64,000 nt of DNA, taken from assembly GCF_900115815.1 (NCBI RefSeq), contig NZ_FOXV01000017.1, forward strand, positions 1-64,000, read 5' to 3'. Below are positions 1 to 64,000 of the stretch, in pieces; the stretch's first letter is position 1; every line of letters starts with the position of its first letter. The notes below the pieces were generated by a model that was not told the origin of the DNA, searched no databases, and saw only the letters and a list, made by a program, of their open reading frames with translations. The position numbers and the translations under genes are program-made. This stretch comes from Roseivivax halotolerans. GTDB lineage: Bacteria > Pseudomonadota > Alphaproteobacteria > Rhodobacterales > Rhodobacteraceae.

Positions 1-79
1 AGTGGTCTTGCGGGACGTGATCCTCAAGCGAGAACTCGTAGAACAACGCCGGTTGCACCTCCTGCCGCGGTCCCATCAT
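1..79 (-). CDS. IS1182-type transposase, N-terminal fragment cut by the window edge
   Basis: On the reverse strand an ATG at 79 opens a frame that stays open to base 1 (26 codons). The residues include PALFYEFSLEDHVPQDH, which I recognise as the start of the DUF772 N-terminal domain of IS1182-group (IS5-like DDE) transposases. Only the beginning is visible, so I cannot tell whether the element is complete. The following 144 bp (80-223) should hold the insertion-sequence end and the 3' flank of the next gene; a terminal inverted repeat cannot be confirmed without the other end. Confidence 0.7.
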   Translation of the reverse strand, partial: MMGPRQEVQPALFYEFSLEDHVPQDH

Positions 80-223
80 CGCCGATCCTCCCACCCTTCG
101 CAGGAATTGAATCAGCCAGATGCCCCCCGATCAAGGACGAGTTTTTCAACGGAATAAGCCCTTCCACGACATTCGGCGGCGCTCGAATTCCGGCCCAGAC
201 CAAGGCCGTCTCGCTTTTTCAGA

Positions 224-670
224 TTAAGTGGCGCGTTCATCCTTAGGTGATCCCATCACGATGTAGGACGTGATGGCATGGACATGGGATTGGGTGCCCA
301 AGACCTCCGTGTGGAAGCGCTTGTATTCCGAGAGATCGGCGCTCTCGACGCGAAGGAGGTACTCGAAAGCCCCTGCTACGTTGTGGCACTCGACGACTTC
401 GGGCGCGACCGACATGGCGCGCTCGAAGCCCTCCTGTGCCGACTTGGTATGGGAGGACAGCCCGACCATGACATAGGCGGCAAAACCGCGACCCATCTGT
501 TCGGGGCTGGTCACGACCCTGTAGCCTCGGATGACCCCAGTTCGCTCCAGCTCCTGAACCCGTCTCAGGCAGGCCGAGGGAGACAGGCTGACACGTTCGG
601 CCAGAGCGACATTGCTGATCCGCCCGTCGCGCCGTAGCTCGCGCAATATTTTCTGGTCGATAGCGTCCAT
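224..670 (-). CDS. Lrp/AsnC-family transcriptional regulator
   Basis: About 148 residues, the usual Lrp/AsnC size. An N-terminal winged helix-turn-helix (MDAIDQKILRELRRDGRISN, then LAERVSLSPSACLRRVQELE) is followed by the RAM/AsnC ligand domain (GYRVVTSPEQMG through SYIVMGSP). I start at the internal Met at 670 because family members begin MDxxDxxIL; an upstream Met at 712 adds 14 unrelated residues. It is divergent from a LysE-family exporter with a 106 bp shared region, the classical layout of a regulator that senses an amino acid and turns on its exporter. The ligand is not readable from sequence. Confidence 0.9.
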   Translation of the reverse strand: MDAIDQKILRELRRDGRISNVALAERVSLSPSACLRRVQELERTGVIRGYRVVTSPEQMGRGFAAYVMVGLSSHTKSAQEGFERAMSVAPEVVECHNVAGAFEYLLRVESADLSEYKRFHTEVLGTQSHVHAITSYIVMGSPKDERAT

Positions 671-776
671 AGGCCGGCAATCATTGTGCAAATATCTATC
701 AGAGTAAAGCATTAGACGACATGTTGCGACCTTTGCCCGCTATTGTTGCGCACAAGCAGTGTTGGAGGAACGCCCC

Positions 777-1376
777 ATGAATCTCGCTTTCCTGACCGCC
801 CTTCTGGGCTTCGCATTCGTCGCCACCGCCACGCCGGGGCCGAACAACCTGATGCTGATGGCATCCGGTGCGAACTTCGGCTTCCGGCGGACCCTGACGC
901 ACATGCTCGGCATCGCCGGGGGCGTGACGGTGATGGCTCTTCTCGTAGGTGTGGGGCTGATGGCGCTGTTCGACGCAGTGCCTGCGCTGAACCTGGTGCT
1001 GAAGGTCGCCTCCGTTGGCTATCTGCTCTGGCTCGCATTCAAAATCGCGACGGCCGCTCCGGTGGAGGAGCGGGACGCGGACAGCCGTCCCATGACCTTT
1101 CTTCAAGCGGCCATGTTCCAGTGGGTGAATCCCAAGGCCTGGGCCATGTGCCTTTCTGCCATCACGCTCTACGCGCCTGACCGCTCGCTGCTGTCGGTCG
1201 CCATCGTAGCCGGTGCGTTCGCGCTTGTCTGCTTTCCGGCGATCTCGGTCTGGGCATGGCTCGGGACCGTGGTCCGGAAATGGCTGTCGAATGCGACCCG
1301 GCTCAGGGTCTTTAACATCACCATGGCGGCTCTGCTGGTGGCCTCGCTCTATCCCGTGCTCGGTCTCGGAACCTGA
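777..1376 (+). CDS. LysE/RhtB-family amino-acid exporter
   Basis: About 199 residues, hydrophobic, with the LysE-family N-terminal signature ATPGPNN near residue 18 and about six membrane segments. It probably exports an amino acid or related small molecule across the inner membrane. The start at 777 is set by a GGAGGA ribosome site a few bases upstream; the earlier ATG at 759 lacks one. It is divergent from the Lrp-type gene. The shared region carries two similar sites, ATTGTGCAAAT at 683-693 and TTGCGCACAA at 746-755, which are candidate operator halves. Family is clear; substrate unknown. Confidence 0.9.
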   Translation: MNLAFLTALLGFAFVATATPGPNNLMLMASGANFGFRRTLTHMLGIAGGVTVMALLVGVGLMALFDAVPALNLVLKVASVGYLLWLAFKIATAAPVEERDADSRPMTFLQAAMFQWVNPKAWAMCLSAITLYAPDRSLLSVAIVAGAFALVCFPAISVWAWLGTVVRKWLSNATRLRVFNITMAALLVASLYPVLGLGT

Positions 1377-1847
1377 CAGTGGTGTTACTAAACTCGGCTT
1401 CGGCAACGTGCGCCTAAACTGCCTGTGGTGTTGGGATGGGGTCCGCTCTGTCCGCATCGGCGGCGCTGCGACGAGACGCAGCGAAAGGTGGGTTTAGATT
1501 CCCTGGTTTGACGCAGCCTTCAACGACCGCTTCCGTGATCTGCGCCGCGACGCAGAACCCCGCCGGTTGCAGGTGCCAGCGCCTCCATTGTCATGCTGCA
1601 GTTGCATCGGTTGGCCACCGAATGACCGGAAAGTCCGCATAGCGGACCAACACGGTTTGCGGACACCCTCTAAAACTATCCCAGCTGGTGGACCACTTCA
1701 GTGGGGGCACTCCACCGGGACCAAAATCCAATATTCAAGGCCAGTGCCGAAGCACAGCAAAACCGCGATAGCCGCAGCGGGTGCGGCGAACGACGACACG
1801 GATTGAAACTGGTCGACCGACGGGCCGACCAGTATGCGCGGTGGCTT
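1377..1847. other. 471 bp region without a convincing gene
   Basis: Short open frames here on both strands show no recognisable protein. The 8 bp inverted repeat ACTGGTCG/CGACCAGT at 1808-1833 lies just past the stop of the integrase and is followed, in that gene's direction, by TTTC; it may be a weak terminator. I looked for a copy of the tRNA-Gln 3' end here, as the second attachment site of the neighbouring integrase, and saw none. Confidence 0.4.
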
Positions 1848-4025
1848 TCATGCCGAAGCAAGAAAACCTTCAAACGCACGCCGCTTGATCGGGCTCTTTG
1901 GCAACCGGATATCGTATTGCTCCACGATCCGGCGCGCCGAACGCACGAGATCGCGATAGATCGCCTTTCTTTCTTTTGGCGCTTCCGGCAGCGTCTTCAG
2001 ATCAACCGATAGAATTGGCGACGACTGGCTATCGGGGCGAAAGGTCACGCACTCGACCGATTCATCCGCGCCAAGGATCACCTCGACACCAACCTGTATG
2101 GCCCCGCCCAGATTACAGTCACGAATAATCGGGAAGCCGTGGCGCGGGCTGTGCGATATCGTGAGACCGAAATCTGCCCGGTCCACGGCCGCCTTCATCT
2201 CGACCGTCCGGTGCGCCGTGTAGTGCTTGTTGATGATCGCGTGACGATGGTGTCCGGCAATCGCCTGCCGCAGTCCGTCTTCCACGCCATGCTGGCTCAA
2301 CATGCTCAGGAAGGTCTTTCGAAGCGCATAGAAGTCCTCGTCGAAATCCTTCAAACCAAGACGTGACAGCATACGCCCCATTGACCGCGAGAAATTCTCC
2401 GACGCTTTTCCAGTTTCCGAGCGTTTTGCCGCATCCGGAAAGAGCAGCGGGCCATGGTCATCTGGCAAGGCGCGCACCCAATCGATGAAACCGAGATCAA
2501 GAAGAACCTGAGGAATGGGCAGGAAGCGCTCCCCGTCCTCGGTCTTGCTGTGGAGCAGAAGACCGTAGACCCCGTTGCGCAACACGAGCGCCCGGCGCGG
2601 TGCGAGGACGATTTCTTCATCGCGGGTCCCGACCGCAAGCCAGAAGAGCGGGATCCAATAGGTGCCGTCGCGCGTGATGACCTGCCCGCGTTTCCAACGG
2701 CGATGCGGAGAGGAGTGATCGGTGAATATCGGGCTCTTCAAGAACGCTGAAAGCCGCTCGGCGCTCCATGGCAAGCGGATCTTCGGCTGGGTGACCCGCA
2801 TGTGCAGCGCGTCATCGGATACGTTCGAGGCTTTCACGATGCGATCGATATCCTTGTAGCCGACCATTGGCGGAACCTCGGCCCCCAGTTCCACGGCAGC
2901 CTTAAAGATGCGGGAGAGACCGTCCCGATTGCGCCGGATGGTCAATCTCGCCAGACGTGGCGTAAGGCGTTCTGCGAGCAATTCACGTTTCTCCGGAACC
3001 GAAAGGTCCTTGGCACGAATCTCAGCAATGATGAGAGCGTCATCTGCATCGGCCTCGGCAATCTCGGCGTTTTTGTCGAGGAGCTTGCCAGTTTTTTCGA
3101 AGCGGTTCCGCCCATGCTTCTTGCCGTGCACTTTCGGCAACCGGGTCATCCAGGTGAAGAATTCTTCCTGGCGCGTTTTCGTAATCGACGTGATCGCACA
3201 ATTGCCGAAATGATAGCGTGCGAGCTTTGCGATCGCGTCGATGTTCCCCTTCATGTCCTTGGACGGATACAGGCGATAGGTCTCGGCGATCGCATCCTCG
3301 AGCAGGATCGTGGGCGCGACGAATTTATCGACGGGCTTGTCCGAAAACCGCGCGACGACATCGCGGGCAAGGTGCCGCGGGTCTTCGAGCTCCAGCGACG
3401 CGGTCTTGATATCGAGAAGCTGGCGCTTCAGCGTTGCGCCCTGTAAGGCCAGACCGGTCGGCAGATCATTGGGAAGATCCACGCCTGCAATGCGTGCGGC
3501 ATCCTTGAGGCGCGGCGTGAGCGCACTGAAATCCCGCGCTCGCGCGCTGGCTTTCAAGGCCTCCCGAGCCTCCTCGATGCGACAGGCGTCGGTCTCCGCG
3601 AAAAGCGCTCCCGAGTCGTAACGCTGCAGCAGGTCCGCCAGCTCGGAGCGCAGCAGTTCCATCAGGACGCTGTTGGCCTGAGCGGGTGTGAGGGTTGTGA
3701 TTTCGGCGAGTTGGGTCATCTGGGTCTCCGCAATTTCAAGGGCGGCGAGGACCCGTCCAACACGGATCATCGCCTCGGAGACCAAGTGGGTTCGCAAGGA
3801 AAAACAGATGAACGCGCGTTTGACCCGATTTGCCAGGCAGCCCGAAAGGCGCTTTCGGAAATAGTAGATGCGGCCCCGGCGCTGAAGGTAGGGACCCGCG
3901 CTTTTCGCAGATCCCGGTGTCTGGCGTCGCCCCGAAGATCGGACCACAGGTGCCCTCTGCGGCTCTGTCGGCGCGACGTCGCGCGACGGGGCATGTGTCA
4001 CACCCTGTGTCAGGGTTTGTGTCAT
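1848..4025 (-). CDS. Large tyrosine site-specific recombinase (integrase) at tRNA-Gln
   Basis: About 725 residues. The N-terminus has the LQRRGRIYYFRKRL motif of DUF6538 integrases, then a long helical core-binding region. The C-terminal catalytic domain shows Arg in VGTRDEE, Lys in LLHSKTEDGER, YALR in place of the usual HxxR, AGHHRH and the tyrosine nucleophile in NKHYTAHR, followed by about 110 extra residues. I start at Met 4025 (MTQTLTQGV); the open frame continues upstream through tRNA-Gln, which is not coding, and Met 4112 lies at the tRNA end. The gene sits at the 3' side of the tRNA, the normal position for an integrase using that 3' end as attachment site. The missing HxxR His is a modest caution. 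Confidence 0.85.
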   Translation of the reverse strand: MTQTLTQGVTHAPSRDVAPTEPQRAPVVRSSGRRQTPGSAKSAGPYLQRRGRIYYFRKRLSGCLANRVKRAFICFSLRTHLVSEAMIRVGRVLAALEIAETQMTQLAEITTLTPAQANSVLMELLRSELADLLQRYDSGALFAETDACRIEEAREALKASARARDFSALTPRLKDAARIAGVDLPNDLPTGLALQGATLKRQLLDIKTASLELEDPRHLARDVVARFSDKPVDKFVAPTILLEDAIAETYRLYPSKDMKGNIDAIAKLARYHFGNCAITSITKTRQEEFFTWMTRLPKVHGKKHGRNRFEKTGKLLDKNAEIAEADADDALIIAEIRAKDLSVPEKRELLAERLTPRLARLTIRRNRDGLSRIFKAAVELGAEVPPMVGYKDIDRIVKASNVSDDALHMRVTQPKIRLPWSAERLSAFLKSPIFTDHSSPHRRWKRGQVITRDGTYWIPLFWLAVGTRDEEIVLAPRRALVLRNGVYGLLLHSKTEDGERFLPIPQVLLDLGFIDWVRALPDDHGPLLFPDAAKRSETGKASENFSRSMGRMLSRLGLKDFDEDFYALRKTFLSMLSQHGVEDGLRQAIAGHHRHAIINKHYTAHRTVEMKAAVDRADFGLTISHSPRHGFPIIRDCNLGGAIQVGVEVILGADESVECVTFRPDSQSSPILSVDLKTLPEAPKERKAIYRDLVRSARRIVEQYDIRLPKSPIKRRAFEGFLASA

Positions 4026-4111
4026 ACCCCGAGGAATTCGGGCGGTTTCGGTTTTGGAAACCGGCTTTTGGACCCTATGTTCTGGGGTCTTTTCGGACTG
4101 AGAGGAAAACA

Positions 4112-4186
4112 TGGCTGGGGTGGTAGGATTCGAACCTACGGTACACGGTACCAAAAACCGCTGCCTTACCGCTTGGCTACACCCCA
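4112..4186 (-). tRNA. tRNA-Gln (anticodon TTG)
   Basis: The reverse strand folds as a complete 75-nt cloverleaf with encoded CCA: acceptor TGGGGTG/CACCCCA, discriminator G, T arm GTAGG-TTCGAAT-CCTAC, and anticodon loop TTTTGGT giving TTG. The integrase reads away from its 3' end, so this tRNA is the probable attachment site of an accessory element lying towards lower coordinates. Confidence 0.97.
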
Positions 4187-4221
4187 ACTGCGCGCGTATC
4201 TACGGCGTCCTCTCCGGGGGA

Positions 4222-5238
4222 TCAAGAGCCGTCGGCAAAATTTCCCGGCGCTTTCGGCGATACATCCGGCGGCGGCTGGCAGCGGGGTTCGGCAAGTATC
4301 ACGCGGCCGCGGCCTGCAGCTTTGGAGGCGTAGAGCGCCCGGTCCGCCTGCCCCATCAAATCCTCGGTCGAGACATCGCTCCCGCCATGCCAAAGCGCGA
4401 TCCCTGCGCTCGCGGAGATCGCGTAGATGCGGTCGTTCATCCGGCGCTCCCGCTCGATACGGCCGATCAGGCGTTCGCAGAGCCGGATCAATTGATCAGC
4501 ATCGGCGAGGCCCGGAAAGACAAGGAGAAACTCGTCCCCGCCGATCCGCGCGGCGAGATCCCCCGGACGGACCGCCTCCGTAAGATCGCGCGCCACGTCT
4601 TGCAGGACGATGTCTCCGGCCCTGTGACCGAACCGGTCATTCACCTGCTTGAAGAAATCGAGGTCGACATGAACGAGGCTGAAGGGTGTTTCGCCCGCCT
4701 CCAGCGTTCTCAGGGCGAGGTCCGCGGCACGACGGTTCGCAAGACCGGTCAGCCCATCGGTCGTGGCCTCCGTCTCGGCAGCAAGACGGGCCACGTGCAA
4801 ACGGCGGTTCAGCTTGCGAGAGGCAGCCATCGCGGCTTGCTGCGCCTCGATCAGGAAGAGGATTTCGAGCGTCAGGTCCGTCGCCGAAAAATCAGCGGCG
4901 GTCAGCCCGTGTCGCCGCACGGCCTCGGCCACGCCAATGCCGAACCCGAAATCGATCACCATGCCCCCTGCCTCGTCCATCGCGATCTGCGCGACCATCG
5001 GCGTCTCGGGCGCGCTCCGCGCCCGAACGTGCAGTTTTGCACCCGATTGGGCCCGGAGCGCGCTCAATGTTCCAATCCCCTTCGGCCGCGAGACGTCGAG
5101 CATGTCGAAAAGGGGCGTGCCGACGATATCACCGAGCACCTTCCGCGTGGTCGGTCCGACCGAAACGATGGCTCCAGCAGCATCCACGCAGAGCGACATC
5201 GGTCTGAGCGATGACAGGACCGAGCTCTGCGTGCTCAT
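4222..5238 (-). CDS. H-NOX-associated diguanylate cyclase
   Basis: 338 residues. The N-terminal 130 residues resemble a heme-NO-binding-associated (HNOBA/PAS-like) sensory domain. A coiled linker (about 128-155) leads to a GGDEF domain with intact active site IGGDEF (233-237), the DFFKQVNDRFGH substrate stretch, and RPGD (224-227) at the exact spacing of the RxxD product-inhibition site. It should make c-di-GMP from two GTP and be feedback-inhibited. Its ATG overlaps the stop of the H-NOX gene by 4 bp, so the two are translationally coupled and the cyclase is very probably controlled by the heme sensor. Confidence 0.9.
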   Translation of the reverse strand: MSTQSSVLSSLRPMSLCVDAAGAIVSVGPTTRKVLGDIVGTPLFDMLDVSRPKGIGTLSALRAQSGAKLHVRARSAPETPMVAQIAMDEAGGMVIDFGFGIGVAEAVRRHGLTAADFSATDLTLEILFLIEAQQAAMAASRKLNRRLHVARLAAETEATTDGLTGLANRRAADLALRTLEAGETPFSLVHVDLDFFKQVNDRFGHRAGDIVLQDVARDLTEAVRPGDLAARIGGDEFLLVFPGLADADQLIRLCERLIGRIERERRMNDRIYAISASAGIALWHGGSDVSTEDLMGQADRALYASKAAGRGRVILAEPRCQPPPDVSPKAPGNFADGS

Positions 5239-5828
5239 CCCGTGCGGGCCTCGCCTGCCAGCGAAAACGCCCGCCCTGCCGAGAACCTGTCCTGCGCAAC
5301 GGAGATCGAAAGCAGGTCCCTGTCGCCGCGCCCTTTCGTCAGGTCCAGGATCGCCAGCGCGCCGTAATCGTCCGACATTGCCCGCAAGAGCCCCAGAAGG
5401 ACGTGGCTGGCACCTGGTGGCTTATCCCGGATCGCAAAGACGATGCGGTTCTCGTCCACCGCCTTGAGGTCGATATCCGGCAGCTCTAGATCCGGAACCG
5501 CAAGGCGCACCCGATCGGGCAGCTCGTCGAGCGCATGAAGAAAATCGCGGAAAGAGCGCCCTGAGAACCGCAAGAGCCGGCGCAACGCTTCCCGCCGGGG
5601 GTGCGAGACAAGGTAGTGTCCCACATCTTCGAGCAACGTGCCGGGTAGACGCCCCAGCTCCTCCGCGATCGCGGAGACAAGGCGCGCCGTCAGCTCGTCT
5701 TCGTAGCTGAGCATCGCCTCGAACCCTGCCGCATCCAAATGCAGCGCGCAGAGCACCTTCGCCCAGCGCGCATCGCCATATGTATCCCGCATGAAGCATT
5801 GCAGTGTCGTGTTGATGAGCCCGTGCAT
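5235..5828 (-). CDS. H-NOX heme-based gas-sensor protein
   Basis: 197 residues starting MHGLINTTLQCFMRDTYGD, the typical start of a stand-alone bacterial H-NOX. The proximal heme ligand is probably His98 in FLHALDEL, with Pro112 at the position of the heme-distorting proline. The segment where YxSxR normally holds the heme propionates reads FAIRDKPPG (131-139) and lacks that pattern; I believe several alphaproteobacterial H-NOX proteins diverge here, so heme binding is likely but not assured. It should bind nitric oxide and control the overlapping cyclase gene. Confidence 0.88.
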   Translation of the reverse strand: MHGLINTTLQCFMRDTYGDARWAKVLCALHLDAAGFEAMLSYEDELTARLVSAIAEELGRLPGTLLEDVGHYLVSHPRREALRRLLRFSGRSFRDFLHALDELPDRVRLAVPDLELPDIDLKAVDENRIVFAIRDKPPGASHVLLGLLRAMSDDYGALAILDLTKGRGDRDLLSISVAQDRFSAGRAFSLAGEARTG

Positions 5829-5873
5829 CGGAGCCTGCGAAATCCGTTCCGGAGGCTTTATGCGCGCGTCCGG

Positions 5874-6599
5874 TTAAGATCCGGCAAACGGACATCGGGT
5901 CGCGGCCAGCCAGCCCGGCAGACCTCCGATGTCGGGCAGGACCACCTCCGCGAGGGGTGCAAGCTCCGAGTGCGTGGCGATCCCGGTCAGAACCGCGGCC
6001 GCGCGCATACCTGCCGCACGCGCCGCCGAAAGGTCATGGCTCGAGTCTCCGACCATCAGGACGCGGGCCGGGGCGACCCCGACACCATTGGCAAAAGCCA
6101 GAAGCGGCTCCGGATCGGGTTTTGCGCCGAACCCTGAATCCGCGCCGATCACGAGGCGAAATCGATCGGCAATTCCCACGGCCGCGAGATGCGCCCGCGC
6201 GACGGATTCGCTGTCGTTGGTCATAACGCCGAGGGCGAGGCCGCGCGCGTCGAGGTCTGCCAGGAGCGCGGGCAGATCGGTTGCTGGCACCGGGTGCGCG
6301 GCGGCGGCCTCCGCGTCGAGCAGGCTGCGAATGTCCCGCGCACTCAGGTCGGGAAGATGCGGCACAAGGCACTCCGTGACCTCTTCGGCGGTTCCGGCAA
6401 TGACCGGGCTGTCAGGAGAGAAACCCTGATCGCTATCAAAGCCGATCGCGTTCCCGAGCCTACGGGCCAGTGCCGTATCGCCGCCCGAAAGCCGGTCGAG
6501 CACCCCGGCCGCCCAGCCCTCCCAGGTCAGTCGAAAGTCGAACAGCGTGCCGTCCTTGTCAAAAAGGATCGCATCGATACCGGGAAGATCGGACGTCAC
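5874..6599 (-). CDS. HAD-family phosphatase (phosphoglycolate phosphatase-like)
   Basis: 241 residues with the four HAD motifs: I, FDKDGTLFD, with the nucleophile Asp; II, VMTND; III, Lys in GAKPDPEP; IV, GDSSHDL. A helical cap follows motif I. The start is a GTG at 6599 whose bases overlap the TGA of the preceding DUF3572 gene; the open frame extends further but reads through that gene. The family removes phosphate from small molecules such as 2-phosphoglycolate; the exact substrate is not determined. Confidence 0.85.
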   Translation of the reverse strand: MTSDLPGIDAILFDKDGTLFDFRLTWEGWAAGVLDRLSGGDTALARRLGNAIGFDSDQGFSPDSPVIAGTAEEVTECLVPHLPDLSARDIRSLLDAEAAAAHPVPATDLPALLADLDARGLALGVMTNDSESVARAHLAAVGIADRFRLVIGADSGFGAKPDPEPLLAFANGVGVAPARVLMVGDSSHDLSAARAAGMRAAAVLTGIATHSELAPLAEVVLPDIGGLPGWLAATRCPFAGS

Positions 6600-6880
6600 G
6601 TCCAATGCACCGCCTCGCCGCCCGGCAGCATTGCGCGTGCCGACATCGGCGCAGTGTAATCGAGGCCGGCATCGTCGCAGAAGGCCGTCAGCCACGCATC
6701 GTCCATCAATAGGAAGTCCAGCACCGATCCCTGGAAGTCGGGATCCGAGACGCTGTCGCGGAATTGCGCCTCCGAGGCGCCGGTCGCCCCCAGAAATACC
6801 GCAAGCAGCTCTTCGTTCCCTGCCAGCCACCCCACGGCCTGCAGGCCGATGATCTCTGCATTCTGGCGGTTCAGAGCCAT
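6596..6880 (-). CDS. DUF3572 family protein
   Basis: 94 residues, acidic and helical (MALNRQNAEIIGLQAVGWLA at the start), matching the small DUF3572 family of Rhodobacterales, which I recall lying beside a pleD-like gene as here. No signal peptide or membrane segment. It is divergent from the PleD-like gene and overlaps the start of the phosphatase gene (GTGA). Function unknown; a c-di-GMP link is only suggested by location. Confidence 0.75.
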   Translation of the reverse strand: MALNRQNAEIIGLQAVGWLAGNEELLAVFLGATGASEAQFRDSVSDPDFQGSVLDFLLMDDAWLTAFCDDAGLDYTAPMSARAMLPGGEAVHWT

Positions 6881-6985
6881 TCCCGTGCCTTCTGAAAATG
6901 TTTGTTAACCTTTGTGCATAAAGACTATCCGGGCCGGTCGGCGCAAGCGCGACCTGCATCCTGTCAATTATCGGGAGGCGCGGGA

Positions 6986-8419
6986 TTGCCTGGGCGCATT
7001 CTCATCCTCGACAGCGTGGCGATCAACCGGGTCGTGCTGCGCGTCAAGCTGGCCGCTGCCTGCTACGAGACCTTCCAGGCCGAGACCCTGGCAGAGGCGC
7101 TACGCGTCGCGAAGGCAGCCCGCCCCGATATCCTTCTCTTCTCGGCAGCCGCTCCGGGGGTGGACCCTGCCCGCCTGGTGTCTCGTTTTAAGACACTCAT
7201 GCCCGGTCATATCATAGCGATCATGATGATCGAGGCAGGCAGCGCGCCAGCCTCACCGGAAGCGGCGCTGGCGGCCGGAATCGACGAGGTGCTGCCACGG
7301 ACCTGCGAAGACGCCTTTCTCACCGCACGCCTGAGGGCTGTGTTCCGCGCACTCGAGGAGCGGCGCGAATTGCAAGCGCACGAGGATGAAACGCGGCTTC
7401 TCGGTTTCGCCGAGGCCACCGCCGCCGCGCCGGGACGGCGACGCGTGGCGCTTGTTGGCAGTCACGTGACGGGAGAGCCGGACCGGTTGTCGGACGCGAT
7501 CTCGGGACTGGCCGACGCGAATATCGAGCGGCGCAGCGCAAGGGAGGCTTTGAGCGCATCAGGGAGGGGAGCGGACGGATACGTCATCTCTGACGCCGGC
7601 CTCGACGGCGATGGATGCCGCAGCCTCATCGCGGATCTGCGATCCCAGACGCAGGGGCGCGAGGCGGCGATCATCGTCTTGACCGATGGTCCATCCGCGC
7701 AGGAGCGGGCCGCGGCCGCGCTCGATATGGGTGCCGACGACGTACTCCTTGCTGACGCCAGCCGCGCTGAGATTGCGATCCGCGTGCGGCGTCAACTCGA
7801 CCGGCGCGCAAGCCTTCGGCGGCAGCGACTCGGCCTTGAGGCCGGGATGCGCGCGGCTCTGACGGATCCGCTCACCGGGCTGTGGAACCGGCGCTATGCG
7901 CTGCCAAGGCTCGGCGCATGGCGCGCGTCGGTCGCCAAGAACTCCCGGCCGCTTGCCGTGATGATCGCGGATATCGATCGGTTCAAGGCGGTCAACGATC
8001 GGTTCGGGCATCCATTCGGCGACCGCGTGATCGCAGAAGTGGCGACATGCCTGTCAAGCGCCGCGGGGCCCGAAAGCCTTGTTGCGCGGCTCGGCGGAGA
8101 AGAATTTCTTATCGCAATGCAAGATACCGGCAGCGCCGAAGCGATCCAGGCGGCCGAGGGTCTGCGGCGTGCCGTCGATGCATGCGGTGTGCTTGCCGAT
8201 TTCGGAGCCGAGCCGGAGATTGTGCGAGTGAGCGTCTCTATCGGATGCGCGATTTTGACAGTCTCTGACGCAGCCGACCTCGACACCGGAACGTTGATCT
8301 CGCGCGCGGATGACGCGCTTTACGCGGCAAAGGATGCCGGGCGCGGGCGCGTCGTCTGCATGTCGATGGCGGATGCGCGCGACCGGGCGATCAGGCGGCT
8401 GCCGGCGGGCACGGGCTGA
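6986..8419 (+). CDS. pleD: PleD-like diguanylate cyclase with degenerate receivers
   Basis: About 477 residues: two receiver-like domains (about 1-115 and 155-270) and a C-terminal GGDEF domain with active motif LGGEEF and the DRFKAVNDRFGH stretch. The first receiver aligns to PleD (ILILDSVAINRVVL), but the acidic pair is LDS and the phosphate-accepting Asp position reads LLFSAAAPG, so it probably cannot be phosphorylated. The inhibitory RxxD site is replaced by GPES. I chose TTG 6986 because GGGAGGCG lies about 7 bp before it and PleD proteins begin here; an ATG at 6902 is possible but lacks a good site. It should make c-di-GMP, perhaps controlled by dimerisation rather than phosphorylation. 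Confidence 0.85.
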   Translation: MPGRILILDSVAINRVVLRVKLAAACYETFQAETLAEALRVAKAARPDILLFSAAAPGVDPARLVSRFKTLMPGHIIAIMMIEAGSAPASPEAALAAGIDEVLPRTCEDAFLTARLRAVFRALEERRELQAHEDETRLLGFAEATAAAPGRRRVALVGSHVTGEPDRLSDAISGLADANIERRSAREALSASGRGADGYVISDAGLDGDGCRSLIADLRSQTQGREAAIIVLTDGPSAQERAAAALDMGADDVLLADASRAEIAIRVRRQLDRRASLRRQRLGLEAGMRAALTDPLTGLWNRRYALPRLGAWRASVAKNSRPLAVMIADIDRFKAVNDRFGHPFGDRVIAEVATCLSSAAGPESLVARLGGEEFLIAMQDTGSAEAIQAAEGLRRAVDACGVLADFGAEPEIVRVSVSIGCAILTVSDAADLDTGTLISRADDALYAAKDAGRGRVVCMSMADARDRAIRRLPAGTG

Positions 8420-8440
8420 GGCTCGAGGCGCACCCGATAC

Positions 8441-8908
8441 TCATTTCCGTCGATCGCGCCGCGCCTCCATCGCTGCTTCCAGCCGGTCCGCATATTCGTT
8501 GCGTTCTTCCGCGCTCATCGTCGAGATCCTGTCGATCAAGGCCGATTGGCCGATCTCCCGCAATTGGTCGCCGCGGGCATTCTGCGCCTCGATGACATCC
8601 GCGAATGCCGCGGAGTCGAACGGCTCCGCTCGCAAGATCGACAGCGCGCCGGAGGCATCCCGGATCGACGGACCGCCGATCTCGCGCCGGGCGGTCCGCA
8701 GTTCGCTGAAGATCGCGCGTCGATCTGCCTGATCCAGCGCACGCGCATAGGCGAAACTATCGAGCCGGTCGCTCGGGCCTGGCGGGCCGCGCTTGGCGAA
8801 CGTTCCGACGACGGTGCCGACGATCAGGAGGTTGAGCCCCAGCGACAGCACGAGCAGGACTTTCATCCAGCGCGGCATCGAGCGTGTTTTTTTTTCCGTC
8901 CCTGCCAT
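8441..8908 (-). CDS. Periplasmic heavy-metal-sensor-like protein (CpxP/ZraP type)
   Basis: 155 residues. A positively charged start and one membrane segment (about 16-38) anchor a helical periplasmic part rich in Asp, Glu and Arg, ending MSAEERNEYADRLEAAMEARR, the style of the heavy-metal-sensor/CpxP group. Last gene of the sigma-factor operon, 3 bp after its neighbour. It probably helps sense envelope stress; no metal site is evident. Confidence 0.7.
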   Translation of the reverse strand: MAGTEKKTRSMPRWMKVLLVLSLGLNLLIVGTVVGTFAKRGPPGPSDRLDSFAYARALDQADRRAIFSELRTARREIGGPSIRDASGALSILRAEPFDSAAFADVIEAQNARGDQLREIGQSALIDRISTMSAEERNEYADRLEAAMEARRDRRK

Positions 8909-8911
8909 CGC

Positions 8912-9274
8912 TCAGCCCTCCTGATCCAGGTTGTCGAACCCGAGCGCCGGATCGAGATAAACGGCCATGTCGGCCTCACCCCACCACAGCGCATCAACCG
9001 ACGGCGCCAGCGTGGCGGGCGGGGACACGCCGATCCAGAGCCCCGCCACAACCGTCGCACCCAGTGCCGCCACGGCACGCCAGCCGCCGAGCGCCTCGAG
9101 GACGCGCTGGAGGAACGGCTCACGCGGACCGGGTCTCGGGCGCGTCAGAACCTCCCGCTCGGCGTCGTCCGTGAGCCGCGCGAGGAAATCGCGATCGATC
9201 TCGGGCGGCGTCGCGCGGGCGGCCTCGAGATGGTCCTCGAAGAGATCGTCATCGGGCGTCTCAGTCGTCTTCAT
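8912..9274 (-). CDS. Small membrane protein of the sigma operon, possible anti-sigma factor
   Basis: 120 residues: an acidic cytoplasmic N-terminus (MKTTETPDDDLFEDHLEAAR), one membrane segment (about 67-90), and a short periplasmic tail. Its start overlaps the end of the sigma-factor gene by 14 bp. That position and topology are those of an anti-sigma factor, but there is no zinc-binding HxxxCxxC motif, so this is inferred mainly from context. Confidence 0.6.
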   Translation of the reverse strand: MKTTETPDDDLFEDHLEAARATPPEIDRDFLARLTDDAEREVLTRPRPGPREPFLQRVLEALGGWRAVAALGATVVAGLWIGVSPPATLAPSVDALWWGEADMAVYLDPALGFDNLDQEG

Positions 9275-9824
9275 ACCCCAACTCCTTCCGCCTTCCTGCC
9301 AGGCGCGCGGTCAGCGCTTTACGGCCTCGCGCAATCAGACTTTCCGCAGCCCTCGGGCCTATGTCCATGATCCGCGCCACCTCTCCGGTGGGCATGTCGT
9401 CCAGATGCTTCAACACCACGGCCTGCCGCTGCCGCGCGGGAAGCGTTGCGAGTGCCGCCTCGAGCGCGGCAACCCGCTGTGCGTCGGTCATCCGCTCCCC
9501 GACAGGGGGTGCCTCGTCCGCGATCTCGGGCGCGTCCTCGAGATCTGCGCTGCGCCGTCGGCGGATGCGGTCGATGCAAAGATTGGCGGTCACGCGGTAA
9601 AGCCAGGTTCCGACCTGCGCCCGTCCCGGCTCCCAATCTGGCGCGATGCGCCAAAGCTTCATCAAGGCATCCTGTGTAGCATCCTCCGCCTCGGCCCGGT
9701 CGCCAAGAAGTCGGACCGCATGGGCGAAAATCCGGGGGGCGAGACGCAACGTCAGCGCGCGCGCTGCCGAAGCATCGCCAGAGGCGACCCGCGCCATCAG
9801 CTCGTCTTCGCTCTCGTCGTTCAT
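9261..9824 (-). CDS. ECF-type RNA polymerase sigma factor
   Basis: About 187 residues with region 2 (HAVRLLGDRAEAEDATQDAL then MKLWRIAP) and region 4 (ALATLPARQRQAVVLKHLDD, then a helix-turn-helix around GEVARIMDIGPRAAESLIARG). It would direct RNA polymerase to a small stress regulon. I take the Met at 9824 (MNDESEDELM) over the one at 9845. Two downstream membrane proteins overlap or nearly touch it, suggesting an ECF sigma/anti-sigma operon. Confidence 0.9.
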   Translation of the reverse strand: MNDESEDELMARVASGDASAARALTLRLAPRIFAHAVRLLGDRAEAEDATQDALMKLWRIAPDWEPGRAQVGTWLYRVTANLCIDRIRRRRSADLEDAPEIADEAPPVGERMTDAQRVAALEAALATLPARQRQAVVLKHLDDMPTGEVARIMDIGPRAAESLIARGRKALTARLAGRRKELGYEDD

Positions 9825-9866
9825 CGCGTCCAGTGCCACGGGCAAAGATCCGGCCTTGGGGTTAGA

Positions 9867-9893
9867 GCGCCCTCACCCGCCGGGCAAGGGCGC
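9867..9893 (-). terminator. Stem-loop between EF-hand and sigma genes
   Basis: GCGCCCT/AGGGCGC arms (7 bp) with extra CCC/GGG pairing inside. It lies after the stop of the EF-hand gene and before the sigma gene on the same strand. There is no strong U run, so it may only slow or partly end transcription. Confidence 0.4.
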
Positions 9894-9907
9894 TTGGCGT
9901 GCGCGCT

Positions 9908-10351
9908 TCAGTTGCGACGCGGGCCACGCTTACGGAGCTCGGCGAATTCTTCCGCCGAAACCTCGCCGTCGCCGTCACGGTCAAGCCGCTCGATCATGCG
10001 GTCGGGGTTGGCACGGGCAGATATTTCCTCGAGGCTGATCGCGCCGTCTCCGTTGGTATCGAGGCGGTTCATCATCCGCGCCTGCCGCTTGTCGGCGCGA
10101 TCGGCGCGTGCAGCGTCAAGCTCTGCCGCGGTCAGCTTGCCGTCACCGTCCGTATCGGCGCGCGCGAAGCGTTCGATGCCAAAGCGCTTCAGCTCCTCCG
10201 CGCTGAGCCCGCCGCTGCCATCGGTATCGAGTGTCTCGAAGGCGGGCATCTTTCCGCTCGGGCCGTCCTGGGCCGTTGCGATCTGCGGCACAACGAGGCC
10301 GAGTGCGATGAAGGTTGCCGTCAGAGCGGCGGGGGCTGCGATGCGTTTCAT
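9908..10351 (-). CDS. Secreted EF-hand calcium-binding protein
   Basis: 147 residues with a signal peptide (cleavage probably after ATA, near residue 27). Four EF-hand loops follow: DTDGSGGLSAEEL, DTDGDGKLTAAEL, DTNGDGAISLEEI and DRDGDGEVSAEEF, all with the DxDxDG and terminal Glu pattern, so four calcium ions could bind in the periplasm. The start at 10351 is the Met just before the signal peptide; longer starts read unrelated sequence. It lies upstream of the sigma gene on the same strand. Confidence 0.88.
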   Translation of the reverse strand: MKRIAAPAALTATFIALGLVVPQIATAQDGPSGKMPAFETLDTDGSGGLSAEELKRFGIERFARADTDGDGKLTAAELDAARADRADKRQARMMNRLDTNGDGAISLEEISARANPDRMIERLDRDGDGEVSAEEFAELRKRGPRRN

Positions 10352-10568
10352 GCCTGTTTCCTTGAGTTTGAACCAATCCGCGACGCCACTTCCGAGCGGC
10401 GCATGTTCGTTACACGCACCGCCCCGCGCAATCCGTCGATTTTTTTCGGCGCCACGCGACCTGCCAGCGGCATTGCGCGACATCCAGCCGCAACAACGGA
10501 ATGGCACCTTTATATAGCGACGCCGACAGTCCATCTTGTGCAGGTCACACAAGCCCGAAGGAGCGCGC

Positions 10569-10961
10569 ATGTCTGCCGCGCAAGACCACGCCCAGGAACG
10601 CGATACGATGCCGGCCCTCATCAAGGGATGGCGCCGGAAATGCCCGAGTTGCGGCAATGGCCCGCTGCTGTCCGGCTACCTCAAGATCCGCCAGAGCTGC
10701 ACGGTCTGCCGCGAGGAGCTGCATCATCATCGGGCGGATGACGGGCCGGCTTACCTCACGATCCTGATCGTCGGGCACCTGATGGCACCGCTGCTGCTCA
10801 TCGTGTTCGAAACCTGGCGGCCGCAGCCGCTCACGCTCTTCACCATCTTCGCGGTTGGCTGTGTCGGGCTTTCCCTCTACCTTCTGCCCCGGCTAAAGGG
10901 GGCGATCGTCGCCTTCCAATGGGCGCGCGGGATGCACGGTTTCGGACAGGATCCTGTCTGA
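10569..10961 (+). CDS. DUF983 family membrane protein
   Basis: 130 residues. An N-terminal zinc-ribbon-like part has two CxxC pairs (KCPSCGNGPLL and SCTVCREEL), followed by two membrane segments (about 60-110). This matches the DUF983 family. The start at 10569 follows AAGGAG at good spacing; the track-style longer start at 10536 has none. Function unknown. Confidence 0.85.
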   Translation: MSAAQDHAQERDTMPALIKGWRRKCPSCGNGPLLSGYLKIRQSCTVCREELHHHRADDGPAYLTILIVGHLMAPLLLIVFETWRPQPLTLFTIFAVGCVGLSLYLLPRLKGAIVAFQWARGMHGFGQDPV

Positions 10962-10988
10962 GGGCCGAGGCCGCGCAGACAGGGCAGA

Positions 10989-11699
10989 ATGAGCGACAGC
11001 AGCACGACCGACCGAACCGACAAGACCGCTATCCGCGACGCCGCCACCGTGATCGTGCTGAGAGACCGCGCGACACGGCCGAGCGTCCTGATGGGACAAC
11101 GCGGCGCGAAGGCAGCCTTCATGCCGTCGAAATTCGTCTTTCCGGGCGGCGCGCAGGATCCTGGCGACCGCGACGTCCCGCTTGCGGAAGACCTGCCCGC
11201 AGGGTGCCGCGCCCGGCTTCTGGAAGATACCGAGCACGCCCACGTCGCCGAGGCACTTCCGCTGACCGCCATCCGCGAGCTTTTCGAGGAAACCGGTCAG
11301 GTTCTTGGCGCGCCAGCCCCTTGGGAATCGCCGCCGCCCGACTGGCAGGGCTTCGCCGCGACGGGGCATCGGCCATCCGCCGCAGGGCTTCAATTCGTCT
11401 TTCGCGCGATCACGCCGCCGGGCCGGCCCCGGCGCTTCGATGCGCGGTTCTTCCTGGTGGACGTGGATGCGCTTGCGAGCGATCCCGATGATTTCTCCGC
11501 GGCATCGGACGAGCTCAGCCACCTCAACTGGGTGGCGCTCGACGAGGTTCGGGCGCTCGATATGCCCTTCATCACCGAGGTGGTCCTGGCCGAGATCACA
11601 GCGCGCGTCCATGATACCGCGCCGCCCGCGTCAGTGCCGTTCTTCCGCAATGATGACGAGGAGAGCCTCTTTCTGAGACTGAGGGGCCGCGCGCTCTAG
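10989..11699 (+). CDS. Nudix hydrolase (NUDT19-like)
   Basis: 236 residues. The Nudix box is split as in NUDT19-type proteins: FPGGAQDPGD, then an insertion, then the core AIRELFEETGQ. Such enzymes cleave nucleoside-diphosphate-linked compounds such as CoA derivatives with a divalent metal. It starts 27 bp after the DUF983 gene on the same strand and is convergent with metK, with only 18 bp between the stops. Confidence 0.85.
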   Translation: MSDSSTTDRTDKTAIRDAATVIVLRDRATRPSVLMGQRGAKAAFMPSKFVFPGGAQDPGDRDVPLAEDLPAGCRARLLEDTEHAHVAEALPLTAIRELFEETGQVLGAPAPWESPPPDWQGFAATGHRPSAAGLQFVFRAITPPGRPRRFDARFFLVDVDALASDPDDFSAASDELSHLNWVALDEVRALDMPFITEVVLAEITARVHDTAPPASVPFFRNDDEESLFLRLRGRAL

Positions 11700-11717
11700 C
11701 TCGCGGCCCGTCTCAGT
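11674..11717. terminator. Hairpin spanning the Nudix/metK convergent ends
   Basis: GGGCCGCG (11685-11692) pairs with CGCGGCCC (11703-11710), extended by CTGAGAC/GTCTCAG with a 4-nt bulge. It overlaps the last codons of the Nudix gene and lies directly before the metK stop. The symmetry suggests a shared terminator for the two convergent genes, but no clear U run follows on either strand. Confidence 0.45.
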
Positions 11718-12896
11718 TCAGATTTCCTTGGCGAGCGCGTCCGCGAGATCCGTCCGCTCCCAGGAGAACCCGCCATCCGCATCGGGCTCGCGCCCGAAAT
11801 GCCCGTAAGCCGCGGTGCGCTCGTAGATCGGCTTGTTGAGATCGAGATGCGTGCGAATGCCGCGCGGGGTCAGGTCCATGACCTTCGGGATCGCGCGCTC
11901 GATCGCGGCGGCATCCACCTCGCCGGTGCCGAACGTGTCGCAATAGATCGAGAGGGGCTTGGCGACGCCGATCGCGTAGGAGAGCTGGATCGTGCAACGC
12001 TCCGCAAGGCCCGCAGCCACCACATTCTTCGCAAGGTATCGCGCCGCGTAGGCCGCCGAACGGTCCACCTTGGTCGGATCCTTGCCCGAGAACGCGCCGC
12101 CGCCATGCGGGGCCGCGCCGCCATAGGTGTCCACGATGATCTTGCGGCCCGTCAGGCCCGCATCACCGTCGGGCCCGCCGATGACGAACGTGCCCGTGGG
12201 GTTCACCCACCATTCGGTGGCATCGTCGATCCAGCCTTCGGGCAGAACCTCGCGGATATAGGGCTCCACGATGGCGCGGATGTCCTCGGAGGTCTGCGCC
12301 TCGTCCGCATGCTGGGTCGAGAGCACGATCTGCGTCACGCCAACCGGCTTGCCGTTCTCGTAGCGCACCGACAGCTGCGACTTCGCGTCGGGGCGCAGGA
12401 GCGGCTCGGCGCCCGATTTGCGGGCCTCGGCCAGCCGCTTCAGGATCGCGTGGGAAAAGAGGATCGGCGCGGGCATGAGTGCGTCGGTCTCGTTCGTCGC
12501 GTAGCCGAACATGATGCCCTGATCGCCCGCGCCCTCGTCGCCGCGCTCGCCTGTCACGCCTTGCGCGATATGCGCCGATTGCTCGTGCAGAAGATTGGTG
12601 ATCTCGCAGGTCGCGTGGTGGAACTTGTCCTGCTCGTAGCCGATATCCTTGATGCAGGCCCGCGCGATATCGGGGATGCGGGCCATGTATTCCGTGAGCT
12701 TGGCCTGATCGCTCAGTCCGATTTCACCGCCGATCACGACGCGGTCAGTGGTCGCGAAGGTCTCGCAGGCAACGCGAGCCAACGGATCCTCGGCCAGAAG
12801 CGCGTCGAGAATGGCGTCGGAGATGCGGTCGCACACCTTGTCCGGGTGCCCCTCGGACACGGATTCCGAGGTGAAGATGTAGTTATTTCTGGCCAT
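11718..12896 (-). CDS. metK: S-adenosylmethionine synthetase
   Basis: 392 residues, standard length. Signature segments: [20 protein letters not shown] at the start (ATP-binding His and Asp), GEGADQG-like [15 protein letters not shown], and [19 protein letters not shown] near the end. It makes SAM from methionine and ATP. The start at 12896 (MARNNYIF) is placed by GGAG 8 bases upstream; that ribosome site is part of the SAM/SAH riboswitch, and the alternative start at 12926 lies inside the riboswitch. Downstream of lnt on the same strand. Confidence 0.98.
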
Positions 12897-12902
12897 GAGA
12901 AG

Positions 12903-12945
12903 TGCTCCATTATGGTCTGCTGCCACGCCAGGAAGCCGTTGTGAC
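12903..12945 (-). promoter_or_regulatory. SAM/SAH riboswitch controlling metK translation
   Basis: Read on the minus strand from 12945 the leader has GTCACAACGGCTTCCTGGCG, then TGGC, a short spacer, and ATAATGGAGCA just before metK. The ACAACGGCTTCCTGGCGTG core and terminal TGGAGCA match the SAM/SAH class that I know from Rhodobacterales metK leaders. In that class the terminal GGAGC forms a pseudoknot with the core when SAM binds and hides the ribosome site, so high SAM should shut off MetK synthesis. It lies entirely in the 69 bp between lnt and metK. Confidence 0.9.
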
Positions 12946-12965
12946 AGGGTATAAGACGCAACCTG

Positions 12966-14483
12966 CTAGACCGGACCCGAACCCGCGTCAATGCGATTGC
13001 GCCCCCGGGCCAGGACACCCGCACCACAGAGTCCGATGAGCAACAACAGGATCGGCCAGTCATGGGTTTTCGCATAGAGGGTCGGAGCGCGCGGCGCAGG
13101 GATAGGCGCATCGACGAACCCCGTCTCACCGAGGCCGAGCGACGCGGTGATGCGCCCCCACGGATCGATCGCCGCCGAGACGCCGGTATTCGCGGCGCGT
13201 AGCACGGGAAGCCCCTGCTCGATCGCGCGCATCCGCGCCTGCATCAGGTGCTGATACGGTCCTGACCATGTGCCGAACCATGCATCGTTCGTCAGTTGCA
13301 GGATCATGGCAGGCCGCGCCTCTGTGCCGCGGGTATCTTGTGGGAAGACCGCCTCGTAACAGATGAGCGGCAGGGCCTGGCCGAGCGGACCAAGATCCAG
13401 AAGCCGTGGGCCGGGCCCCGCAGAATATCCATACTCGGCGCGCTGCGCGAGGCCCGAGACATTGATATGCCGGAAGAGCCATGCCGCCGGCATGTATTCT
13501 CCGAACGGAACGAGGTGGTGTTTGTCGTAGACATCCGCGATCCGGCCCCCCGCATCGAGAACGACGGCGGAGTTGTAGTAGGCGCCGTCCGCCTCGCGCT
13601 GGATCCCGAGGACAATCGGCGTATCGCCCGCCGCCCGCGACGCCACGGCCAGCGCCTCGCCCGCCTGGTTCAGCAGCATCGGCACCGCCGTCTCGGGCCA
13701 GAGGATGAGATCGGGCGTGCCGTCCGCGCCAGTGGCCCGGATCAGCCGGTCGAAGAAAAGCCGGGCATTCTCGCGCTGCCATTTCTCGTCTTGCGGCGCG
13801 TTGGGCTGGACCAGACGGATGACAGGGCGATCCTCGGAAGTCTCAGCGGCCGGAACGAGCCACGCGCCTCCGAGTGCCAGCGCGAGGCCAAAGACGACGG
13901 GCGGCGCGGCGAGGCGTACGCTCCGCTTGGCCAGACCTCGGCCAGTGACCGCTGCAAGCGCGAGGGTAAGAAGCGTCAAACCGTAAGGTCCGATCCAAGC
14001 AAGCGATTGCACTGCGCCTGTCGGTGCCCAGACATAGGCCACGAGGCCCCAGGGAAAGCCTGTCAGGATGTACCCGCGCGCCAGCTCGGACAGCGCCCAG
14101 AACGGCACCACCAGCCACGGAACACCGAGCCGCAGCGCCGCCCATGCTGGCCAGGTCCAGAACAGGGCGAAGCCGGCGGCAGCCAGAGCCAGCGCGAACG
14201 GCGCCATCCACCCCGTCACAGCGGCATCGATCATGAAAGGTTCGACGAGCCAGCTGAGCGAGAGGCCGAAATAGCCAAGGCCGAAGGCCCAGCCCGTCCA
14301 GCCTGCCTCTCGAGCACCGGCGGCGCGAAACAAAAGCCAGAACAGACTGGCGAGCGCGGGAAGCGCGAGATACCACAGATCCAGCGGCGCTTGGCCTGTC
14401 GCGAAGACGAGCCCGGCCACGAGCCCGAGCGCCACGCGCCGCTTTCGCAGGGCTGCGCGCTGCACCGCGGACGTCTCAGCCAT
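12966..14483 (-). CDS. lnt: Apolipoprotein N-acyltransferase
   Basis: About 505 residues: six or more membrane segments in the first 200, then a periplasmic nitrilase-like domain with the Glu-Lys-Cys triad in ILWPETAVPM, DKHHLVPFGEYMP and LICYEAVFP, and a last membrane helix near the C-terminus. It adds the third acyl chain to lipoproteins in the inner membrane. I start at Met 14483 (MAETSAV), which overlaps the corC stop by 8 bp; the Met at 14519 is less likely. Part of the phoH-ybeY-corC-lnt-metK series. Confidence 0.95.
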   Translation of the reverse strand: MAETSAVQRAALRKRRVALGLVAGLVFATGQAPLDLWYLALPALASLFWLLFRAAGAREAGWTGWAFGLGYFGLSLSWLVEPFMIDAAVTGWMAPFALALAAAGFALFWTWPAWAALRLGVPWLVVPFWALSELARGYILTGFPWGLVAYVWAPTGAVQSLAWIGPYGLTLLTLALAAVTGRGLAKRSVRLAAPPVVFGLALALGGAWLVPAAETSEDRPVIRLVQPNAPQDEKWQRENARLFFDRLIRATGADGTPDLILWPETAVPMLLNQAGEALAVASRAAGDTPIVLGIQREADGAYYNSAVVLDAGGRIADVYDKHHLVPFGEYMPAAWLFRHINVSGLAQRAEYGYSAGPGPRLLDLGPLGQALPLICYEAVFPQDTRGTEARPAMILQLTNDAWFGTWSGPYQHLMQARMRAIEQGLPVLRAANTGVSAAIDPWGRITASLGLGETGFVDAPIPAPRAPTLYAKTHDWPILLLLIGLCGAGVLARGRNRIDAGSGPV

Positions 14484-15402
14484 TGCGGTCGGCCTGAACC
14501 TCCGAAGATGCGCGTACACTCGCAGCGGCCGCCGTGCCCGTGGCGCCCGGCAGACGAACCCTCAGACGCTTGATCCGGCGCGGATCGGCGTCCACCACTT
14601 CGAATTCGAGGCCAGCGGGATGCGGCACAACCTCGCCCCGCGCTGGCACGTGCCCGGCAAGGACGAAGACGAGCCCGCCCAGCGTCTCGATTTCCTCGCC
14701 ATCGATCTCCTCGTCTTCGGTGAGGTCGATGCCGATCTCTTCCTGGAATTCGTCAAGCTGCGTCTTGGCGAGCGCGAGGTAGCAGCCGGACTTCTCGAGC
14801 CGCCAGTTCTTGCCCTCTTCGGTGTCATGCTCGTCCTCGATCTCGCCGATGACCTGCTCGATCAGGTCCTCGATCGTGACGAGTCCGTCGACACCGCCAT
14901 ACTCATCGATGACGAGTGCCATATGACGCCGTTCCGTCTGCATCTTGGTGAGCAGCACGCCTATCGGCATGGACGGCGGCACGAAAAGAAGCGGACGGAG
15001 CATTTTCTTGAGGTTGAACTGCGTGCCCGAGCCGTTGAAACCGTGCATCAGAGCAAAATCTTTCAGATGCGCCATGCCGACCGGCGTGTCGAGCGTGCCG
15101 GAATAGACCGGCAGTCGGGTCAGCCCGCTTTCCCGGAACACCTTGACGAGATCGTCCCGTGTGATCGTGTCGGGAACCGCGATAATGTCGGCCTTCGGGA
15201 TCGACACATCATCCACGCGCATGCGGCGTAGATTGGCGAGCCCATGCCCGCCGCCAGTCGCCGGGTGCTGCATATCGCCCCCGTCTTCATCCTCGTAGCC
15301 GCTGAATCCTTCGAAGAGCCTTCTGAAGAATCCCGGCCGTTCACTGTCGTCCGTATCGAGCGCGCCTTGCGCGGCGCTAGACGATGCGTCGCTGTCACCC
15401 AT
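14476..15402 (-). CDS. corC: CorC/HlyC-type CBS-domain protein
   Basis: 308 residues: acidic N-terminus, two CBS domains (RRMRVDDVSIPKADIIAVP, then VPPSMPIGVLLTKMQ and VDEYGG-like VIDEYGGVDGLVTIEDL), and the CorC/HlyC C-terminal domain. Related proteins influence magnesium or cobalt transport and bind nucleotides; the precise role is not settled. 27 bp after ybeY and overlapping lnt, as in many Proteobacteria. Confidence 0.92.
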   Translation of the reverse strand: MGDSDASSSAAQGALDTDDSERPGFFRRLFEGFSGYEDEDGGDMQHPATGGGHGLANLRRMRVDDVSIPKADIIAVPDTITRDDLVKVFRESGLTRLPVYSGTLDTPVGMAHLKDFALMHGFNGSGTQFNLKKMLRPLLFVPPSMPIGVLLTKMQTERRHMALVIDEYGGVDGLVTIEDLIEQVIGEIEDEHDTEEGKNWRLEKSGCYLALAKTQLDEFQEEIGIDLTEDEEIDGEEIETLGGLVFVLAGHVPARGEVVPHPAGLEFEVVDADPRRIKRLRVRLPGATGTAAAASVRASSEVQADRNG

Positions 15403-15429
15403 TCCTTTTCCCGTCTGTGCTGGGCCTTG

Positions 15430-15936
15430 TCATGCCCGTCCCCGTGAATATGGGTCCGGCAGGCCTAATGTGCCAAGTATTTCGACTTCACGCCGTTCCA
15501 TCAATGTGGCGTCACCGTCACGAACATGGTCGTATCCCAAGAGATGTAACACGCCATGAACCACAAGATGAAGAACGTGTTCCTCGGCGGGGATCCGCTC
15601 TTCGGCGGCCTCGCGCAGGCAGGTCTCGCGCGCAATCGCGATATCCCCTAGGAAATGCGGCGCCTCTTCGGGCTGCGGCAGGTCAGGCGGCTCGCCCTCG
15701 GTCTCGGGGGCGAGATCTTCCTCGGGCCAGGACAAGACGTTGGTCGGCTGCGGTTTTCCGCGAAAATCGCCGTTCAACTCCGCGATCCGGTCATCGTCGC
15801 ATCCAAGGATCGCGATCTCGAACGTCTCGGGCGAGAGCCCCAGATGCTCGAGCGTCGACACCGCCCCGCGCTCGGCCAGAGCCGGCAGATCCAGCGCCAG
15901 CCAACCTTCGTCTTCGAGGATCGTCTCGGTCAGCAT
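15430..15936 (-). CDS. ybeY: Endoribonuclease YbeY (16S rRNA maturation)
   Basis: 168 residues with the YbeY zinc site HGVLHLLGYDH (H-x3-H-x5-H) near the C-terminus. It takes part in 16S rRNA 3'-end maturation and ribosome quality control. The start at 15936 (MLTETILED) lies 7 bp after the phoH stop; the longer frame reads the end of phoH. Confidence 0.95.
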   Translation of the reverse strand: MLTETILEDEGWLALDLPALAERGAVSTLEHLGLSPETFEIAILGCDDDRIAELNGDFRGKPQPTNVLSWPEEDLAPETEGEPPDLPQPEEAPHFLGDIAIARETCLREAAEERIPAEEHVLHLVVHGVLHLLGYDHVRDGDATLMERREVEILGTLGLPDPYSRGRA

Positions 15937-15943
15937 ACGTTTC

Positions 15944-16918
15944 TCAGCCGGTCTCGGCGTCCTTGTCGTAAGCTTCGATGATCGCGGCCACGAGCGGATG
16001 CCGCACCACATCCTTCGCCGTGAAATAGTTGAACGAGATCTTCGGGATGCCTGTCAAAAGACGTTCAGCATCTTTCAGCCCCGACTGCACTCCGCGCGGC
16101 AGGTCCACCTGGCTGCGGTCGCCGGTGATGACCATGCGGCTGCCCTCCCCAAGACGGGTGAGGAACATCTTCATCTGCATCGAGGTGGCGTTCTGCGCCT
16201 CATCCAGCACCACGAACGCATTGGCAAGCGTGCGTCCGCGCATGAAGGCCAGCGGTGCGATCTCGACGGCCTTTTCCTCACGCAGGCGCGCAAGCTGCTT
16301 GCCCGGCAGGAAATCGTTCAGCGCGTCGTAGAGCGGCTGCATGTAAGGATCGACCTTGTCTTCCATCGCGCCGGGCAGGAAGCCGAGTTTCTCGCCCGCT
16401 TCCACCGCCGGACGCGAAAGAATGATCTTGTCCACGAGCCCGTTGATGAACATGTTTACGCCCACCGCGACGGCGAGATATGTCTTGCCCGTGCCCGCCG
16501 GTCCGATTCCGAAGGCCAGCTCATTGGCGTAGAGAGAGCGAACATAGGCCTTCTGAGCCTCGGTCCGCGGCTCGATCAGCTTCTTGCGGGTCTTGATCTC
16601 GACCTTGCCGCCCGAGAACATCTCGAGCTGATCCTCGCCCGGCTCGTCCTGGCTCATGCGGAATTCGCGATCGATGTCGCCGCGGCCGACCTCCTTGCCC
16701 TGCTCGAGACGGTTGTAGAGGCTCGTCAGCACCTCCACCGCCTCTTTCTGAGCGTCGGGCTCGCCGTGGATCGCAAGCTGGTTGCCGCGGCGCAGGATCT
16801 GGACGCCGAGGCGGCCTTCGATGTCTGTCAGGTTTCTGTCGAACTCGCCGCAAAGCTCGATCAGGAGACGGTTATCGGGAAATTCGATGGATGCGTCGGT
16901 CAGGGTGCCGGTCGTCAC
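15944..16918 (-). CDS. phoH: PhoH-family ATPase
   Basis: About 324 residues: an N-terminal nucleic-acid-binding region, then a P-loop ATPase with Walker A GPAGTGKTYLA, Walker B FVVLDEAQN and a VITGDRSQVDLP motif, all as in PhoH-like proteins. The start is GTG 16918 (VTTGTLTD), where family homology begins; the frame upstream is unrelated. It acts with YbeY in RNA metabolism, consistent with its place next to ybeY. Confidence 0.93.
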   Translation of the reverse strand: MTTGTLTDASIEFPDNRLLIELCGEFDRNLTDIEGRLGVQILRRGNQLAIHGEPDAQKEAVEVLTSLYNRLEQGKEVGRGDIDREFRMSQDEPGEDQLEMFSGGKVEIKTRKKLIEPRTEAQKAYVRSLYANELAFGIGPAGTGKTYLAVAVGVNMFINGLVDKIILSRPAVEAGEKLGFLPGAMEDKVDPYMQPLYDALNDFLPGKQLARLREEKAVEIAPLAFMRGRTLANAFVVLDEAQNATSMQMKMFLTRLGEGSRMVITGDRSQVDLPRGVQSGLKDAERLLTGIPKISFNYFTAKDVVRHPLVAAIIEAYDKDAETG

Positions 16919-17015
16919 GCAAGGCTCCGTATCTGCGAGTCTGCCTCCACTGTCCCAGCAGGGCGGCCAAAGGGCAAGCGCATTAGGGGCTCTGTCCGGG
17001 CGTCCACGCAGGAAA

Positions 17016-17046
17016 ACGCCGCGCGAAGTGGCACTTCGCACGGCGT
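17016..17046 (-). terminator. Rho-independent terminator after the small lipoprotein gene
   Basis: On the minus strand ACGCCGTGCGAAGTG faces CACTTCGCGCGGCGT with a tight loop and one mismatch pair, followed by TTTTCC. It ends the lipoprotein/OmpA transcript before phoH. Confidence 0.8.
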
Positions 17047-17069
17047 CGTGATCAATCGGACGTATCGGA

Positions 17070-17393
17070 TCAGAGCGGATCGCCGATGATATTGGTCGAA
17101 CCCTGCTTGAAATCGCCGGTCGCAACGGTCGGCGGAGCCACGCCCGAGCAGACCGGACGACCATACTTGTCGATCCGTGCCGAGAGGTATCCCTCGACGC
17201 CGTCGTCGATGATCCAGTGATCGCAGCCATTGGGATCGACCCAGATGCCTGCGCGCATGGTGGACAGGTCATCGGAATCGATGCCGCGGTCGATGGACTT
17301 GTCGGGGCCATAGGCGCCGACACCGTCGGCCAGCTCGCAGCCCGCAAGCGCGATGCCGGCAAGACCGATGAGGGCGAATCTCGTGAGTTTCAT
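17070..17393 (-). CDS. Small lipoprotein with a Cys-containing GIWVDP module
   Basis: 107 residues. Lipoprotein signal with lipobox LAGC (Cys19). Residues 49-82 hold GIWVDPNGCDHWIIDDGVEG ending GRPVC, a module that also occurs in the gene just upstream (OmpA-type). Its two cysteines could form a disulfide. No known function. 14 bp downstream of the OmpA gene, so co-transcribed. Confidence 0.8.
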   Translation of the reverse strand: MKLTRFALIGLAGIALAGCELADGVGAYGPDKSIDRGIDSDDLSTMRAGIWVDPNGCDHWIIDDGVEGYLSARIDKYGRPVCSGVAPPTVATGDFKQGSTNIIGDPL

Positions 17394-17407
17394 GTTATGC
17401 GCCCCTT

Positions 17408-18013
17408 TCAGCGGATGCAGACAATTTCGACGCGGCGGTTCTTCGCCATGCCGGTCGCCGTGGCGTTCGATGCGACGGGCATCCGCTCACCGTAGCCGCG
17501 AACGTCGGTGATGCGCGCGCCGACCGACGACCCGATCGCTGCGACCGCGTTCGCGCGGTTGTAGCTCAGGCGCATGTTGTACTCGTCGCTCGCCCGGCTG
17601 TCCGTGTGACCCGTGATGACATAGGCCGTCGCGGTGGATTGCTGGAAGAACTCGGCCAAACGCTGTCTGCCGGCATGGCTGATCTTCGCGCTGTCGGTCG
17701 CGAAGAACTGGTCGGAATTCATGACACCGCAGACATTGCCGCGCCGGCAGACCGGAATGCCCTTCCGATTGACGTGGGGGCTCATGTAGCCCTCGACGCC
17801 GTCATCCATGACCCAGTGCTCGCAGCCATCCGGATCGACCCAGATGCCAGGGATGTACCGCTCGCCGCGGATCGTCGTCGTGTTCTGGGTCGAGATGACC
17901 GGCACGCGCGCTTCTGCGGTGTCGGCCGATGCCGCGCCAGGCAGCGCCAGAGACGCGGCGACGGCCACACTCAGGATCGCTGTCTTGGCGATGTTGAAAA
18001 CGGAATGCGCCAC
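17408..18013 (-). CDS. OmpA-family envelope protein with N-terminal GIWVDP module
   Basis: 201 residues: signal peptide (cleavage near ASA-DT, residue 30), the module GIWVDPDGCEHWVMDDGVEG...GIPVC at 56-89, then an OmpA-like peptidoglycan-binding domain with TGHTDSRASDEYN and LSYNRANAV (NxxLSxxRA). It probably anchors to peptidoglycan in the periplasm. The module is shared with the downstream lipoprotein, pointing to duplication or a joint role. Confidence 0.88.
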   Translation of the reverse strand: MAHSVFNIAKTAILSVAVAASLALPGAASADTAEARVPVISTQNTTTIRGERYIPGIWVDPDGCEHWVMDDGVEGYMSPHVNRKGIPVCRRGNVCGVMNSDQFFATDSAKISHAGRQRLAEFFQQSTATAYVITGHTDSRASDEYNMRLSYNRANAVAAIGSSVGARITDVRGYGERMPVASNATATGMAKNRRVEIVCIR

Positions 18014-18252
18014 AGCTTCGTTCCTTAATCTTTATTCATTGCCCCACGCTTTGCTTCCGGACGCTGGCAGCGAGGAAATGCAAAGCTACTATAATCAACA
18101 CTTTAGCAACTAAATTAGCCCTGTGAAGCAAAAACACGCCTATATTGTGCGACAGCGGGAAACAATCGCAGGGATGCCGCAAGGCCGCGAGGCGCGACAT
18201 ATTTTGGCCGCAATTTCAGGCAGATGGCTGCGTTTTTACCAGGTGCGGAGGG

Positions 18253-19575
18253 CTACAGGACTGTTCCCATAAGCGAATTCGGCCCGCTTTCGAGGACACG
18301 AACGCGCCGCAGATCGCCCGGAGCCACATCAGCTCCGGTGACGTGGACGGCATGAAGGTATTCCGATTTACCAACCATTTGACCGTCCGTCCGGCCCGGT
18401 TTCTCGAAGAGGACCGACACGTCGCGCCCAACCATCGCATCCTGCAGCGCGCGCTGCTGACGGGTCAGCAGGGACTGGAGCCGTTGCAGCCGTTCGGTCT
18501 TCTCGTCTTCGGGCACTTGGGCGCGCTCCGCCGCCGGAGTACCGGGCCGGGTCGAATACTTGAACGAGAAGGCCGAGCCGTATTCGACCGCCTCGACCAG
18601 ATCGAGCGTCGCCTGGAAATCCGCCTCGGTCTCTTCGGGGAAGCCGACGATGAAGTCGCCCGAGAGGTGCAGATCGGGCCGTGCGGCGCGCAGGCGCTCG
18701 ATGAGCTTGAGATAGCTCTCGGCTGTGTGCTGGCGGTTCATGCGCTTGAGGATCTTGTCGGAACCCGCCTGCACCGGCAGATGCAGATAGGGCATCAGCT
18801 TGTCGCAATCCCCATGCGCCGCGATCAGATCGTCATCCATGTCGTTGGGATGAGAGGTCGTGAAGCGGATGCGCTCGAGACCGTCGATCTTGGCAAGCTC
18901 CCGGATGAGCCGGGCCAGCCCCCAGTCGGCGCCTTCGGGCCCGACACCGTGATAGGCGTTGACATTCTGGCCCAGAAGCGTGATCTCGCGCACCCCGCGT
19001 TCAACAAGGTCGCGCGCCTCCGAGACAACGCGGTCGACCGGGCGCGACACTTCCGCCCCGCGCGTGTAGGGAACGACGCAGAAGGCGCAGAACTTGTCGC
19101 AGCCTTCCTGCACCGTCAGGAAGGCAGCCGGCGCCCGGCGTGCCTTGGGCCGGGCTGTCAGGTGCTCGAACTTGTCTTCTTCGGGAAAGTCGGTGTCGAG
19201 GGCCCGTGCGCCCGTCTTCGCCTTCGCCAGCAGATCCGGCAGGCGATGATAGCTCTGCGGGCCGACGACCAGATCGACCATCGGCTGACGCCGCACGATC
19301 TCTTCGCCCTCGGCCTGCGCGACACAGCCCGCCACACCGATCTTGAGATCCGGTTTTTCGGCTTTCAGACCCTTGTAGCGCCCCAGCTCCGAATAGACCT
19401 TCTCCGCCGCCTTCTCTCGGATATGGCAGGTATTGAGGAGGATCATGTCCGCGTCATCGGGACTGTCGGTGGGCACGTAGCCCTCGCCGCCCAGCGCCTC
19501 GGCCATCCGCTCGCTGTCATAGACGTTCATCTGACAGCCATAGGTCTTGATGAAAAGCTTCTTGGGCGCGGTCAT
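18253..19575 (-). CDS. miaB: tRNA-2-methylthio-N6-dimethylallyladenosine synthase
   Basis: 440 residues. N-terminal UPF0004 domain with cysteines in [16 protein letters not shown] and VAGCVAQ, radical-SAM cluster in [16 protein letters not shown], and a C-terminal TRAM domain. It adds the methylthio group to A37 of tRNAs reading UNN codons. The 239 bp between it and the OmpA gene contain no recognisable gene. Confidence 0.97.
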
Positions 19576-19684
19576 GCCCGGCCTCCCGGTGTCGCAGTTT
19601 GAGCGCGGCTCTTAACTTAGAATCTCCGCATCTTGCAATGGATACGAAATTTCAGGACTTTTCTCGCAAAACATTCGGGCACGT

Positions 19685-20554
19685 ATGCATTTCAACTCGC
19701 TCTCCGCCTGTCTTTCAAAGACCGACCTTGCCAAAGGCAAGCTTCCTCTGGCGATGATCTTCGCAGAGGACACGGTGGAGCTCGACACCACGATCCGCCA
19801 TCACCAGCATTCGGGCTTCGGGACGGTCCTCGTCTTCATGGCCGATATCATGCCGCTTGCCCCGGACCTGCAGGACAGCGTGATCCGCATCGATTACGAC
19901 ATGACCGCGGTCGATGCCGTGCCGAATGCGGTCAATCGCGTTATCGACGCCGCACCGGGCCGGTGGATGTTCTACTGCTACAACGCCGAATACCTGTTCT
20001 ACCCGTTCTGCGAGACGAGGACGGTCGGGGAACTCCTGGCCTTCCATACAGAGGAGCGGCGCGAGTCCATGTTGACCTACGTGGTCGACCTCTACGCCGC
20101 CGATCTCAGCCGCTACCCGAACGCGGTGTCGCTGGATCAGGCGTATCTCGACAAGTCAGGCTATTACGCCCTGGCGCGGAACGATCCCGCCAACCACAAT
20201 TACCCCAAAGAGCGGCAACTCGATTTCTTCGGTGGGCTGAGATGGCGCTACGAAGAGCATGTGCCTGCCGCGCGGCGCAAGATCGACCGGATTTCACTTT
20301 TCCGCGCCAAGCCGGGACTCGAGCTAAGCGCGGATCACACGTTCTCGGACGAGGAATACAACACCTATGCCTGCCCGTGGCACAACAACCTGACCGCCGC
20401 GCTCGCCTCGTTCCGAACGGCCAAGGCGCTCAAGAAGAACCCGGGCTCCACCTTCGATATCCGCACCTTCACCTGGCACAATTCGACGCCCTTCGAATGG
20501 CACTCACGGCAGTTTCTGGACATGGGGCTGATGGAACCCGGTCAGTGGTTCTGA
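19685..20554 (+). CDS. Conserved hypothetical protein, possibly glycosyltransferase-like
   Basis: 289 residues, no signal peptide or membrane segment. The segment FYCYNAEYLFYPFCETRTVG resembles the (D)xDEYxxFP region of GT2-type glycosyltransferases, but with Asn where Asp is normal, so catalysis is doubtful. It is rich in aromatic residues and His. It is divergent from miaB and convergent with the reductase gene, 7 bp from its stop. I do not recognise a named family with confidence. Confidence 0.6.
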   Translation: MHFNSLSACLSKTDLAKGKLPLAMIFAEDTVELDTTIRHHQHSGFGTVLVFMADIMPLAPDLQDSVIRIDYDMTAVDAVPNAVNRVIDAAPGRWMFYCYNAEYLFYPFCETRTVGELLAFHTEERRESMLTYVVDLYAADLSRYPNAVSLDQAYLDKSGYYALARNDPANHNYPKERQLDFFGGLRWRYEEHVPAARRKIDRISLFRAKPGLELSADHTFSDEEYNTYACPWHNNLTAALASFRTAKALKKNPGSTFDIRTFTWHNSTPFEWHSRQFLDMGLMEPGQWF

Positions 20555-20561
20555 GCGCGGC

Positions 20562-21236
20562 TCAGTCGAATTCCTCGGTGATGATGTCGTCTTCCGGCAC
20601 ACCGATTTCTTTGAGGCATGCCGAGATATCGTCGAGCATCGCGTCGGGCCCGCAGACATAGCATTTGCCGTCGCCCGGCGTGACGTGCTGGGACAGCATC
20701 TCTTTCCCGATCTCGCCGGTATAAAGCGGGCTGTCTTCCTGGTCGGTCACGGTGAAGACGCATTCGAGGCCTTTCATGCTCTCGAACGTGTCGCGCAGGA
20801 TGATGTCCTTCTCGGTCTTGTTCGAGAAGATCAGCTTGCAGCCTTCGAGCGTGCCTTTGTCCTTCAGACGCTGTTTCAGGATCGCGATGAAGGGCGTCAC
20901 GCCCGCGCCGCCGGCGATGAACCAGCCCGGCCCCTTGTCCTCGATCGCGCCCCAGGGATCGTCGATGAGAACCTTGTCACCCGCCTTGAGCTGCCCGATC
21001 TGCTCGGTCACGCCGTCATGGTCGGGATAGGACTTGATGACGAACTCGAGCGTGTCGTCCTCGGGCAGCGAGGTGAAGGTGAAGGGACGTTTCTCGTCGC
21101 GCCAGCCCTCCTTGTCGAGCGTAAGATCGACCGCCTGCCCCGGCTTGAACTCGATGCCTGAGGGCTTCTCGAAGACGAGGTGGTTGGTGTCGTGCGTAAC
21201 GGGTTCGATGGATTTGAGCGTGAGGCTGTGCGCCAT
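20562..21236 (-). CDS. FAD/NAD(P)-binding flavodoxin-reductase-type oxidoreductase
   Basis: 224 residues. FAD-binding domain with RPFTFTSLP (flavin motif RxYS-like), GDKVLIDDPWG, then an NAD(P) domain with IAGGAGVTPFIAI and CGPDAMLD. This is the ferredoxin/flavodoxin reductase family. No iron-sulfur domain is attached. The start at 21236 (MAHSLTLKSI) follows GGAGGTCAT-type spacing; the longer frame to 21374 is not homologous. Confidence 0.88.
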   Translation of the reverse strand: MAHSLTLKSIEPVTHDTNHLVFEKPSGIEFKPGQAVDLTLDKEGWRDEKRPFTFTSLPEDDTLEFVIKSYPDHDGVTEQIGQLKAGDKVLIDDPWGAIEDKGPGWFIAGGAGVTPFIAILKQRLKDKGTLEGCKLIFSNKTEKDIILRDTFESMKGLECVFTVTDQEDSPLYTGEIGKEMLSQHVTPGDGKCYVCGPDAMLDDISACLKEIGVPEDDIITEEFD

Positions 21237-21291
21237 GAATGACCTCCTGTCGGTGTTCGGAGGACAACGACAGCGGGCACGGGCGGTTCCC

Positions 21292-21774
21292 TCAGCTGCA
21301 GATCCCCTTGGATCGCATCGCGTCCCGGATTCGCCTTCCGTCGTCGCGCGTGCAGGCTCCAAGGTGGCGATCATAGCTCATCTCGCCGGTCAAGCGGCAC
21401 GAGAGCGCCCTTCCCCGGGCGGCCCGGACCAGGTGCTGTTTCGCGGTCTCGCCAGCGGACGTTCCCAGCTCGGGACAGTCCAGATCGGTGAAGCGAACGG
21501 GCACGCCGCCGATCTCGAGCGTGTCACCATCGCGGATATGGCTGACGCGCCCGGTCAGCACGGCATCGCCCCCAGGGGCAATGAAGGGAACGTCAACCGG
21601 TCCATCGCCGCTTAGCTTGTCAGCGCTGAGACGCAGGGTATCGAGCGAAACGCCGGTATGTGCACCCTGAGCCACCGCGAAAAGTCCCACGGAGAGAGCG
21701 GCGATCAACAGCAGCAACCGCCGACCTGGCCCTCGCCTGCGCCCGCGCCGTCTAAATGGGATCACCTTCTGCAT
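21292..21774 (-). CDS. Membrane-anchored thermonuclease (SNase-like)
   Basis: 160 residues: a basic N-terminus and one membrane segment (about 18-36), then an SNase-fold domain with HIRDGDTLEI and VRFTDLDCPE (Arg and Glu of the active site) and the second Arg in YDRHLGACT. It should cut DNA or RNA in the periplasm or at the membrane. I start at 21774 (MQKVIPFRRR). The C-terminus is a little shorter than in staphylococcal nuclease. Confidence 0.82.
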   Translation of the reverse strand: MQKVIPFRRRGRRRGPGRRLLLLIAALSVGLFAVAQGAHTGVSLDTLRLSADKLSGDGPVDVPFIAPGGDAVLTGRVSHIRDGDTLEIGGVPVRFTDLDCPELGTSAGETAKQHLVRAARGRALSCRLTGEMSYDRHLGACTRDDGRRIRDAMRSKGICS

Positions 21775-21891
21775 GCGATCAGTATCAGGACGAAATCGGG
21801 CGCTAATTTGGCGCATGTCGCCGGGTCGTCCGATGATCCAAAACGCCTGCCACCTGTGCCACATGCGTCTTGGACCCAAGCGGTCGCCAGT

Positions 21892-22683
21892 TCAGATATT
21901 GTCGTATTGCGGCATGCCGAGGACGTGGAAGCCGCCGTCGATATGGATGATCTCGCCCGTCGTGCAGGCGCCGGCATCGGAGGCGAGCCAAACGGCCGTG
22001 CCGCCCACCGCTTCCAGCGTCGCATTGGAGCCGAGCGGCGCGTTCTGGTCGGTGAACTTGAAGGTCTTCCGCGCCCCGCCGATCGCCGCGCCCGCCAGCG
22101 TCTTCATCGGCCCCGGCGACAGCGCATTCACGCGGATGCCATCCCGGCCGAGATCATTGGCGAGATAGCGCACGCTCGCCTCGAGCGCCGCCTTGGCAAC
22201 GCCCATCACGTTGTAATTGGGAACGACCTTGTTCGACCCCTGATAGGTCAACGTCATCAGCGTGCCGCCGGTCTCGGCCATGAGTGGATGCGCGCGGCGC
22301 GCCAGTTCGATGAAGGAATAGCAGGAGATGTCGAGCGAGTTCTTGAAGTTGGCCCGGCTCGTGTTCATGAACCTGCCTTGCAGCTCGGACTTGTCCGAAT
22401 AGGCAACCGCGTGGACAAGGAAGTCGAGCCCGCCCCACCGCTCCGAGATCATCTCGAAGGCGGCATCGAGCGATGCCTCGTCGGTCACATCCATGTCGAC
22501 AAGCATGTCGGAGCCAACGCTTTCGGCAAGCGGTTTGACCCGCGCGCCAAACGCCTCGCCCTGGTGGGTAAAGGCCAGTTCAGCCCCGGCCTCGGCGCAG
22601 GCTTTCGCGATACCCCATGCGATGGAGCGCTCGTTCGCGACCCCGATGATCAATCCGCGCTTGCCGGCGAGTTGTCCGCTCAT
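21892..22683 (-). CDS. fabI: Enoyl-[acyl-carrier-protein] reductase (NADH)
   Basis: 263 residues, an SDR fold with FabI-specific GVANERSIAWGIA cofactor motif and the YNVMGVAK (Tyr-x6-Lys) catalytic pair. It performs the last reduction in fatty-acid elongation. Start at 22683 (MSGQLAGKRG). Third gene of fabA-fabB-fabI; the pair before it ends 25 bp upstream. Confidence 0.97.
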   Translation of the reverse strand: MSGQLAGKRGLIIGVANERSIAWGIAKACAEAGAELAFTHQGEAFGARVKPLAESVGSDMLVDMDVTDEASLDAAFEMISERWGGLDFLVHAVAYSDKSELQGRFMNTSRANFKNSLDISCYSFIELARRAHPLMAETGGTLMTLTYQGSNKVVPNYNVMGVAKAALEASVRYLANDLGRDGIRVNALSPGPMKTLAGAAIGGARKTFKFTDQNAPLGSNATLEAVGGTAVWLASDAGACTTGEIIHIDGGFHVLGMPQYDNI

Positions 22684-22708
22684 TGTCCTGTCCAGTTCTT
22701 CTTTGCGC

Positions 22709-23938
22709 TCAGCCCTCGAAGCGCGACAGCAGCATCGAGCCGTTCGTCCCGCCGAAGCCAAAGGAATTGGTCATTACCGTGTCGAGCCCCGCGCCTTCGC
22801 GCAGCTCGGTCGCGATCTCTTCGGGTTTCAGTGCGGGATCGAGCGTCTCCACGTTGATCGAAGGCGCGATGAAATCGTTCTGCAGCATCAGAAGGCAATA
22901 GACGGCTTCCTGCGCGCCGGTCGCGCCCTGGCTGTGCCCGGTCATCGACTTGGTGGAGGAGACGGGCGGCGTCTGTCCGTCGCCGAAAACGCGACGAACC
23001 GCCTCGATCTCACCGACATCGCCCACCGGCGTCGAGGTGCCATGCGCGTTGATGTAACCGACGCGGCGGCCCTCGGGCAGTGTCTGGAGTGCGATCCGCA
23101 TCGCCCGCTCACCGCCTTCCCCGGACGGCGCGACCATGTCATGCCCGTCGGAAGTCGCACCATAGCCTGTGACCTCGGCATAGATCTTTGCGCCGCGGGC
23201 CTTGGCGTGCTCGAGATCCTCGAGCACGAGGATGCCGCCGCCGCCGCCGATCACGAAGCCGTCTCGATCCGCGTCGAACGCGCGCGAGGCTTTCTCGGGC
23301 GTGTCGTTGAACTTCGAGGACATCGCGCCCATCGCGTCGAAAAGGCACGACAGCGTCCAGTCGAGCTCCTCGCCGCCGCCGGCGAACATCACGTCCTGCT
23401 TACCCATCATGATCTGCTCGGCCGCATTGCCGATGCAATGCAGGGACGTCGAACAGGCCGAGGTGATCGAGTAGTTGATGCCCTTGATCTTGAACGCGGT
23501 CGAGAGGTTGGCCGAGATCGTCGAGGACATGCATTTCGGCACCGCGAAAGGACCGATCCGCTTGGGCGAGCCCTTTTCCAGCACGATCTGGTGCGAGGCG
23601 AGCATCGCCGAGGTGGACGGACCGCCCGAGCCCGCGACGAGCCCCGTGCGCGGGTTCGAGATGTCGCTTTCCTCGAGCCCGGAATCGGCGATGGCCTGGG
23701 TCATGGCGATATGCGCGAAGGCCGCGCCCGGCCCCATGAAGCGCAACGTGCGCTTGTCCACATGCTCGGACACGTCGAGCTTGATGTCGCCCGCGATCTG
23801 GCTGCGGAAGCCATGCTCTTTCATGGCCTCATTGGCGGTGATGCCCGAGCGGCCGGCCTTCAGTGAAGCCAGCACCTCTTCGGCGTTGTTTCCGATGGAC
23901 GAGACGATGCCCAATCCCGTGACGACGACGCGGCGCAT
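22709..23938 (-). CDS. fabB: 3-oxoacyl-[acyl-carrier-protein] synthase I
   Basis: 409 residues, a KAS I enzyme with catalytic Cys in TSACSTSLH, His in [10 protein letters not shown] and His in GHSQGATG. It elongates the cis-3-decenoyl intermediate made by FabA, so fabA and fabB together make unsaturated fatty acids. Located between fabA and fabI on one strand. Confidence 0.97.
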
Positions 23939-23978
23939 GGCGCTCTCCTCTGCTCGATTTGCCTTGTTCGGGATGACG

Positions 23979-24488
23979 TCAGGTTTCCGACAGCGCCACC
24001 TTCATGTCCTTGACCTGGTAGATGGTTTCGCCGTCGGCCTCCACGCGCCCGTCTGCGACGCCCATCGTCAGGCGGCGAGTCTGCACGGCCTTTGTGAAGT
24101 CGACGTAATAGGTCAGCATCTTGCGGTCGGGCCGAACCATGCCGGTCAGCTTCACCTCACCGACGCCCAGCGCGTAGCCACGCCCCTGCCAGCCGCGCCA
24201 ACCGAGGTTGAAGCCGGTCAGCTGCCAGAGCCCGTCGAGACCGAGGCAACCCGGCATGATCGGGTTGCCCGGAAAATGGCATTCGAAGAACCACAGGTCC
24301 GGGTGGATGTCGAACTCGGCACGAACGTGGCCCTTGCCGTTCGGACCGCCATCGCCCGAGATGTCGGTGATGCGGTCCATCATCAGCATCGGCGGCTCCG
24401 GAAGCTGGGCGTTGCCCGGTCCGAACAGCTCGCCCCGCGCGCATTTCAAGAGGTCATCCCTGTCGAAGCTGGTCGGGTAGTCGGCCAT
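23979..24488 (-). CDS. fabA: 3-hydroxydecanoyl-ACP dehydratase/isomerase
   Basis: 169 residues with the FabA active-site segment [20 protein letters not shown]. It dehydrates and isomerises the C10 intermediate, the branch to unsaturated fatty acids. Start at 24488 ([10 protein letters not shown]). First gene of the operon; divergent from irr with about 180 bp between the starts. Confidence 0.97.
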
Positions 24489-24668
24489 TCGTGGGGCACC
24501 TTTTTCTGTCAAATGTCCAAAGTCACGCCCCACTATCACCGGGCCAGCGCGCCATGCAAGCCTGCCACGCCTTCGCGCGCACGGCTCACACTACTGGAAA
24601 GCGATTGAAATCAGGCGACCTGAACCCCTATATTCAAGACATTGGACGCAACGGAGGCGCCACATCTC

Positions 24669-25091
24669 ATGACGCTCACGGCTACAGAACGCGGCACCGC
24701 ATGGCTGACCGAGGCCGGCGTGCGCCCGACGCGGCAGCGGGTGACACTCGCCGCGCTGCTGATGGGCGACGGGCGCCATCGCCACGTCACCGCCGAGAGC
24801 CTGTTCGCCGCGGTCGAGCATCGGGGCGAGAAAGTCTCGCTGGCGACCGTTTACAACACGCTGCGCGCCTTCTGCGATGCGGGCCTCATCCAAGAGGTGA
24901 CCGTCGACGGATCGAAAAGCTATTTCGACACCAATACGCATGATCATCCGCACTTCTTCTGGGAAGAGGACGGCAAGCTGACCGACGCGCCGGCAGAGGC
25001 GCTCGAGATCGCGCGTCTGCCCGATGCCCCTGAAGGAGCCGAGATCGCGAGCGTGGATGTCGTGATCCGCCTCAGACGGAAAAGCGTCTAG
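24669..25091 (+). CDS. irr: Iron-responsive Fur-family regulator Irr
   Basis: About 140 residues. Winged helix (RPTRQRVTLAALLMG, VSLATVYNTLRAFCDAGLI) and the Irr-type metal/heme region THDHPHFFWEEDGKL. Irr represses iron-demanding genes when iron is scarce and is destabilised by heme in rhizobia. I take ATG 24669, 11 bp after GGAGG; an in-frame TTG at 24642 is an alternative. Divergent from fabA. Confidence 0.88.
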   Translation: MTLTATERGTAWLTEAGVRPTRQRVTLAALLMGDGRHRHVTAESLFAAVEHRGEKVSLATVYNTLRAFCDAGLIQEVTVDGSKSYFDTNTHDHPHFFWEEDGKLTDAPAEALEIARLPDAPEGAEIASVDVVIRLRRKSV

Positions 25092-25321
25092 CACCGCAAG
25101 CCTACGGCACCCGGACGTCAAGTCTGCTTTCGAGTATGTCGCTCATCCCGTTTGGCGTCTTCGAAGAAGCCCGATGCACGGCACCCGGGTGCGAGAGCGC
25201 TTCTGCGATCGTGTCACTTCCCTGCCCTTTCAGCCTTGAACCGCCACTGACATCCCGCGGGGCGACCACAATCTCGACAAAGTCCTGAACCTTTATGGGG
25301 CTGTCAGGAAAGAGGTGTGCC

Positions 25322-26554
25322 GTGCGTAACTATCCGATTCCCTTCAACGAGACCGAGCGCCTTGGAGCTTTGGCAGAGGTCGCAGGTTTGCGCGACGACA
25401 ATACCGCGCTCTTCGACCACCTGTCCGATATGGTCCGGCAGCTTTTCGATTGCCCGATCGGGCATATCAGCGTCGTCGAGGATGAGGGGCAATGGTACAA
25501 ATCCGTTGTCGGCATGGAGCTTGGCCCGATGCCGAAGGAGCACTCCTTCTGCGTGCATACGATCATGTCCGATGACGTTCTGGTCGTTCCAGATCTTTCC
25601 AAGGATCCGCGCTTCGCGGACCATCCGATGGTTGCCGAAGGCGGACCGGGCGCGCGTTTCTACGCGGGCGTGCCGCTGGTTCTGAATTCCGGCTACCGGA
25701 TCGGCAGCATCTGCGCGCTGGACGTGACGCCGCATGAAGCTCCGACTCCGCAACAGCTCGATCTTCTCAGAACCCTCGGAAAGACGGTCGTTGCGGCACT
25801 CGAGAAAGCACCCGCCGAAGGCGCGAGTGACGCCCAACCCTCGGGCCCGTCGACCTTTATCGACCTTGTCGGACATGAACTCAGAACCCCGATCACAGTC
25901 ATGCTTGGCGGCCTGCGGCTCATCGAGGCGACAGGTACGGCGAGCGCGACCAGCGCCTTGGCAAAATCTGCCCGCCGATCGGCAGAGCATCTCGATCAGC
26001 TCGTCGAGACCATCATCCGCTATTCAAACGCTGCAACGCACGAGCTTCTGCTTCACGAGCAAACGGCCGGGTTGAAAGCCTTGCTGGAAGAGGTGGTCGA
26101 CATTCACCGCCCCTCCGCAGAGGACGCGGAAAAGTCGCTCGTACTCGATCAGGACGTGCCCGACATCGAGCTGCAGATCGACACCGACCAGATCAAGCTA
26201 GCGCTGACCGCGCTTTTGCTCAACGCGCATGTACATGGCGGGCGCGGCATGACGGTGCGAGCCGCGTTCGATGCGGACGGACATCTCGAGATCGTGGTGA
26301 CCGATGACGGCAAGCTCGATGACAAGCTCGATCTTCAGGAACTTTACAAGCCGTTCGTGGTCGGCTCGCGTCTCCCCCAGCGCGGAACGCAAGGCGGCCT
26401 TGGCCTTGGACTGCCCCTGACCCGCAAGCTCGTCGAGCTGCATGGCGGCGAATTCGAGGTCAGACCGCTTGCCCACGCGACCGAAGCCGTCATTCGCTTG
26501 CCGAAATGGCGGATGGAACTGGCAAAATGCAACGAGCTGCTGGCTGCCAGCTGA
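25322..26554 (+). CDS. Cytosolic GAF-domain sensor histidine kinase
   Basis: About 410 residues. GAF domain (about 25-155), HisKA with H box [15 protein letters not shown], and a HATPase domain with N box [16 protein letters not shown] (G1) and [13 protein letters not shown] (G2). No membrane segment, so it senses an internal signal. GTG 25322 follows AGAGGT closely; ATG 25295 is in frame and possible. No response regulator is next to it, so it is an orphan kinase here. Confidence 0.85.
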
Positions 26555-26579
26555 GAGGCGCGCGACCCGCCCAGAATCG

Positions 26580-26665
26580 TGGTACCCGCGGCCGGACTCG
26601 AACCGGCACGGCCTTTCGGCCCAGGGATTTTAAGTCCCATGTGTCTACCATTCCACCACGCGGGC
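26580..26665 (-). tRNA. tRNA-Leu (anticodon TAA)
   Basis: 86-nt cloverleaf on the minus strand with a class II variable arm (GGGCCGAAAGGCC), acceptor GCCCGCG/CGCGGGT, T arm CCGGTTCGAGTCCGG, anticodon loop CTTAAAA giving TAA, and encoded CCA. It follows the kinase gene convergently. Confidence 0.96.
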
Positions 26666-26713
26666 CCGTGATCCGGCCCTGTCTAGCGGCATGATCGCGA
26701 AAGGAAAAGCGGA

Positions 26714-27253
26714 TCAGAGCTCCTGACCCGGAGGTTCGGTCATAAGATGCCGCTCGGCGAGCCAGGGATTGAGATCGAGTGCTGCGCGAAGCGCCGCTTG
26801 CGCCTCGGCATCCCGGCCGAGGCCCATCAAGGTCAGCGCCTTCCCGGACAACGCCGCCACGTGGCGCGGGTTCAGCTCGAGTGCGCGCTCGAGATCGGGA
26901 AGCGCGGCCGCGAAATCCTCGCGCAGAAAACTGACGAAGGCGCGCTGATTGTAGCCTTCGGCATAATCCGGGCAGTATTCGACGAGCCGGTCGAACGCGT
27001 CCATCGCGCGCAGGAAGTCGTAACTGCCCCGAGCGCGCATGCCTGAGTTCAGCAGCTCCTGCGCCGGCTCGTCCGGCGCATCCGTCCACAGCTCCCATAG
27101 CTCGTTCGACAGAACCTGCGCGTCCATCTCGCGATCAACGGTCTGGATGCGGCCAAGGATCGCCGAGATCTCCTCGGAATGGTCCGGTGGCGGCGGACAG
27201 TCAGCTAATGCCGCGACGGGCGCTAGGGTGGCGATAAGGAAAACCCGGATCAT
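26714..27253 (-). CDS. Periplasmic tetratricopeptide-repeat protein
   Basis: 179 residues: signal peptide (cleavage near ALA-DC, residue 17), then two or three TPR units (AEGYNQRAFVSFLREDFAAA; ELNPRHVAALSGKALTLMGL; GRDAEAQAALRAALDLNP). TPRs usually hold proteins together. The binding partner is unknown. Confidence 0.85.
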   Translation of the reverse strand: MIRVFLIATLAPVAALADCPPPPDHSEEISAILGRIQTVDREMDAQVLSNELWELWTDAPDEPAQELLNSGMRARGSYDFLRAMDAFDRLVEYCPDYAEGYNQRAFVSFLREDFAAALPDLERALELNPRHVAALSGKALTLMGLGRDAEAQAALRAALDLNPWLAERHLMTEPPGQEL

Positions 27254-27284
27254 GTCGAAGCGTCACCCAAGCAGCCCTGCCCGA

Positions 27285-27761
27285 TCAAGTCACTTCGGCG
27301 AGACCGTCTTCCTTCACCGCCTCCATCGCGACATAGGTCGAGGTCGAGGCGATATGCGGCAGTTTCGAGATATGGTCGGCCAGAACCCGGCGATAGCGGC
27401 GCATATCCGGTGTGCGAACCTTCAGAAGATAGTCGAAATTCCCCGCAATGAGATGCGCCTGCTCGATCTCGGGTATCCGAGCGACTGCCTCGTTGAACGC
27501 GGCGAGCGCCGCTTCGGACGTGTCGTGCAGCCGCACCTCCACGAACGCGACGTGATCGAGGCCCAGTCGGATCGGATCGAGAATCGCGCGGTAGCCGAGG
27601 ATCGTGCCGCTTTCCTCGAGCCGTTTAAGGCGGGCTTGCGTCGGTGACTTCGACAGGCCGATCCTGCGGGCTAGCTCGGTAACAGAGAGGCGTCCCTCGG
27701 AGGCAAGCGTCGTGAGAATCGCACGATCGAACCGGTCCAAATCGTCCAGATCGGATTGCAT
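27285..27761 (-). CDS. putR: Lrp/AsnC-family regulator of proline catabolism (PutR-like)
   Basis: 158 residues: winged helix-turn-helix (DRFDRAILTTLASEGRLSVT, ARRIGLSKSPTQARLKRLE) and a RAM domain. It is divergent from putA, the standard arrangement of PutR, which activates putA when proline is present. A TTGAC-N13-GTCAA inverted pair at 27788-27810 in the shared 105 bp is a plausible binding site. Start at 27761 (MQSDLDD). Confidence 0.88.
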   Translation of the reverse strand: MQSDLDDLDRFDRAILTTLASEGRLSVTELARRIGLSKSPTQARLKRLEESGTILGYRAILDPIRLGLDHVAFVEVRLHDTSEAALAAFNEAVARIPEIEQAHLIAGNFDYLLKVRTPDMRRYRRVLADHISKLPHIASTSTYVAMEAVKEDGLAEVT

Positions 27762-27787
27762 CGCATAACCTCCGTTTTTCAGGCGCA

Positions 27788-27810
27788 TTGACTGACAATG
27801 ATGCGGTCAA
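27788..27810. promoter_or_regulatory. Candidate PutR operator between putR and putA
   Basis: TTGAC and GTCAA form an inverted pair spaced by 13 bp in the 105 bp divergent region. Position is right for control of both genes. No footprint data; inferred only. Confidence 0.35.
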
Positions 27811-27866
27811 CAGTCCGCTTTCCCGCTGAATACGCTATAGCTTAGGCCAAACCGACGGAGGACACC

Positions 27867-30800
27867 ATGCCCAGAGACGCCACTTCCGAGCTGCGCCGCG
27901 AAATCGACGCACTGACCTACGCCGATGAACGCAAGCTGGTCGAAGAACTGCGCGGCGAGGCCGGGCTCTCCGAGGCCGATCGCAAGCGCATCTCCGAGGC
28001 GGGGGCCGAGCTTGTCACCAAGATTCGCAACCACGCGCGTCCGGGCCTGATGGAGACATTCCTCGCCGAATACGGGCTCTCGACCGATGAGGGCATTGCG
28101 CTCATGTGTCTGGCCGAGGCGCTGCTGCGCGTGCCCGACGCCGAGACGATCGACGCGCTGATCGAGGACAAGATCGCGCCCTCCGACTGGGGCAAGCACA
28201 TGGGCCATTCGACCTCGTCGCTGGTCAATGCCTCGACCTGGGCGCTGATGCTGACGGGCAACGTGCTCAAGGATCACGAGCCCGGCCCCGTCGCGCATCT
28301 GCGCGGCGCGATCAAGCGGCTCGGCGAGCCGGTCATCCGCCGCGCGGTCGGTCAGGCGATGCGCGTCATGGGTCAGCAATTCGTTCTGGGCGAGACCATC
28401 GAAAGCGCGATGAAGCGCGCCGCGAAGCAAGAGGAAAAGGGCTATACCTATTCCTACGACATGCTCGGCGAGGCCGCCCGCACCGAAGAGGATGCGCGGC
28501 GCTATCATCTCTCCTATTCCAAGGCGATCAACGCCATCGCGGGCGCTGCGAAATCCAAGGACATCCGCGACAACCCGGGTATCTCGGTCAAGCTGTCGGC
28601 CCTGCATCCGCGCTATGACGAGCTGCAATACGAGCAGGTCATGGAATACGTCGTCCCACGTCTGCGGACGCTCTGCGGCATCGCGCGCTCGGCGGGGATC
28701 GGCCTCAACATCGATGCCGAGGAAGCGGATCGGCTCGCGATCTCGCTCGATGTGATCGAAACGGTGCTCTCCGATCCCGCGCTCAAGGGCTGGGGCGGCT
28801 TCGGTGTCGTCGTGCAAGCCTACGGCAAGCGCGCGGGTCCGACGCTCGACTGGCTCTATGACCTAGCCGAGCGTCTCGACCGCAAGATCATGGTGCGTCT
28901 CGTGAAAGGCGCCTATTGGGATACCGAGATCAAGCGCGCGCAAGTCATTGGCGTCGACAGCTTTCCGGTCTTCACTTCTAAATCGGCGACCGACATTTCC
29001 TTCATCGCCAATGCGCGGAAGCTTCTCGGCATGACCGACCGGATCTACCCGCAATTTGCCACGCATAACGCCCACACCGCCGCCGCGATCATCGACATGG
29101 GGGCCGATCCGGGCGTCTACGAGTTTCAGCGGCTGCACGGCATGGGCGAGGCGCTGCACGAGATCCTGATGCGCGAGAACGGCACGCGGTGCCGGATCTA
29201 CGCCCCTGTGGGCGCGCATCGCGACCTTCTGGCCTATCTCGTGCGCCGGCTTCTGGAAAACGGGGCGAACTCGTCCTTCGTGAACCAGATCGTCGACGAG
29301 AACGTGCCGCCAAAGGTCGTCGCCGCCGACCCGTTTGAAAGCGTCGAGTTTCCCGACCTCGCGACCGGGCCGGAACTGTTCGCGCCCGAGCGCAAGAATT
29401 CCCAAGGCTGGGACACGCGGCACCGACCGACGCTCGCAAAGATCGAAGCGGATCGCGGCGCTTACAAGACCCAGAGTTGGGACGCGAAGCCGCTCCTGGC
29501 CGTCGAGGCCGAGGCGGGCGAGAAAGACCCGATCCTGAACCCGGCAAATCGCAACGATCAAGTCGGCACGGTCACATGGGCCACGCCCGAAACCGTGACC
29601 GCCGCCGCGGGTGCGGCCAAAGTCTGGGATGCGAGCCCGGAAGAACGCTCGCGCATACTCAACAAGATCGCGGATCTCTACGAGGCGCGGTATGGCGAGC
29701 TTTTCGCGATCCTGCATCGCGAGGCGGGCAAGATGCTGTTCGATGCCGTGGCCGAAGTCCGCGAAGCGGTCGACTTCCTGCGCTATTACGCCAACCGGAC
29801 GGCAGGCGATCCGCCGGTCGGCACCTTCGTGTGCATCTCGCCGTGGAACTTCCCGCTCGCCATCTTCACCGGCCAGATCGCCGCGGCGCTCGCGGCGGGC
29901 AACGCGGTTCTCGCGAAACCGGCCGAGCAGACGCCGCTCATCGGCTGGCGCGCGGCAGAGCTGATGCACGAGGCGGGTGTGCCCCGCGAGGTTCTGCAGC
30001 TCCTGCCCGGTGCGGGAGATGTGGGTGCGGCGATGACGTCCACGCCCGGCGTGAACGGCGTCGCCTTCACCGGTTCGACCGAGACGGCGCGGCTGATCCA
30101 CGCCTCTGTCGCCAAGCATCTGGAACCCGGCGCGCCGCTGATCGCGGAGACAGGCGGGCTCAACGCGATGATCGTCGATTCCACCGCCCTGCCCGAACAG
30201 GCGGTCGCGGCCATCGTCGAATCGGCCTTCCAGTCGGCAGGCCAGCGCTGCTCCGCTCTGCGCTGTCTCTACGTTCAGGAAGATATTGCAGAAAGCTTCC
30301 TCGAAATGCTGACAGGCGCGATGGAGGCCCTGCAGATCGGCACGCCTTGGGATGTGTCGACCGATGTCGGCCCGGTGATCGACGCCGAGGCGCACAAGGA
30401 CATCACCGGCTATATCGACGCGGCGCGAAAGGACGGGCGCATCCTCAAGGAATGCGCCGTGCCCTCGGACGGCTACTTCGTCCCGCCCGCGCTGATCCGG
30501 GTGAAGGGGATCGGCGATCTCGAGCGCGAGGTCTTCGGACCGGTCCTGCATGTCGCGACCTACAAGGCCGAGAAGCTCGACCGTGTGATCGACGACATCA
30601 ACGGCACGGGTTACGGGCTGACCTTTGGCTTGCAGACCCGGATCGACGACCGTGTGCAGCACGTCTCGGAGCGGATCGAGGCCGGCAACATCTACGTCAA
30701 TCGCAACCAGATCGGCGCGATCGTGGGCTCGCAGCCCTTTGGTGGCGAGGGATTGTCGGGCACCGGACCGAAGGCGGGCGGGCCGCTCTACGTGGATCGC

Positions 30801-31289
30801 TTCCGCCGCCACACGGCCGATATGTCGGGCGAAAGCTGGTCCGGGAGTGACGATGCCAAGCGGATCGAAAAAGCGCTGACCACTGCAAAGCCTGCAAAGA
30901 CGCTGGATCGGCAAGAGCTGCCGGGCCCGACGGGCGAGTCGAACATGCTCTACACCATGCCGCGGGACACGGTGCTTTGCCTCGGCCCCGGCAAGGAGGC
31001 GGCAGCGGCGCAGGTCAAGGCGATCGAAGCTCTTGGAGGCAAGGCCGTGGCTGCGGAAGGCAGCATCGAGGCGAAGGTTCTGACTTCGCTCAACGGTCTC
31101 TCATCTGCGATCTGGTGGGGCGACGAAGAGACGGCACGGACTTATCGCTCCGCGTTGGCAGACCTCGACGGACCGATCGTGCCGCTCATCACCGGGGCCC
31201 CCGACACGGGTCACGCGCGGATGGAGCGACATGTCTGCGTCGACACGACCGCCGCGGGCGGTAACGCCAAGCTCCTGAGCGGGGTCTGA
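27867..31289 (+). CDS. putA: Bifunctional proline dehydrogenase/glutamate-semialdehyde dehydrogenase
   Basis: 1140 residues. PRODH barrel (about 100-480) with SVKLSALHPRYD, VRLVKGAYWDTEIK and EFQRLHGMGE for FAD and proline; then an aldehyde dehydrogenase (about 540-1000) with Glu in AETGGLNAM and catalytic Cys in SAGQRCSALRC. It turns proline to glutamate, feeding FADH2 and NADH. There is no ribbon-helix-helix at the N-terminus, unlike enterobacterial PutA, so it should not regulate itself; the neighbouring PutR does that. Confidence 0.97.
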   Translation: MPRDATSELRREIDALTYADERKLVEELRGEAGLSEADRKRISEAGAELVTKIRNHARPGLMETFLAEYGLSTDEGIALMCLAEALLRVPDAETIDALIEDKIAPSDWGKHMGHSTSSLVNASTWALMLTGNVLKDHEPGPVAHLRGAIKRLGEPVIRRAVGQAMRVMGQQFVLGETIESAMKRAAKQEEKGYTYSYDMLGEAARTEEDARRYHLSYSKAINAIAGAAKSKDIRDNPGISVKLSALHPRYDELQYEQVMEYVVPRLRTLCGIARSAGIGLNIDAEEADRLAISLDVIETVLSDPALKGWGGFGVVVQAYGKRAGPTLDWLYDLAERLDRKIMVRLVKGAYWDTEIKRAQVIGVDSFPVFTSKSATDISFIANARKLLGMTDRIYPQFATHNAHTAAAIIDMGADPGVYEFQRLHGMGEALHEILMRENGTRCRIYAPVGAHRDLLAYLVRRLLENGANSSFVNQIVDENVPPKVVAADPFESVEFPDLATGPELFAPERKNSQGWDTRHRPTLAKIEADRGAYKTQSWDAKPLLAVEAEAGEKDPILNPANRNDQVGTVTWATPETVTAAAGAAKVWDASPEERSRILNKIADLYEARYGELFAILHREAGKMLFDAVAEVREAVDFLRYYANRTAGDPPVGTFVCISPWNFPLAIFTGQIAAALAAGNAVLAKPAEQTPLIGWRAAELMHEAGVPREVLQLLPGAGDVGAAMTSTPGVNGVAFTGSTETARLIHASVAKHLEPGAPLIAETGGLNAMIVDSTALPEQAVAAIVESAFQSAGQRCSALRCLYVQEDIAESFLEMLTGAMEALQIGTPWDVSTDVGPVIDAEAHKDITGYIDAARKDGRILKECAVPSDGYFVPPALIRVKGIGDLEREVFGPVLHVATYKAEKLDRVIDDINGTGYGLTFGLQTRIDDRVQHVSERIEAGNIYVNRNQIGAIVGSQPFGGEGLSGTGPKAGGPLYVDRFRRHTADMSGESWSGSDDAKRIEKALTTAKPAKTLDRQELPGPTGESNMLYTMPRDTVLCLGPGKEAAAAQVKAIEALGGKAVAAEGSIEAKVLTSLNGLSSAIWWGDEETARTYRSALADLDGPIVPLITGAPDTGHARMERHVCVDTTAAGGNAKLLSGV

Positions 31290-31295
31290 TCCCTG

Positions 31296-31329
31296 CGGCC
31301 GCACGATCTTTTGCCGGATCGTGCGGCCG
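31296..31329 (+). terminator. Stem-loop after putA
   Basis: Perfect 13 bp arms CGGCCGCACGATC/GATCGTGCGGCCG with an 8-nt loop, 7 bp after the putA stop. No U run follows, so termination would be inefficient or Rho-assisted; it may also protect the putA mRNA end. Confidence 0.5.
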
Positions 31330-31371
31330 TCTGCGCTTGACGCCGCGCTGCCGCATGCCAAGCTCCCTGCC

Positions 31372-32151
31372 ATGTTTCCGATCCGCGATCACAACCCGTC
31401 CGGCGTCACGCCTTTCATCACCTACGGGCTGATCGCGGCAAATATCCTGATCTTCATTGGATATTACGACCTTTTCTCGGATGTTCGCGCGCTCAACGTC
31501 TTTTTCTGGGACTGGGCGCTCATCCCGGCCCGCATGTCGGCCGGTGAAGGCTATGGCGGCCTTTTGACCTCGATGTTCCTGCATGGCGGCATTCTGCACC
31601 TTGCGGGCAACATGCTGTTTCTGTTCATCTTCGGCGACAACGTCGAGGACGAGCTTGGCCATTTGGGCTATCTTGGTTTCTACCTCGCCAGCGGTATCGG
31701 GGCGGGCCTCGCGCAATACGTCACCGCGCCCTTCAGCCAGGTGCCGATGGTCGGGGCATCCGGGGCCATCGCGGGAGTGATGGGGGCGTATCTGCTGCTG
31801 TTCCCCAAAGCGCGGGTCGATATCCTCGTGATCCTGATCATCATCTTCAAGATCATCACCATTCCCGCCTGGATCATGCTGGCGCTCTGGCTCGGCATGC
31901 AGTTCCTCGGCGGGTTTGGCACGCCCGCCGATGCGGGAGGCGTCGCATACTGGGCCCATGCGGGCGGGTTCGTCATCGGGATGCTGCTGGTCCTGCCGCT
32001 CTGGCTCAAACGCGGCGGTCCAGCCTTTTGGGAAAAGACCCACGGCCACCCGCCACATCCAGAGGCGCGCTATGCCTTCGTGCGCTCCAACGTGCCCATC
32101 GCGGGCCGGAGCAGACGCAGCCAACGAAGGAAGGGGCCTTGGGGACGATGA
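31372..32151 (+). CDS. Rhomboid intramembrane serine protease
   Basis: 259 residues with six or more membrane segments, the HLAGNMLFLFIFG region, catalytic Ser in GASGAIAG and His in YWAHAGGF. Rhomboids cut membrane proteins within the bilayer. Start at 31372 (MFPIRDHNPSG); the longer frame has no homology. Its stop overlaps the GFA gene start (ATGA). Confidence 0.93.
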   Translation: MFPIRDHNPSGVTPFITYGLIAANILIFIGYYDLFSDVRALNVFFWDWALIPARMSAGEGYGGLLTSMFLHGGILHLAGNMLFLFIFGDNVEDELGHLGYLGFYLASGIGAGLAQYVTAPFSQVPMVGASGAIAGVMGAYLLLFPKARVDILVILIIIFKIITIPAWIMLALWLGMQFLGGFGTPADAGGVAYWAHAGGFVIGMLLVLPLWLKRGGPAFWEKTHGHPPHPEARYAFVRSNVPIAGRSRRSQRRKGPWGR

Positions 32152-32522
32152 GCCAGCAGCATGAAACCCGACTGACCTGCCATTGTGGCGCGATCGAATT
32201 GCGCGTGACGCTATCGGACGGGCTGAACACGGCGCGGCGCTGCGATTGCTCCTATTGCCGCAGGCGCGCCGTGCCTGCCGTCTCGGTGCCGATGGGGGAG
32301 TTGGAGGTCGTCAAAGGCGCGGAGACGCTGACGCTCTACCAGTTCGGCACGATGACCGCGCAGCACCACTTCTGTTCGGTCTGCGGGATCTACATGTATC
32401 ACCGCCGTCGTTCGAACCCGAACGAGTATGGCGTGAACATGGGCGCAATCGACGGGGTGAACCCCGCCGAACATGAGCCCATTCCCTGGAACGACGGGGT
32501 AAACCACCCCTCGGACCGTTAA
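32148..32522 (+). CDS. GFA-family zinc protein (glutathione-dependent aldehyde enzyme-like)
   Basis: 124 residues with zinc-binding cysteines in CHCGAIEL, CDCSYCRR and FCSVCGIYMYH, the pattern of the GFA/CENP-V family. Activities of most members are unproven. ATG overlaps the rhomboid stop. Its stop overlaps the stop of the convergent suhB-like gene by 4 bp (32519-32522). Confidence 0.9.
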   Translation: MSQQHETRLTCHCGAIELRVTLSDGLNTARRCDCSYCRRRAVPAVSVPMGELEVVKGAETLTLYQFGTMTAQHHFCSVCGIYMYHRRRSNPNEYGVNMGAIDGVNPAEHEPIPWNDGVNHPSDR

Positions 32523-33310
32523 ACCTCGCGGATCAGGCGGGCGAACCCGTCATAGAGCTGGCCGTTGGCGCACAGGATCGCACCGCTTTCGAGCGGATCC
32601 TGACCTTCGCGCACACCCGAGACGAGCGCGCCGCCCTCGAGCGCCAGAAGCGATCCCGCAGCGAGGTTCCAGATGTTCAGCTCGCGCTGCCAGAACCCAT
32701 CGAACCGCCCGGCCGCCACGTAGGCGAGGTTGAGCGAGGCCGCGCCCCAGTGGCGCACGCCGCCGCAAGCGGGCATCAGCTTTGCAAGATCCTTCAGGGT
32801 CGCCGGCAGCGTATGCTTGGCCGAGAAGGGCACGCCGGTGGCGAAGATCGCCTCGTGCATGCGCGAGCGGCCCGAGACGCGCATCCGCTTGTTGTCGTTG
32901 AGCCAGGAACCCGCCCCGCTCTCGGCATAGAACATCTCGTCCTTGGCGGCGTCGTAGACAACGCCAGCGACGATGCGGCCCTTGTGCTCGAGCGCGATGG
33001 AGATGGCCCAATGCGGCAGGCCGTGCTGGAAGTTGGCCGCGCCATCGAGCGGATCGACGATCCAGCGGCGGGTCGGGTCTTCGCCCTCGATCTCGGTCTC
33101 GCCCTTGGCCAGCCAGCCATAGGTGCCACGAGCGGTCGTCAGCTCTTCCTTCAGAACCTTCCCGGCGGCAAGGTCGGCGCGCTGCACGAAATCCGCGGCG
33201 CCCCGGGCCGAAGCCTGCAGGTTCTCGATCTCGCGAAAGTCCTTCACGAGCGATCGCCCGGCTTTCCGCGCGGCCTTGATCATGATGTTGATATTCGCGC
33301 TGCCCTGCAT
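32519..33310 (-). CDS. suhB: Inositol-monophosphatase-family protein with lost active-site residues
   Basis: 263 residues with the whole IMPase fold (DPTRRWIVDPLDG, ALEHKGRIVAGVVYDAAKDEM, RHWGAASLNLAYVAAGRFDGFW). Key positions differ: the usual WDxAAG metal Asp is Asn (NIWNLAAG, residue 215), DGT is DGA (residue 91), and the metal-binding Glu-Glu is Lys-Gly (69-70). Catalysis is therefore unlikely. In E. coli SuhB also acts on rRNA transcription independently of phosphatase activity, so a structural role is possible. Start at 33310 (MQGSANINI). Confidence 0.85.
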   Translation of the reverse strand: MQGSANINIMIKAARKAGRSLVKDFREIENLQASARGAADFVQRADLAAGKVLKEELTTARGTYGWLAKGETEIEGEDPTRRWIVDPLDGAANFQHGLPHWAISIALEHKGRIVAGVVYDAAKDEMFYAESGAGSWLNDNKRMRVSGRSRMHEAIFATGVPFSAKHTLPATLKDLAKLMPACGGVRHWGAASLNLAYVAAGRFDGFWQRELNIWNLAAGSLLALEGGALVSGVREGQDPLESGAILCANGQLYDGFARLIREV

Positions 33311-33377
33311 GTGCCCGGCCCTCAAGTCTTGTCAGGCCGGGCGTATACGCGGGGCGGCACGGGATGTGAAGGGCCGC

Positions 33378-33707
33378 TTAGTAGCGCGTCACACCCTTTT
33401 CGCCCTCGGGCGCATAATAGGTGCCTTTCACGCCCGCATGGCTCTGCGCGGGGCGATGATACACCTTACGGACGGCACCGGCGCGGTCGACATAGGGCGC
33501 GGCGTTCGGCTTGCCGCAGCAGATCTCGCCGCCGATCTGGACCGGCTGAAGACCCGCCGGGCAGTAATTCGCGACGCCTCGCACCTCGTGATAGAGGAAA
33601 TTGGAATTAGGATCGTTATGGGTGCCCGTGTAGGCATCGCTGGCCAAGGCCGCGCCGCCCGTGAGGCACAGCGTGGCAAGGCCCAAAGCTGAGGATCTGA
33701 TGAACAT
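33378..33707 (-). CDS. Small secreted hypothetical protein
   Basis: 109 residues: signal peptide (cleavage near ALA-SD, residue 22), then a Cys-containing body with YCPAGLQ, EICCGKP and many Tyr and Gly. Three cysteines could form disulfides or bind metal. I do not recognise the family. Confidence 0.65.
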   Translation of the reverse strand: MFIRSSALGLATLCLTGGAALASDAYTGTHNDPNSNFLYHEVRGVANYCPAGLQPVQIGGEICCGKPNAAPYVDRAGAVRKVYHRPAQSHAGVKGTYYAPEGEKGVTRY

Positions 33708-33835
33708 GATTGACTGCCCCTCGGCAAAAAATGATCGGATGCCAAGACCTTGGCCCCTACCAGGGATTTAGTCAATTTCTATCGCCGACGCGGCCGCGTT
33801 CCGGCCGGTGCAACTCAGCGTTTCCAAAGCGCAAA

Positions 33836-33866
33836 CAAAAACGCCCGACCCAATGGGCCGGGCGCT
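33836..33866 (-). terminator. Rho-independent terminator after the outer-membrane barrel gene
   Basis: On the minus strand GCGCCCGGCCC-ATT-GGGTCGGGCG followed by TTTTTG, 20 bp after the stop of the barrel gene. A textbook terminator. Confidence 0.9.
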
Positions 33867-33886
33867 TTAACGTTTAGAGGCGCACC

Positions 33887-34501
33887 TCAGAAACGGTAGT
33901 TCAGCGAGACGTTCGCGGAGGTCGCATCAAGCTCTGCGTCGTTGTCGAATTCGTTGAATTCCTGGTACACGACTTCGGTGCCGACGGTCACGTTCTCCTG
34001 CAGGAAGACCTCGTAGCCGACGCCTGCGAAGTAGCCATCGGAATCGCCGAGATCGTCATCCGCGCCGGTTGCCCGCGCGTAGCCGCCGGTGCCGTAGAAG
34101 AAGTTACGGCCGGAATCGACGCCGAGACGGCCGCCGAGGCGCATGATGTTGTCGAGCTCGCCCGAGTTTTCGAGTTCGATGTTGGCTTCGTCATACTGAA
34201 GGCCCACACCCGCGATGATGCTGTTGCCGAGGCGGAAGTCGTAGTTGCCGCGCACACCGATGCTGCCGCCTTCTTCTTCCTCGTCACCGAGGTCGGAGTC
34301 GAGGTCGAGGTCGTTGTAGCCGAGCTGCACACCAACCGACGGGCCGGTGAAGTCATAGACCGGCGCCGGAGCGGGCGCCGGCGTCGGGGCGGGTGCCATC
34401 GGCGCGGGCTCGGCCTTACCGGCCATCGGGTCGCCTGCGAATGCTGCGGTGGCGGTGGCGGCGCTGAGCGCCACGGCTGCGGTCATGGTTTTTGCGAACA
34501 T
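33887..34501 (-). CDS. Outer-membrane beta-barrel protein (OmpA/porin-like)
   Basis: 204 residues: signal peptide (near AFA-GD, residue 22), a Pro/Ala-rich linker (APMAPAPTPAPAPAP), then about eight amphipathic strands (SVGVQLGYNDLDLDSDLG ... ANVSLNYRF) with C-terminal Phe, the mark of BAM-assembled barrels. Probably an abundant structural protein; no pore specificity can be read. Confidence 0.88.
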   Translation of the reverse strand: MFAKTMTAAVALSAATATAAFAGDPMAGKAEPAPMAPAPTPAPAPAPVYDFTGPSVGVQLGYNDLDLDSDLGDEEEEGGSIGVRGNYDFRLGNSIIAGVGLQYDEANIELENSGELDNIMRLGGRLGVDSGRNFFYGTGGYARATGADDDLGDSDGYFAGVGYEVFLQENVTVGTEVVYQEFNEFDNDAELDATSANVSLNYRF

Positions 34502-34697
34502 GTATCTGCTCCGATTTTGTCACTGTTCAGGCGCCCTCGCTCCTGAGGACGTCGCAGCAGAAATGGGTATGAAAGCCGCTTCGTTCCGTCACGGAGCGGT
34601 CACGAATTTGTTCCGTTGCGGATGAGGAACACAGGCTGATTTCCGCTTCCTTTCCCGAGGCTTATCGGCGGAAAGCAGCGGAGTTCCGCCCGTGATC

Positions 34698-35093
34698 TCA
34701 GGACGTGAATCGCAGCACGAGCCAGACGCCCGCAAATGCCGAGAACCCGGTCAGCAGGGTCCCCCAGAGCGTGTCGGTGACAACCATCTGCCAGGACCAG
34801 TCCCGCATCACCGCCATCGAGGTGAACTCGTAGGTGCCATAAGCCATCGCGCCGATGATCGCGCCGTGCAGCCCCGCTCGAAGCGGCACCGCATCACGCA
34901 GCGCCGGGGCGGAGACCAGGAACACCAGCCCCGCGACATAGGCGAGGTAGAATGCCGCTGCCGGAAGAAGCATCGGGCTCTCGCGCATCGCATCGCCAAG
35001 GTGCCGCGAGAAGATCGGCTTCATCACGCTCGTGAGCATGATCGCGTCGAGGACCAGGAAAATAAGCGCGGTGAGAATATAAAGAAGGAGCAT
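34698..35093 (-). CDS. DUF2177 family membrane protein
   Basis: 131 residues with four membrane segments and the DUF2177-type motif AYGTYEFTSMAV. No characterised role. Alone between the barrel gene and thyX. Confidence 0.82.
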   Translation of the reverse strand: MLLLYILTALIFLVLDAIMLTSVMKPIFSRHLGDAMRESPMLLPAAAFYLAYVAGLVFLVSAPALRDAVPLRAGLHGAIIGAMAYGTYEFTSMAVMRDWSWQMVVTDTLWGTLLTGFSAFAGVWLVLRFTS

Positions 35094-35197
35094 GGCGGGG
35101 CCTCTCTGCCGTGTATCGCAGAGGTAGCGGCGCCAAGGCAGGAGGAAAGGACGCAGCCTTTGAATGGCTTGGCGCTTGACGCTTCGAGCGCAAGCCC

Positions 35198-36109
35198 TTA
35201 TTGGCTGCCGATCACCCCCTGAAACTCACGCCATTCGCCCTTGGACATGCCGGAATTTTCCTGCGTCACCTCTTCGCCGTTGAGCATCCGGCGCACGCAA
35301 TCGAGCGCGCCGGCCGAGAGTGTCGCGCCGCCCATACGGTAATCCTCGAACGCCTTGTAAGCGGCGGGCACCCAGTCCTTGACCATCTCGCAGATCGCCT
35401 CGGCATAGACGCGGATCTCGTATTGCGCGTGGGCATCCGCACGCAGGCGCAGGAAATGCAGAAGGTTATGCAGGTCCACCTTCCAATACCATTGCGTGTA
35501 AATGTTCGCCGGCAGGTTCATCCGCGCCAGTTCCCGCGCGAGGCCCTGCTGCCCTTCGTCCGAGATCATCTCTTCGTAATGGTCGTAGGCGCGCATCGCG
35601 TCGTCCCGCAGGTAGCGCAGCACGCGGTCCGCCTCCTCCCCCGAGAGCGCCTCGCCCCGCCCCTGGTTGTTGACCGTCGATTGCGCGGCCAGCGCCTCGG
35701 GTGCGGGGATGTAGAATTCGCGGTCGAGGATCGAGTATCGCGCCGAGTATTCGTTCACGTTGGCCGTGCGGTGCCGGATCCACTGCCGCGCGACGAAGAC
35801 CGGCAGCTTCACATGAAGCTTGATCTCGCACATCTCGAACGGCGTCGAATGCCAGTGACGCATGAGGTAGCGGATCAGCCCCTCGTCGTTCGACACGCTC
35901 TTCGTGCCCCTCCCGTAGGAGACGCGCGCGGCCTGACAGATCGCGCTGTCGTCGCCCATGTAGTCGATCACGCGGACAAAACCGTGATCGAGCACGGGCC
36001 GCGCATGGTAGAGATGCTGCTCCATCCCCGGCACGGTCGCGCGCAGCGTCGTTTGCGTCTGCCCGCGCAGGGCGTCGATTTCGGCCTGTTGGTCCGGGGT
36101 GAGGGTCAT
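35198..36109 (-). CDS. thyX: Flavin-dependent thymidylate synthase
   Basis: 303 residues with the ThyX motif [14 protein letters not shown] (RHRxxSxNEYSxRY; Ala instead of Ser). It makes dTMP from dUMP using FAD and methylene-THF, without needing DHFR recycling. Divergent from the lipoprotein/Slam pair. Confidence 0.96.
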
Positions 36110-36190
36110 GGAGGCACTCCGCCGCTAGATGAGTCGCTTTTGACTATATCTTGCAGAGTATGCGGCAGAAAACCACCATATGAAGTCGTG

Positions 36191-36243
36191 CAATTCCGTC
36201 GCGCGGGCCGCGCTTTCTGCGCCCGGCCCGCGCGACGGAATTG
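36191..36243. repeat. Perfect 19 bp inverted repeat between divergent thyX and lipoprotein genes
   Basis: CAATTCCGTCGCGCGGGCC (36191-36209) is mirrored by its complement at 36225-36243, with GCGC/GCGC pairing possible in the 15-nt loop. It lies between divergent genes, so it is not the terminator of either, and no U run is present. Confidence 0.9.
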
Positions 36244-36307
36244 ACTTGCCGCACGGCTCTGACAACCAATTCAGGCAAAAGAGCAGACAAAAACCGAGGC
36301 AGGACAC

Positions 36308-37348
36308 ATGACCCGCATTCTAGCGATGCTCATCGCATTGGCGATGCTATCGGCCTGTGGCGATGGCGGATCCAGCGGCAACCCGATTTCGCGCAGCGCA
36401 ACGGACGACGGAACCGATGACGGTACGGATGATGGAACCGATGACGGCACGGATGACGGGACGGACGATGGCACCGAGGATACCGATCCCGGGGAAATCG
36501 CGCTCGAGGATGTCACACGGATCACGCTGGAAGGCGACACGCTACTGGTCGAAGGGCTGAGCCTCGATGGCGGCGCCCCTGTGACTGCATATGCGCGCCG
36601 CGCCGATCTCGATCAGAACGGCTTTCTGGCCTACGTGATCCAGGACGACCCGCTCGATCGCTATTCGCGTGCCTATTCCGCCGCTGACAACAACAGCGGC
36701 TCTGTGCGCGGCTCGGTCGTGGCAACCGGCGGACAGTTCAACAAGATCTTCAACGGCGTCTTTGTCGCGCGCGACGGCGATTACGACCCGCCCGAAGCCA
36801 CCGAGACGACAGGCCTTGTCAGCTATGCCGGCGGCTACGTCGGCATCATGAACATCTTCGGCCCGACCCCCGATCTCATTCCGATCGACCCCGATACGCC
36901 GATCGAGGTTGTGCCTGGCGGCGTCGTTCTGACCACGACCGGCGAGGTCTTCATCAACGCCGATTTCGCGGACAACATCGTGAATGGCACGGTGTATGAC
37001 CGGGTCATCGTCGAGACCGGCGACGATCTGCCGTCGCTCGTTCTTGCGCCGACCGATATCAGCGAGAACGGGGAGTTCTCCGGAACGGTCGAATACAGCG
37101 AGGTCCAGCCTGTCTATTCCACCGAGGATGTCGGCAATGGCAGCCCCGGCACCTATGAAGGCGTCTTCGGCGGACCGGACGCGGAAGCGGTGGCCGGTGG
37201 TCTGGTGCTGAACAACAACGATGGACAGGCCGACGTTCTGGGCTTCGAAGACGAGCTCGAGGTCGGCACCTTCGTGCTCGACAAATGCGGGACCGCGGGT
37301 GCGACGGATCCGATCTGCGATCAGACCAACCCGGATTTCTCGAGGTAA
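36308..37348 (+). CDS. TbpB-like surface lipoprotein, probable Slam substrate
   Basis: 346 residues: lipobox LSAC (Cys17), then six DDGT tandem repeats (33-56) forming an acidic tether, then a beta-rich part ending ENGEFSGTVEY...GTYEGVFGGPDAEAVAGG, the handle-and-barrel pattern of TbpB C-lobes. Such proteins sit on the outer surface and bind host or environmental iron carriers or other ligands. The partner Slam-like gene starts 2 bp downstream. Ligand unknown. Confidence 0.72.
   Translation: MTRILAMLIALAMLSACGDGGSSGNPISRSATDDGTDDGTDDGTDDGTDDGTDDGTEDTDPGEIALEDVTRITLEGDTLLVEGLSLDGGAPVTAYARRADLDQNGFLAYVIQDDPLDRYSRAYSAADNNSGSVRGSVVATGGQFNKIFNGVFVARDGDYDPPEATETTGLVSYAGGYVGIMNIFGPTPDLIPIDPDTPIEVVPGGVVLTTTGEVFINADFADNIVNGTVYDRVIVETGDDLPSLVLAPTDISENGEFSGTVEYSEVQPVYSTEDVGNGSPGTYEGVFGGPDAEAVAGGLVLNNNDGQADVLGFEDELEVGTFVLDKCGTAGATDPICDQTNPDFSR
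36404..36475 (+). repeat. Six 12 bp tandem repeats coding DDGT
   Basis: Units such as GACGACGGAACC and GATGACGGTACG run in frame through codons 33-56 of the lipoprotein. Units differ at third codon bases. Changes in copy number would lengthen or shorten the tether without breaking the frame. Confidence 0.95.
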
Positions 37349-37349
37349 C

Positions 37350-38627
37350 GTGCGGCCCGGGGTCATCAGTCTATTGGCGAGCGCCGCTCTGGCGCTCGCC
37401 GCCGGCTCTGCAGCCAGTGCGCAGGAACAGACGCTGACCCTGCCCGAGGCGCGCAGCCTGGCCTATGACCTCGTGCGTTTCGGGCACCTGCCCGCTGCCG
37501 AAGACCTTCTGACCGAGATCCTTGCGAAAAACCCTGACGATAGCGGCTCTCTTTTCCTACGCGCCCGCATCGCCGAAGCCAAAGGCGATCCGGCTGGCGC
37601 GAAGCGGGCCGCCGCCCGCGTCTTCCGCCTGGCCGAAGATGACCGCGCGCGGTTCGCCGCTTCGGAGATCGCCGCGCGGTCGGCCTTCCGGTCGGGCAGC
37701 TACACGAACAGCCAGCTCTGGTTGCGCCGCGCCTACGAGGCCGCGCCGGACGAGATCACGCGCAATGCGGTGGCCGACGATTACCGTCAGGTCCGTGCGA
37801 TCAATCCGCTGTGGTTCTCGCTCAAGGCCTCCGTCGCGCCGTCGTCGAACGTGAATGACGGCTCGTCGGACGATTTCAACGAGATCGCGGGCGTCGATGC
37901 AGTGGGGCTTCTGTCGGGGTCGGCCAAGGCGCTCGAAGGGGTCGAGGCACGGCTGCAATTCGATCTGAGCTACCGGCTCGCGCAGGGCAAGCAGTGGCGC
38001 AATTCGGCGATATTCCGTCACTACGAGCGCCGGGTCGAGCTGAGCGCGGATGCGCAGGAACAGGCCCCGGATCTGGAGAATGACGATTTCGACCAGACGA
38101 CGATGGAGGCCGGGATCAGGCACGAAGTCGTCTCTGCATCCGGCCGAACGGGCGCGGCCCTCACGCTGACCGGCGGGCGGACATGGTACGGGCAGGACTC
38201 GCAATTCGATTTCGCGCGAGGCGACACCCGCGGCTGGATCAAGCTGACCGACGCGCTGCGTTTCAGCGCGGGCTATGGCCTCGAGCTGCGACGGCTCGAG
38301 GATCGCCCAGAGGAGACCGAACGCTACGACCGGCTGAGCCTCGGGCTGAGCTACGGCCTCTCCGTCGGGACGCTCAGCGGCACCCTGCACGGCCAGATCA
38401 GCGTGAGCGAAGCGCATTATTCGGACTATGTCGTCGGCATCATCGAAGTGCCGGGCGGTCGTCAGGACACCTCCTATTCGGCTGGGCTGACGATGAGTTT
38501 CTCGGCGCTCGACTATGCCGGATTCGTGCCGGAAGTCGCGGTGACCGCCGAGAGCCGCTCGTCGAATGTCAGCCGCTTCGACACCGAAGAAGTCAGCGTT
38601 CGCTTCGGGATTTCTTCGGCCTTTTGA
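37350..38627 (+). CDS. Slam-like outer-membrane lipoprotein translocon (type XI secretion)
   Basis: 425 residues. Signal peptide (near ASA-QE), then a helical TPR region (about 25-140: RSLAYDLVRFGHLPAAEDLL, AKGDPAGAKRAAARVFRLAE) and a C-terminal barrel starting NPLWFSLKASVAPSSNVNDG and ending FGISSAF with C-terminal Phe. This TPR plus DUF560-barrel order is that of Slam proteins, which move TbpB-like lipoproteins to the surface. GTG 37350 lies right after the lipoprotein stop. A TPR-porin of another kind is the alternative. Confidence 0.7.
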   Translation: MRPGVISLLASAALALAAGSAASAQEQTLTLPEARSLAYDLVRFGHLPAAEDLLTEILAKNPDDSGSLFLRARIAEAKGDPAGAKRAAARVFRLAEDDRARFAASEIAARSAFRSGSYTNSQLWLRRAYEAAPDEITRNAVADDYRQVRAINPLWFSLKASVAPSSNVNDGSSDDFNEIAGVDAVGLLSGSAKALEGVEARLQFDLSYRLAQGKQWRNSAIFRHYERRVELSADAQEQAPDLENDDFDQTTMEAGIRHEVVSASGRTGAALTLTGGRTWYGQDSQFDFARGDTRGWIKLTDALRFSAGYGLELRRLEDRPEETERYDRLSLGLSYGLSVGTLSGTLHGQISVSEAHYSDYVVGIIEVPGGRQDTSYSAGLTMSFSALDYAGFVPEVAVTAESRSSNVSRFDTEEVSVRFGISSAF

Positions 38628-38713
38628 CCGCTTCGGGCGCGACGGGCATCTCGACAGCGGGCGGAAAGCCCCTACCCTGTCACCGCAGACTGAACAGGAA
38701 AGGTGCGGCATCC

Positions 38714-39148
38714 ATGTCGATCGAATATCTGCACACGATGGTCCGGGTGAAGGATCTCGAGAAATCCATGGCATTTTACGAAATGCTCGGCCTGAAGGAG
38801 CGGACGCGCAAAGAGGTCGAGGCCGGCCGCTTCACGCTGGTCTTCATGTGCCCTCCGGGCCAGGACGACGGGCACAACGATGTCGAGTTGACTTACAACT
38901 GGGATGGCGACGACCAGCTTCCCGACGACAGCCGTCATTTCGGCCACCTCGCCTACCGCGTCGATGATATCTACGCGCTCTGCCAGAAGCTGATGGATAA
39001 CGGCGTGACGATCAATCGCCCGCCGCGGGACGGACACATGGCCTTCGTCCGCTCGCCCGACAACGTGTCGGTGGAGCTTTTGCAGAAGGGCGACGCGAAG
39101 GAGCCGCAGGAGCCGTGGGCCTCGATGGAGAATACCGGGCATTGGTGA
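38714..39148 (+). CDS. gloA: Lactoylglutathione lyase (glyoxalase I)
   Basis: 144 residues with VOC metal residues His in LHTMVR, Glu in VELTYN, His in FGHLAYRV and Glu in VELLQKG. It detoxifies methylglyoxal with glutathione. Start at 38714 follows AGGTGCGG. Its stop overlaps the DUF1194 start. Confidence 0.92.
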   Translation: MSIEYLHTMVRVKDLEKSMAFYEMLGLKERTRKEVEAGRFTLVFMCPPGQDDGHNDVELTYNWDGDDQLPDDSRHFGHLAYRVDDIYALCQKLMDNGVTINRPPRDGHMAFVRSPDNVSVELLQKGDAKEPQEPWASMENTGHW

Positions 39149-39864
39149 GGCGCGCCCTCTCCGCCGCGGCCCTTGCGGGGGCTGCGGTGTGGGCCGCGCC
39201 TCCGGTCGCGGCGCAGGAAGGCTGCCGGCTCGCGCTCGTGCTCGCGCTCGATGTCTCAAGCTCGGTCGATGATCGAGAGTATATCCTGCAACGGGACGGC
39301 GCGGCGGCCGCGCTGGACGACCCGGACATCCGCCGCGCGATCCTGTCGGGGCCCGGCCACGTGGCGCTGTCCATCTATGAATGGAGCGGACGTCAACAGA
39401 ACGAAATCGTCATGGACTGGACCGTGCTGCGCCAGGGTTCCGATCTCGACGCGGTCATCGAGCGGCTGAGGGGCTTTCCGCGCAGCCAGAGCCGCTTTCC
39501 GACGGCGATGGGCTATGCGCTGGGCTACGGCTCGACGCTGCTGGCGCGCGGGCCTGACTGCACTCGCCGGGTGATCGACATCTCCGGTGACGGTATCACG
39601 AATGACGGGTTCGGGCCGCAACTGGCCTATAAGCACTTCCCCTTTTCCGGCGTCACGGTGAACGGGCTCGCTGTTCTCGGGGCCGATCCGATGGTCGCCG
39701 ATTATTACGCTTCGAACGTGGCACATGGGCCAGGGGCTTTTGTCGAGCTGTCGGACGGCTACGAAGGATATCGCCGCGCCATGACCCGCAAGCTCTTCCG
39801 CGAAATCAACAACATCGTCGTCGGTGGAGACGTCGGTGGCGGGCGTGGCCCGCATCCGGGCTGA
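39145..39864 (+). CDS. DUF1194 secreted von Willebrand-type protein
   Basis: About 239 residues from GTG 39145, which overlaps the gloA stop (GTGA). Signal peptide, then a VWA-like fold with MIDAS motif DVSSSVD and ISGDG. DUF1194 proteins are periplasmic and of unknown role. Confidence 0.82.
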   Translation: MRRALSAAALAGAAVWAAPPVAAQEGCRLALVLALDVSSSVDDREYILQRDGAAAALDDPDIRRAILSGPGHVALSIYEWSGRQQNEIVMDWTVLRQGSDLDAVIERLRGFPRSQSRFPTAMGYALGYGSTLLARGPDCTRRVIDISGDGITNDGFGPQLAYKHFPFSGVTVNGLAVLGADPMVADYYASNVAHGPGAFVELSDGYEGYRRAMTRKLFREINNIVVGGDVGGGRGPHPG

Positions 39865-39874
39865 CGACGCGACC

Positions 39875-40372
39875 CTAGTAAATATACCGGATCTGATCGC
39901 TCCAGTACCGCTCCACCCGTTTGAGGGTATGGGTAAGATCGGCAAACCCGTCCTCGCCGATCACCCCCTTGTCCCGCATCCCATCGGCGTGGTTGGCAAA
40001 GAGCCTGGCGATGACATCCCGAATGCCCCGCCCCTTCTCGGTCAGGCGGACGCGAACGGAGCGCCTGTCGATTTCGCATCTTTGGTGGTGCATATACCCG
40101 GCATCGACCAGCTTCTTGAGATTGTAGCTGACATTCGAACCCTGGTAATAGCCACGCGATTTCAGCTCTCCCGCAGTGACCTCGTTGTCGCCGATATTGA
40201 ACAGCAAGAGAGCCTGCACCGCGTTGATCTCAAGGACGCCGACGCGTTCGAACTCATCCTTGATGACGTCGAGAAGCAGCCTGTGCAGCCGTTCGACCAT
40301 CGCCAGCGTTTCGAGATAGGACCCCATGAAGCCCGTACCGTCGATGCGGCCGATCTGGGACTGGATACTCAT
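39875..40372 (-). CDS. MarR-family winged-helix regulator
   Basis: 165 residues. Helices around EVTAGELKSRGYYQGSNVSY then NLKKLVDAGY form the MarR recognition helix and the wing CEIDRRSVRVRLTEKG. Start at 40372 (MSIQSQIGR). Convergent with the DUF1194 gene, with 10 bp between stops. Targets unknown. Confidence 0.88.
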   Translation of the reverse strand: MSIQSQIGRIDGTGFMGSYLETLAMVERLHRLLLDVIKDEFERVGVLEINAVQALLLFNIGDNEVTAGELKSRGYYQGSNVSYNLKKLVDAGYMHHQRCEIDRRSVRVRLTEKGRGIRDVIARLFANHADGMRDKGVIGEDGFADLTHTLKRVERYWSDQIRYIY

Positions 40373-40448
40373 GCCTGTGCTCCGCACTTTTGCGATTGGC
40401 AGGCAGAACACCTCAAAAGATCGAAAAAACCGTTAAGCCGGCCCAGCG

Positions 40449-40744
40449 TTATCGGTCGGACGCCGCGTATCCTTCGGCAATGGCTTCCCGGATCTCGCCT
40501 ACGATCGCCTCATGACGCGCGGGCGGCTCGATTTGACCGGTCACCCACTGGTAGAGATCCTGGTCGTTCTCGGACAGGAGCGCATCATAGGCGTCGAGGC
40601 CACCCTCCTCCATCGCCGCGAGCTTGGCCGCGGCGAAGCGCATTAGGATCAGGTCCATTTCCTTGATGCCGCGCCGCATCGAGCGCATGGTCAGGCGCTT
40701 GACGCGATGCTCGCGGGTCTCGTGGGGATTGCGGCTTTCCTCGA

Positions 40745-40748
<4 letters not shown>
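40449..40748 (-). CDS. sdhE: Succinate dehydrogenase assembly factor SdhE
   Basis: 99 residues, five-helix DUF339 fold with the RRGIKEMDLIL (RGxxE) motif needed for FAD attachment to SdhA. ATG overlaps the XRE-regulator stop by 4 bp. Confidence 0.88.
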
Positions 40749-42847
<2,099 letters not shown>

Positions 42848-42882
42848 CGCCTCATCCTTGTACCGATCTCTACTGCACAAAG

Positions 42883-42918
42883 AAAAACCCCCGGCCGCTC
42901 GGCCGGGGGTCTTTTTTC
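42883..42918. terminator. Bidirectional terminator between aspC operon and rpoC
   Basis: CCCCCGGCC/GGCCGGGGG stem (42888-42909) with an A run on the left and CTTTTTTC on the right, so it works on both strands for the convergent aspC operon and rpoC. Confidence 0.93.
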
Positions 42919-42936
42919 AGCGTATGCGCCAGAGGC

Positions 42937-47178
<4,242 letters not shown>

Positions 47179-47215
47179 CTCATGTCCTCAGAGTTCAGAG
47201 GGTGCGGGGAAGGGA

Positions 47216-47251
47216 CAACCCACAGATTTTTAGATAAAAATCTGTGGGTTG
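47216..47251. repeat. Perfect 16 bp inverted repeat in the rpoB-rpoC gap
   Basis: CAACCCACAGATTTTT and its complement flank the loop AGAT. A/T-rich inner half, unlike the GC-rich surroundings. Lies in the 95 bp between rpoB stop and rpoC start. Confidence 0.97.
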
Positions 47252-47273
47252 CGCGAGGTGGAGGCGTTCTGCC

Positions 47274-51416
<4,143 letters not shown>

Positions 51417-51562
51417 GGTCGCTTGTCACCTTTCAGTGTCTCTTCCGAGCGCGCGGCCGTCGGGCCCCGGGCGCGTGCTCAACCGAGAGGGCTTGCTCCG
51501 ATCTATTCTCGGCCTCTGTCCCACCAGAGGCCTTCCCGATCATGGAGCCTTGCCTGAGAAAA

Positions 51563-51627
51563 GCCCTGCTCTGTCAGGGCCTCTCTGAGACAGGCTCGGC
51601 TGGACCCGGATTTCTCCGGATCCAGCC
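51563..51627 (-). terminator. Two hairpins in the rplL-rpoB gap, second with U run (attenuator)
   Basis: On the minus strand GGCTGGATCCGGA pairs with TCCGGGTCCAGCC (51598-51627), then GCCCTG/CAGGGC (51563-51580) followed by TTTTCTC. The gap is 252 bp with no gene. The set resembles the attenuator and processing site that lower rpoBC relative to rplL in E. coli. Confidence 0.7.
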
Positions 51628-51668
51628 TTGAATATGCTCATCCAGGCCGGGCTTGCCCGACCAGTGGA

Positions 51669-52049
51669 TTACTTGAGCTCGACTTCGGCGCCAGCCTCTT
51701 CGAGCTTCTTCTTGATCTCTTCGGCTTCTTCCTTCGGGCACTGTTCTTTGACAGCCTTGCCACCGGCTTCGACCAGTTCCTTGGCTTCTTTGAGGCCAAG
51801 ACCGGTGATGCCGCGGACTTCCTTGATCACGTTGATCTTGGATGCGCCTGCCGACTTCAGGATGACGTCGAATTCGGTCTGCTCTTCAGCAGCCGCGCCG
51901 CCTGCGTCGCCTGCCGGACCGGCCATCATCACTGCGCCGCCGGAAGCGGGCTCGATGCCGTATTCGTCCTTGAGGATGGTCTTGAGTTCCTGGGCTTCGA
52001 GAAGCGTCAGGTTGACGATGTCTTCTGCGAGTTTCTTCAGATCAGCCAT
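51669..52049 (-). CDS. rplL: Ribosomal protein bL12 (L7/L12)
   Basis: 126 residues; N-terminal dimer helices, Ala/Gly hinge [11 protein letters not shown] region, and the C-terminal domain [20 protein letters not shown], the factor-binding stalk. Confidence 0.98.
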
Positions 52050-52121
52050 TGTGACTTCTTTCCGTTACTAGATGTGTCCCAACGCGCGGTTTGCAACCCC
52101 ACGATGATCTCCATGGATGCC

Positions 52122-52640
52122 TTAGGCCGCCTCGGCCTTTTCCTCGATGGTGGAAAGGATGGAGGCGATATTCGAAGCGGGCGCGCCGATCGCACCGGCG
52201 ATGTTCGAAGCGGGTGCGCCGATGCAGCTCGCGATCTGAGCGATGAGCTCGTCGCGCGAGGGCATTTTCGACACGGCTTCGACACCGGCCCGGTCCAGAG
52301 GGTCGGTACCCATTGCCCCGCCGAGGATCTGCAGCTTGCTGTTATCCTTGGCGAAGCCCTCGACCACCTTGGCGGCTGCCACGGGGTCTTCGGAATAGGT
52401 GAGGACCGTCATGCCCTCGAGATAGGTCTTGATGCTTTCGCACGGACGACCCTCGAGAGCGATCTTTGCGAGCCGGTTCTTGGCGACGCGAACGGACGCC
52501 CCGGCGTCGCGTGCGCGACCCCGAAGATCCTGCATCTCGGCAACCGTGAGACCCTCGTAGTGGGCAACCACCACGACGCCAGAGCTTTCGAAGATTTGGC
52601 CGAGTTCCTCGACCACTTTCTCTTTCTGGGCTCTATCCAC
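52122..52640 (-). CDS. rplJ: Ribosomal protein uL10
   Basis: 172 residues from GTG 52640 ([10 protein letters not shown]), placed by GGAG 7 bp upstream; the frame before it is leader. Contains the [20 protein letters not shown] rRNA-binding part and a C-terminal helix for L12 dimers. Length fits the family. Confidence 0.97.
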
Positions 52641-53013
52641 AGTTCTACTCCAAGTATTGGAGGGTCTCCCCTCCGGCTCTTTTTGCTGAGCCTCCGAAGA
52701 GGCACGGCGATAAAGTCCGAACGGGGTGTCGCAATCGCGGATCCAACGCTTCACGAAGCGCAGGAAAAGTATGCTCTTCCCGTCTCAGGCAGGATTTAGC
52801 GGCACTGGGCCAACCCACCGTCTCGGACGAAACGAGGGCTCTCGCGAATCGCACGAGTGCCCTCAGGAAATGGACCTAGATTATCGGAGGGACATTGCCA
52901 AGGGGTCCGGGGAGCAAAATGCGCCGGACAGTTCATCCGAAACTCTGCCCGCTCGGCTCGGATCGGTCAAGCCTGCACGCACCCGCAGCCGGTCGGCCAT
53001 CGATCGGCCCCGC
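52641..53013 (-). promoter_or_regulatory. rplJ leader/promoter region (candidate L10 leader)
   Basis: 373 bp without a gene, upstream of rplJ. Hairpins on the minus strand: GGAGGG/CCCTCC at 52659-52674 just before the ribosome site, GCCTC/GAGGC at 52690-52703, alternative GGCTC/GAGCC at 52675-52692, and a larger GAGGGC-T-CTCG/CGAG-T-GCCCTC at 52834-52864. Alternative pairings near the start are typical of the leader where L10-L12 represses its own translation. The promoter itself I cannot place. Confidence 0.5.
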
Positions 53014-53922
53014 TCAAGCGGCAATGGCCCCCGCCACCGTGCCAAACCGGCCCGCCGGTACGCTCACCAACTTGCCCGCCCGATCCAGCATGGCCAAACG
53101 TTCGGGTCCAAAGACATGCAACTCGGCATAAAGCGTCCAGAGCACCTCTTCAGGTGTTTCTGACGCAAGCGCATTCTCTAGAAGGACATTCATGCGACTA
53201 CCATATCCGCGGGACGACATTCGCCATTCCAGCTTGGACCGCCAGTTGTCGAACCCGCGATCCACGAAGTGCAGCAGATGCGCGCCGTCCGCCGGGCCCA
53301 TCACGCGCGAGGTCACCTGCGTTCGCCCTTGAACCGCCGCCCAATGCTGGCGGATTCGGACCCGGCTTCCAAGGCCGACGCGCGTGCAACTTTTCCCTAC
53401 GAGATGCCCCGCCAGCCCGTCACGGCTGCGCGTCACAAGTGATAGGGTCGGATACACACTCTGGCGTAGCCAGCGCGGCATCGGCAGCCGGAAATGAAAC
53501 TGCTCCGGATCGTGCGGGGTCTGCACATGTTCTGCGGTACGGAATGTGACGCTAACCGTTTCTGGTTCCTGCGCGTCCAGCTCTTCGGCGAGGCTGCGGC
53601 CATCGAGATGGAAGAACTCATCGCCGTCGCATGCCGCGAACCAGCCTGCGGGTGCGGCACGGTAGGCATATGTCAGGAAATGGTTCTGGCGCATCGGAAA
53701 CGCCTTATTCGCGTCAATCCCGCAGACTGACCAGAACTCGGACGTCCCACGCTCGACAACGACATCAGGCGCGCCCAAGAACAGATCCGCCGCAGGATCG
53801 GACGGGTCGTCGAAACACAGGTGAAACCGCGTCACGCCCTGGCCGCGGTGCCAATCGACGAAACTCAAGACGCTATCCGCCGGCTCTTTCAGGATCGCGG
53901 CAAGCGTCAGTTGGACGGCCAT
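53014..53922 (-). CDS. GT2-type glycosyltransferase inserted in the ribosomal cluster
   Basis: 302 residues. GT-A features: ILKEPADSVLSFVDWHRGQG, LCFDDPSDPA and AACDGDEFFHLDG (DxD metal site). Resembles the Glyco_tranf_2_4 group found in Rhodobacterales. Acceptor unknown. It lies between rplA and rplJ, normally adjacent, and has its own flanks (terminator on one side, leader on the other). Confidence 0.85.
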   Translation of the reverse strand: MAVQLTLAAILKEPADSVLSFVDWHRGQGVTRFHLCFDDPSDPAADLFLGAPDVVVERGTSEFWSVCGIDANKAFPMRQNHFLTYAYRAAPAGWFAACDGDEFFHLDGRSLAEELDAQEPETVSVTFRTAEHVQTPHDPEQFHFRLPMPRWLRQSVYPTLSLVTRSRDGLAGHLVGKSCTRVGLGSRVRIRQHWAAVQGRTQVTSRVMGPADGAHLLHFVDRGFDNWRSKLEWRMSSRGYGSRMNVLLENALASETPEEVLWTLYAELHVFGPERLAMLDRAGKLVSVPAGRFGTVAGAIAA

Positions 53923-54006
53923 GAAAACGGTCTCTATGCATCTGCCGGTTCGGCACGACGCCCCCGGATCTGCACGCGAATTTACCTACGCATCCGGAGC
54001 CTCAAA

Positions 54007-54038
54007 GTAAAAACGGGCCGCCACTTAAGGCCGCCCGT
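54007..54038 (-). terminator. Rho-independent terminator after rplA
   Basis: ACGGGCGGCC/GGCGGCCCGT stem with loop TTAAGT and TTTTTAC after it on the minus strand. It separates rplKA from the glycosyltransferase gene. Confidence 0.9.
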
Positions 54039-54092
54039 CTCTTTGTTTTCAAGGTGATGCACCGCGGACTCAACCGCTGGCCATCAAATGTG

Positions 54093-54791
54093 TCAGTTTC
54101 CTGTCGCGTTCGAGATATCGACCGTGATGCCAGGGCCCATGGTCGAGGACAGGCAGACCTTCTTCATGTAGGTGCCTTTCGCGCCGGCGGGCTTCGCCTT
54201 TGAGACCGCGTCAACGAACGCGCGGATGTTCTCAGCAAGCTTGGCCTCGTCGAAGGAAACCTTGCCGACGCCCGCGTGAATGACGCCAGCCTTCTCGGCC
54301 TTGAACTGGACCTGACCGCCCTTCGCCGCCTCGACGGCTTCCTTGACGTCCATCGTCACCGTGCCGACCTTGGGGTTCGGCATCAGGTTCCGCGGGCCGA
54401 GGATCTTACCCAGGCGGCCGACGATCGGCATCATGTCCGGCGTCGCGATGCAGCGGTCGAAGTTGATCTCGCCGCTCTGGATCGTTTCCATCAGGTCTTC
54501 GGCACCGACGATGTCGGCTCCGGCGGCCTGCGCCTCTTCGGCTTTTGGGCCGCGGGCGAAGACGGCGACGCGGACGGTTTTGCCGGTGCCGTTCGGCAGG
54601 CCGACGACGCCGCGGACCATCTGGTCGGCGTGACGCGGATCGACGCCGAGGTTCATCGCGATCTCGACGGTCTCATCGAACTTGACGTTCGCGTTCGACT
54701 TGATGAGCGACACGGCCTCTTCGACGGTCACGTTTTCCTTGCCTGCGAAGGCCTCACGAGCGGAGCGGGTGCGTTTTCCGAGCTTTGCCAT
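54093..54791 (-). CDS. rplA: Ribosomal protein uL1
   Basis: 232 residues, with [20 protein letters not shown] and the N-terminal [10 protein letters not shown] region. Binds 23S rRNA in the mobile stalk and its own mRNA. One base pair after rplK. Confidence 0.98.
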
Positions 54792-54792
54792 C

Positions 54793-55242
54793 TTACTTCA
54801 CCTCGATGCCCATGGACTTCGCGGAGCCCAGAACGATCTTCATTGCCGCTTCGACGTCGTTTGCCGAAAGGTCCTTCATCTTGGCCTCGGCGATTTCGCG
54901 CACCTGCTTGCGGGTGACGGTCGCGACGGTCTCACGGCCCGGCGTGGTCGCGCCCTTCGGGCGGTTCCGCTTGCCGACCGGCTTCAGGCCGGCTGCCTTC
55001 TTCAGATAGTAAGACGCGGGCGGCGTCTTGATATCCATCGTGAAGGACTTGTCCTGGTAATAGGTGATGAGCGTCGGGCACGGTGCGCCCTGCTCCATCT
55101 CCTGCGTCTTGGCGTTGAACGCCTTGCAGAATTCCATGATGTTGATGCCGCGCTGACCCAGTGCCGGACCGACCGGCGGGGAGGGGTTCGCTTGGCCTGC
55201 AGGAATCTGCAGCTTCATCGTGCCAGCAAGCTTCTTGGCCAT
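54793..55242 (-). CDS. rplK: Ribosomal protein uL11
   Basis: 149 residues from 55242 ([10 protein letters not shown]). [19 protein letters not shown] and [15 protein letters not shown] are hallmark segments. Forms the GTPase-associated stalk base. The longer upstream frame is not ribosomal. Confidence 0.98.
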
Positions 55243-55454
55243 CTGGCGTCTCCTTTCTTCCAACAGCCGGGGAACGCGATCCGCCGGCATTTTTCGTTGT
55301 GTGGTCAGGTCCGGACAGCGCGCTTCCCTCGCCTCCCACATGAGATCTGATCCGAACGGGTCGGAACAGGCGCTGCGCGTACACCTCACGGGCGCGCTTG
55401 GCAACCCCCGGACACACCGACTACCGTTGGGTGTCGGAAGAAGAGGTGAGACGC

Positions 55455-56075
55455 ATGATCACCGACGCCGAGATCTACTTCGCACAGGGCTGCGGGCGCT
55501 GCGATCGTTTCGCAACGCCGGATTGCTCTGCCGTGCGTTGGCAGCCTGCCCTCGATGCGTTGCGGGATCTCCTCCGCGCGGAAGGTCTGAGAGAGACGGC
55601 GAAGTGGGGCCACCCTTGCTACATGCATTTTTCGAGGAACATCGCGATTATCGGTGCATTCCGCGCGGAGTTCCGGCTGAGCTTTTTCGATGCCGCGTTA
55701 CTGGAAGACCGTAACGGGGTTCTGGAGCGGCACGGCCCGAATACGGCGCAGCCCGATGCAGTGCGCTTCACCGATATCGGTGATGTCGCGCGGAAAGCCG
55801 ACGCTGTTCGCGCACTCATCGCCCAGGCAAAGCGGCATGCGGAGGCGGGAACCCGAGCGCCGAAGACGCAGGTGGAACTCGACTGTCCACCCGCCCTCAT
55901 CGACGCGCTGGATAGCGATCCGGATTTCGCAGAAGCTTTCGCGGCGCTCACACCGGGCCGGCGCAAAAGCTACGTCCTGCATGTGAATGGCGCCAAACAT
56001 CGAGACACCCAGGACGCAAGGATCACCCGCTTCCGTGAGAAGGTCTTTGCGGGGAAGGGATTCAACGAGCGCTAG
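55455..56075 (+). CDS. YdeI/OmdA-type protein of unknown function
   Basis: 206 residues: DUF1801-like N-terminal part ([21 protein letters not shown]) and the C-terminal YdeI motif [24 protein letters not shown] 55455 follows AGAGGTGAG; TTG 55398 and GTG 55431 are in-frame options. Sits between rplK and nusG on the opposite strand, which interrupts the usual nusG-rplK adjacency. Role unknown. Confidence 0.82.
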
Positions 56076-56085
56076 AGCCGCGCCA

Positions 56086-56619
56086 TCAGCCTTGCTTGGT
56101 CACCTGGGTGAACTCCAGCTCGACCGGAGTTTCGCGACCGAAGATCGAGACCGAGACGCGCAGGCGCTGATTGTCTTCGTCGACACCCTCGACCATGCCG
56201 TCGAAATCCTCGAACGGCCCGTCGTTGACCTTGACCTTCTCGCCGACCTCGAAGTGGATGAGCGTGCGCGGGGCTTCTTCGCCCTCCTGCACGCGTCCGA
56301 GGATCGCCTGCACTTCGGCGTCGCGCATCGGCATGGGCCGGCCTTGCGGCCCGAGGAACCCCGTCACGCGGTTCATCGAATTGATAAGATGATAGCCTTG
56401 GTCGGACATTTCCATCCGCACGAGAACGTAACCCGGCATGAAGCGACGCTCGGTATTGACCTTCTTGCCGCGGCGCACTTCGATGACCTCTTCGGTCGGA
56501 ACCAGAACTTCTTCGATCTGGTCCTCGAGGCCCTGCTCGGCCACCGCCGTCCGGATCTGTTCGGCGACTTTCTTCTCGAAGTTCGAGAGAACGCTAACCG
56601 AATACCACCGCTTCGCCAT
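56086..56619 (-). CDS. nusG: Transcription antitermination protein NusG
   Basis: 177 residues: NGN domain (KRWYSVSVLSNFEKKVAEQI, PGYVLVRMEM) and a KOW domain (FEVGEKVKVNDGPFEDFDG). Links RNA polymerase to Rho or the ribosome. Confidence 0.98.
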   Translation of the reverse strand: MAKRWYSVSVLSNFEKKVAEQIRTAVAEQGLEDQIEEVLVPTEEVIEVRRGKKVNTERRFMPGYVLVRMEMSDQGYHLINSMNRVTGFLGPQGRPMPMRDAEVQAILGRVQEGEEAPRTLIHFEVGEKVKVNDGPFEDFDGMVEGVDEDNQRLRVSVSIFGRETPVELEFTQVTKQG

Positions 56620-56666
56620 CTGGCCCTGTCCTCATCTTGGGTCCGGGAAATGCCCCGGGGTCTGCA

Positions 56667-56702
56667 AAGAAAAGCGGCGTGCAACGCGACTCATTGCACG
56701 CC
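56667..56702 (-). terminator. Hairpin with U-rich tail between secE and nusG
   Basis: GGCGTGCAA/TTGCACGCC arms (9 bp, 56676-56702) with a 9-nt loop, followed by GCTTTTCTTTG on the minus strand. Since secE and nusG are normally co-transcribed, it may be an attenuator or partial terminator. Confidence 0.65.
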
Positions 56703-56765
56703 CGATCCCGAAAGTGCGCGTCGTCTACAGTTCCGCCGGAGCGAATTCAAGTCGTCAGTCGCGGG

Positions 56766-56966
56766 TCAGCCCGCGAAGACGGAAAGGATACCCTGGAGCC
56801 CCGACCGGATGCCGAGATCGACCAGCGCAAAGAAGATCGCGGTCAGAGTCGCCATGATGAAGACCATGATCGTGGTCAACACCACCTCGCGGCGCGTCGG
56901 CCAGACGACCTTCGCCACTTCGGCGCGGACCTGCTGAACGAACTGCATCGGATTGGTCTTGGCCAT
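56766..56966 (-). CDS. secE: Preprotein translocase subunit SecE
   Basis: 66 residues: amphipathic start, conserved EVAKVVWPTRREVV and one membrane helix. Clamps SecY. Start at 56966 (MAKTNPM). Confidence 0.96.
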   Translation of the reverse strand: MAKTNPMQFVQQVRAEVAKVVWPTRREVVLTTIMVFIMATLTAIFFALVDLGIRSGLQGILSVFAG

Positions 56967-57273
56967 GACGGACCCTTTTCTCGCGTGATCGTCGGGCAGA
57001 TACGGCGAAGCGCGCCGGACTTCAAGAGAAGACCGGAAGTCGGCGTGCCGCACCGCTGCCTGTACCGCCGCGTTTAATAAAGCACCCGCGCGATGTGTCG
57101 CGCACGATGCATTTCAACGCTCCATCACCGCTATGTGAGATTCTCTGGCGTTTTCGCGAGGTTGGGGAACGGGGTCGCGCCTCGTGCTGTTCTTCACCCA
57201 TACCGATCGCGGCACGTGTCGCATCGGCCGGATGAAAACCGGATGAACAAACGAGACGAGAAAGGATACGATT
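56967..57273. other. 307 bp divergent gap between secE and the secreted-protein gene
   Basis: No gene seen. It must hold the secE-nusG promoter and that of the plus-strand gene, but I cannot place clear -35/-10 boxes. Confidence 0.4.
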
Positions 57274-57858
57274 ATGAAACGCTTTATGACCGCAACCGCA
57301 CTGACATTCGCAATGGCCGGCACCGCGTTCGCCGCAACCGAGGCAGAGCGCGTGCAGATCCAGTCCTACCTGCCGAACGCGGACGTTTCCGGCTGGAGCG
57401 ACACCGAAGTTGCCACGGCGATGAACATCATCAACTCGAACGACCGTCGGTCGGACATCGTCGGTCAATTGAACGCGCTTTATGACGGCGAAGACTATGT
57501 CTCGACGCCTGCGACGATCACCGAAGCCGAGATGGCGCTTCTTGACCAGTACGTTGACGGTGTCGATTACGCCATGATGCCGCAGGCGCGCGTCGATGCA
57601 GCGATCTCCGCCGCTCAGAGCGGCATGTCCGAGAGCGACAAGTCTTCCGAGATCGTCGCACTCCTGTCGGACGACGCAACGCCGATGAGCGACATGAACT
57701 CCGCATCGGCCGGCGAGATCGCGTTGATCCGCCAATACGCGCCGGACGCTGATGTCTCCACGCTGAGCGATCAGCAGGTGCAGTCGGTGCTCGCGATAAT
57801 CTACTCCGGCGAAAATCCGGGCGATGTGCGCGGTGATGTCGAAGCATACCTGAACTAA
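57274..57858 (+). CDS. Secreted protein with internal repeats, unknown function
   Basis: 194 residues: signal peptide (near AFA-AT, residue 20) and three related units of about 55 residues (QSYLPNADVSGWSDTEVATAMNII; DQYVDGVDYAMMPQARVDAAI; RQYAPDADVSTLSDQQVQSVLAII). Acidic, helical. GAAAGGAT precedes the start. Own terminator follows. Sits between tRNA-Trp and secE, normally neighbours. Confidence 0.8.
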   Translation: MKRFMTATALTFAMAGTAFAATEAERVQIQSYLPNADVSGWSDTEVATAMNIINSNDRRSDIVGQLNALYDGEDYVSTPATITEAEMALLDQYVDGVDYAMMPQARVDAAISAAQSGMSESDKSSEIVALLSDDATPMSDMNSASAGEIALIRQYAPDADVSTLSDQQVQSVLAIIYSGENPGDVRGDVEAYLN

Positions 57859-57897
57859 GGTCGCCACCAGCGACACGCCTCTCTGAGGCACGGAAAG

Positions 57898-57922
57898 GGC
57901 CCGCTTTCGAGCGGGCCTTTTT
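57898..57922 (+). terminator. Rho-independent terminator after the secreted repeat protein
   Basis: GGCCCGC-TTTCGA-GCGGGCC stem followed by TTTTT on the plus strand, 40 bp after the stop. Confidence 0.93.
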
Positions 57923-57945
57923 GCATTCCGTCGCTGTCGGGAAAC

Positions 57946-58021
57946 TGGCAGGGGCAGCAGGGCTCGAACCCGCGACCTACGGTTTTGGAGACCGTCGCTC
58001 TACCAACTGAGCTATACCCCT
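57946..58021 (-). tRNA. tRNA-Trp (anticodon CCA)
   Basis: 76-nt cloverleaf: acceptor AGGGGTA/TGCCCCT, anticodon loop CTCCAAA giving CCA, T arm GCGGGTTCGAGCCCTGC and encoded CCA. In alphaproteobacteria it usually precedes secE. The integrase lies on its 5' side. Confidence 0.97.
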
Positions 58022-58032
58022 TCTGCAAGCGT

Positions 58033-58061
58033 TCATTAGGTTTTTCGTTCGGAAGGGTCAA
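58033..58061 (-). promoter_or_regulatory. Promoter of tRNA-Trp
   Basis: TTGACC, 17 bp, TAATGA on the minus strand, with the -10 about 11 bp before the tRNA. Near-consensus housekeeping promoter. Its presence between tRNA and integrase shows the tRNA promoter is intact despite the neighbouring element. Confidence 0.75.
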
Positions 58062-58108
58062 CCGGTTATCACACGGGTTATCAGCTTCACGTTCTGTACC
58101 TGTTCTGT

Positions 58109-59137
58109 TCATGTCGATGCCCAAAGCCTCCGTTTTTCAGCGGCCGTGGTCGCGCGCATTATCTGACGCGCCAGACCGGCGTATTTGATGACCATCTCTT
58201 TCGTATCGTGCCCGCTGTAGGACATGATTTCGTCGTCGTCGCAGCCAGCCCATGCCAGCTCCATCACTCCCCGATAGCGCAGCGCGTGTTGATCGTGGAC
58301 CATGAGACCGAGCCGTCGCCTCTCGCGGCGCATAATTTGCCCCATCCCGCTTTTGGTGAGGCGGTGCCCGTGCTCGCCGATAAGGATTGGCCGTGACGGA
58401 TGCGGCGTGACTCCCAGGCGCTCAATTTCGGAAGCCAGCGCGGCTTTCAGGTTATCGTCGCAAGGGAGAACCAGCGACTTGCTGGTTTTGCTCTGGCTGA
58501 GGCTGAGGTTTCGACCGTCATAGTCGCCCCAGTTGAATTTCACCCAGTCGGCTGGGCGCTGAACGCTGCCTATGCCGATCTCGAAAATCAGTCGTGCTCT
58601 ATGGTTCGCCTCAGCTCGGAACGTCGCGACGGCTTCGTCGGTCCACGGTACGTGTGGACGCTGCCGCTCTTTCGGGATCGGCATCTTTCGAACGCCCTTC
58701 GCTGGGTTCGCCGAGATCCAGCCGATATCGATAGCGTGTTCGCAAAGAACTGACATGATCGCGGGAATATCATTCGCGAACTTCGGCTTGTGGCGATTGG
58801 CATTTTGCGCGGCAATCACATCCTTCCGATGCAATCTCGTCATGTCCTTTCGGCCATTCTTCTCGAGGATGTAGACGAGAACCCGCTCGTAGGTGCTGCG
58901 CGTCGAGGGCTTGAGGTTCAACCACCGATCCGATGCGCGGTAAGAGGCAATCAGAGCCGACCATGAGGTTTTTGCCGCATGCGTCTTCCCGGTCAGAATT
59001 TCCCAGTATTCGCGGTCGAAATCAGGTGTCCCCGGAGCAGCCTTGATGCGACCGAGATACTTCCCGCCCTTGCGAACGTAGATGAATCCTGGCTTCGGCT
59101 CGTGGAGATACCGCTTTCCTTCAGCACCCTTCACCAT
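58109..59137 (-). CDS. int: Phage-type tyrosine integrase
   Basis: 342 residues: SAM-like core-binding domain (SWSALIASYRASDRWLNLK) and catalytic domain with Arg in GSVQRPADW, Lys in SQSKTSKSL, HALRYRG, SGHDTKE and Tyr in MVIKYAG. All catalytic residues present, so probably active. First gene at the left end of the phage-derived element; start overlaps the small HTH gene by 7 bp. Confidence 0.92.
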   Translation of the reverse strand: MVKGAEGKRYLHEPKPGFIYVRKGGKYLGRIKAAPGTPDFDREYWEILTGKTHAAKTSWSALIASYRASDRWLNLKPSTRSTYERVLVYILEKNGRKDMTRLHRKDVIAAQNANRHKPKFANDIPAIMSVLCEHAIDIGWISANPAKGVRKMPIPKERQRPHVPWTDEAVATFRAEANHRARLIFEIGIGSVQRPADWVKFNWGDYDGRNLSLSQSKTSKSLVLPCDDNLKAALASEIERLGVTPHPSRPILIGEHGHRLTKSGMGQIMRRERRRLGLMVHDQHALRYRGVMELAWAGCDDDEIMSYSGHDTKEMVIKYAGLARQIMRATTAAEKRRLWAST

Positions 59138-59331
59138 TCGAAGCCTCCATCTGCCATCTCACCCCGGAAAATCTTCCGCAGCTCTTCCACGTCCCAGCGG
59201 CGAATTCCTGCGATCTCGCGCCCCGCCGGAAGGTGCCCGCCCTCAACCAAACCTCGGAATTCGGTCGGCTTCATATCGAGAAGCCGTGCCGCTGTATCTT
59301 CCTTGGCCATGATTGGGGCGGGACGTGTCAT
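59131..59331 (-). CDS. Small HTH protein, probable excisionase
   Basis: 66 residues (or 59 from Met 59310). EDTAARLLDMKPTEFRGLVE and a basic region GREIAGIRRWDVEELRKI resemble MerR-type excisionase HTH proteins. Overlaps int, as xis genes do. No clear ribosome site for either start. Confidence 0.7.
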   Translation of the reverse strand: MTRPAPIMAKEDTAARLLDMKPTEFRGLVEGGHLPAGREIAGIRRWDVEELRKIFRGEMADGGFEW

Positions 59332-59343
59332 CGCGCTTGCCCG

Positions 59344-59670
59344 TTACACCGAGCCGTTCAGGCGAACGCGGACCGCACTGGCAGCGTCTGCCGCTGGCTC
59401 GGAAACCGCGCCGATCAGGTTATTGCCCGAGGCCGTCCCCGTCACGTTGCCGTTCGCCGTGGACCAATAGGCTTTCTGGCCTTTGGTCAGCGCTCCGGAT
59501 GCTTTCGGCAATTCGAACACGCCGGTTACCGCGGCTTCGAAATCGTCGCCGGTCGCGGCGTCGGTCGAGGCAACGCCGAAGAGCGCGCCCTGCATAACAC
59601 CTTGCCCGGCTTTGATCTCCGCTGCTGCGGTGAAGGTGAGCACATTGCCCGCTTGGATGTAGTTCTTCAT
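59344..59670 (-). CDS. DUF2190 phage capsid cement protein
   Basis: 108 residues, beta-rich (MKNYIQAGNVLTFTAAAEIK, AGQGVMQGALFGVA) matching DUF2190 cement/decoration proteins that cover the capsid. Start shares a base with the gpW-like stop (TGATG). Confidence 0.85.
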   Translation of the reverse strand: MKNYIQAGNVLTFTAAAEIKAGQGVMQGALFGVASTDAATGDDFEAAVTGVFELPKASGALTKGQKAYWSTANGNVTGTASGNNLIGAVSEPAADAASAVRVRLNGSV

Positions 59671-59885
59671 CAGCTCAATCCTTTCGAAGAAGTGACGCGG
59701 ACCTTGCGGATTTGTCGGCCCTCAAGTGCCGCGATGCGGCCTTTCAGGTCAGCCATGGCCGCGACGAGTTGCGCGTCGCTTTTGTAGCGAACCTCGTCAT
59801 CACCAAATTTCGCGGTATCCACACCGTCCTCGCGAAGCTCTTCGAGCTTGGCGAGCCGGGCTTTCAGCACTGCAAGGTCCGCCAT
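59670..59885 (-). CDS. gpW-like phage head-tail connector
   Basis: 71 residues, helical, VRYKSDAQLVAAMADLKGRI, similar to the short head-completion (gpW) proteins next to lambda-type portals. 3 bp after the capsid fusion gene. Confidence 0.7.
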   Translation of the reverse strand: MADLAVLKARLAKLEELREDGVDTAKFGDDEVRYKSDAQLVAAMADLKGRIAALEGRQIRKVRVTSSKGLS

Positions 59886-59888
59886 CAG

Positions 59889-61715
59889 TTACGCCCCTGC
59901 GTTCTGATACCAGCCGCGCCAGTCGAGGAACGCCGCGCCGTAGTCCAAGCGAACCTTGAACTCCATGCCGTCGATCTCGAAGCCCGCGCGCGTATCGATT
60001 TGCGGCCCCTCCTCGCCCTGGAGATAGCTGTATTCGAGCCCTTCGACGGTGGCGGGGTCAGCGGTCACGTACCAGCGGGTTGCGCTTGTGAGGCGCGACT
60101 CGACCAGTAGGGAGAGCTTAGAAGCGAACGGGTTCACCTCGTCGCTGTTTGTCGGCTGAATTGCGGCGAGCAGCTTTTCAGCGGTGGTTTCGAGCTCCGG
60201 CGGGACAACCAGGTATTTCGGGCTCACGTTGATCCGCTTTCCCGACAGCCCGGTCTGCTTCCGCATGGCGAGGCGCGCGGCTGAAAGTGTCTCTTCGGAG
60301 AGCGCGGCTCCGGATGCGGCGAGGTTGCCGTGATCCGCATGGAAAAGCGCGTTGCCATCGTCCATGTCGGGGCCGTTGCCGGAGCCGCTTTCGAGAAGAT
60401 CGACCAGGAACTGCGCCTCGAACTCACTCGCGGCCATTCCGAGCTTTGCGGCAGGATCCGAGAGCGCACCGATATCGTCGTTGATGATTGCCTGCCGGGT
60501 GAAGCCGATGATCCGCCCGAAAGTGTCGATGGCGTAGCTCTCTTTCGCCTCGGCCATCGAGCCGGACTTGAACTCGCCGTGTTCATTCACCTTCTCAAGC
60601 GTCGGCGCTTCGCCAAGCTGGATCTTCGTCTTGCGGCGGAAGTCGCGGGCCGTAGCCTTGCGGGCAACCGCCTTGAGCGTTGCAGGCGCTGCCTGGTAAG
60701 AAGCCATTAGCGTCCGGTTCACCGTGTCTGCGAAGATCGCCGGATAATCCGACGTCGACTGAAGCGCCCGTGTAATCAGGGCGGAGGAGGACATACCGGT
60801 GACCACTTCGCCGGATCGGGTCAGGCAGTCTCGTGCGAGGTCGAGCGTGGTCATTCCGTAGAACTCGCGCGCCCGTTCGCTGAGTTGGTGGCCGGGGTTC
60901 ACCCTGGCGAACATCGCCTCTCCCATGTGGCGAACCCGCTCGCGCGGATCTTCGACCTGGCGAACATTGGTCACGCGGGTCTGGACCGGTGAAGATTGAT
61001 TACGCTGAAGCTCATCGAGTGCGGCGGAGCGCGCCTCCTCGACACTGGCTTCGCGGTCGATCAGGCCATCCGTGAAGGATTGCGGCAGCTCGAAGGCTTG
61101 CGCGAGGCTTCGAATTTCCCCGTTGATCTCGGCGCGGGTCTGCACCTGTTGCTGGGGCGGCGTGTTGGGTGCCGATTGCGGCGGCGTGGTCGGGGGTGCG
61201 CTCCCCGGGTTGGTCTCGGGCATGTCACTGCTCCTGATATGAGACGCGGCGTCGGCAGGCACCGCGCAAAGGGAAGCTTCGACCAGGGTCCACTTCGTGG
61301 CGACGCGCACACGTTGGCCGGATGACCGGTCAACCTCGTCACGGTGGTCCTGGACCGAGTAGCCGATGGAAACGCCCCGGATGATACCCTCCTCGATGTC
61401 GTCGAGGATCGCGTCATGCCGAGACGAAATCTGAATTCTGCCGATCAATTTGCCGCCCTCAATGCGGGCGGAGACCAGTCGGCCGAGAATGCTCCCGATG
61501 CCGTCGCGTCGGTGCGTATCAAGGATCGGAGCACCTTCGGATCTTCCGAGATCGATTGCGTCCGAGCTGACGCTCAGTCGCTCGATGAAAGGGCCGTCGA
61601 GGTCGAAGCGCTGCACGTCTGCACCGGTGGAAAGCACCGCTTCGACGGTGCGCTTGCCTCGGTCCAGTGTCTTGGGGCGCACGTCCATCGCGCGGGTTTG
61701 AAGATCAAGCGGCAT
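59889..61715 (-). CDS. Prohead protease-major capsid protein fusion
   Basis: 608 residues. N-terminal S78-type protease (about 1-165) with His in LDTHRRDGIGS and Ser in RGVSIGYS; a Pro/Gln linker (about 170-200); scaffold-like helices; then a capsid domain (about 300-608: AIFADTVNRTLMASYQAAPA, GEFKSGSMAEAKESY). The protease should cut itself from the capsid part during head maturation. Start at 61715 (MPLDLQTRAM) overlaps the portal gene by 11 bp. Confidence 0.88.
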   Translation of the reverse strand: MPLDLQTRAMDVRPKTLDRGKRTVEAVLSTGADVQRFDLDGPFIERLSVSSDAIDLGRSEGAPILDTHRRDGIGSILGRLVSARIEGGKLIGRIQISSRHDAILDDIEEGIIRGVSIGYSVQDHRDEVDRSSGQRVRVATKWTLVEASLCAVPADAASHIRSSDMPETNPGSAPPTTPPQSAPNTPPQQQVQTRAEINGEIRSLAQAFELPQSFTDGLIDREASVEEARSAALDELQRNQSSPVQTRVTNVRQVEDPRERVRHMGEAMFARVNPGHQLSERAREFYGMTTLDLARDCLTRSGEVVTGMSSSALITRALQSTSDYPAIFADTVNRTLMASYQAAPATLKAVARKATARDFRRKTKIQLGEAPTLEKVNEHGEFKSGSMAEAKESYAIDTFGRIIGFTRQAIINDDIGALSDPAAKLGMAASEFEAQFLVDLLESGSGNGPDMDDGNALFHADHGNLAASGAALSEETLSAARLAMRKQTGLSGKRINVSPKYLVVPPELETTAEKLLAAIQPTNSDEVNPFASKLSLLVESRLTSATRWYVTADPATVEGLEYSYLQGEEGPQIDTRAGFEIDGMEFKVRLDYGAAFLDWRGWYQNAGA

Positions 61716-63111
61716 TGCCGGTCTCCTCTGCTTCGATGCCCAGGCGTTGCGCCCTTCGGCGGTCGGCTGAGATCTCGGCATCGATCTCCTCGGCGTCATA
61801 CCCACGCTCGGCGATTACCTCGGAGCGGGAGCGCAGGTTCGCATCAATCTCCATAATCGCGGCGCGGGCGTCCTTCAGCGGATCGACCCACGGCCAGCTC
61901 GGCGGGAGCCATTTCGCGGACTGCAAACCGTTCGCCGGGTCCATGAAGGCTTGCGCCGTCACGGTGCCGCGCAAGACCTGCCAGCGCATGAACCGCGCCC
62001 AGACCGGGCGACAAAGCTGGTGAACGATGACGTGATGCTGGACGGCTTCGCAGAAGCGGCGGAATTCCAGGAACGCGGCGCGGGCGCTGCTGTAGTTCAC
62101 CTGACTGAAATCGCCGGTCACCTGTTCGTAGGTGCAGCCGATGCCTGCCGCCATCGCGCGGAGCTGCGTCGTCGCGAGCCCCTGCGCGTCTCCACTATCA
62201 GGAAGGTTCGGGAACTCGACCCGCTTCCCGTTGGGCATCACGAGGAGCGTCCCCGGTTCCATTCCGGTGTCGAGCGTGTCGCCGTTTGCCGTTCCGGGAT
62301 AGGTGCTACCCTCGCCCGCCGGATCATAGACAAATCCGGTGTGAAGCGCGGAGACCTTGGCTCGCACGAGCAGCGCATCGAGAAGCTGGTCCAGCTCGTG
62401 ACCGGCCAGCAGGATCGGTGCGAACCAACTCAGACCGCGAACCTGTCCGGGGACCAGCGGGCGAAACATGTGGATCACGTCACCGGCGGGGAGCCGGGCC
62501 AAGGAGACAGACCGCAGTGACCCCGCCGGTGCCGCTTCACCCGGTGCGCTCGGGCGAAGCCAGTAGGCGACCGGGGCCGCCGAGTTCTTATCGAATTCCA
62601 CTCCTTGAACCACAAACCGGCTCTCCGAGAGCGTGACAGTCTTGGACCGGTCGAGCTGGTCAGGATGCAATTGCTTCAGAGAGGGTGCGCCGTCTGGGTG
62701 CGCCTCGAAGACAGCCAACGCCTCACCAAAAATGACCATGTCGGTGACCAAGCGGTGCTGAAGGGCAAAGAGATCGCCGAGGCCGGAGCTGTCGGCGCGA
62801 TCCGTCCAGATGTCGAAAGCGCGATGCAGACGCTGCCGGAGCCCTTCCGATTCCGCCCGAGCTTTCGGCTTGATGCCCGTCCCGACCATATTGTCGGCGA
62901 GCACTTGCTTCATGCGGGCACCGTGCGGGTTGTTCAGAGCGAAATCCGCCGCTCGGGCTCCGACCAGGTGCGCTCCAGCGCGGATGCTGCTGGCTGGGCT
63001 CTGGCTCGCCGTTCGCCCCGCCCAGCGGTAGCCACCAGATGCGGCTTCAAGTGCGCGGGTCTGATCCGGCTTGCCCTGGCGGCGGAAGAGGTTGGCGAAA
63101 GGAAAGGCCAT
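61705..63111 (-). CDS. Phage portal protein (lambda gpB family)
   Basis: 468 residues with NNPHGARMKQVLADNMVGTG, VPGQVRGLSWFAPIL, TYEQVTGDFSQVNYSSARAA, hallmark lambda-family portal segments. Forms the dodecameric DNA gate. Full length. Confidence 0.93.
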   Translation of the reverse strand: MAFPFANLFRRQGKPDQTRALEAASGGYRWAGRTASQSPASSIRAGAHLVGARAADFALNNPHGARMKQVLADNMVGTGIKPKARAESEGLRQRLHRAFDIWTDRADSSGLGDLFALQHRLVTDMVIFGEALAVFEAHPDGAPSLKQLHPDQLDRSKTVTLSESRFVVQGVEFDKNSAAPVAYWLRPSAPGEAAPAGSLRSVSLARLPAGDVIHMFRPLVPGQVRGLSWFAPILLAGHELDQLLDALLVRAKVSALHTGFVYDPAGEGSTYPGTANGDTLDTGMEPGTLLVMPNGKRVEFPNLPDSGDAQGLATTQLRAMAAGIGCTYEQVTGDFSQVNYSSARAAFLEFRRFCEAVQHHVIVHQLCRPVWARFMRWQVLRGTVTAQAFMDPANGLQSAKWLPPSWPWVDPLKDARAAIMEIDANLRSRSEVIAERGYDAEEIDAEISADRRRAQRLGIEAEETGNAA

Positions 63112-63125
63112 CCGTTCTGTCCTGC

Positions 63126-63821
63126 TCAGTCCATCCGACCGGCGGAACGAAGTTCATGTTGAAAGCGAAGATTGGCCTCGAAGCTGAGAAATACGCCGGT
63201 AAGGTCGAGAATTTGGGGATAGCTTGCTGCCTCGCCGAGAAGGTCGCGGACCCGCTCACTCGATGCAAACTGGGTAGCCATCTCAAAGGAAGCGGCTCGC
63301 GCATCCTGCAGCGTATTCTTGTGCTTCGCATCGTCTTGCATGAGCGTGACCAATGCGCGAGCCCCATCCCCACGAAGGTGATACACAGCCCAAGTGCGCT
63401 GATCGGGATCACGCGAAATGATGGATTCCGAGAAAACCATCTGCGGTGAGGTGCAAGCGATGCGGAGATCGAGAGGCTGGTGGCCCTCGCTCGGCTCAAG
63501 CTCTGCCAAGCGCTCGTAGCCGGATGCGAGGTCACCTTTGATCTCGGTGCCACTTGGAACAGCGCTGCTCACCAATTCGTCGAGGATGCCCCAGGTTGTG
63601 GCGCGCGCGATTTCGCGAGAGTGCGTAGCCGCTACTGCAAGGTGGAGTGCGCGCTCTGCAATAAGCGAATATTCCACGTGGCCGCGTTTCGTTTCCTTGA
63701 AACGCGGTAGCAAGTTCATCTTGCTCGCGTTGTAGTTCCGCTGAAATACGCCGAAATTCCCGTGTTGAAGCGCGGCTGCAGCTTCTCGCGTCGAATATTC
63801 GCCGTCCATGATCAAGTCCAT
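63126..63821 (-). CDS. Putative DNA-binding protein upstream of the portal gene
   Basis: About 231 residues from ATG 63821 (MDLIMDGEYSTREAA), which follows GGAG by 8 bp; a longer frame exists but reads through the palindrome. The first 70 residues look like an HTH (STREAAAALQHGNFGVFQRN); the rest is unrecognised. 14 bp before the portal gene, so co-transcribed. The palindrome just upstream suggests self-regulation. Confidence 0.6.
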   Translation of the reverse strand: MDLIMDGEYSTREAAAALQHGNFGVFQRNYNASKMNLLPRFKETKRGHVEYSLIAERALHLAVAATHSREIARATTWGILDELVSSAVPSGTEIKGDLASGYERLAELEPSEGHQPLDLRIACTSPQMVFSESIISRDPDQRTWAVYHLRGDGARALVTLMQDDAKHKNTLQDARAASFEMATQFASSERVRDLLGEAASYPQILDLTGVFLSFEANLRFQHELRSAGRMD

Positions 63822-63855
63822 TGCCGAGGCTCCATCTGAGTTTCCAGCAACTGAC

Positions 63856-63890
63856 CACACTGAACGTATCAAGTCAATACGTTCAGTGTG
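63856..63890. promoter_or_regulatory. Perfect 13 bp palindromic operator candidate
   Basis: CACACTGAACGTA / TACGTTCAGTGTG with a 9 bp spacer whose minus strand contains TTGACT, a possible -35 box. 35 bp upstream of the putative regulator start, overlapping its promoter. Confidence 0.75.
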
Positions 63891-63918
63891 GCTCACCTTA
63901 TTGCGCAAAACTCGATAA

Positions 63919-64000
63919 CTACCCGACCAGCTCTCGCGCCTCGACCCAAAGCCCTCCGGACTCCCAGTCGCTAAAGACAGCGCCATCAACGGTGTCGATG
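63919..64000 (-). CDS. C-terminal end of an unidentified gene, cut by the window edge
   Basis: The minus strand is open from the window edge to TAG at 63919-63921, reading IDTVDGAVFSDWESGGLW then VEARELVG. Codon use and GC fit a real gene of the same element. No family recognised from 27 residues. Confidence 0.5.
   Translation of the reverse strand, partial: IDTVDGAVFSDWESGGLWVEARELVG

What the first reader, a model, noticed from the sequence alone, without database searches (positions are those of the whole stretch)
58109..64000. Compact capsid-carrying integrative element: possible phage satellite
Integrase and xis directly adjoin cement, connector, protease-capsid fusion and portal genes, with overlaps of a few bases throughout, then a putative regulator behind an operator. 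No tail, lysis or replication genes lie between integrase and head genes. This order fits a capsid-forming satellite that borrows tails from a helper phage, or a deleted prophage.
Basis: partly seen in the sequence, partly recalled or inferred. Interest (0 to 1): 0.75.

Follow-up and report, generated by a model that had tools for sequence, protein, structure and literature searches.

The report
Capsid-building phage satellite at tRNA-Trp
An 11.4-kb DNA parasite in this bacterium encodes its own virus head and DNA packager but no tail that could be found, so it probably borrows tails from other viruses to spread; it belongs to a large family of such elements in alphaproteobacteria, and it seems to carry a spare promoter for the tRNA gene that it splits.

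Summary
Past the window's right edge the element ends at an exact 38-bp repeat of the tRNA-Trp 5' half (57984-58021 and contig 69382-69419). The 11.4-kb element holds integrase, xis-like gene, cement, gpW-like connector, protease-capsid fusion, portal, regulators, TerL, TerS and small unknown genes; no tail, lysis or replication family was matched. Four of eight congeners show the neighbourhood without it. It is no lone relic: 51 elements (this one included) with tRNA-anchored repeats (9.85-13.2 kb; 3 size outliers dropped) share the plan, related pairs show purifying selection and swapped integrases, and capsids and portals part from tailed-phage ones by one well-supported branch. Best reading: a capsid-forming satellite that needs a helper's tail; it works like a cfPICI but looks like a separate alphaproteobacterial lineage. 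Helper and transfer are untested. Extra: its integrase clade can enter the tRNA 5' half, cutting off the native promoter; all 9 distinct elements seen to do so carry a -35/-10-like pair 9-12 nt before the tRNA, and none of 13 3'-half relatives does.

The parts
57946..58021 (-). tRNA-Trp(CCA), the integration target; the only close match found in the genome assembly
   Evidence: ARAGORN; own-genome DNA matches
57984..58021 (.). att copy at the integrase end: 38-bp exact repeat = 5' half of tRNA-Trp (the far copy is at contig C41 69382-69419, outside the window)
58033..58061 (-). element-borne promoter-like pair TTGACC-17-TAATGA, 11 nt before the tRNA 5' end (the displaced native pair TTGAAA-17-TATCCG is at contig C41 69431-69459)
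   Evidence: not reported by the stricter consensus scan
58109..59137 (-). tyrosine integrase, 342 aa
   Evidence: PF00589, phrog_1
59131..59331 (-). xis-like small HTH protein, 66 aa
   Evidence: HTH_17 0.0036, phrog_66 0.056, both weak; relatives before int in L104, L105, L115, L121
59344..59670 (-). capsid cement protein, 108 aa
   Evidence: PF09956, phrog_122
59670..59885 (-). gpW-like head-tail connector, 71 aa
   Evidence: phrog_2545; helix-hairpin-helix model; lambda gpW best PDB match of the family profile, E 0.057, weak
59889..61715 (-). prohead protease-major capsid fusion (likely start ATG 61715; longest ORF starts 61805)
   Evidence: phrog_4523, PF25209, PF04586; alignment
61705..63111 (-). 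portal, lambda family, 468 aa
   Evidence: PF05136
63126..63821 (-). regulator-slot gene directly upstream of the portal (likely start ATG 63821; the open frame runs further up)
   Evidence: no family of its own; position shared by relatives; 25% identity to L097
63855..63891 (.). operator-like inverted repeat, two 15-bp arms, 7-bp spacer
63919..64000 (-). 3' part of a 256-aa protein with Tat-signal-like N-terminus (recalled motif), unknown function; the gene runs on to contig C41 64689

Best explanation
It is an integrated phage satellite that makes and fills its own capsid but has no tail. Proposed cycle: a helper phage (or prophage induction) lifts repression by the Arc/HTH regulators (inferred); Int with the xis-like protein excises the element at the tRNA-Trp repeats (anatomy shown, activity inferred); TerS/TerL package it through the portal into a protease-capsid/cement shell (gene families shown); the gpW-like connector caps the portal and a helper's neck and tail join it (inferred); the particle injects the element, which enters the tRNA-Trp 5' half and, having cut off the native promoter, drives the tRNA from its own promoter (sequence shown, activity inferred). 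It belongs to an alphaproteobacterial lineage of such satellites.
For: Exact 38-bp tRNA repeats 11,398 bp apart; head and packaging genes and no tail family; tRNA-Trp and the same CoA-transferase 1.1-2.3 kb apart without element in G002, G003, G004, G007, 4 of 8 congeners; 54 of 168 loci tested with tRNA-anchored repeats, 51 kept at 9.85-13.2 kb; shared gene order; 238 ORFs from the region after the capsid in 26 tailed phages hit 26 of 26 other phages but 4 of 51 elements; one branch parts 51 elements from 26 tailed phages in the capsid tree (SH-aLRT 100) and 47 from 26 in the portal tree (98); dN/dS 0.06-0.33 for capsid, TerL and portal in 7 related pairs (TerL in 6); near-identical heads with unrelated integrases at other tRNAs (L091/L092, L155/L158); gpW likeness of the connector.
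Against: No helper identified; no evidence of excision, packaging or transfer. No recognised replication gene in the window element, whereas at least 36 of 51 elements have a replication-type one. Four of the 51 (Rhizobiales loci L114, L128, L136, L149) have no portal match, and L114 and L136 match tape-measure proteins, so the safe core is 47. Two members (L146, L153) carry one neck/tail-type gene. Loci were drawn by likeness to satellite capsids, which favours finding satellites. dN/dS was not computed for the window element itself.
Confidence: 0.85

Rival explanations
1. A defective prophage that lost tail, lysis and replication genes by deletion and is decaying.
For: No tail, lysis or replication gene matched; no evidence of activity.
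Against: Same reduced plan at 9.85-13.2 kb in 51 elements of many genera; one lineage in two trees; purifying selection in related pairs, though not computed for the window element; integrase exchange; intact att repeats and element-free neighbourhoods.
Confidence: 0.07
2. A true member of the described capsid-forming PICIs (cfPICI).
For: Same division of labour: own capsid, protease, portal, connector and both terminases, tail missing (definition in PMC10690885 passages).
Against: No HNH gene matched in the window element; protease fused to the capsid; GpA terminase; 11.4 kb against an average of 14 kb; alphaproteobacteria are not among the main hosts named in PMC10803314 (passages). No cfPICI sequence was compared here.
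Confidence: 0.1
3. A head module that works with tails encoded elsewhere in the same chromosome (the GTA or the Mu-like prophage), so that no outside helper is needed.
For: The genome has a GTA cluster and a prophage with contractile tail genes.
Against: Nothing links those tails to this head. In one E. coli strain, 17 resident prophages did not mobilise its cfPICI at detectable frequency (PMC11389934 passages), so co-residence says little.
Confidence: 0.1
4. A gene transfer agent-like particle.
For: Alphaproteobacterial host and head genes.
Against: Has int, xis-like gene and att repeats; the genome's GTA is elsewhere, on C31.
Confidence: 0.02

Closest known systems
Capsid-forming PICI (cfPICI; Alqurainy et al. 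2023, recalled; not held)
   Same: Integrated satellite with own capsid, protease, portal, connectors and terminases; depends on a helper for tails (definition read in PMC10690885 and PMC11389934 passages).
   Different: Protease fused to the capsid (capsid part nearest to Mu gpT-type chains in the PDB), GpA terminase, no HNH matched, 11.4 kb, alphaproteobacterial hosts; [quoted passage not shown]
MulchRoom/MiniFlayer satellites of Streptomyces (PMC10690885, passages)
   Same: Own capsid and packaging genes, no obvious replicase; MulchRoom particles have a tail like the helper's.
   Different: Actinobacterial hosts, terminal repeats, virulent helpers; homology was not tested here.
Rhodobacter phages of the RcKemmy group and other phages with related protease-capsid fusions
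   Same: Homologous protease-capsid (38.4% at most in the 40 records listed of 213), portal, cement.
   Different: About 41 kb, with tail and lysis genes; RcKemmy's gpW-like gene lies between TerL and portal, in the satellites after the capsid gene.
pTN3-like archaeal integrases, which use the 5' half of tRNA genes (PMC8371274 passages)
   Same: Insert at the tRNA 5' half and supply the promoter.
   Different: Archaeal; there the integrase promoter drives the tRNA. Here a separate promoter-like pair lies after int. The review calls the situation seldom met in bacteria.

Membership tests
phage satellite with own capsid (working like a cfPICI) | integrase, flanking att repeats, compact size | tested here: met
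   11.4 kb
phage satellite with own capsid (working like a cfPICI) | own capsid, portal, TerS, TerL, connector | tested here: met
   connector
phage satellite with own capsid (working like a cfPICI) | no tail genes | tested here: met
   Pfam/PHROG scans of the element's ORFs; tblastn with 238 ORFs of the tail region of 26 phages found nothing in the window element
phage satellite with own capsid (working like a cfPICI) | mobilised by a helper phage that gives tails | not testable with these tools
   needs bench work
cfPICI (named family) | HNH endonuclease with the packaging genes | tested here: not met
   none among the ORFs scanned in the window element; a relative, L302, has an HNH gene in its TerL-portal gap
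cfPICI (named family) | head maturation protease as part of the capsid set | tested here: met
   present, but fused to the capsid protein
cfPICI (named family) | capsid in one of the three published cfPICI clades | not tested
   no cfPICI sequences were compared
PICI | AlpA-type regulator and primase/replication gene (recalled definition) | tested here: inconclusive
   xis-like HTH_17 protein below cut-off; no primase matched in the window element; replication-type gene in at least 36 of 51 elements
Gene transfer agent | no integrase or att; tail genes in the cluster (recalled definition) | tested here: not met

The most novel reading that the evidence does not exclude
A single old lineage of alphaproteobacterial satellites keeps its own heads, tunes itself to helpers through a fast-changing regulator slot in front of the portal, and in its tRNA 5'-half branch takes over transcription of a host tRNA gene (here the only tRNA-Trp found): each switch to the 5' half went with a matching replacement promoter, so the host's tRNA supply is run from satellite DNA and could be tied to the satellite's state.
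Probability: 0.35. Interest if true: 0.8.

Novelty: new variant of a known kind. Interest (0 to 1): 0.62.

Why it matters
Capsid-forming satellites are named mainly from gammaproteobacteria and Firmicutes (PMC10803314 passages). A separate lineage in alphaproteobacteria (40 of 394 genomes of the window's family, own genome included, have a capsid of at least 40% identity over at least 550 of 638 residues by my count of the rows listed) would mean that making heads and borrowing tails is more widespread than listed, and that many 'incomplete prophages' of 10-13 kb in marine and soil alphaproteobacteria may be working satellites. The promoter that goes with the 5'-half insertions gives a natural test of how an element avoids harming a host when it splits a tRNA gene the 'wrong' way round.

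Tried and rejected
Size outliers L104, L139 and L100 (7.1, 7.9, 16.7 kb) were dropped from the 54 before all later counts. RcKemmy tail proteins alone were a poor tail test, since they also miss most of the tailed phages; I then used 238 ORFs of the tail region from 26 phages, chosen by place and length, so that some are not tail genes. Of 10 long ORFs scanned from the tailed set, 8 matched tape-measure families; L068 and L071 matched only unnamed ones; for the other phages 'tailed' rests on contigs of at least 28 kb with long ORFs after the capsid, for RcKemmy on its annotation. Cargo as defence genes: of 10 proteins tried against PADLOC only L095 (Fic-like) and the L302 methyltransferase matched. 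The regulator-slot protein did not fold with confidence (mean pLDDT 47). The connector model gave no significant Foldseek hit (best E 0.36, a prefoldin complex; portal-adaptor chains of phages R4C and lambda at ranks 2 and 5). The consensus promoter scan reported no site before the tRNA; the promoter claim rests on TTG-N17-TA at a fixed distance and on its contrast with 3'-half relatives. The helper search in the own genome gave candidates only.

Papers: passages only were read of PMC11389934, PMC10187409, PMC10690885, PMC10803314, PMC8682789 and PMC8371274; Alqurainy 2023 and the SatelliteFinder paper were looked up and are not held. That I found no paper describing this family rests on the searches (listings; one search listed 12 of 1,181) in an open-licence library only.
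Full report
WHAT IS THERE. The window is the first 64 kb of a 71,836-bp contig (C41) of a 3.77-Mb genome. The genus is probably Roseivivax: genome G004 of the same genus has a contig of the same length as, and an identical capsid to, R. lentus NZ_FTOQ01000016.1 (inference). [quoted passage not shown] Nearly all genes lie on the minus strand, towards the tRNA. From the integrase end: integrase, small HTH protein, cement protein, connector, protease-capsid fusion, lambda-type portal, a regulator-slot gene, a 256-aa protein, an Arc-like gene, two plus-strand ORFs (Arc-like repressor, 88 aa), GpA-type large terminase, small terminase, then three small unknown genes. No tail, lysis or replication family was matched. 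Right flank: a small protein and a CoA-transferase.

PARTS BEYOND THE WINDOW (contig C41 coordinates, window base 1 = contig base 1; ORFs): 256-aa protein 63919-64689 minus; Arc-like protein 64713-64859 minus (likely start inside a 101-aa ORF; PF03869 5e-7); Arc-like repressor 64900-65289 plus (PF03869 2e-14); unknown 88 aa 65332-65598 plus; large terminase 65635-67713 minus (PF05876, PF20454); small terminase 67457-67972 minus (phrog_57 9e-30); unknown ORFs 67995-68339, 68540-68785 (81 aa) and 68782-69267 (161 aa), all minus; far att copy 69382-69419; displaced native promoter-like pair 69431-69459 minus.

EMPTY SITE. In 4 of 8 congeners (G002, G003, G004, G007) tRNA-Trp and the same CoA-transferase gene lie 1.1-2.3 kb apart without an element. 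The exact 38-bp core is found in G002 and G003, not in G004 and G007. In the other four the best CoA-transferase match is weak and on another contig than tRNA-Trp.

A FAMILY, NOT A RELIC. The capsid finds relatives of 42-58% identity on contigs of 4-16 kb of IMG/VR, beside relatives of about 37% on contigs of up to 48 kb and more, and in named genomes 80 loci were kept of 522 confirmed, mostly alphaproteobacteria. The 40 GenBank phage records listed (of 213) reach 38.4% at most. Of 168 loci tested, 54 have a tRNA-anchored direct repeat of 14 bp or more; many of the rest are contigs cut short. Median distance 11.7 kb. After three size outliers were dropped, 51 elements of 9.85-13.2 kb remain, at 16 tRNA types. 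Counts over these 51, by sequence cluster: capsid 51, connector 45, integrase 45, TerL 44, TerS 43, cement 35, and portal 47 by HMM. Cluster names rest on position, on likeness to the window's genes and on the representatives scanned; not every integrase cluster was scanned. Left-end genes differ: PrimPol/VapE or DUF5906 type in 9, PriCT-2 plus AAA_25 in 9, AAA_25 alone in 7, HTH_36 type in 11, together 36 of 51 (one representative scanned per cluster). At least one more (L140) has a D5_N/DUF5906 protein between TerL and portal. The window element has none; it has genes found in 8, 7 and 6 of the 51 (window included), of which the first two stand beside a replication-type gene in L108, L117 and L153 and so are not simply its substitute.

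TAILS. 238 ORFs from the region after the capsid of 26 tailed phages hit 26 of 26 other phages and 4 of 51 elements; the window element is not hit. Two of the four (L146, L153) carry one homologue of RcKemmy gene 12 ('minor tail protein' by its annotation) left of TerS; its place in RcKemmy, between head-tail attachment and tail tube genes, suggests a neck or tail-completion part, a possible clue to the helper. The other two, L114 and L136, match tape-measure proteins (L136 over 44 residues only) and, with L128 and L149, have no portal match; I treat these four Rhizobiales loci as doubtful, leaving a core of 47.

ONE LINEAGE. In a capsid tree the 51 elements and 26 tailed phages fall on two sides of one branch (SH-aLRT 100; 0 of 500 shuffles as low; a first tree with 46 and 24 rows gave the same). 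A portal tree of 47 and 26 rows does so too (98). These are quick trees without bootstrap, unrooted, and the sampling started from satellite capsids. Capsid, TerL and portal of seven related pairs (TerL in six) show dN/dS 0.06-0.33; connector and cement reach 0.44 and 0.39. L091 and L092 have 94% identical capsids and 98% TerL but 29% integrases and sit in tRNA-Arg and tRNA-Phe; L155/L158 and L105/L109 repeat the pattern, while L094/L095 and L133/L143 keep related integrases. That is what moving elements that exchange integration modules look like, rather than decaying prophages. In the window's family 123 of 394 genomes have some capsid homologue (E up to 0.001); 40 of 394 have one of at least 40% identity over at least 550 of 638 residues (my count of the rows listed); these were not checked for att repeats as a set.

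THE NECK. The 71-aa protein matches PHROG 'head-tail adaptor Ad1'. Its model is helix-hairpin-helix (mean pLDDT 77), and lambda gpW is the best PDB match of the family profile (E 0.057, over most of its length); the fold search itself was not significant. In lambda (recalled) gpW sits on the portal and gpFII and the tail follow; the satellites seem to stop at gpW, so a helper would have to supply what comes next (inference). In RcKemmy the gpW-like gene lies between TerL and portal and in AcaML1 the match adjoins the portal gene; in the satellites it follows the capsid gene.

REGULATION. Directly upstream of the portal 46 of 47 portal-bearing elements have an ORF of about 150-360 aa (chosen by position and length, so some may be wrong). 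MerR_1 is found in 15 of 43 scanned, not in the window's own. In several pairs it diverges far faster than its neighbours (L094/L095: 43% beside 98-99% for capsid, TerL and portal), though not in L155/L158 (92%). In the window an inverted repeat with 15-bp arms lies in front of it; arms of 10 bp or more occur near the start of the slot ORF in 7 of 46 elements against 36 of 920 random 400-bp windows. I infer a regulator slot tuned to helper or self.

A SPARE PROMOTER. The window element, L105 and L115 (3 of 51) have the 5' and not the 3' end of the tRNA in the repeat; such an insertion cuts the tRNA from its promoter. On both the native and the element side all three have TTGNNN-N17-TANNNN ending 10-12 nt before the tRNA; random 60-mers of the same loci have such a pair at 8-22 nt from their end in 23 of 10,800, and the tRNA upstreams of the other loci in 16 of 49. 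With more members of the integrase clade, of 31 loci examined 8 could not be classed; of the 5'-half type 10 of 10 loci (9 distinct, L115 and L315 being identical) carry the pair 9-12 nt before the tRNA; of the 3'-half type 0 of 13 do (5 next to a full tRNA, 8 next to a 3'-half fragment). The integrase tree needs three changes between types (at least two forced by starred branches; the long branch of L331 is unsure). A review states that with very few exceptions the bacterial tRNA keeps its original promoter and that the archaeal 5'-half case is seldom met in bacteria (PMC8371274, passages). The strict consensus scan did not report the site, so activity must be measured.

WHAT IT IS CALLED. 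It works like a cfPICI, but I do not file it as one: the description that I read names an HNH nuclease among the parts, and the average size is 14 kb and the hosts are others (PMC10690885 and PMC10803314, passages); here the protease is fused to the capsid and no HNH was matched; no cfPICI sequence was compared. I call it a separate alphaproteobacterial lineage of capsid-forming satellites. Five searches of the held library did not bring up a description of it (listings).

OPEN. Helper, induction, packaged size (one copy or several per head), replication, and the function of the 256-aa, 161-aa, 81-aa and 88-aa products.

Noticed in passing
contig C31 68000-101000 (loci L299, L295): A prophage that looks Mu-like, with contractile tail genes (sheath, tape measure and baseplate matched PHROGs); the transposase, terminase and portal names rest on my reading. 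A possible helper.
   Followed up: partly
contig C31 116000-135000 (L298): The genome's gene transfer agent cluster (GTA_TIM and Phage_portal matches).
   Followed up: partly
contig C30 1-19000 (L297): A 935-aa tape measure protein near a tyrosine integrase, a serine-type integrase and a RepA-like ATPase: another prophage or remnants.
   Followed up: partly
contig C39 end (L296:11115-14771): Portal-like protein and integrase at the contig end: an incomplete further phage element.
   Followed up: partly
L146:4352-5056 and L153:3143-3757: Two satellites carry a homologue of RcKemmy gene 12 (neck/tail region) just left of TerS: a hint at the helper type.
   Followed up: partly
L302 (Paracoccus sp. 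SMMA_5 plasmid) 5962-9363: A related element has a cytosine methyltransferase, an HNH protein and a second methyltransferase between TerL and portal: a cargo slot.
   Followed up: partly
window 57274-57858 and L003:12883-13131: Two small exported-looking proteins that look alike to the eye lie on both sides of the element, next to the tRNA-Trp site.
   Followed up: no
L121:2375 and 13303: A relative with a 58% identical integrase has a 20-bp repeat 10.9 kb apart with no tRNA found beside int.
   Followed up: no
L004 (IMGVR_UViG_2675903164_000004): IMG/VR lists a 13.7-kb contig with proteins identical to this element's, ending at the integrase.
   Followed up: no
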